DNA from: a virus
Virus record (IMG/VR): IMGVR_UViG_3300047666_000929
Coordinates: 1 to 21,856 of that record
Direction: 5' to 3' (one strand)
Length of the DNA: 21,856 nucleotides
The stretch's first letter is position 1. Each line of letters starts with the position of its first letter. Shown piece after piece: positions 1 through 21,856 of the stretch. A program made the position numbers and the translations under genes. Under the pieces are notes generated by a model that ran no database searches, had not been told where the DNA came from, and saw only the letters and a program-made list of their open reading frames with translations.

Positions 1-11
1 ACGAGAGTCAC

Positions 12-506
12 ATGAGGGTGTACAAGAGGAATAAAGGAAAGCTCCCCTTGAAGGAAGAGACGCCCGAAGTGATGAAGCATATAATGCTTATGGAAGAACT
101 TAAGATGGATTGTGGCAATGAAGCGTTAGCAGATTTTGCAGAAGTCGGCTATGGTTTCTTTCTATTGGCTCAACAGACCTTCTTTAGTCTTCTTGCTGCG
201 CTATCTTCTTCAAAAGTACCAACACGTGAGGTAATCGAATCTAAGATAAAGAGGAGAAAAGGAAAGGTAATATCATACAAGCAAACCGCTAAGTATAACG
301 TTATAGATATAGCAGCACCGAAAACATCATACAGTTCTTCAAAAGGAACAGGTGTGACACAACGTCCTCATTGGAAAAGAGGTCACTTTAAAATGCAACC
401 GTTTAAAAACGAAAAAGGGGAGTCTATCAGGAAACAGATATGGATAATGCCTTACATGACAGGTATGGCTAAGACATTGAAAAAGAAACAAGTGAAAGTA
501 ATTTAA
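12..506 (+). CDS. Hypothetical phage protein with basic C-terminal His/Trp motif
   Basis: A 164-residue soluble protein of unknown function. The N-terminal half (about residues 15-65) looks helical, with a hydrophobic stretch near 48-64. The C-terminal half is basic and carries a conserved-looking motif, RPHWKRGHFKMQ (118-129), followed by IWIMPYM (143-149). I recall similar His-Trp-Arg-Gly-His tails in unnamed phage and plasmid proteins but cannot assign a family. The start ATG at 12 is preceded by GAGAG and sits in an ATGA, so an upstream gene may end at position 15, outside what can be judged here. It is the first of a run of small early-type genes before the RNA polymerase. Confidence 0.75.
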   Translation: MRVYKRNKGKLPLKEETPEVMKHIMLMEELKMDCGNEALADFAEVGYGFFLLAQQTFFSLLAALSSSKVPTREVIESKIKRRKGKVISYKQTAKYNVIDIAAPKTSYSSSKGTGVTQRPHWKRGHFKMQPFKNEKGESIRKQIWIMPYMTGMAKTLKKKQVKVI

Positions 507-527
507 ATAACTAAATGGGAACTAAAA

Positions 528-821
528 ATGGAAACTGAAATGGAAAATGAAGAACTTATAGTAAAAAGAATATTATCACGCATTGATACAGATTGTAAAC
601 ACGGCTTTATAACAAAGGAGAAAGCGGAAGCTATAAAAGCTAACATCCCAAGCCTTGTAGAGCGCCAGGCTGAACGTAGGCGTCAAATGGAAGCAAACCC
701 TGACAACGTCAGAGGAGGGACAATCTTCACAAAAGGCTTCGGGAGAGATCTCGACTGGTTAGCTATAACGACTTATGTTATATTTGTTTCAGTTATTGCG
801 GGAGTAATGTATGCATCATAA
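528..821 (+). CDS. Small protein with C-terminal membrane anchor
   Basis: A 97-residue unknown protein. Residues 1-75 are charged and probably helical. Residues 77-95 (starting WLAITTYVIF) form one clear hydrophobic segment next to the C-terminus, so this looks like a tail-anchored protein with a cytoplasmic N-terminal domain. The ribosome-binding site is weak (a GGGA upstream), and a second in-frame ATG at 540 is possible. It overlaps the next gene by 11 nt. It is one of several small membrane proteins ahead of the RNA polymerase; a host-takeover or membrane-modifying role is only inference. Confidence 0.65.
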   Translation: METEMENEELIVKRILSRIDTDCKHGFITKEKAEAIKANIPSLVERQAERRRQMEANPDNVRGGTIFTKGFGRDLDWLAITTYVIFVSVIAGVMYAS

Positions 822-1044
822 AGGACACGTAGTTTCAGCTGAGACATATATGGAAGAGGTGTTTGAAGAGATTCAGGAAGAGTATACAGTTTCTGAAGAT
901 AACGCTGACTGGACAGGCTTTGATTCATTTCGTCTTGACTTTAGTTCGTTTGATTGGAAACGAGGTGAGCCTGAGCCGATGGTCAAAGAAGAGCATGACG
1001 TCTATCTTCCCGAAACAATGCTTGAAGAACCTCTATCCTTCTAA
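811..1044 (+). CDS. Small acidic hypothetical protein
   Basis: A 77-residue acidic protein with no recognised family. It is rich in Glu, Asp and aromatic residues (SSFDWKRG near the middle). The start at 811 lies inside the end of the previous gene and has GGGAG upstream at good spacing, which favours it over an ATG at 850. A competing 64-residue frame at 863-1057 is more likely a shadow because it lacks a good ribosome-binding site. Small acidic early phage proteins often inhibit host enzymes, but nothing here shows that. Confidence 0.55.
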   Translation: MHHKGHVVSAETYMEEVFEEIQEEYTVSEDNADWTGFDSFRLDFSSFDWKRGEPEPMVKEEHDVYLPETMLEEPLSF

Positions 1045-1060
1045 CGAGGGCATATAAACC

Positions 1061-1098
1061 TATCCCTTTTCTCCAAAATAAACGCGGGAAAAGGGGTA
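1061..1098 (+). promoter_or_regulatory. Perfect 13-bp intergenic hairpin without U-tract
   Basis: The arms 1061-1073 and 1086-1098 pair over 13 bp, including two G-U wobbles, around a 12-nt loop. No run of T follows, so a classical intrinsic terminator is unlikely. An RNase III-type processing site or a 3' stabiliser for the upstream mRNA fits better. It lies 17 nt after the stop codon of the acidic protein gene. Confidence 0.55.
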
Positions 1099-1170
1099 TC
1101 TTATATGAAGAAGACAATAAGGTCTAACTCACAAACGGCAAGTATGCCATAATTAAATAGAGGAAATATC

Positions 1171-1488
1171 ATGAAAGAAATAACTATGAAAGAAGTAATT
1201 AAGACATTAGAGGGTATGAAAGAAATAGCATTTAGCTTCATTGCATGGTCTGCAATCGTGTTCGTGTCGTTAATACTCTTCGTAATTGGATCAGCTACAA
1301 CCTTCTGGGTGTTTACATTTGTAAGCAAAGGCGGCCTTGCGTTAGTTACATTAGCCTTCAGCTTCCTTGCTGCAGCTGTGTTCATGTATGCAGGTGTATC
1401 AGTTACGAAAGCAATACTACAATGGCGTGAAAATCATAAGGCAAAGACTTCTGATTATGTTAGATCGCTTGGAAGCGAGGAATCGTAG
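1171..1488 (+). CDS. Small membrane protein with two hydrophobic segments
   Basis: A 105-residue unknown protein. An amphipathic N-terminus (1-18) is followed by a long hydrophobic segment at about 20-50 and a second at about 55-78, then a polar C-terminal tail. The start has GAGG about 7 nt upstream. The topology would suit a holin or another small inner-membrane protein, but there is no lysis neighbour such as an endolysin in view, so I leave it unnamed. The next open frame begins in the -1 frame before this gene's stop. Confidence 0.65.
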   Translation: MKEITMKEVIKTLEGMKEIAFSFIAWSAIVFVSLILFVIGSATTFWVFTFVSKGGLALVTLAFSFLAAAVFMYAGVSVTKAILQWRENHKAKTSDYVRSLGSEES

Positions 1489-1510
1489 GCGAAGGTACAG
1501 TAGTCGTTGA

Positions 1511-1548
1511 GGGTTATTTTCTACCTGCTTCACAGGCGGAAGTAACCC
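1511..1548 (+). promoter_or_regulatory. Hairpin inside the start region of the next frame
   Basis: GGGTTA (1511-1516) pairs with TAACCC (1543-1548). Inside, a CCTG/CAGG stem closes a 5-nt loop. It lies where the next open frame lacks a normal start codon, so it could affect initiation there. It may equally be chance within coding sequence. Confidence 0.3.
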
Positions 1549-1556
1549 TTGACACC

Positions 1557-1754
1557 TTGTTCCTAAACAAAGACTACAAAAGAACATTCAGGCGATTGAA
1601 CAAGAGAGACATTAGCTTTACAGAAGAGTCAACACAAGTGTCACTTTTTGGCTCGGTGTTACGAATGTTGTTTGATGTGTCTGATGAAAGGTGTGTTCCC
1701 TTCTTCGTGAAGGAAGAGGACATATACAATTTAGTTAAGAAGATTCACAGCTAG
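1557..1754 (+). CDS. Hypothetical protein with unclear start
   Basis: The listed frame begins at a TTG and gives 65 residues of unknown function, ending shortly before a strong terminator. The TTG has no well-spaced ribosome-binding site. The same frame is open back to a stop at 1461-1463, and the upstream codons (reading GIVGEGTVVVEGYFLPASQ) look like real protein, so the product is probably longer. No ATG or GTG exists in that upstream part. GAGG at 1477-1480 could serve a non-canonical start, or ribosomes could shift by -1 from the preceding membrane-protein gene, although no slippery heptamer is visible. A sequencing or assembly frameshift is also possible. Confidence 0.4.
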   Translation: MFLNKDYKRTFRRLNKRDISFTEESTQVSLFGSVLRMLFDVSDERCVPFFVKEEDIYNLVKKIHS

Positions 1755-1762
1755 TGTCACCC

Positions 1763-1809
1763 CCCTCATAACCCTAATCGGGTTGTGGGGGATTTTAATT
1801 TTTTTTTTT
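1763..1809 (+). terminator. Strong intrinsic terminator before RNA polymerase
   Basis: A 12-bp stem with two G-U pairs (1763-1774 with 1780-1791) encloses the 5-nt loop TAATC. It is followed by a T-rich run (ATTTTAA, then ten Ts) up to 1809. This is the strongest terminator-like structure in the window. It separates the small early genes from the downstream small membrane protein and RNA polymerase. Confidence 0.9.
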
Positions 1810-1830
1810 CAATAATAATAAGAGCATAAA

Positions 1831-1986
1831 ATGCCAATAATACATTTCATATTGTTACTCCCGTTACTGTCAAAATTGTTGTTTTTCTTTGCTACAGTTT
1901 TGAATACAGCGGCTTCTATCTTACCGGCTGCACTTATGTTTGGGGTGTCTTCAGTAATTGGAGCAATACAATACTTATCTAAATAA
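1831..1986 (+). CDS. 51-residue hydrophobic membrane peptide
   Basis: The frame encodes 51 residues that are almost entirely hydrophobic. One segment at about 3-23 (HFILLLPLLSKLLFFFA) and a second at about 28-47 are separated by a short Asn-Thr turn. It starts just after the terminator, with a weak GAG upstream, and stops 12 nt before the RNA polymerase start, so the two may be co-translated. A tiny two-pass membrane protein is the best reading; function is unknown. Confidence 0.5.
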   Translation: MPIIHFILLLPLLSKLLFFFATVLNTAASILPAALMFGVSSVIGAIQYLSK

Positions 1987-1998
1987 AGGACAGAGTAA

Positions 1999-3588
1999 AT
2001 GATGAAACAAAAATTAGTCAACTCAATAATAGAAAGATTGGAAACAGAAGTATCGCCAAGGAATCCTGTGAAGTTCTTAAAAGATCTAGACGCAAGCGTG
2101 ATCACAGACCAGGCAATTGGTTACATATACCTTTACACAAGAGTAGGTAGAGGTAGCCGAAAGAAGTCAGTGCTGATGGCTGAAATCATATCAGCAATAG
2201 GCCACGGTGTACGTGACAAAGCAGGTCTCAAGAAGAATAGCGCATTGGCTGCAAAAGCTGGCGCATTTATCTTGTACACGTTTGAGGTACTTGGGTATCT
2301 CCACACATTGAAGGGACGAGCTGGAAATGGTCACAGCACATATCTCATAGAAGTGGATGATGAAGAAGGCTTGTCTTTATTATGGAGCAAGCTGGAGGCT
2401 GATAAAACAGAGAAGCTCCCATCATTAACGCCACACGTACCATGGTTGTCAACTAAACATAGTACAGGCGCAAGGCTTGTGAAGACACAAGATAAGGGTG
2501 TACTGCAAGAACTGTCTATTGAAAACTGCCCGCTGGTGTATGAGTCAGTGAACAGGTCTCAACAAGTTGGCTGGCGTGTTAATGAAGAGATATATGAGAT
2601 ATACACGTGGGCGTTACGAAACAAAACAGACGCTTTCTCAGATATATGGGAGATTCAAAATCCTCAAGCAAAGGCCAGCAAGACGCGTGAAGCAAAAGCT
2701 GTTGGCGACATAGCGAAGAGGTTCCTTGGAAAGACCTTTTATCATCTATATTATCTTGACTTTAGAGGACGTAAGTACCCAGCTACGGCATACTTTCATG
2801 AACAAGGGACCGATCTGAGTAAAGGCTTGCTGCTCAGAGAAGATAAAGCTCCAATAGGCGAACAGGGCTATTACTGGTTACTGATAAGTATCGCATCCAA
2901 TTGGGCAGGTGACGCTGGTCGTGAAGATGGTCTCAAAACTGATAAGATACCTTTGAACGACCGTGTGTATTGGGCGCTAGATAATGAAGAGATTCTGTTA
3001 TCATATGTTGAGAATCCAAAGGTCAATCAAGGGTGGATGAAAGCTGACAAACCTTGGCAATTCTTAGCGGCTTGCAACGAATGGTTGAACCTGATAAGAT
3101 GGCAGGAAGCGCATACGGGACATAAGGTGTTAGGATATGACGGAGAGGTTACCATATCTGATCCTGATTATGAAGATTATAGCTATGAAAGCCACCTTGA
3201 GTGTTATATCGATGGTTCCAATAATGGGTCTCAGCATTTGTCAGCATTGACCAGAGATGATGTAACAGCACCGCATGTCAATCTAGTTCCTTCAGACCTT
3301 CCTGGAGATCTATACAAATATGTGGCGGATCATGTATGGGAGACTATCGACAAGGAGAAAGATGAGCTGACTCGTAGGGAGTTTAAAGCATGTGAAAGCG
3401 TCATCGATACCCTTGCTGATGAGAAGACTCAGATAAACTTAGCGCCTCTCAAGTCAGAAAGAAGGAAAGAGCTTATTGAAGACTTGATTAAGTTTAAGAG
3501 AGCTGAGGCAGAGACTATCGGTAAAGCCGCCTGCGTATTCTGGAGCAATGTGAAAGATGCAAAGCACCGAAGAAAGGTCGTGAAGCGT
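1999..3588 (+). CDS. Phage RNA polymerase, exon 1 (residues 1-530)
   Basis: First exon of a T7-type single-subunit DNA-directed RNA polymerase, which would transcribe phage genes independently of the host enzyme. The palm signature YYLDFRGRKYP (T7 has NMDWRGRVY) and catalytic motif A with Asp405 in YIDGSNNGSQH are plain. The exon ends on KR, the start of motif B (Lys529, Arg530, matching T7 Lys631 and Arg632). Translation would stop at a TAA three bases into intron 1, giving a truncated inactive product without splicing. The joined protein is 762 residues against 883 in T7; the N-terminal promoter-binding domain is the shortened part. AGGA precedes the ATG at 1999; an ATG directly after it is an alternative. 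Confidence 0.95.
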
Positions 3589-3883
3589 TAATAACATGGC
3601 GCTTTTAAAACAATGTGAATTCGGGGAACATCTAGAACAGACAATCCCGAGCCAAGCTTAGCTAAGGCTTTGAAGGTGTAGAGACTATCCTGAGAAGGAG
3701 TACACTCAAGTGAGTGGAAGCGCATTGGGTCAGAAATGATCATGATATAGTCCGATCTACATGGGGACATGTAGTAATTTAAGGAAGCTTATGAGGCTTA
3801 TTGTGCTAAAGCGATTGAGCATTATGGCGAGTTTGCTAAATTAGATTGATATATATTTAACGAATATATATTTAACATAAATG
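3589..3883 (+). ncRNA. Group I intron 1 in RNA polymerase
   Basis: A 295-nt self-splicing-type intron. P1: exon AAGCGU pairs with internal guide GCGCUU (near 3600-3606), with the required U-G at the splice site. P10: UAACAU just before the guide pairs with AUGUUA at the start of exon 2. P7 is GACTAT (3683-3688) with ATAGTC (3747-3752). P8 is CACTC/GAGTG (3703-3716). P9 is CTACATG/CATGTAG with a GGGA tetraloop (3757-3774). A late hairpin at 3848-3872 has loop TTAACGAA. The intron ends on G at 3883. Removal joins KR to NVMTLPYG, which aligns gap-free with T7 KRSVMTLAYG. It is clearly related to intron 2. Confidence 0.9.
3781..3849 (+). pseudogene. Remnant of intron HNH/AP2 endonuclease C-terminus
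   Basis: Twenty-two codons plus a stop inside intron 1 read KEAYEAYC...HYGEFAKLD. This resembles the usual end of AP2-domain HNH homing endonucleases found in phage introns. An in-frame stop lies just upstream (3775-3777), and there is no start codon or nuclease domain. The rest of the gene appears to have been deleted, leaving the fragment between P9 and the final hairpin of the intron. Confidence 0.65.
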
Positions 3884-3928
3884 AATGTTATGACGCTCCC
3901 GTATGGCGGAACAGCGTATGGTTTGGGT
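3884..3928 (+). CDS. Phage RNA polymerase, mini-exon 2 (residues 531-545)
   Basis: A 45-nt exon of exactly 15 codons encoding NVMTLPYGGTAYGLG. This is the bulk of RNA polymerase motif B (O-helix), including Tyr537, equivalent to T7 Tyr639, which selects ribonucleotides. It is bounded by two group I introns. The phase is 0 on both sides, and each upstream exon ends with T as group I splicing requires. Confidence 0.9.
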
Positions 3929-4644
3929 TAATTCGGCTCAATTAAAACACCTTTAATTGCTGGGACATCCCTCTGGGACAATCAGCAGCCAAGCTTAGCC
4001 TTAGGGCTTTGAAGGTTCAACGACTATTCCGAAAGGAAGTACACTCAAGTGAGTGGAAACGGGGTGCACCGAAAGGTGAAGATATAGTCTAGTCTGCATG
4101 GTAACATGCAGCAGATCGTGGTCTCCAACGTTAGGAGAAGAATGTGAACAAAGAAGAAATACTAAGATTATACGAATATAGGGATGGGGAACTTTATTGG
4201 AGAGTAGCTAGATCCAATAGGGTTAAAGTAGGGCAACTCGCTGGTGATGTTGATGGGAGAGGTTACAGACGTGTGTACTCAAACGGCAGGCACTGGAAGG
4301 TACACCGACTTATTTGGATTATGCATAACAGATTCTTAGATGACAATGAGATCATAGATCGCATAGATCGAGATAGGACAAATAATAGGATAGAAAACCT
4401 TCGCTTGTCAAATAAATCAGCTAATGCCATAAACTCAGATTTTACGGAAAGAGCAAAAGGATACCACTATGATTCCAATCGTGGAAAGTGGCGCGCTCAA
4501 ATATCTATAAATAACAAGTCTGTTACATTAGGCAGATTCGATACAAAAGAAGAAGCTCAAGCTGCTTATGCTGAAGCTTGCAAGACCAGAAAACAATAAA
4601 GACCACGATCGGGGCGTGCTTAACGAACACGCTTGAATACAACG
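3929..4644 (+). ncRNA. Group I intron 2 in RNA polymerase, with endonuclease gene
   Basis: A 716-nt intron. P1: exon UUGGGU pairs with GCUCAA near 3936-3941, with U-G at the splice site. P7 is GACTAT (4022-4027) with ATAGTC (4084-4089). The P8 sequence GTACACTCAAGTGAGTGGAA is identical to intron 1. P9 is CTGCATG/CATGCAG with a GTAA loop (4094-4111). An 11-bp helix (4114-4124 with 4600-4610) encloses the endonuclease gene. A final hairpin at 4614-4632 has the TTAACGAA loop seen in intron 1. The 3' end at G4644 gives GLG-QQQIDDA, gap-free against T7 GFRQQVLED, and places 12 nt after the hairpin as in intron 1. G4635 is an alternative that would insert Asn-Thr-Thr. Confidence 0.9.
4144..4599 (+). 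CDS. Intron-encoded HNH/AP2 homing endonuclease, probably inactive
   Basis: A 151-residue protein of the HNH_3 plus AP2 type that normally nicks intronless alleles to spread its intron. The HNH region lies at about 58-92 (VHRLIWIMHNRF, then NNRIENLRL). An AP2-like DNA-binding domain follows at about 105-145 (KGYHYDSNRGKWRAQI, LGRFDTKEEAQAAY). The usual Asp-His-Ile-Asp core reads Asp-Arg-Ile-Asp: residue 73 is Arg (CGC at 4360-4362), where the general-base His (CAC or CAT) is expected, so nuclease activity is doubtful. The C-terminus also stops before the common HGEFA tail. Translation starts at GTG 4144 after AGGAGAAG; the overlapping ATG at 4142 stops at once. Confidence 0.9.
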   Translation: MNKEEILRLYEYRDGELYWRVARSNRVKVGQLAGDVDGRGYRRVYSNGRHWKVHRLIWIMHNRFLDDNEIIDRIDRDRTNNRIENLRLSNKSANAINSDFTERAKGYHYDSNRGKWRAQISINNKSVTLGRFDTKEEAQAAYAEACKTRKQ

Positions 4645-5298
4645 CAACAACAGATAGACGATGCTAGGAAGCATGGCATTGAGAGCCTGATGACTATGGA
4701 GCACAAATGGGGAAGCTATATGGGAAGAATGGTTTTCGAGGATTGTAGAGTCTCTCTCAAGAAGCCTATGCAGTTGTTAAGCGTTTTTGAACAAGCAGGC
4801 AAGCTGGCAGAACAAGAAGATAGGTTCTTAAGCTGGCATACACCTGTGACGAATTTCCCTGTGGTGCAGCATTACACAGAAGGCACAACCAAAAAGGTTC
4901 ACATACAGTACGGGCCACAGGTAGGTGAAAAGCTATCAACGGGCTACTATTCGAATGATAGACAATTACATATATGTTTTATCGAACTTGTGAAACCTAG
5001 CAAGAGGAAACAGTCCTCTGGAGCATCGCCTAATGCCATCCACTCACTTGATGCCACGCATCTAACAATGACGGTATGCGCTGCGCCGTTTCATGTGACG
5101 ACTATCCATGACTCTTTCGGATGTCTTCTCGGTGATATGTCAGACTTATTTGTAATTGTAAGGCAATCTTTTGTAGATTTATATAAAGAGAATCCATTGG
5201 AATCCCTGATGGAAGAAATAGGAGGTGACATAACAACGCTAGAAATGGGTAATTTAGATATTGAAGCAATAATGGACAGCGAATACGCATTCGCATAA
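4645..5298 (+). CDS. Phage RNA polymerase, exon 3 (residues 546-762)
   Basis: C-terminal exon of the T7-type RNA polymerase. It starts QQQIDDARKHG, continuing motif B. It then carries the fingers/specificity-loop region and ASPNAIHSLDATHL, matching T7 APNFVHSQDGSHL. Catalytic motif C follows with Asp701 in TIHDSFG (T7 Asp812). The protein ends DSEYAFA, closely matching the T7 terminus DSDFAFA, where the last Phe-Ala is needed for activity. An unspliced reading could begin at TTG 4633 but would lack motifs A and B. All catalytic residues are present after joining the three exons, so a functional 762-residue enzyme is expected. Confidence 0.93.
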   Translation, partial: QQQIDDARKHGIESLMTMEHKWGSYMGRMVFEDCRVSLKKPMQLLSVFEQAGKLAEQEDRFLSWHTPVTNFPVVQHYTEGTTKKVHIQYGPQVGEKLSTGYYSNDRQLHICFIELVKPSKRKQSSGASPNAIHSLDATHLTMTVCAAPFHVTTIHDSFGCLLGDMSDLFVIVRQSFVDLYKENPLESLMEEIGGDITTLEMGNLDIEAIMDSEYAFA

Positions 5299-5311
5299 CA
5301 ACGGAGAAGGT

Positions 5312-5476
5312 ATGAATTTTTCAAGACAGTTTGTAGTACTACGAGACCACCATGTGGTGGCTTACTTTAACACAAGAGAAGACGCATGGGAGCACTATGA
5401 TAAGCTTAAGAAAGGACACCCTTACACCACTTTTGGTATATTTGAAAAGATAGATAGACCAACCGAAACATCATAA
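5312..5476 (+). CDS. Small hypothetical protein (54 aa)
   Basis: A 54-residue frame starting MNFSRQFVVLRDHHVVAYF with GGAGAAGG just upstream. It fills the gap between the RNA polymerase and the next gene. The sequence is mixed polar, with a plausible beta-strand pattern and TREDAWEHYDKL suggesting a helix; small phage proteins of this kind are common but no family is recognised. The good ribosome-binding site and lack of alternative features support it. Confidence 0.6.
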   Translation: MNFSRQFVVLRDHHVVAYFNTREDAWEHYDKLKKGHPYTTFGIFEKIDRPTETS

Positions 5477-5491
5477 CTTAAAGGAAACAGT

Positions 5492-5920
5492 ATGAATATT
5501 TTATTAAAGACATTTAGATACCTCCAACGACCTGTTAGCAAAGACTACGAGAAGGAAAAGAGGGCCGTTAACTTTATACACAAGCTGATCGATAAGAATC
5601 CTAAAAAGGGTGTAGAAACTCGAAAGTTCGTGGAGGACAGCATAATATCTCAACTCGAATCTATCAAGTTCAAAGAACGCCGCGTGAATGTGTATTGCAG
5701 GAAAGGTCTTGTGTCTAAGTTCGGTCTGATAAAGCTTTATACAGAGGACGGTGGCATTGCTGGTTCATTTTCTTACTTCATGGTTGGCGATCGTGATCTG
5801 AACGCAAACTACCTTAGGATGCAAGCGGCTATTCGAGGGGAGGAGGTGCCAGCTTTTGACCCTTATTCTAGCCTCAGATATGACTATTGGAAATCAAAGG
5901 ACAGGAGAAACAAATGTTAA
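5492..5920 (+). CDS. Hypothetical protein (142 aa)
   Basis: A soluble 142-residue protein, basic overall, with no recognised domain. A helical N-terminal half (KEKRAVNFIHKLIDKNPKKG) is followed by a probable beta region (RRVNVYCRKGLVSKFGLIKL). AAAGGA lies upstream of the ATG at 5492. Its stop overlaps the start of the MazG-like gene by 7 nt, which indicates translational coupling. Function is unknown. Confidence 0.7.
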   Translation: MNILLKTFRYLQRPVSKDYEKEKRAVNFIHKLIDKNPKKGVETRKFVEDSIISQLESIKFKERRVNVYCRKGLVSKFGLIKLYTEDGGIAGSFSYFMVGDRDLNANYLRMQAAIRGEEVPAFDPYSSLRYDYWKSKDRRNKC

Positions 5921-6216
5921 ATGAAGAAGAAAGACTTACGCTGAAGAAGGCAATACAGGGATGGGGTGAAAACTTCCAGTTGGAGATGGTTATAGAAGAG
6001 TGCTCTGAACTGATTCTTGCAATACAACACGCCAAGAGAGGACGTCATGAGAATAATGATGCTTTGATCGAAGAGTGCGCGGATGTTCTAATAGTTTGTG
6101 AACAGATGAGTATCATCCTCGGTGAGGATAAAGTCCACAATGTCGTCAGAGAAAAGATGGAACGTCTGGCTAGAAAAGTTGCATCCTGTAACCCTAATCT
6201 GGAGACTATCAAATGA
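5914..6216 (+). CDS. MazG-like NTP pyrophosphohydrolase
   Basis: A 100-residue all-alpha NTP pyrophosphatase-like protein. The first acidic helix reads IEECSELILAI (Glu-Glu-x-x-Glu) and the second EECADVLIVCEQM (Glu-x-x-Asp), the metal-binding pattern of the MazG/dUTPase superfamily. Such enzymes hydrolyse (d)NTPs to (d)NMPs. In phages they are thought to tune nucleotide pools or counter (p)ppGpp signalling, but the substrate cannot be read here. I choose ATG 5914, with AGGAG at 5903-5907, over an upstream TTG at 5887 that lacks one. The next gene starts in an ATGA overlap. Confidence 0.8.
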   Translation: MLNEEERLTLKKAIQGWGENFQLEMVIEECSELILAIQHAKRGRHENNDALIEECADVLIVCEQMSIILGEDKVHNVVREKMERLARKVASCNPNLETIK

Positions 6217-6575
6217 GAAAGTTTGAAAGAAGTGAAGATCTCTCGTATCCTCTTCCAGGGCTACCTGAAGACTTTAGATTGCAAATACAAACTGACATCA
6301 AGGCTATTGAAGATTCCCTCTCTAATGATGCAGGCGTTGAATACGAACCTGAAGACTATGGCTGCTTCTATTGGATAGAGTCTTCTGCGGAAGCACAACG
6401 TCTAGCTGATCGTTTTGATAAGATCGTCTGGGAACGTGTTATAATCAAGAACGGCCTTGTGAGCATGCTTGAAATCCAGGGAGACTCATATGGCGTTCAA
6501 TACTATATGGCTACGCGTCATGTTACAGAGAGTATGCGGCGCGGAGTTTTGAGACAGAAACTAGAAGGAGGCTAA
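6213..6575 (+). CDS. Hypothetical protein (120 aa)
   Basis: A 120-residue acidic protein coupled to the MazG-like gene by an ATGA overlap. It contains a Pro-rich start (LSYPLPGLPEDF), a helical middle and a possible beta-rich region (VIIKNGLVSMLEIQ). No family is recognised. It closes an operon segment before a 97-nt gap that carries a hairpin element and leads into the ssDNA-binding protein gene. Confidence 0.65.
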   Translation: MRKFERSEDLSYPLPGLPEDFRLQIQTDIKAIEDSLSNDAGVEYEPEDYGCFYWIESSAEAQRLADRFDKIVWERVIIKNGLVSMLEIQGDSYGVQYYMATRHVTESMRRGVLRQKLEGG

Positions 6576-6617
6576 ACAAAACTTATAATAGAAAACAGTG
6601 ACGATTTACAAAAACCA

Positions 6618-6655
6618 AACCGTTAGATTAACCCTGCGAAGGGTTCTTTACCCTT
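6618..6655 (+). promoter_or_regulatory. Repeated leader element with alternative hairpins, copy A
   Basis: The stretch 6618-6636 (AACCGTTAGATTAACCCTG) matches 20484-20503 at 18 of about 20 positions. AACCCT (6630-6635) pairs with AGGGTT (6640-6645) across a GCGA tetraloop. AAGGGT (6639-6644) can instead pair with ACCCTT (6650-6655), so two stems compete for the same bases. It lies just before the SSB gene. It could be a phage RNA polymerase promoter, a processing site or a switchable hairpin. Confidence 0.5.
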
Positions 6656-6672
6656 AACAAATAGGATTTTAA

Positions 6673-7305
6673 ATGATTATTAGAAAAGCAACAATATTTT
6701 TCCCGAAGTTAGTAAAACCAAGCTCACGTTTTAACAAAGAAAACCCTACATGGGAACTTCAGATTAGAACAAAAAGTAAAGCCCAAAGAAACTCTTGGCG
6801 AGAAATGGGTCTAAATGTGAAGCTTGTAGAAGATGACGAAAACGGTGATTTCTACAGAGTTAACCTGAAGAAGAAGTCTAAGAAGCAAGACGGAACCCCA
6901 GGTAACCCTATCGAAGTTTGTGATGGGAATCTGAACCCTATTGATCCTAACACTATCGGCAATGGCAGCGTCGGTAATATCCGTATCTTTCAGTCAGAAT
7001 ATGAAAACGCAGAAGGTAAAACTGCAATTCGCTCAACACCTATGAAAATCCAACTCACTAAGCATATTGTCTATGAGTTTGAAGAAGAAGAAGGTTTTGA
7101 GATGCTTGATGAAGAAACTGAAGTTATCGTTGCAGAACCAGATGAGCTGGAAGACGATATCGGCAGAGAAGATGATGATGAGTTTGACGAAGATGAAAGT
7201 CCGAAAGCTGCGCCGAAAGCGACCGCAAAGCCTCCAAAGACACCAAAGACACCAAAGCCCCCTAAGCCGAAAGTTTTAGATGATATTGAAGACGAAGATT
7301 ATTAA
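6673..7305 (+). CDS. Single-stranded DNA-binding protein, T7 gp2.5-like
   Basis: A 210-residue protein with an N-terminal OB-fold-like domain (about 1-145; MIIRKATIFFPKLVKPSSRF) and a long acidic C-terminal tail. The tail ends DEDY, like the acidic tail and final aromatic residue of T7 gp2.5, which contacts the polymerase and primase-helicase. Between them, residues about 178-200 form a Lys-Pro-Thr linker (PKTPKTPKPPKP). The protein should coat ssDNA at the fork and recruit replisome partners. The call rests on architecture, tail and context, since I cannot run a profile search. AGGA precedes the ATG, and a structured leader lies upstream, which suggests high or controlled expression. Confidence 0.8.
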   Translation: MIIRKATIFFPKLVKPSSRFNKENPTWELQIRTKSKAQRNSWREMGLNVKLVEDDENGDFYRVNLKKKSKKQDGTPGNPIEVCDGNLNPIDPNTIGNGSVGNIRIFQSEYENAEGKTAIRSTPMKIQLTKHIVYEFEEEEGFEMLDEETEVIVAEPDELEDDIGREDDDEFDEDESPKAAPKATAKPPKTPKTPKPPKPKVLDDIEDEDY

Positions 7306-7314
7306 GGGGATCAT

Positions 7315-7566
7315 ATGCCATTTCTAACAGCTGAAAAGAAAAGGCAAATGGAAAAGACGAAGTTATCAGAGCTTAATCCGAAAGACGCTCTGGAGCTTAG
7401 CCATGTTCTCCATATTGTTGCCAAAAGATATTTAGGCCCAAATGTAACACACACCAAGGTTAATGAAGTGATGGGTGCTTTCGAGAATGTAAAGCAAGAA
7501 ATCTTCAGAGACAAAATAGCGCCATTCAACCGCCAAGCACAGCACGACAATGACAATGACTACTGA
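7315..7566 (+). CDS. Hypothetical protein (83 aa)
   Basis: An 83-residue, largely helical protein (KKRQMEKTKLSELNPKDAL) of unknown function. It starts 9 nt after the SSB stop, with AAGGGG upstream, so it is probably in the same operon. The C-terminus is Asp/Asn-rich (HDNDNDY) and ends in an aromatic residue after acids, faintly echoing the SSB tail. Whether that means it competes for the same partners is speculation. Confidence 0.7.
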   Translation: MPFLTAEKKRQMEKTKLSELNPKDALELSHVLHIVAKRYLGPNVTHTKVNEVMGAFENVKQEIFRDKIAPFNRQAQHDNDNDY

Positions 7567-7654
7567 CAAGCCTAGGATGAAGAAGCGTCCGAGATAAGGG
7601 TAAACATTAAATCTGTCAAGCACATGTGCGACAATGACTAATAAAGGATATAAC

Positions 7655-8209
7655 ATGCGATATAATTATGAAATAAACAGATCAGTGCCTATGCCAACAA
7701 TCAACGAGCCTGGCAGAAAGGTTACTAAAAAACATGTCACCACACGCTGGGAAGAAGCGGTGCAAGAGGTGAAGAATGATGGCGGAGTTATCTATGTCTT
7801 CGACAACCGCAATGCCGAAGGTCTTGACGCTATTGACTTGCTAGAGTGTGAGGATGATATTGCGGCTTGGCAAGAGAAGTTGGAACGAGATTACGCTTGG
7901 AAACCTGAGACGCTTGAACCGGCTGATCCGAAAGACCATATCAACCCCTCTCACTATAAGTCCTATGTGAAAGAGATGCAATGGATTGAAGCCATGCAGT
8001 ATGTAATAGGCGAAAGGAAAGGGCCTGACCACTTTGTCGCAGCGGTGGAGCTTCAAGTTCGCAAATACCTCGATAGGAACGGGAGAAAAGACGCGGAGCT
8101 GCAAGAGCTGACCAAAGGTCTATGGTACTACAAGTTTATGCTTGCCTATGTCAAGAACGGAAAGAAGCCTATTCGTGTTAAAGATATACACGGGATATTA
8201 GGCGAATGA
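7655..8209 (+). CDS. DUF3310 protein, T7 gp1.7 nucleotide-kinase-like
   Basis: A 184-residue protein. The C-terminal part (about 95-175) fits DUF3310: NPSHYKS, then MQWIEAMQYV, then VRKYLDRNGRK and KGLWYYKFML. This domain occurs in T7 gp1.7, reported to phosphorylate dGMP and dTMP. The N-terminal 90 residues are an unrecognised addition. I choose ATG 7655, preceded by AAAGGA at good spacing, rather than ATG 7634. Together with the reductase and the MazG-like enzyme it points to dNTP supply. Kinase activity itself is inferred from the family. Confidence 0.75.
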   Translation: MRYNYEINRSVPMPTINEPGRKVTKKHVTTRWEEAVQEVKNDGGVIYVFDNRNAEGLDAIDLLECEDDIAAWQEKLERDYAWKPETLEPADPKDHINPSHYKSYVKEMQWIEAMQYVIGERKGPDHFVAAVELQVRKYLDRNGRKDAELQELTKGLWYYKFMLAYVKNGKKPIRVKDIHGILGE

Positions 8210-8427
8210 GCTTCATAGTTATATTATTTGACCCTGAGGGTCCTCATAGCGATAAGCCGGATTGGATTGCACTCTCTGACTCTAAACTCTTAGACTCTAA
8301 ACTCTTACCTAAGATTGAAACCCGAGTGTTTGATTCATTTGAAGAAGCAGAAGAGGTAAGAGAAGCAGCTGAGAGAGAGTTCCCTGGTTTAATTTACAAT
8401 GTAGCTGAAATACACAATATTGGTTAG
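8206..8427 (+). CDS. Hypothetical protein (73 aa) with tandem repeat
   Basis: A 73-residue protein coupled to the DUF3310 gene by an ATGA overlap and ending 9 nt before DNA polymerase. A helical Glu-rich segment (FDSFEEAEEVREAAEREF) lies near the C-terminus. A perfect 15-bp tandem duplication duplicates Asp-Ser-Lys-Leu-Leu in the middle. No family is recognised. Confidence 0.6.
   Translation: MSFIVILFDPEGPHSDKPDWIALSDSKLLDSKLLPKIETRVFDSFEEAEEVREAAEREFPGLIYNVAEIHNIG
8278..8307 (+). repeat. Perfect 15-bp tandem duplication in coding sequence
   Basis: GACTCTAAACTCTTA occurs twice head to tail, keeping the reading frame and producing DSKLLDSKLL. It looks like a recent slippage event or a site prone to copy-number change. 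Confidence 0.9.
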
Positions 8428-8436
8428 GAGAATAAT

Positions 8437-10509
8437 ATGGCTGATTATCTGTTTGATATAGAAACAGATGGTCTATTACTGGAGGCCACACGGATGTGGC
8501 TTTTAGTTATGACAGATCTCGAAACAGGTGAATCCTTTGAGTACATAGGGGATGATGACGGGTGGAAAGAAAGGATGTCCAGTGCTGATGTGCTGGTTGG
8601 TCATAACATAATAGGCTTCGACATACCTTGCCTTGAAAAATTATTCGGTTGGAAGGTAAGTAAAGGAACAAAGATAAGGGATACTCTCATAATGTCTCAG
8701 GTCTTAAACTATCGGAGGTTTGGCCATGACGGTCACAGCTTGGGAAGATGGGGTGAAGCGTTAGGCTATCCTAAAGGTGACCATGACGACTGGACAAAGT
8801 ATTCAGAAGAGATGCGTGTATACTGCCATCGAGACGTTGAATTAAATATTAAGATATATAGAGTCTTAATGAAAGAGCTGAAGATAGCAAGCGTCAATGC
8901 GCCATTGTTGGGAACGTATCTGAAGTGCGAGCAAGCTGTTGGAGAGTGGTCAGCGCAAGCTGAGCTGAAAGGATGGCCTTTTGATCGTAAAAAAGGAATA
9001 GCTCTATTCGAAGAAATGACCCTAGAGTTGGAGAATACCACAGAGAAGATTGAGCATAAGCTCGGTCTGAAGGCTGTAAAGGTCGATAACATTACCCCCA
9101 GCTACTTGGCGAATGTTGCTGAGAAGGCAGAGAAGGCCAAGAGAGAGTTATCCAATCTTGAAGCCGAGTTAGATATGCTGCCAGAATATATGGATGGAGA
9201 AGAGCTGGAATACGCCAAAGTTTCTCTTGGACTAGAGCTAAGACAGCATAAGTCTATGATCGCAACTTTGATACAAGATCTTAAGAGACCTTTAGGAGAT
9301 AGTATCGTGAAGTCACCTAAGTGGTTAAAGAGCGGTAAGTATGACCACCATTTAGCTAAGTGGTTCGATATTGACGCCAGCACAGGTCAAGATGAAGACA
9401 GAATAGTTGAAGGTGATTACTGCCGTGTTAAGATCGAACCATTGAAGCTAAGCAGCGTCTCTGATGTTAAAGTCTTCTTGTTCAGGAATGGATGGGAGCC
9501 AACAGAGTGGAATTACAAGTCTAAGCAAAACAGCAACGGGAGATGGGAACGTTATAAGACATCCCCTAAGATCACGGAAGACAGCTTAGAATTTCTAGGA
9601 GGGGATGGTAAGCTATACTTAGACTATTTAACAACCTCTTCTAGACACGGTATCTTGAATACTTGGCTTGAAGAAGTTGATGAAAATGATAGACTGCATG
9701 GTAGCTGTATGGTTGTAGGAACGCCAAGTATGAGGATGCGGCACTCTATTATTGTAAACGTACCATCTGTAGATAGCGCGTGGGGAAAAGAAATGCGACA
9801 GCTATTCACTTGTAAGAAAGGGTGGAAGATAGTAGGGTGTGATAGCTCAGGCAACCAAGCCAGAGGGCTTGCACACTATCTTAAATCTCAGTCTTACATT
9901 GATTTGCTACTGAATGGTGACATACATCAACACAATGCTGATATTCTTACAAATGTAATGCAAGCCATTGGTTTTGATATAGTTGTACCGCGTAGTGCTG
10001 CAAAGCGTTGTCTGTATGCTACTTTGTTTGGCGCGAGTGGGGCTAAGTTATTCAGCTACATAATGGCCGCACAAGATGAAGTAAACGGAAAGATTGTAAA
10101 GCGTGATTTCCTTAAAGCTATACCAGGGTTTAGAGACTTAATGGATGAGCTTGAAGGGACATTCGGCAATACAAAGAAGATAGGTCCAGGTTATATCATC
10201 GGGATAGCTGGTAACAAAATCTTTTGTGATTCATTTCATAAGTTATTAGTTTACCTCTTACAAGCTACAGAGAAGGCGACATGTTCTGCAGCCGTGTTCT
10301 TGACTATGCGTATCTTGGAAAAAGAAGGTATACCCTATCAACCTCTTATCATGATGCATGATGAATTTCAGGTGATGGTTCCTGACGAACATGCTGAGAG
10401 AGTTCTTGAGATAGGTTCCATGGCTTTCAAAGAGGGTCCGAAGCTCTTTGGTGTCACCATAATGGATGGTGATGGGAGCATCGGTGATAACTGGTTTGAA
10501 ACACACTAG
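8437..10509 (+). CDS. Family A DNA polymerase with 3'-5' exonuclease, T7 gp5-like
   Basis: A 690-residue replicative polymerase (T7 gp5 is 704). The proofreading domain shows Exo I FDIETDG (6-12), Exo II GHNIIGFDIPCLEKL and Exo III YCHRDVELNIKIY. The polymerase domain shows motif A GCDSSGNQARGLAHYL with Asp469, motif B RSAAKRCLYATLFG with Arg519, Lys523 and Tyr527, and motif C MMHDEFQV with Asp642. Spacing matches T7 closely. One residue stands out: the motif A position equivalent to T7 Glu480, the ribonucleotide-excluding residue, is Gln474. Tyr527 matches T7 Tyr526. GGAG lies before the ATG at 8437. The neighbouring SSB, primase-helicase and exonuclease complete the replisome. Confidence 0.95.
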   Translation: MADYLFDIETDGLLLEATRMWLLVMTDLETGESFEYIGDDDGWKERMSSADVLVGHNIIGFDIPCLEKLFGWKVSKGTKIRDTLIMSQVLNYRRFGHDGHSLGRWGEALGYPKGDHDDWTKYSEEMRVYCHRDVELNIKIYRVLMKELKIASVNAPLLGTYLKCEQAVGEWSAQAELKGWPFDRKKGIALFEEMTLELENTTEKIEHKLGLKAVKVDNITPSYLANVAEKAEKAKRELSNLEAELDMLPEYMDGEELEYAKVSLGLELRQHKSMIATLIQDLKRPLGDSIVKSPKWLKSGKYDHHLAKWFDIDASTGQDEDRIVEGDYCRVKIEPLKLSSVSDVKVFLFRNGWEPTEWNYKSKQNSNGRWERYKTSPKITEDSLEFLGGDGKLYLDYLTTSSRHGILNTWLEEVDENDRLHGSCMVVGTPSMRMRHSIIVNVPSVDSAWGKEMRQLFTCKKGWKIVGCDSSGNQARGLAHYLKSQSYIDLLLNGDIHQHNADILTNVMQAIGFDIVVPRSAAKRCLYATLFGASGAKLFSYIMAAQDEVNGKIVKRDFLKAIPGFRDLMDELEGTFGNTKKIGPGYIIGIAGNKIFCDSFHKLLVYLLQATEKATCSAAVFLTMRILEKEGIPYQPLIMMHDEFQVMVPDEHAERVLEIGSMAFKEGPKLFGVTIMDGDGSIGDNWFETH

Positions 10510-10548
10510 GGTTGAACATATTTATTTAAAAGGAAAAGGAGATTCAAG

Positions 10549-10740
10549 ATGTTAATATTAACTAGAAAATTAGGCGAATCGATTATAGTAGGTGGAGATG
10601 TTAAAGTTACAGTGCTCAGTCGGGTTGGTAATCGGGTAAGCATAGGCGTGGAGGCGCCTGACGACGTCTCAGTACATCGAGAAGAGATACAAGAAAGATT
10701 GGATAAAGGAGAAACTTTTGAAAGAAAAGACATCATCTGA
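10549..10740 (+). CDS. csrA: CsrA/RsmA-family RNA-binding translational regulator
   Basis: A 63-residue CsrA homologue, the usual size. It begins [12 protein letters not shown] and continues to [19 protein letters not shown], matching bacterial CsrA along its whole length without gaps. The RNA-contacting residues Leu4, Arg6 and Arg44 are present at the canonical positions. CsrA dimers bind GGA motifs in mRNA leaders and usually block ribosomes. Here the gene sits between DNA polymerase and a small Cys protein, with AAGGAG upstream. The next gene starts inside its end. Roles could be reprogramming host carbon or stress mRNAs or regulating phage messages; the sequence does not decide. Confidence 0.95.
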
Positions 10741-10930
10741 AGAAAGATTACAGACAGCAGTGAATGACATAACAGGAGCACCGATAAGAGGTACAATACC
10801 TCCTACATTCCGTTCAAGCTATAGAGTCTGTGATAACTGTAACAAGAAAGATGAAACTACAAACATGCATTGTGTTATGTTTGAATTAAAACCTAGCGAG
10901 GGAACTTGCGTAAAATTTAGAGGAAAATAA
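10718..10930 (+). CDS. Small Cys-rich protein, possible zinc binder
   Basis: A 70-residue protein that starts at TTG 10718, with AAGGAG about 7 nt upstream, inside the end of csrA. Residues about 38-66 hold CDNC, then two further Cys (MHCVMF, GTCVKF), an arrangement that could bind one zinc ion. The N-terminal half is polar. No family is recognised. Overlap with csrA implies coupled translation. Confidence 0.6.
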
Positions 10931-10931
10931 T

Positions 10932-11108
10932 ATGCTATCATTTAATAACGACATACTAGGAACAGCCAGAAACAGCCGTGAGTCTGGGATGAAGAAGAAT
11001 CGTCACTATACAAAGAAAGGGCCTGGACGTGTGACTTATAACAAAGGTAACCCCCATAAACCTCATAACACAATTTCCACAGGTAACGTATTGGTGATGC
11101 CTAAATGA
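10932..11108 (+). CDS. Small basic protein (58 aa)
   Basis: A 58-residue basic, Gly/Asn/His-rich protein. It includes SGMKKNRHYTKKGPGRVTY and NKGNPHKPHN, probably unstructured and able to bind nucleic acid. It starts after AGGAAAATAAT, directly following the Cys-rich gene, and its TGA overlaps the ATG of the exonuclease gene (ATGA). Continuous coupling supports it as real despite its size. Function is unknown. Confidence 0.6.
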   Translation: MLSFNNDILGTARNSRESGMKKNRHYTKKGPGRVTYNKGNPHKPHNTISTGNVLVMPK

Positions 11109-11932
11109 AGTCTTACGCATTAATCGATGGCGACGTTATAGCCTTTCACGCATGCCCTTATGTCAGACATGATGTTCCCGGTCAAAACGGTGTGCCTGTA
11201 TTAGACGAGAACGGTGATGTTGAATTCAAAGCTGGGAGACCTGTATTTGAGTATAGCGAAGCTGAAGATGAAGCCTTTCTGGCTCTTTGTTGGGAAAATC
11301 TTGTTCGCAGATACAACATTATCATTGAAAAGACATTTTCTGATGAAGCCAAGTGTGCCGTAAAAGGCCCAACAAATTTCAGAGATGAAGTTCATGACAA
11401 CTATAAAGGTCATCGTGACAAGTCAGCCGCAACTCGTAATAACTTTGTGCCAGCTCTAAGGCTTATGATGGTTGAAGAAGGTCTAGCGATTGAAGCCCAA
11501 GGGATGGAGGCTGATGATTACCTTCGTATCTGGGCTGAAGAGTGCAGAGACGATGGCGATGACTTTACTATCTGCTCAGTTGATAAAGATCTTAAGTGCA
11601 TTCCAGGAAAGTATTTCAACATGAAGACGGATAAAGTTGAAATGATTACCCCTGAATTTGCATCAAGGTTCTATTACGAGCAGTTGTTAAAAGGTGATAG
11701 CGTTGATAACATCCCAGGTCTTCCTGGGGTTGGCCCTAAACGTGCGACAAGCATACTCGCAGATTGTAACACGGAAGAAGAGTTTCAGATTGTTGTTCAA
11801 GCTTCTTATCGAGAGAAGTTCGGCGACAACTGGCATAAAGAGCTTATGTTTACAGGGCAGCTCATTTACATCCTGAAGCATGAGAAAGATAGGTTCTCAA
11901 CAGCGTCATGGCCTAAGCTTCTTGATGAATGA
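11105..11932 (+). CDS. 5'-3' exonuclease, FEN/T7 gp6-like
   Basis: A 275-residue metal-dependent 5' nuclease. Acidic centres appear in LIDGDVIAFHA (Asp8, Asp10), GMEADDYL (Glu135, Asp137, Asp138) and CSVDKDLK (Asp160, Asp162). The helix-three-turn-helix DNA-binding element reads GDSVDNIPGLPGVGPKRA (about 197-214). These are the hallmarks of the FEN/RNase H family that includes T7 gp6 and T5 exonuclease. It would remove RNA primers and degrade host DNA for nucleotide reuse. It overlaps both neighbours by ATGA junctions. Confidence 0.92.
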   Translation: MKSYALIDGDVIAFHACPYVRHDVPGQNGVPVLDENGDVEFKAGRPVFEYSEAEDEAFLALCWENLVRRYNIIIEKTFSDEAKCAVKGPTNFRDEVHDNYKGHRDKSAATRNNFVPALRLMMVEEGLAIEAQGMEADDYLRIWAEECRDDGDDFTICSVDKDLKCIPGKYFNMKTDKVEMITPEFASRFYYEQLLKGDSVDNIPGLPGVGPKRATSILADCNTEEEFQIVVQASYREKFGDNWHKELMFTGQLIYILKHEKDRFSTASWPKLLDE

Positions 11933-12132
11933 ATGGCGAAAAGAAAAGAGCATTTAATGTAAGTGTGGCTGTCATAACACACCTGCGAGTAGATGCAAGC
12001 TCTAGCGAAGAAGCTCTCGAAACGGTGGCTTCTCTTCCAGTTAGCGTACTAATCACGGAGGCAGGGGTATCTGCCGCCTACAACCCTAAAGACTCGATAA
12101 TAATCGGGCAAAACATATCGGAGACACAATAA
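11929..12132 (+). CDS. Hypothetical protein (67 aa)
   Basis: A 67-residue protein with alternating beta and alpha patterns (FNVSVAVITHLRVDASSSEE, then an Ala/Glu helix). This suggests a small alpha/beta fold. It is coupled to the exonuclease by an ATGA overlap and to the next gene by a TAATG. No family is recognised. Confidence 0.6.
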   Translation: MNGEKKRAFNVSVAVITHLRVDASSSEEALETVASLPVSVLITEAGVSAAYNPKDSIIIGQNISETQ

Positions 12133-12539
12133 TGGGAAATAAAGAAAGTAATGAAATGCCAGGTGATCCAAGCGGATCTGTAAGAGATATCGATGGAAAC
12201 TTTGCCATAACGTCAGAGAGCGCATCTGAAGCGAGTTCAGAAGACAGAGCAGCCCTAGCGAGAAAAGGCGAACAAGAACTCGCTGATATGTCGGATATCG
12301 GTTTTGTCAATCACTTGATGCTTAACTCGCCATCGCCTAGATTCGCCAACTTATTTATTCTAGCGGCAGCTGAAGCCTATGCTTTCGGTGTGATACAACA
12401 GATGGAGGAAAGCCAATCTGCTGAAGAAGCGCAAGGGGTTATGCCTTGGAAAGACATAGCGCCGTGGGTGCTAGAAGAGTTTGACAAGCGATACAAAGAG
12501 CTGGAAAGAAGAAAACAAGAGGAGCTGTCAGATGCATGA
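12132..12539 (+). CDS. Hypothetical protein (135 aa)
   Basis: A 135-residue acidic protein. Residues 1-45 are Ser/Glu/Asp-rich and likely disordered. Residues about 55-100 form hydrophobic helices (FANLFILAAAEAYAFGVIQQ), probably a soluble helical core rather than a membrane span. A charged C-terminal helix ends in ERRKQEELSDA. It overlaps the next gene by 8 nt. Function is unknown. Confidence 0.65.
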   Translation: MGNKESNEMPGDPSGSVRDIDGNFAITSESASEASSEDRAALARKGEQELADMSDIGFVNHLMLNSPSPRFANLFILAAAEAYAFGVIQQMEESQSAEEAQGVMPWKDIAPWVLEEFDKRYKELERRKQEELSDA

Positions 12540-12762
12540 TGTGTTAGTAGAAGTAAATGCTAATGGCGTAAAACCGCTCACAGGGGATCCTTACAGATTA
12601 GGTGGGGAAAAGTCCACAGCGGCAGCCATTGCTTTGCATCCGACGTGTTCTGAGTGCGGACGAGAGAACCCTTATAATGGGTTAAACAGTAATGGTCAGC
12701 TAAAAGAATTCTGTGAAAGCGGTAGATGCTGTAGCTGCCAGATCTCAATATTTGGGAGATAA
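12532..12762 (+). CDS. Small zinc-ribbon-like protein
   Basis: A 76-residue protein. The C-terminal half has CSECGRENPYNG, then EFCESGRCCSCQIS, giving a Cys-x2-Cys pair and a second Cys cluster consistent with a zinc ribbon. The family is not recognised. I choose ATG 12532, which has GAGGAG upstream and overlaps the previous gene, over an upstream ATG at 12481 deep inside that gene. It could help bind DNA or RNA. Confidence 0.6.
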   Translation: MHDVLVEVNANGVKPLTGDPYRLGGEKSTAAAIALHPTCSECGRENPYNGLNSNGQLKEFCESGRCCSCQISIFGR

Positions 12763-12764
12763 AT

Positions 12765-13397
12765 ATGAGTGTGCCTAAGTTCCCGCTAAGAGGAAAAGGT
12801 AAGATTAAATCTAAGAAGGCTTTCCTTCCTGACCTTCAAAATGAGCGTGTAAAACCTAACCAGATAACTAGCGTTTGGATAGACGAAGCAGGAGAGATAT
12901 CTGAAAGAAAACCCTCAGTATCATTAGAAGGGCAGGTCGGAAAGCGTGTTAACCGAAAGAAATATGACGATCTTCCTAACGGTCATTGGGAGTTCGAGGG
13001 CGATATGCGAAGCGGAAAAGCTGTTGGCTTCATATACGTCATTAAAGATCTCAGAAATAATATGCTGTATCTTGGAAAGAAGAGTTATGTAGGGGCGGGT
13101 AAGTTAAACAAAGGTGTAGAGTCAAACTGGCGGTGGTATATATCGTCATCTAAACTCTTAAGTGAATCAGTTAAGACAAACGGTAAAGAAAACTTCAAAT
13201 TTTATGCTATAGAAGAGTATAGCTTTAAAGGTGGGCTAAGCTTTGCTGAGACATGGTCTCTCTGTAAGGTGGAAGCTCTGAACGAAAACAGCCGTTGGTA
13301 TAATGGTCTGATTGGGAAGGTATCTTGGAAAGTTAAAGAACCTGTAACAGCTAGACACAGAAGGCGACTTCAACAGATAATAGATGGAGAGATATGA
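12765..13397 (+). CDS. GIY-YIG family nuclease
   Basis: A 210-residue protein with a GIY-YIG-like nuclease core from about 88 to 180. FIYVI (89-93) and LYLGKK (101-106) stand for the GIY and YIG strands, followed by a probable catalytic Glu162 in SFAETWSL and WYNGLIG (178-184). The N-terminal 85 residues are basic and unassigned. Phage members of this family act as free-standing endonucleases or junction-cutting enzymes. Its place between the exonuclease and primase-helicase genes would suit a recombination or branched-DNA nuclease in place of T7 endonuclease I, but that is inference. Confidence 0.7.
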   Translation: MSVPKFPLRGKGKIKSKKAFLPDLQNERVKPNQITSVWIDEAGEISERKPSVSLEGQVGKRVNRKKYDDLPNGHWEFEGDMRSGKAVGFIYVIKDLRNNMLYLGKKSYVGAGKLNKGVESNWRWYISSSKLLSESVKTNGKENFKFYAIEEYSFKGGLSFAETWSLCKVEALNENSRWYNGLIGKVSWKVKEPVTARHRRRLQQIIDGEI

Positions 13398-13618
13398 AAA
13401 CAGTATCAAGTATTTTAGTGATTATATTATTCGGATTAATTGGCTACAGGTCGTATCTGATATTAACAGCCGGAGTTCCGCTTGACTCAGCTGACTACCT
13501 GGTCTTAGCTGCGGCTACCTACTTGCTTAACGCAATTGTAACAATATGGAATGACAGTGCTGCCAGCAAGATAGCAAATAAGACATTTAATATAGATGAA
13601 AATAGCCCAAGGCATTAG
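13394..13618 (+). CDS. Small two-span membrane protein (74 aa)
   Basis: A 74-residue protein with two hydrophobic segments, about 4-26 and 35-52, separated by a short acidic loop, and a polar C-terminal tail. It starts in an ATGA overlap with the nuclease gene, and its stop abuts the primase-helicase ATG. Function is unknown. Two-span topology of this size is seen among holins and superinfection-exclusion proteins, but no specific signature is present. Confidence 0.65.
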   Translation: MKTVSSILVIILFGLIGYRSYLILTAGVPLDSADYLVLAAATYLLNAIVTIWNDSAASKIANKTFNIDENSPRH

Positions 13619-15406
13619 ATGGGACGCATTGTAGAACATAACAAGCCCTGCATTTCGTGCACCAGTTCAGACGCGATGCAGATATATGAAGATGGAGGGG
13701 CTAAGTGTTATTCTTGCGGAAAGTCCTTCCACCACTCAAAAGTTGAAAAGGAAAATATGACATCACCTAGGGGGTTTAAAGTACCAAAGAAAAGAGGGCC
13801 ATTAGACCCTGAAGATTTTGCTAAAGCTAAAACAGAAGTAGTGAAGGCGACACCGAAAGTATCTTGCGATGAGATCGAAGAGTTTGGAGTGCGTGGTTTT
13901 AAAGACAGGCTTGTCAAGAAGGCAACGAACGAATTCTATGGTGTCAAGGTAGGTTACGATTCAAATGGTCAGATAGATTCTCACTATTACCCTTACGGTA
14001 ATGACAAAAAGCGTGGCTATAAAATCAGAGAGTTGCCTAAGACTTTCTCTTTCGTTGGCACATTCGGAGGTCTCTTTGGAAGAGAAAAGTTTTCAGCCGG
14101 AGGGAAGCGTCTCATCATAACGGAGGGAGAAGTTGATGCCCTTTCTGTTGCCCAAGCTTCTTTTGACAGGTATAATAAGTACTATCCTGTAGTCTCTCTG
14201 CCAAGCTCTTCTTGTTCCTCTGTGCTAATGGAAGAACGCGAATGGATTCGTAGTTTTCAAGAAGTAGTCCTATGGATGGATAACGATGAGGCGGGTATCA
14301 CGGCAAGAGATAAGGCCATAAAGATAATTGGCGCTGATAAGGTAAAAGTTGTAGAGATTGCAGAAAATGACGCGTCTGATGTCCTCACAAGCGGTGAAGA
14401 TGGCAGCAAGCGAATAATGGAAGCGATATGGGATGCGCAGATGTTCAAGCCTGCTGGCATTATTGGCCAAACAGAGCTTTGGGATGCGTTGGTAAACTAC
14501 AACGAAATCAAGGCCATTCCGTATCCTGAATGTCTGACAGGGATTAACTCAAAGATAAAAGGGGCACGCTTGGGAGAGATTGCGCTCTTTATATCAGGGA
14601 CAGGTAGTGGCAAGAGTACCATTGTTAGAGAAATAGGTCTTGAGTTTCTAAGGGCTACTGAAGATAAAATTGGTATAATTTCTTTAGAGGAAAGCCCAGG
14701 TGAAACTGCAAGATTGTTCTCAGGAATGGCTATCCATCGTAACCCTGCAGAAGAAGAAATACCTCTTGATGAGTTGAAGGTTGGCTTTGATAGTGTATTC
14801 GGCGAAGACAGGGTTGTTGTTCTGGATCATCAAGGCTCCATAAAGGACGATAGCATTTTAGACCAGTTCGAGTACATGTGTCTCTCTGGCTGTAAATATT
14901 TATTCGTTGATCACATAACTATTTTAGTATCGGAAGGCGCTGATGGGCTGACAGGTAATGAGGCTATAGATAAGATTATGAATGACCTGCTGAGGCTGGC
15001 TAAGCGTCATACTGTTTGGATCGGCCTTATCTCTCATTTGAGAAAAGCAGAAACAGGTCGGAAAAGCTTTGAGGAGGGCAGGTTGCCATCTATAGATGAT
15101 ATACGTGGCTCAGGTAGTATCAAGCAGGTCTCATTTGACATAATAGCCTTCGCTAGAAATATGACGGCTAGACAAGAGCGTGTAAGAAACAGGATTGAGA
15201 TGGCAATTCTTAAATCCAGAACAACAGGTAAAACAGGGCCAGTTCTAGGGGCTGACTATAATGTAAAGACAGGTCGTCTTGTAGCAGCTCCGCCTGACCT
15301 TGAAGATGATGAAGAAGCCTTTGGCGAGGAGAAGACGGAAACAGTAGTATACGAAGAAGCGTTATCCGAAGAAGATCTTATAAATAAATTCAAAAGAGAC
15401 AAATAA
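13619..15406 (+). CDS. Primase-helicase, T7 gp4-like
   Basis: A 595-residue fused primase and replicative DnaB-type helicase (T7 gp4 is 566). The zinc-binding domain has Cys11, Cys14, Cys30 and Cys33. The TOPRIM primase domain shows LIITEGEVDALS (Glu169) and LWMDNDEAG. The helicase domain shows Walker A ISGTGSGKS (Lys332), Walker B YLFVDH (Asp431) and GLISHLRKAE. The C-terminal tail is acidic, as in T7, where it contacts DNA polymerase. It would unwind the fork and lay lagging-strand primers. Its stop overlaps the reductase start (TAATG). Confidence 0.95.
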   Translation: MGRIVEHNKPCISCTSSDAMQIYEDGGAKCYSCGKSFHHSKVEKENMTSPRGFKVPKKRGPLDPEDFAKAKTEVVKATPKVSCDEIEEFGVRGFKDRLVKKATNEFYGVKVGYDSNGQIDSHYYPYGNDKKRGYKIRELPKTFSFVGTFGGLFGREKFSAGGKRLIITEGEVDALSVAQASFDRYNKYYPVVSLPSSSCSSVLMEEREWIRSFQEVVLWMDNDEAGITARDKAIKIIGADKVKVVEIAENDASDVLTSGEDGSKRIMEAIWDAQMFKPAGIIGQTELWDALVNYNEIKAIPYPECLTGINSKIKGARLGEIALFISGTGSGKSTIVREIGLEFLRATEDKIGIISLEESPGETARLFSGMAIHRNPAEEEIPLDELKVGFDSVFGEDRVVVLDHQGSIKDDSILDQFEYMCLSGCKYLFVDHITILVSEGADGLTGNEAIDKIMNDLLRLAKRHTVWIGLISHLRKAETGRKSFEEGRLPSIDDIRGSGSIKQVSFDIIAFARNMTARQERVRNRIEMAILKSRTTGKTGPVLGADYNVKTGRLVAAPPDLEDDEEAFGEEKTETVVYEEALSEEDLINKFKRDK

Positions 15407-17316
15407 TGACTGATAAAATAGAAACACCCTGGAGTTCCGTAGGTTACTTAACATACAAGAGAACCTATTCACGCCCCATTCCAGGGGAAGGCAGGACAGA
15501 AGAATTCCCTGAGACCATTGACCGTGTAATTAAGAGCTGTAGAGAGCAGCTCAAAGTAGGTTTCACAGAAGAGGAGGAAGAGACGCTTCGTGGTTACCTC
15601 TTAGAGCTTAAAGGATCAGTAGCCGGTAGATTCCTATGGCAGATGGGTACAGAGACAGTCGATCGAATCGGTCTTGCTAGCTTGCAAAATTGTGCATTTA
15701 CAGTTGTTGATGACCCTATCGTGCCGTTCACTTGGTGCATGGATATGTTAGCCCTAGGCAGCGGAGTCGGTTATAACATCCAACGGGAGCATGTCGAGAA
15801 GATTCCAGCCGTTCGAGAGTGGTTCGCCGCGCCTACCAGAGTGGACGATGGTGGGGCGGATTTCATAATTCCAGACTCTCGTGAGGGGTGGGTGCGTTTC
15901 TTAGCTAAGACGCTTAAAGCCGCCTTCCTATCGGAAAGGCAAGAAAAAGGATCTTTCACATATTCAACGCAAGTTATTCGTGGGAAAGGAACACCAATCA
16001 AGGGATTCGGTGGTGTAGCAAGCGGGCCTGAAGATCTGGTGAAAGGTGTAGGCCAGATAAGCGCAATCCTAGAGAAAAGGAGAGGAAAGAAAATCAGACC
16101 TATTGATGCCTTGGATATAATGAACATAATCGGTGCAATCATTGTAGCCGGTAACGTTCGTAGATCAGCTCAAATTGCCATAGGTGATGGTGATGATATT
16201 GAGTTCCTTCTTGCAAAACGGTGGGATCTAGGGCACATCCCTCCTTGGCGTGGCATGTCTAACAACAGCGTGGTGTGCTCAAATATCGAAGAACTTCATG
16301 ATTACTTTTGGGATGGGTATGAAGGAAAAGGAGAGCCGTACGGATTAATCAATCTCGATCTGTCCAGAAAAGAAGGTAGATCAGGTGAGACAGAATATCC
16401 CGACCCTGAAGTCATGGGGTATAATCCGTGCGCTGAGCAATCTCTTGCGCCATATGAGACATGCTGTCTGGCTGAGATCTATTTGCCAAACATAGACTCA
16501 TTGGGCGAATTCCTTGATTTGCTGACATTGCTTTATAAAATAAATAAGCACTCTCTTACACTGCCTGCACATCATCCTGAGACTGCCGCTATTGTCCATA
16601 AGAATATGCGAATGGGAATAGGTATGACAGGTATCATGCAAGCATCTGAAGAGCAGCTTAGTTGGTTGGATGAAGGTTATCGCTATCTTCGTGACTTTGA
16701 CAACCGCTACTCTGAGCTGAAAGGCTTTGAAAGATCAATAAAGCTTACGACAGTAAAGCCTTCAGGCACTCTATCATTGTTGCCAGGTGTTACTCCGGGT
16801 GTTCATCCAGGGTACTCACAGTATATGATACGTCGTATATGTGTATCGGCGGAGCATCCTCTTATTGCCACATGTAAAGAGCATGGATATGAAATGGAAT
16901 TCCAAAGAAGATTAGATGGTAGCGAAGATTACAATACATACGTTGTATCTTTTCCTTTCAGATACCCTGAAGGGACTATTCTTGCCAAAGACATGACAGC
17001 CATAAAACAGCTGAAAACTGTTAAGCAGATGCAGAAAGTTTGGTCAGATAATAGCGTCAGCTGTACAGTCTACTATCGGAAAGAAGAGATACCTGAAATA
17101 AAACAGTATCTTAAAGAAAACTATGCCAAGACACACAAGTCTTTATCATTCTTGCTACACAACGAGCACGGTTTCGACCAAGCGCCTTTTGAAGAAATTA
17201 CGGAGGAATTATACAATGAAATGACTAAATCTACCAGCACCATAACAGCTATTGCTGACCTTACAAGCTTAGGGTTAGAAGATGAATGTGCAAGCGGTGC
17301 TTGCCCTGTACGATAG
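15406..17316 (+). CDS. Class II adenosylcobalamin-dependent ribonucleotide reductase
   Basis: A 636-residue monomeric class II reductase of the Lactobacillus RTPR type (739 residues there), converting ribonucleoside triphosphates to dNTPs with a B12 radical. The thiyl-radical site is NPCAEQ (Asn340, Cys342, Glu344). The redox pair partner cysteines are Cys96 (LQNCAF) and Cys353 (ETCCLAEI). The loop KPSGTLSLLPGVTPGVHPGY binds substrate phosphates. The C-terminal swinging-arm pair is Cys628 and Cys633 (CASGACPVR). Every expected catalytic residue is present, so it should be active. It needs no separate radical subunit. It is the last gene before a terminator. Confidence 0.95.
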   Translation: MTDKIETPWSSVGYLTYKRTYSRPIPGEGRTEEFPETIDRVIKSCREQLKVGFTEEEEETLRGYLLELKGSVAGRFLWQMGTETVDRIGLASLQNCAFTVVDDPIVPFTWCMDMLALGSGVGYNIQREHVEKIPAVREWFAAPTRVDDGGADFIIPDSREGWVRFLAKTLKAAFLSERQEKGSFTYSTQVIRGKGTPIKGFGGVASGPEDLVKGVGQISAILEKRRGKKIRPIDALDIMNIIGAIIVAGNVRRSAQIAIGDGDDIEFLLAKRWDLGHIPPWRGMSNNSVVCSNIEELHDYFWDGYEGKGEPYGLINLDLSRKEGRSGETEYPDPEVMGYNPCAEQSLAPYETCCLAEIYLPNIDSLGEFLDLLTLLYKINKHSLTLPAHHPETAAIVHKNMRMGIGMTGIMQASEEQLSWLDEGYRYLRDFDNRYSELKGFERSIKLTTVKPSGTLSLLPGVTPGVHPGYSQYMIRRICVSAEHPLIATCKEHGYEMEFQRRLDGSEDYNTYVVSFPFRYPEGTILAKDMTAIKQLKTVKQMQKVWSDNSVSCTVYYRKEEIPEIKQYLKENYAKTHKSLSFLLHNEHGFDQAPFEEITEELYNEMTKSTSTITAIADLTSLGLEDECASGACPVR

Positions 17317-17323
17317 CACCTAC

Positions 17324-17348
17324 GGCCCTCTGTAACGGAGGGCCTTTT
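17324..17348 (+). terminator. Intrinsic terminator after reductase
   Basis: GGCCCTC (17324-17330) pairs with GAGGGCC (17338-17344) around a 7-nt loop and is followed by TTTT. It ends the primase-helicase/reductase transcript 8 nt after the stop codon. Confidence 0.85.
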
Positions 17349-17364
17349 AATTGAGGAAAACAAA

Positions 17365-17634
17365 ATGAATGGAGATAGTGAGAGCAACGAAGAATTTTAT
17401 AAAGTTGGTGACAAGTTCAAATGGGAGAACAAAAACTGGCCTTCAAAAGACTACAAGCCTGTGGTATATGTAATAGCTCGGGTGGATGCTGAAAGAGTGC
17501 TTATTCTTAACACTGAAACCTGGAACAGATGGTCTAACTCTGTGTTAACAGAGAGTAATACACGTATAACGGAAGAAGAGCTAACAGAAATCATGGGAGG
17601 GGCGCGTAATGAGTTCACAAAAATCGAAGGGTAA
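17365..17634 (+). CDS. Hypothetical protein (89 aa)
   Basis: An 89-residue soluble protein. The middle (KPVVYVIARVDAERVLILNT) looks like a beta-strand pair in an SH3-like or small barrel fold, with Trp residues following. The start has GAGG upstream and lies directly after the terminator. It overlaps the next gene by 26 nt. No family is recognised. Confidence 0.65.
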   Translation: MNGDSESNEEFYKVGDKFKWENKNWPSKDYKPVVYVIARVDAERVLILNTETWNRWSNSVLTESNTRITEEELTEIMGGARNEFTKIEG

Positions 17635-17938
17635 TGTATCAGCAGAAGACCTCATAAAGGACATAGAGTTTAACGGAATACAGGTAAAGAGAGGTCTGAC
17701 CCACATTGACAATATGCTGCAAAAGTTGCTTGAAGATTCGCCTCTAATGGGGTGTTTCCACCCTCAATCACCTGGGTTCTGTTTTTCCATATGGAGAGAG
17801 GATGGTGAGGTGGCTGATCGCGCTTATGTCGTTTTTGAAAAAGGAAAATGGAAACACCTTGATGAAGGAAACCAAAACCCAAGGAAAAGAGAAGTACTTG
17901 AAATACTAACCGAATTAATAGGAGAAGAATATGTTTAA
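17609..17938 (+). CDS. Hypothetical protein (109 aa)
   Basis: A 109-residue protein of unknown function with a helical N-terminus and a mixed C-terminal part (FCFSIWREDGEVADRAYVVF, probably beta strands). GGGAGGGG lies upstream of ATG 17609, inside the previous gene. Its stop overlaps the ligase start by 8 nt. The tight coupling suggests joint expression with ligase. Confidence 0.65.
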   Translation: MSSQKSKGNVSAEDLIKDIEFNGIQVKRGLTHIDNMLQKLLEDSPLMGCFHPQSPGFCFSIWREDGEVADRAYVVFEKGKWKHLDEGNQNPRKREVLEILTELIGEEYV

Positions 17939-18845
17939 ACCTTTACTTGCCCCAAATGACGACCCTTTAAGAAACCCTAAATTCTTCGACTTATTGAAGT
18001 ATCCACTAATGGTATCACCAAAACTGGATGGAATACGTGCCGTTATGCGCAAAGACATATGCAGCTCGCGTACCAATAAAGAACTCCCTAACATCAATTT
18101 GGGGGAGTTTGCTTTCAACCTGCGTGGGCTTGATGGTGAATTCATAGCAGGTGAAGTTACTGACCATGATGTTTACAATCGAACGCAAAGTGTTATCATG
18201 TCAATCAACAAACCTACGGATGATATTACTTACTATGTATTTGATGTGGCGGACCCTGAGTTCGCTAATACTCCTTTTAAGACTCGTATTCAGATAGCGG
18301 AACGAGACGTGAGAGCAGCTAATCTTAAGCACCCAGGTCTCAAGGTTGAATTTGTTGAGCATAGCCTCGTTGAAACATATGAAGAGCTTATAGCTTACGA
18401 AGAAGAGATGCTTGAGAAGGGGTTTGAAGGTATCATGCTAAGGGATCCTGAAGGGGTTTATAAACATGGCCGATCTACGATGCTGCAAGGGCATCTTATA
18501 AAGTTGAAGCGGTTTCAAGATGATGAGGCTGAAGTTATTGGGTTCATCGAGCAGCAAACCAACAACAATCCTATTTTTGTAAATGAAGTAGGCGGATCCT
18601 CGCGTTCAACTAAGAAAGACGGTCTAACACCAGCTGGTACTCTAGGGAAGCTGATTGTGAGCTACAATGATATGGATCTAGAAGTATCATGTGGAACGCT
18701 CTCGCATGCTGATAGGAAGGTCATATGGAAAAACCAAGATGCCTTTTTAGGACAACATATAACATTCAGACATTTCTTGCATGGCGCTAAAGACAAGCCG
18801 AGGTTTCCGAGATTCGTTGGATGGCGCAACATGGAGCATATGTGA
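17931..18845 (+). CDS. ATP-dependent DNA ligase
   Basis: A 304-residue ligase of the small T7 type (359 in T7). Motif I is PKLDGIRAV with nucleophile Lys31 (T7 Lys34). Motif III is GLDGEFI, motif IIIa YYVFDVAD, motif IV EGFEGIMLRDP and motif V LIKLKRF. An OB-fold domain follows from about residue 200. It joins Okazaki fragments after primer removal. AGGAG precedes the ATG. The gene ends TGATG, coupling the next gene. Confidence 0.95.
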   Translation: MFKPLLAPNDDPLRNPKFFDLLKYPLMVSPKLDGIRAVMRKDICSSRTNKELPNINLGEFAFNLRGLDGEFIAGEVTDHDVYNRTQSVIMSINKPTDDITYYVFDVADPEFANTPFKTRIQIAERDVRAANLKHPGLKVEFVEHSLVETYEELIAYEEEMLEKGFEGIMLRDPEGVYKHGRSTMLQGHLIKLKRFQDDEAEVIGFIEQQTNNNPIFVNEVGGSSRSTKKDGLTPAGTLGKLIVSYNDMDLEVSCGTLSHADRKVIWKNQDAFLGQHITFRHFLHGAKDKPRFPRFVGWRNMEHM

Positions 18846-19078
18846 TGGGTATACAGTTCACAGAAGTTAAGAGAGTGCGACCTAACCTTTCGATAGCCCG
18901 TAAAGTAGATACATCGGTTGCGTATGCCATGAGGGTGCTGACACCTACTAAGCTACAGATGATGAAATCTAATGTAGATATATTAGATTCAGTAATCCGC
19001 ACTTCGAGAGATCCAGAAGCTGTCGAGCGAGCTAAAGAATCTAAACAAAATATAAAAGAACAAATGAAAGGAGCATAA
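18845..19078 (+). CDS. Small helical hypothetical protein (77 aa)
   Basis: A 77-residue basic helical protein (KLQMMKSNVDILDSVIRTS, then a charged C-terminal helix). I choose ATG 18845, overlapping the ligase TGA, with GGAG 7 nt upstream, rather than ATG 18821 inside ligase. It abuts the nucleotidyltransferase gene. Function is unknown. Confidence 0.6.
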   Translation: MGIQFTEVKRVRPNLSIARKVDTSVAYAMRVLTPTKLQMMKSNVDILDSVIRTSRDPEAVERAKESKQNIKEQMKGA

Positions 19079-19882
19079 ATGACTACGTCATTAACACCTG
19101 AATACTTAAGACTTGATAGCGCATTGTCTCGTTTCTTCGGAGACGGCTTCGGAGAAGACTATGAGTTTAGTCTTCAGGATCTTAAACGCGACTTTGCTGA
19201 AGCTGGCACAATGCTGTGCGGAGGTGCGATAACAAGCATTTATTCAGGTATGAAGATCAATGACCTCGACTTCTATGTAAGAGACGAAGCTGGTGCTGAT
19301 AAGTTACGAAAGGCTATTCTAACGCGTGGATACGAAGAAGTTTGCATCTCGAGAAATGCAATGACATATAAGCGCAAGAGCGTCAACTCTAGAAAGGTAT
19401 GGACCATTCAAATCATAACAAGATTTATGGGACCGCCTTCTGAAATATTTGACACTTTCGATTTCACAATAACTCAGGGAGCTTATGATTTCAATCTAGG
19501 TTTCACAGCTTGTGAAGACAACCATGCTATGCCTAAAGGGGGTTTCGTTCTAGGAACCAGATTCTTGGAGGACATAGCCAGAAGAAGATTAGTATACCTC
19601 GGCGGGTCTAGATACCCCCTGTGCGCAATGTACAGAACAAAGAAGTATGAAGCAAAAGGCTATCGACTCCCAGGTAGTACCATAATGCATATCGGAATAT
19701 CTATAATGCGTCTTGAGCTAGAAACCTATGGTGATCTCAAGGAACAGCTAAACGGTATCGATACGCAATTTCTTGGTAATATCTTGGGTGACTACGATGA
19801 TATGCAAGAAGATGCTCCTCTAGATTATTCTTTATTTCTAGAAAGAGTTTTTGAAAAAATGACACCAGAACTATTCGATTAA
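19079..19882 (+). CDS. Predicted nucleotidyltransferase (Pol beta superfamily fold)
   Basis: A 267-residue protein with the minimal nucleotidyltransferase signature. CGGAITSIYSG (Gly48-Gly49) is followed by INDLDFYV with Asp62 and Asp64, and a third acidic strand near residue 128 (TFDFTITQ). This Gly-Gly, Asp-x-Asp, Asp order binds NTP and metal in CCA-adding, antibiotic-modifying and toxin enzymes. The C-terminal half (RRRLVYLGGSRYPL and later helices) is unassigned. The target could be RNA, protein or a small molecule. It stands alone, with no antitoxin-like partner visible beside it. AAAGGAG precedes the start. Confidence 0.65.
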   Translation: MTTSLTPEYLRLDSALSRFFGDGFGEDYEFSLQDLKRDFAEAGTMLCGGAITSIYSGMKINDLDFYVRDEAGADKLRKAILTRGYEEVCISRNAMTYKRKSVNSRKVWTIQIITRFMGPPSEIFDTFDFTITQGAYDFNLGFTACEDNHAMPKGGFVLGTRFLEDIARRRLVYLGGSRYPLCAMYRTKKYEAKGYRLPGSTIMHIGISIMRLELETYGDLKEQLNGIDTQFLGNILGDYDDMQEDAPLDYSLFLERVFEKMTPELFD

Positions 19883-19900
19883 TATAATACAGGAAAAATT

Positions 19901-20368
19901 ATGACAAGCTTTTTTAGAAACATTTGGGAAAAATTAGTGGGAAGACCTAAAGAGGTTCAAGCAGAATACGACAAACTTGTGGATACAACGCCTAGAATCG
20001 CCTCCACAGGATATGGTGAAAGCGGTTATTTCACTGAAGATGATATCATATCCATAGCTGCAGCGAGCGGATCTGTCCGTTCTCGGCTGGAAAGAAATTC
20101 CGAAAGAGTAATGTCTATTGTAAAGAAGAGATCAAGGATATCTGATCCCAACTTTGTTAAGTCTGGAAGGATATCAAGACAATGGAAGGTAGAAGGAAGT
20201 CTTCTTTGTTACAGGATGCCGGCAAGCGTCAATCCTAAGCGGCTTATTCTGATGGCTTTTGATCCAAACACCACGTCTACCTTTACAGATAGCGTGGGTG
20301 TAACTTTAGAAGCGCTTGGGAAAGTTATGCCTAAGTGTCTCGAAGAGACCGAACGTCACCCGAACTAG
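19901..20368 (+). CDS. Hypothetical protein (155 aa)
   Basis: A 155-residue soluble, basic protein. The N-terminus (FFRNIWEKLVGRPKEV) looks like an amphipathic helix. A Ser/Arg-rich middle (GSVRSRLERNSERV) and a beta-like part (RQWKVEGSLLCYRM) follow. No family is recognised. It is the last gene before a long structured noncoding stretch, and a GC hairpin overlaps its stop codon. Confidence 0.65.
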   Translation: MTSFFRNIWEKLVGRPKEVQAEYDKLVDTTPRIASTGYGESGYFTEDDIISIAAASGSVRSRLERNSERVMSIVKKRSRISDPNFVKSGRISRQWKVEGSLLCYRMPASVNPKRLILMAFDPNTTSTFTDSVGVTLEALGKVMPKCLEETERHPN

Positions 20369-20381
20369 CCCCGTTTGGGGC
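20368..20381 (+). promoter_or_regulatory. Stop-codon hairpin
   Basis: GCCCC (20368-20372) pairs with GGGGC (20377-20381) around GTTT. The stem begins on the last base of the upstream stop codon. No T-run follows, so it is more likely a stabiliser or weak pause site than a terminator. Confidence 0.5.
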
Positions 20382-20384
20382 ACA

Positions 20385-20412
20385 GTTGGCAGACAGGATG
20401 TTTTTCGCCAGC
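20385..20412 (+). promoter_or_regulatory. Candidate CsrA-binding hairpin
   Basis: GTTGGC (20385-20390) pairs with GCCAGC (20407-20412), including one G-U. The 16-nt loop displays AGGATGT (20395-20401), matching the 3' half of the known CsrA selection consensus (RUACARGGAUGU). A GGA exposed in a hairpin loop is the typical CsrA target, and this phage encodes CsrA. The 5' half of the consensus is not matched. Confidence 0.35.
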
Positions 20413-20441
20413 GAAGTGAGCTTCACCACGGCTCTCTCAAA

Positions 20442-20479
20442 ACGCCTCAGGGTTTCGCTCTCTCAGCGTGCCTAGGCGT
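20442..20479 (+). promoter_or_regulatory. Bulged long hairpin in leader
   Basis: ACGCCT (20442-20447) pairs with AGGCGT (20474-20479). After a one-base bulge AGG pairs with CCT, and an inner CGCT/AGCG stem closes a CTCTC loop. That is 13 bp in all, consistent with a stable RNA element. Confidence 0.55.
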
Positions 20480-20483
20480 GTTT

Positions 20484-20509
20484 AACCCGTTAAATTAACC
20501 CTGAAAGGG
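20484..20509 (+). promoter_or_regulatory. Repeated leader element, copy B
   Basis: AACCCGTTAAATTAACCCTG (20484-20503) repeats the element found before the SSB gene with only two differences. CCCT and AGGG (20499-20509) form a short hairpin in place of copy A's longer one. The shared sequence lies upstream of both structured-leader genes. A phage RNA polymerase promoter is one reading; ATTAACCCT also occurs in the T3 promoter, but the spacing to GGG differs by three bases. Confidence 0.5.
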
Positions 20510-20551
20510 AAGTCGAATTAGCGGTATCACATCTCAGTTAGATTGGGAAAT

Positions 20552-20579
20552 TGCCATAGGCAAATAATGGCCTATGGTA
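20552..20579 (+). promoter_or_regulatory. Strong hairpin upstream of repeat-protein gene
   Basis: Ten base pairs with one G-U (20552-20561 with 20570-20579) enclose AAATAATG. The left arm also lies in a TTGCC-ATA-GGCAA palindrome, so a small local stem could compete with the long one. It is 48 nt before the chosen start codon, suiting an RNase III site or translational control. Confidence 0.55.
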
Positions 20580-20627
20580 TTACATTAAAAAGATTCAATA
20601 ATGAATCACAACATACAGGAATATAAC

Positions 20628-21242
20628 ATGTCTGAATTAAAAAAAGGTTTCGTAGTAGAAGGTCAATTTTTCGCAACTAAAGCAGACGCAGAAGAATTTT
20701 TGCGTACACCGGTTGTCTTAGAAGCTTTGACAGTACTAACTTCTGACGAAGCAAGTTCGAAGTGGTTGTTAGAAAATCGCGATGCAATTCTTAGCACGTA
20801 TAAAGCAGGTCAAATCAGACGTGTATCAAAAGCTGAGCGTAAAGCATTGGTTAAAGCGTTAGATGAAGTTACCGAAGGTTTCTTAGCAGATAACCGTGAT
20901 AGCATTATCACATCATTCCGCTGGCCTAAAGTAACCCGTGACACGGACTCAGCTGAAGCCCTTAAAACAGCTTTTGTTGAGCTATGCGAAGGTAACGAAG
21001 AACTAGCTGATTGGTTGCTTGCTACTAAAGCTGAATTGGAAGAAGCTTTCAATGCAGGCAAGCCTAAGCGTAAAGTTTCTCAGAAAGCTTTAGATGCTCT
21101 TGCCGAGTTCCGTAACTTGTCTAAAGAAGAGCAAGAAGCTCGTCGTGCAGAAAACCGTGCCAAGAAAGCAGCCGCTACAAAATCAGTTGAAGAAGCTACA
21201 GAAGCTCCAGAAGCTGAAGAAGCAAAGGCTGACAAAAGCTAA
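20628..21242 (+). CDS. Acidic-tailed triple-repeat protein, probably highly expressed
   Basis: A 204-residue unknown protein. Three degenerate repeats of about 38-44 residues can be aligned: WLLENRDAILSTYKAG (from 46), FLADNRDSIITSF (from 85) and WLLATKAELEEAFNAGK (from 129). Basic linkers (QIRRVSK, KPKRKVSQK) and helices separate them. An Ala/Glu/Lys tail from about 163 is likely disordered. Arg codons are nearly all CGT or CGC with one AGA, unlike the AGA/AGG-rich genes elsewhere, a mark of high expression. I choose ATG 20628 with ACAGGA upstream over ATG 20601, which lacks one. It is flanked by structured noncoding DNA on both sides. It could bind nucleic acid or be an abundant accessory or structural protein. 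Confidence 0.75.
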   Translation: MSELKKGFVVEGQFFATKADAEEFLRTPVVLEALTVLTSDEASSKWLLENRDAILSTYKAGQIRRVSKAERKALVKALDEVTEGFLADNRDSIITSFRWPKVTRDTDSAEALKTAFVELCEGNEELADWLLATKAELEEAFNAGKPKRKVSQKALDALAEFRNLSKEEQEARRAENRAKKAAATKSVEEATEAPEAEEAKADKS

Positions 21243-21293
21243 TTAATTAGCTAAATGAGCATAACCGACAAGGTCGGTCTAGCTTAAAGTACT

Positions 21294-21378
21294 ATAAAAC
21301 CACTCGATGTCTATTTGAAGATCACTGCCTACTGTCTAGCCGTAGGGTGTCCCTTTGATTTGACTAGAGTGGTTTTAT
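21294..21378 (+). ncRNA. Structured element closed by a perfect 12-bp stem
   Basis: ATAAAACCACTC (21294-21305) is fully complementary to GAGTGGTTTTAT (21367-21378). Inside the 61-nt interval, CAC..CCTAC (21323-21332) pairs with GTAGGGTG (21342-21349) with a 2-nt bulge. A short T-run follows the closing stem, so it may also end transcripts. Confidence 0.6.
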
Positions 21379-21395
21379 TTTTGAACATTATAGGT

Positions 21396-21454
21396 TAGCA
21401 GACCTTTTCTGCTAGGGTGGGCTTACTCTCCACCCGCGTTACACTTTGGTGTAA
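21396..21454 (+). ncRNA. Three near-contiguous perfect hairpins
   Basis: TAGCAGA/TCTGCTA (21396-21414, loop CCTTT) abuts GGGTGG/CCACCC (21415-21435). After a 3-nt spacer comes TTACAC/GTGTAA (21439-21454, loop TTTG). The first two could stack end to end. The layout recalls tRNA arms, but no acceptor stem or T-loop sequence is present. Confidence 0.6.
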
Positions 21455-21469
21455 TTAGACTGAATATTA

Positions 21470-21535
21470 ATACCACCAATGCCTTTCTCCTTTATAGGCA
21501 GAAATCTCATCAGAGACGCTGTACTTGGGTGGTAT
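21470..21535 (+). ncRNA. Three-way-junction element
   Basis: ATACCACC (21470-21477) pairs perfectly with GGTGGTAT (21528-21535). Within it lie TGCCT/AGGCA (21480-21500) and TCTC/GAGA (21505-21516). The closing stem shares bases 21533-21535 with a competing TATGAT/ATCATA hairpin, so it may switch. Confidence 0.55.
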
Positions 21536-21561
21536 GATTTCTTCAGTTATCATAATGGTAG

Positions 21562-21584
21562 CCCCTCTTAATTGAGGGGTTTTT
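21562..21584 (+). terminator. Intrinsic terminator
   Basis: CCCCTC (21562-21567) pairs with GAGGGG (21574-21579) around TTAATT and is followed by TTTTT. It ends transcription of the repeat-protein gene and the structured region, 20 nt before the next gene. Confidence 0.85.
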
Positions 21585-21604
21585 AATTGAAAGAGGAGAC
21601 TATA

Positions 21605-21856
21605 ATGAAACGAAAAGGCATAGATACAGCTGCGTTAGCGAAGGCTTTCAGATTGAGAAGCTCCGCCGCAGATCTTGAGAAGGCAATGCTAGCCTTCAGC
21701 AAATTTAATCAAAACAAACAGAGGTTAGAAGAAATGAGCGAATCACTAAAAAACGATTACTTGGTAAGATTTTATGATAACGACAACGGCCCTGTGCCTG
21801 TTAAAGAAGATATCTATAGAGGCAGGTCAGCCACAGAAGTTATAAATTCCATCGAG
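21605..21856 (+). CDS. Hypothetical protein, 3' truncated by window end
   Basis: Eighty-four codons are open to the window edge with no stop. The start ATG at 21605 has GAGGAG about 6 nt upstream. The visible part is helical and charged (DTAALAKAFRLRSSAADLEK), then more mixed (DYLVRFYDNDNGPVPVKEDI). An internal ATG at 21734 could be a second start. No family is recognised; it starts a new transcription unit after the terminator. Confidence 0.65.
   Translation, partial: MKRKGIDTAALAKAFRLRSSAADLEKAMLAFSKFNQNKQRLEEMSESLKNDYLVRFYDNDNGPVPVKEDIYRGRSATEVINSIE

Follow-up and report, generated by a model that had tools for sequence, protein, structure and literature searches.

The window, that is, the whole 21.9-kb viral fragment (21,856 nucleotides) analysed here, carries on its plus strand a gene for a T7-like RNA polymerase that is divided into three exons by two group I introns. 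Exon 1 (1999-3588; 530 codons, ending in Lys-Arg) was delimited by its open reading frame, by a match to PF00940 and by alignment to T7 RNA polymerase. It is followed by intron 1 (3589-3883; 295 nt), by a mini-exon of 45 nt (3884-3928) which encodes NVMTLPYGGTAYGLG and corresponds to residues 633-647 of T7, by intron 2 (3929-4644; 716 nt), and by exon 3 (4645-5298), which reads from QQQIDD to DSEYAFA and a stop codon. Alignments to relatives and to T7 place the mini-exon and exon 3, and the products of exon 1 and exon 3 both match PF00940. A complete endonuclease gene is absent from intron 1; intron 2 holds a GTG-initiated frame of 151 aa (4144-4599).

The covariance search that the initial annotation had suggested as a check bears out its proposal of two group I introns. 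Two matches to RF00028 exceed the gathering score of 50, one of 84.2 bits (E 1.9e-20; 3849-4111) for intron 2, which uses the terminal hairpin of intron 1 as its P1, and one of 58.1 bits (E 1.3e-12; 3579-3774) for intron 1, and no further Rfam family was detected in the whole window at E<=1. The boundaries of intron 1 were set with intronless relatives and the P1 and P10 pairings, those of intron 2 with an intron at the same site in a related contig (L164). The internal guides named at the outset, GCGCUU (3599-3604) and GCUCAA (3936-3941), do pair with the exon ends AAGCGT (3583-3588) and TTGGGT (3923-3928), with a U.G pair at each splice site, and both introns close with a terminal G. In intron 1, the P10 strand ATAACAT (3591-3597) pairs at 7/7 positions with the mini-exon (ATGTTAT, 3885-3891). 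Because P10 is 7 bp long and changes in step with the exon at the same site in L038 (ATGTAAT/ATTGCAT) and L184 (GAGTA/TACTT), the 3' splice site of intron 1 is well fixed. A P10 was also sought for intron 2, and no recognisable pairing was found. The 3' end of this intron reads TTGAATACAACG. An alternative start of exon 3 at 4636, giving GLG-NTTQQQ, was rejected, as the relatives read GLG-QQ and as all related introns share the same end after the last hairpin, which places the start at 4645. The initial intron 2 end at 4644 and the spacing of exactly 45 nt were both correct.

With both introns removed, the exons join into a T7-like RNA polymerase of 762 aa whose reading frame is intact in all exons. 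This protein aligns without gaps through the intron region to 13 intronless relatives, a comparison likewise foreseen in the initial annotation, and the gap-free match to T7 RNA polymerase reported there holds (E 2.4e-45; query 525-762 against T7 627-883, with R525 at T7 R627). The mini-exon had been equated with motif B, the O-helix. It does encode the Tyr639 region (N531-G545, with Tyr537 at T7 Tyr639), namely the distal half of the O-helix plus the turn after it, but it holds motif B only in part, since the equivalents of Lys631 and Arg632 (K529 and R530) sit in exon 1. Tyr639 of T7 RNA polymerase has a role in choosing ribonucleotides. An in-frame TAA begins each intron; unspliced RNA can therefore encode no more than the first 530 residues, a truncated product that would lack the Tyr639 region.

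Ribozyme structure

The secondary structure was examined in an alignment of 17 introns of this polymerase gene family, in which we assigned the pairs of P3, P4, P5, P7 and P9. These pairs are standard in 98.7% of cells, a percentage biased towards intron 1, on which the structure was drawn; the double changes in P3 are unaffected by this. Both sides have changed in 16 of the 28 pairs, with 88 double-changed cells observed against 24.1 in shuffles, and sliding the partner strands lowers pairing to 30-49% (best 49.4%). Double changes occur in five of the seven pairs of P3, whose 5' strand in intron 1 (CAATGTG, 3611-3617) pairs with CGCATTG (3721-3727). P4, P5 and P9 covary too, and P7 (GACTA/TAGTC) is invariant.

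Rfam matches and covariation alignment agree on the P9 hairpins, CTACATG-GGGA-CATGTAG in intron 1 (3757-3774) and CTGCATG-GTAA-CATGCAG in intron 2 (4094-4111), and a survey of loops located the terminal hairpins at 3848-3872 (loop TTAACGA(A)) and 4612-4634 (loop CTTAACGAA). Between P7 and P3', inspection revealed two further hairpins in each intron, TCCT-GAGA-AGGA and CACTCAAGTGAGTG in intron 1, and TTCC-GAAA-GGAA with the same second hairpin (CACTCAAGTGAGTG) in intron 2. As judged by eye, this pair of extra hairpins (P7.1, P7.2) would fit subgroup IA (IA1/IA2).

Intron sites and probable homing in the polymerase clade

Relatives were collected from viral contigs by searches with the spliced protein and then by alignment, with at most 80 loci per search set, and all loci of the clade lie on metagenomic contigs. 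After removal of near-duplicates, the comparison set comprised 77 polymerases including that of the window, 58 of them intronless and 19 with introns. The polymerase genes of this clade have at least six intron sites and carry between zero and four introns each: site A after FYH, site B between DG and SNN, site B2 slightly beyond it (in L174 only), site C between KR and NVMT, site D within the Tyr639 codon, and site E between GLG and Q. Intron 1 of the window occupies site C and intron 2 site E. Four introns (A, B2, C and D) are found in L174. Site C is also occupied in ten other loci (L032, L033, L038, L173, L174, L175, L177, L178 (= L172), L180 and L184), where most of the introns contain full endonucleases, and site E also in L164. 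When C and D are occupied together, as in L174 (3649-3667, on the reverse strand of the locus), L177 (14018-14036) and L180 (3981-3999), they enclose an exon of only 19 nt (AATGTTATGGTTCTTCCGT, AATGTTATGACACTTCCGT, AACGTAATGACTATTCCGT); in L177, seven of these nucleotides contribute to the P10 of the site-C intron and six to seven to the P1 of the site-D intron. The site-D intron of L177 (14036-14566) has an extra small ORF between P7 and P3', and its P4-P5 region closely resembles that of the neighbouring site-C intron.

The T7-like polymerase genes of Pectobacterium phages PPWS1 and PPWS2 and Pseudomonas phages Draal01-03 contain, in the O-helix region, a related insertion that resembles an intron and holds an ORF (L202, PPWS1, about 2498-3244; L203, Draal03, about 2504-3275). 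It differs from the introns of the window in being single, in using a further site, P-V/M-T inside the Val codon, and in carrying its ORF within the core. These polymerase genes are annotated only as two fragments, and the insertion has no Rfam match at threshold. At the gathering score, just six group I matches were obtained in 14 loci of relatives, so that most introns of the relatives were missed, as were both introns of the isolates, whose cores are interrupted by the ORF. The lack of an Rfam match is therefore no evidence against an intron here. On these sequence comparisons, several unrelated intron lineages appear to invade the O-helix coding region repeatedly.

Several observations bear on how the introns have spread. 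On the RNA polymerase tree, the presence of an intron at site C is patchy, requiring 11 changes for 11 carriers, and two almost identical polymerases (L042 and L048) carry different introns, at A and B in the one and at A and D in the other. L173, a site-C carrier, and L108, in which no intron match was found, encode near-identical polymerases with flanks that are 91% (5') and 98.8% (3') identical, and the codons just upstream of the site read AAGCGT in the carrier versus AAGAGA in the empty allele. This upstream difference suggests homing with upstream co-conversion of the exon, from which it would be expected. AAGCGT occurs in only 6 of 64 distinct intronless site-C sequences; its frequency among site-C carriers is biased, as the pattern by which some of them were found contained AAGCGT, and site-E introns were likewise sampled in part by splice-site patterns. 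The nearest relative of the window (L036) looks like an unoccupied target, because it has AAGCGT and no intron. The gene would thus be a repeated homing target within the clade, presumably through the conservation of the O-helix coding sequence.

In intron 2, the means of homing seem to be preserved. Its homing endonuclease matches HNH_3 (47.3 bits, 1.5e-12) and AP2 (33.3 bits, 6e-8) of Pfam as well as the HNH endonuclease family phrog_99 (3.6e-49), and with the HNH-AP2 frame intact the intron is presumably still mobile. A search of viral contigs with this endonuclease returned three weak relatives only, none of them a same-site intron; L164, which has such an intron, came from the RNA polymerase alignment search instead. 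Intron 1 retains a remnant of 23 codons (FKEAYEAYCAKAIEHYGEFAKLD and a stop, 3778-3849), which is identical at 18 of 23 positions to the C-terminus of the endonuclease in the site-C intron of L032 (score 105, shuffled maximum 56). Against the endonuclease of intron 2, the remnant scores 19, at the level of noise. Because the remnant matches a site-C endonuclease tail, intron 1 is best read as an endonuclease-deleted site-C intron, which would descend from an endonuclease-bearing homing intron through loss of an internal segment that spared the final 23 endonuclease codons.

The descent of its core is less straightforward. When 42 intron cores were placed in a tree, that of intron 1 came closest to L073 and lay apart from the other site-C cores. 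As it does not nest among them, core recombination is possible, and intron 1 could be a chimera in which site-C ends and endonuclease tail were joined to a core from another intron. Consistent with this, both of its ends, its P10 and its endonuclease tail are of site-C type. The placement, however, depends on weak nodes (65/91), and a single site-C clade is not rejected (p-AU 0.168). We consider a chimeric origin unlikely, albeit a serious candidate, and prefer simple descent with loss of the endonuclease.

Predicted splicing across the mini-exon and the need for it

The account of splicing given here is deduced from the sequence. Each ribozyme would pick its own 5' splice site through its guide, and since the two guides are dissimilar, both introns should excise separately with the 45-nt exon retained. 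Self-splicing of the two introns, in either order, would then produce the 762-aa polymerase. Alternatively, the mini-exon might be skipped in part or for the most part, which would join KR to QQQ in frame and remove 15 residues including Tyr639, leaving a polymerase that is probably inactive. Such skipping has precedents with exons of 23 nt and 34 nt, Twort orf142 among them (PMC10136302), and in SIOphi (PMC11878797). Against it, the product would lose a motif conserved in all relatives, and each guide matches the exon of the other intron at only three of six positions. When Tetrahymena introns were engineered in tandem, moreover, dissimilar P1, P10 and P9 elements suppressed exon skipping (PMC10136302). 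Skipping on such a scale therefore seems improbable to us. We regard as rather far-fetched a regulatory version of this idea, in which the tandem ribozymes would act as a gate, with exon inclusion or skipping, or delayed double splicing, setting the timing and amount of active polymerase and thereby keeping O-helix introns in the clade. Were it true, the 19-nt exon would be its extreme case, with most of its bases in P10 or P1.

Returning to separate excision with retention of the exon, its weight for the phage may be smaller than first proposed. In all 12 longer relatives, another T7-like polymerase match lies apart from the intron-bearing gene, mostly within a reading frame of about 1540-1640 aa, with shorter frames in a few relatives; the stretch with this second domain is 1-3120 in L200 and 91-3456 in L201, and for two of these ORFs matches to RNA polymerase families of PHROG were obtained. 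The second polymerase was seen in these longer relatives and does not appear in the 21.9 kb covered by the window. In N4-like phages, a virion polymerase transcribes the early genes, and by analogy the second polymerase may be a virion polymerase that serves early genes. Because the long relatives encode it, transcription need depend on two splicing events only in part, and the claim that phage transcription as such depends on them was overstated.

Two intron lineages and their place among known introns

The initial annotation held that the two introns are close siblings, one probably derived from the other or from a near relative, and it relied on the compensatory change in P9 and on the loop TTAACGAA shared by the last hairpins. 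Both features have the sequences described. The loop (as TA[AG]CG), however, is present in 28 of 29 polymerase introns, as well as in 19 of 21 introns of other genes, and related introns are commonly polymorphic for the P9 swap. As both are family-wide, neither marks a recent copy, and they were dropped as evidence of sibling origin. Two resemblances remain in favour of a recent copy made by transposition within the gene: introns 1 and 2 are 70% identical over 171 core columns, and they are locally similar in the P6a/P7.2 stretch. Intron 1 is closer to an intron on another contig (76%), both introns having such closer relatives, at 76%, in other phages. The P7.2-region likeness is widespread, since a pattern built on it matches 27 stretches in viral contigs.

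Within the 42-core tree, the sister of intron 2 is the intron that L164 has at site E (support 95/91), and the two nest in a larger clade (100/99) whose introns come from other phage genes and have the same P4 class, AATTGC. The P4 class of intron 1 is AATTC. Forcing the two introns to be sisters costs 59 log-likelihood units and is rejected (p-AU 0.015). A same-site relative exists for each intron, and the endonuclease remnant of intron 1 is unrelated to the endonuclease of intron 2. A copy made within the gene is thus highly implausible, and the claim of close siblings falls; each intron has its own lineage. Very probably, then, two independent group I lineages have settled at neighbouring O-helix target sites in the gene for a single-subunit phage RNA polymerase.

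Intron-like sequences of the AATTGC class in which, as in intron 2, the exon ends in TTGGGT and the guide is GCTCAA are also present in other genes (L186, L187, L193, L195 and L196), where they were found by a pattern built on these very letters. They are a possible source of the site-E intron.

That the gene is instead decayed or split, its pieces acting as separate proteins without splicing, is hardly credible: mechanical annotation does give two ORFs (1999-3591 and 4633-5298), as for the polymerases of PPWS1 and Draal03, but the 15 residues with Tyr639 are absent from both, all exons keep an intact frame, and exact P1 and P10 pairings, terminal G and covarying cores recur at identical positions in many phages. 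Phage polymerase genes annotated as split may, by the same token, be intact after splicing.

Mobile group IA introns with endonucleases are known from T4 td and from T7-like DNA polymerases, nucleotide and replication genes with one intron per gene. They resemble the introns of the window and differ from them in the host gene and in being single. Pf-WMP3 I-PfoP3I is an example of the T7-like DNA-polymerase system (PMC3428280). That a phage core gene may contain several group I introns, with tiny exons between them, is already known. The closest likeness is to introns 2 and 3 of Twort orf142, two group IA2 introns around a 23-nt exon of a tail tube gene, for which skipping was observed (PMC10136302). 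Those introns are highly similar to each other, whereas the window combines two differing lineages around a 45-nt exon (19 nt in three relatives). The Twort exon is the shortest of its kind in the literature searched, and shorter ones may be reported elsewhere (PMC10136302). Several group I introns per core gene also occur in the Bastillevirinae phages phiNIT1 (ribonucleotide reductase) and SIOphi (terminase), where a small exon lies between two introns and skipping was seen by cDNA; these introns are in other genes, an RNA polymerase case not being found there (PMC11878797). In crAss-like phages, three introns interrupt one capsid gene (PMC10136315). The literature searched yielded no account of a T7-like phage RNA polymerase gene with group I introns, and the window is a striking case of a known kind, with tandem introns in such a gene.

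Together with its relatives, the polymerase gene forms a natural series. Its members carry from none to four group I introns, distributed over six sites; alleles with and without an intron are both represented, some intron copies bear an endonuclease and others have lost it, and there are exons 45 nt and 19 nt long. The series makes testable the minimum exon length between two group I introns, interference or exon skipping between neighbouring ribozymes, and the sharing of one conserved target by competing homing elements. Elsewhere in the window (12765-13397), a free-standing GIY-YIG SegE-like endonuclease (PF19835, 63.1 bits) lies between replication genes.

Follow-up and report, generated by a model that had tools for sequence, protein, structure and literature searches.

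Structured RNA downstream of a phage gene and recurring RNA modules at the same position in related phages

Introduction

GOLLD and ROOL are large phage-associated non-coding RNAs. The alpha-r14 sRNAs of alpha-proteobacteria carry anti-Shine-Dalgarno (anti-SD) loops conserved on freely varying stems, and one of them, NfeR1, was shown to repress at the start of translation (excerpt of PMC10746234). The Caulobacter sRNAs SisA-D (alphaR8) also have an anti-SD stretch (excerpt of PMC12559287). In the c4 antisense RNA of phages P1 and P7, complementary stretches, likely situated in loops, bind the target where ribosomes do and thereby stop its translation (excerpt of PMC12197685). Coremin, or xrRNA-C, of plant RNA viruses has the hp1 stem GUC/GAC and a spacer ending in UUAAAC, as in GUCCGAAGACGUUAAACUAC (excerpt of PMC10520033).

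We analysed the entire IMG/VR record IMGVR_UViG_3300047666_000929, a phage fragment of 21.9 kb (21,856 nt, hereafter the window) with genes for a phage RNA polymerase, DNA polymerase, primase-helicase, ribonucleotide reductase and ligase and a CsrA-like gene. A structured RNA lies near its end. Related phages carry RNAs at the corresponding position, a slot that opens after the stop codon of a related gene and closes at a terminator.

Compared with the excerpted descriptions of alpha-r14 and SisA-D, the slot class likewise includes RNAs with an anti-SD segment, on stems that vary freely as in alpha-r14. Those RNAs, however, are cellular sRNAs with CCUCCUCCC or UUUCCUCCCU, while here the motif is UCUCCUU in a phage 3' UTR; the window RNA has one anti-SD copy on a large scaffold, and its relatives have pseudoknots. 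As is described for c4 in the excerpt cited, a folded phage RNA is proposed to block translation by pairing at a ribosome binding site. On the other hand, c4 has one target (ant), whereas the window motif is complementary to Shine-Dalgarno sequences (SDs) generally; moreover, the window RNA follows its gene and has no Rfam match. The likeness to coremin, as far as its excerpted description goes, concerns module A of the relatives (defined below), which has a short GUC/GAC hp1 and a UUAAAC-ending spacer, is sited in 3' UTRs and is sometimes tandem. Unlike in coremin, the loop of the phage module pairs with the sequence after UAAAC (an H-type pseudoknot), and the window RNA has no module A. With GOLLD and ROOL the window RNA shares being a large structured phage RNA, with tRNAs nearby in some relatives; it differs in having no match when 4227 Rfam families are searched at their gathering scores.

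Among open-access papers, judged by titles and the beginnings of abstracts, no description of these slot RNAs was found. The term 'anti-Shine' does not occur in the excerpt of a 2025 review of phage sRNAs (PMC12197685).

Materials and Methods

The gene upstream of the RNA belongs to a family that we call ORF213. The window protein alone as a query yielded no IMG/VR homologue; relatives of the family in IMG/VR were reached via alignments. Labels such as L010, L029 or L142 denote loci on related phage contigs. In the first set a stop codon was present at 100 loci and absent from 3 others; the 100 gave 60 with distinct downstream sequence, 36 of them with an insert. A later set of 11 loci, made up of L236 and of those loci of a 47-locus search that lay on new contigs, comprised 6 with an insert, 3 with a short slot, 1 without a stop codon and 1 contig end. 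The 42 slots analysed are thus the 36 of the first set, which are non-independent sequences, and the 6 later ones. Slot ends were placed by hand or by eye in 14 of the 36 first-set regions and in all 6 later ones, because the terminator script gave either none or an early doubtful hairpin.

Module frequencies in the 42 slots were set against dinucleotide shuffles. The statistics of the modules and of the anti-SD motif are post hoc, the motifs having been spotted by eye in the slot sequences before counting. The protein tree had 58 rows, with L125 and L194 left out.

Results

A phage-type promoter, a gene for a 204-aa protein, the RNA and a terminator form a single unit, in which the RNA takes the 3' portion. 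The features are as follows.

20487-20502, + strand: phage-type promoter CCGTTAAATTAACCCT, upstream of the gene-RNA unit
20628-21242, + strand: 204-aa protein whose phage family has no name (ORF213 if counted from the earlier ATG at 20601)
21243-21559, + strand: structured non-coding RNA (3' UTR)
21250-21290, + strand: domain 1, nested hairpin of 3+5+6 bp (MFE; z -2.9 for 21243-21290)
21294-21378, + strand: domain 2, 12-bp closing stem AUAAAACCACUC/GAGUGGUUUUAU, then a U-tract (MFE; z -5.4 for 21290-21382)
21386-21557, + strand: domain 3, multi-branched junction closed by CAUUAU/AUAAUG (MFE; z -5.1 for 21385-21560)
21393-21414, + strand: GGUUAGCAGACC + CUGC, a weak match to the module C pseudoknot (chance 0.059 in the window RNA)
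21480-21500, + strand: module D, UGCCU-UUCUCCUUUAU-AGGCA, with UCUCCUU at 21486-21492 (chance 0.070 in the window RNA)
21560-21586, + strand: intrinsic terminator, 8-bp hairpin and U-tract
21592-21604, + strand: Shine-Dalgarno sequence AGAGGAGA of the next gene (start 21605); duplex with the anti-SD loop -10.8 kcal/mol

We confirmed that the structured RNA at 21243-21604 is real. The minimum free energy (MFE) of this stretch was -118.8 kcal/mol compared to -88.5 +/- 5.9 kcal/mol in dinucleotide shuffles (n = 100). In this comparison, which the first-pass annotation had named as a check, z was -5.14 (-5.1) and 0 of 100 shuffles folded as low. Among 200-nt segments of both strands (n = 218), the + strand segments at 21401 and 21201 ranked first (z -4.75) and third (z -3.65), respectively. 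The helices named in the first-pass annotation are present in the MFE fold, namely a 12-bp helix (21294-21305/21367-21378), a hairpin trio (21396-21402/21408-21414, 21415-21421/21429-21435 and 21438-21444/21449-21455) and an 8-bp helix (21470-21477/21528-21535) closing a three-way junction; the trio is 7-7-7 bp, though, and not 7-6-6 bp. Domain 3 contains the three 7-bp hairpins and a 7+8-bp arm.

The RNA had been put at about 360 nt, up to 21604. The dense fold stands, but the RNA proper stops near 21559, where the terminator follows, and 21587-21604 is the leader and SD of the next gene, outside the RNA proper. Its placement between the upstream gene and a terminator agrees with the stop codon on the 5' side and the terminator at 21560-21586 on the 3' side. 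There is indeed no coding content of note, as + strand ORFs reach just 27 and 30 aa. The limit of 30 nt that had been given for intergenic DNA was wrong: the gaps between ORFs at 20369-20600, 1045-1170 and 6576-6672 are longer.

That the RNA belongs to no known class holds for Rfam 15, whose only matches in the whole window were two group I introns away from the RNA. At E <= 10 nothing came near the cut-off, and a 13-bit match to Hammerhead_HH9 was a chance one. ARAGORN called 0 genes, against a tRNA or tmRNA reading. No DNA homologues of the window RNA were found in phage sequences, nor did a hairpin-pattern search find any in IMG/VR. Strict and relaxed scans of the window RNA gave no match to coremin/xrRNA-C, and membership in alpha-r14 (three hairpins, each with CCUCCUCCC unpaired) was rejected with one UCUCCUU only.

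Of the functions first proposed, a sponge of CsrB type for a phage CsrA was rejected as unlikely because there is no GGA in 321 nt, and a packaging RNA finds no support among the findings here. A stable phage non-coding RNA or a 3' UTR regulator fits the position between stop codon and terminator and the phage-type promoter; it fits the relatives too, in which the same slot carries non-homologous RNAs with shared modules. A CsrA-like gene is situated at 10549-10740 in the window. Among 24 related records a CsrA gene was found in 2, those of L029 and L030, too few for a tie to the RNA.

The promoter motif occurs in the window with 0 mismatches at 20488-20502 and in a second copy, with 1 mismatch, at 6621. 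The 16-mer is present in at least 119 IMG/VR stretches, and a TTAACCC-type promoter was located upstream of 23/23 ORF213-family genes examined, and likewise of the window gene. In related phages (L037, L045, L046 and others) promoter copies are often paired, about 110-115 bp apart. The leader between promoter and gene (20487-20600) also folds well (z -3.4), and a hairpin CCATAGGC/GGCCTATGG sits in the leader just ahead of the start codon of the gene.

For the upstream protein, AlphaFold2 predicts a helical fold made of two similar halves or repeats (mean pLDDT 86). Neither PDB nor BFVD gave a match to this fold at E <= 0.001, and no function and no nucleic-acid-binding family or fold was recognised; the family has conserved basic blocks, GTIRRVTK and FRWPxVKRM. 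Among 50,697 phage records only gp9 of EBPR siphovirus 1 was related, while alignment-based searches showed that many IMG/VR contigs carry relatives of the family.

In 36 of the 60 distinct relatives, an insert of about 60-670 nt separates the stop codon from the terminator. In the other 24, a terminator or the next gene comes close behind the stop codon; EBPR siphovirus 1 is counted here, as is a contig end of 31 nt. The slot of L010 contains a tRNA-Thr with a hairpin behind it, and in 14 loci with or near insert slots the Rfam matches were tRNAs only. Slots of L029, L030 and L179 have an RNA of about 330-670 nt with common blocks (GGCUAGCGGUACGGCC, GUAGCGAAUCGGG, ACGUAAGUAAAUAUAC in two of them), which resembles a separate large RNA class.

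Four modules, A to D, recur in the slots, and the view of the slot RNAs as a modular class is well supported. The set is uncatalogued, and the modules have no Rfam match. At least one module was present in 29/42 slots, and at least two in 11/42 compared to 0.11 in shuffles.

Module A, the H-type pseudoknot GAC-CU-GAGCA-U-GUC-NNUAAAC-UGCUC, was observed in 11/42 slots compared to 0.02 in shuffles. Both of its stems show compensatory change, with 89% of cells paired compared to 24-36% in slid versions; since the copies were selected by the required pairing, these pair counts describe rather than test. Covariation was seen only for this module of the relatives, which is absent from the window (a relaxed scan gave 0 matches compared to 0.65 in its shuffles). 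The test proper was a search of 1.63 Mb, in which loci of one contig can overlap; it produced 21 distinct matches compared to 3 after a single shuffling of these sequences. L142 (= L224:2190-2840) has several such pseudoknots in tandem. Coremin-like H-type pseudoknots were also noticed in the DNA phages of L218, L165, L079, L133 and L217, and module A copies lie a few nt past stop codons of other phage genes at L101, L113, L128, L132 and L141.

Module B, CCAYU-hairpin-RUGUCA, was found in 10/42 slots compared to 0.09 in shuffles. It is an internal-loop motif with a variable outer stem, at most 17 nt after the stop codon, in slots that include L078 (L078:8626), L231, L235, L276, L142 and L133. 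Scans found none in the window RNA, where AACCACU at 21298 base-pairs within the 12-bp stem and lacks the hairpin and UGUCA. Module C, a GGYUA-S2-RCC pseudoknot with S2 pairing downstream, occurred in 11/42 slots compared to 1.1 in shuffles. The window match to it is weak because its second stem has 4 bp and is rivalled by a nested 7-bp hairpin.

Module D is the anti-SD motif YCUCCUU, which was present in 13/42 slots compared to 1.6 in shuffles. Where modules co-occur, their order is regular: B precedes A, C and D in 3/3 cases each, D comes after A in 4/4 and after C in 5/5, and A and C take either order. For example, the slot of L078 reads B-A-C-D and then a terminator. The window has the C-like element (21393) and then D (21486), an order seen in L029, L030, L078 and L142; both in this order had a frequency of 0.003 in shuffled windows. 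The scaffold of the window RNA was found nowhere else.

In the first set, YCUCCUU appeared in 13/36 slot RNAs compared to 1.5 in shuffles (max 6, n = 300), and its reverse complement AAGGAG in 1/36. The top 7-mer by number of slots (11/42) was TCUCCUU, the complement of the SD AAGGAGA. The motif ends 16-32 nt ahead of the terminator in 11 of the 13 slot RNAs having it. It lies inside hairpins beyond the flank-shuffle expectation (Fisher p 4e-10, 15 instances) and is unpaired at a level of 0.66 compared to a background of 0.41 (p 0.002), while the sequences of the stems differ among L029, L030, L199, L218, L078 and L010. Anti-SD motifs within 60 nt of a terminator were counted in 8/23 slot cases and 0/44 elsewhere, with 23 slot terminators rather than 36 because only mismatch-free stems were read. 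Mapped onto the protein tree, the 13 rows with the anti-SD label require 7 changes, 2 of which are forced by well-supported branches.

Several observations count against anti-SD action. The motif is missing from 23/36 slot RNAs of the first set, and the strict form failed to replicate in the six later slots (0/6; CUCCUC was in 2/6). The window UCUCCUU is mostly paired in the MFE fold (mean unpaired 0.29); two folds are near-equal, -115.0 kcal/mol with the UGCCU/AGGCA hairpin open and -115.4 kcal/mol for the MFE. The anti-SD stem of the window taken alone is non-significant (p 0.094), the motif by itself has a 7% chance of occurring, and it lies 71 nt from the terminator, outside the 16-32 nt norm. 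The window RNA shares with the slot class the position between stop codon and terminator, the TTAACCC-type promoter and at least one of modules A-D, but lacks an open-loop anti-SD hairpin 16-32 nt ahead of the terminator.

In computed duplexes, the best partners of the window loop UUUCUCCUUUAU are start regions with GGAGA. Among 32 phage start regions hand-picked from the ORF list, two of them doubtful TTG starts, 13 were bound at <= -8 kcal/mol, compared to 7.6% of 1500 random places. The SD AGAGGAGA of the next gene is a good predicted partner. Many phage genes have a matching SD, so self-repression needs explaining. The genes directly behind the promoter copies (6673 and 20628) are weak targets, at -4.0 and -4.5 kcal/mol; the weak pairing would spare these genes, and two genes give a hint only.

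Discussion

Our tentative reading is that the window element is a 3' UTR RNA of a modular phage class that represses translation through SD pairing; we regard it as possible, with the balance still somewhat against it. It starts from the observed fold, position, promoter and terminator motifs, and the slot with its four modules recurring in relatives. From there we infer expression, stability and trans action of the window RNA. The phage's own RNA polymerase would transcribe the unit, and the folded domains may shield the 3' part of the transcript, which would persist as a separate RNA. UCUCCUU, a copy of the 16S rRNA 3' tail, could then pair with SDs (GGAGA) and block 30S binding on host mRNAs, phage mRNAs or both. 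Support for an anti-SD mechanism is moderate where the class is concerned and weak for the window RNA; these grades take into account the mostly paired motif, its distance of 71 nt from the terminator and the 0/6 count of the strict motif in later slots.

The slot RNAs could instead act in cis, as 3' UTRs whose folds protect the ORF213-family mRNA from exonucleases and insulate termination, the modules being interchangeable armour with no trans action. Wholly different scaffolds, a tRNA-Thr in the slot of L010 and 24/60 distinct relatives lacking insert-sized RNA are all compatible with such a role, as is the resemblance of module A to coremin, an Xrn1-blocking motif; a flaviviral xrRNA blocks bacterial RNase J1 as well. 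Yet cis protection leaves unexplained why UCUCCUU is the commonest 7-mer and why anti-SD motifs are near 0/44 other terminators, and module A is missing from the window, so that we consider it rather unlikely.

That an entire group of DNA phages makes a counterpart of flaviviral subgenomic RNA, in which exchangeable pseudoknot and junction modules of the 3' UTR halt exonucleases and let a terminal anti-SD RNA accumulate and reprogram translation during infection, with the unique multi-branched scaffold of the window RNA replacing pseudoknots, appears improbable.

We find it quite improbable that the RNA is an anti-defence decoy that titrates a host protein, its tandem pseudoknots and loops mimicking host-defence RNAs such as type III antitoxins or guide RNAs. 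Type III antitoxins do form pseudoknots, L142 has several in tandem, and rapid turnover with module mixing between relatives would suit a decoy; still, no CRISPR or antitoxin RNA family matched at gathering score, the window lacks the pseudoknot, and an anti-SD heptamer is unexpected in a decoy. Least credible is a ribonucleoprotein of the RNA with the protein encoded just upstream, e.g. for replication, transcription or packaging: the RNA accompanies this one gene in all relatives in which it was sought and the protein has conserved basic blocks, but the gene is kept without insert-sized RNA in 24/60 distinct slots and no nucleic-acid-binding family or fold was recognised.

If SD pairing by a modular 3' UTR RNA is correct, a widespread uncultured phage group has a mix-and-match RNA whose place in the genome is fixed, and anti-SD RNA gains a DNA-phage example. 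The relatives would supply a coremin-like pseudoknot of the RNA-virus type (excerpt of PMC10520033), and exonuclease-blocking RNA in bacteria would become directly testable. The promoter-gene-RNA-terminator slot would be a simple handle for further finds.

The window has other features of interest. The RNA polymerase gene is interrupted twice, by group I introns at 3579-4111 and 4144-4599, about 75 nt apart, and a small ORF behind both introns resembles, as judged by eye, an HNH endonuclease. Elsewhere the + strand also folds well, with z of -4.3 (1001-1200), -3.4 (1401) and -3.1 (1601). The stretches concerned are 1045-1170 and 1400-1800, and they include a terminator-like hairpin with a long T-tract near 1757-1810.
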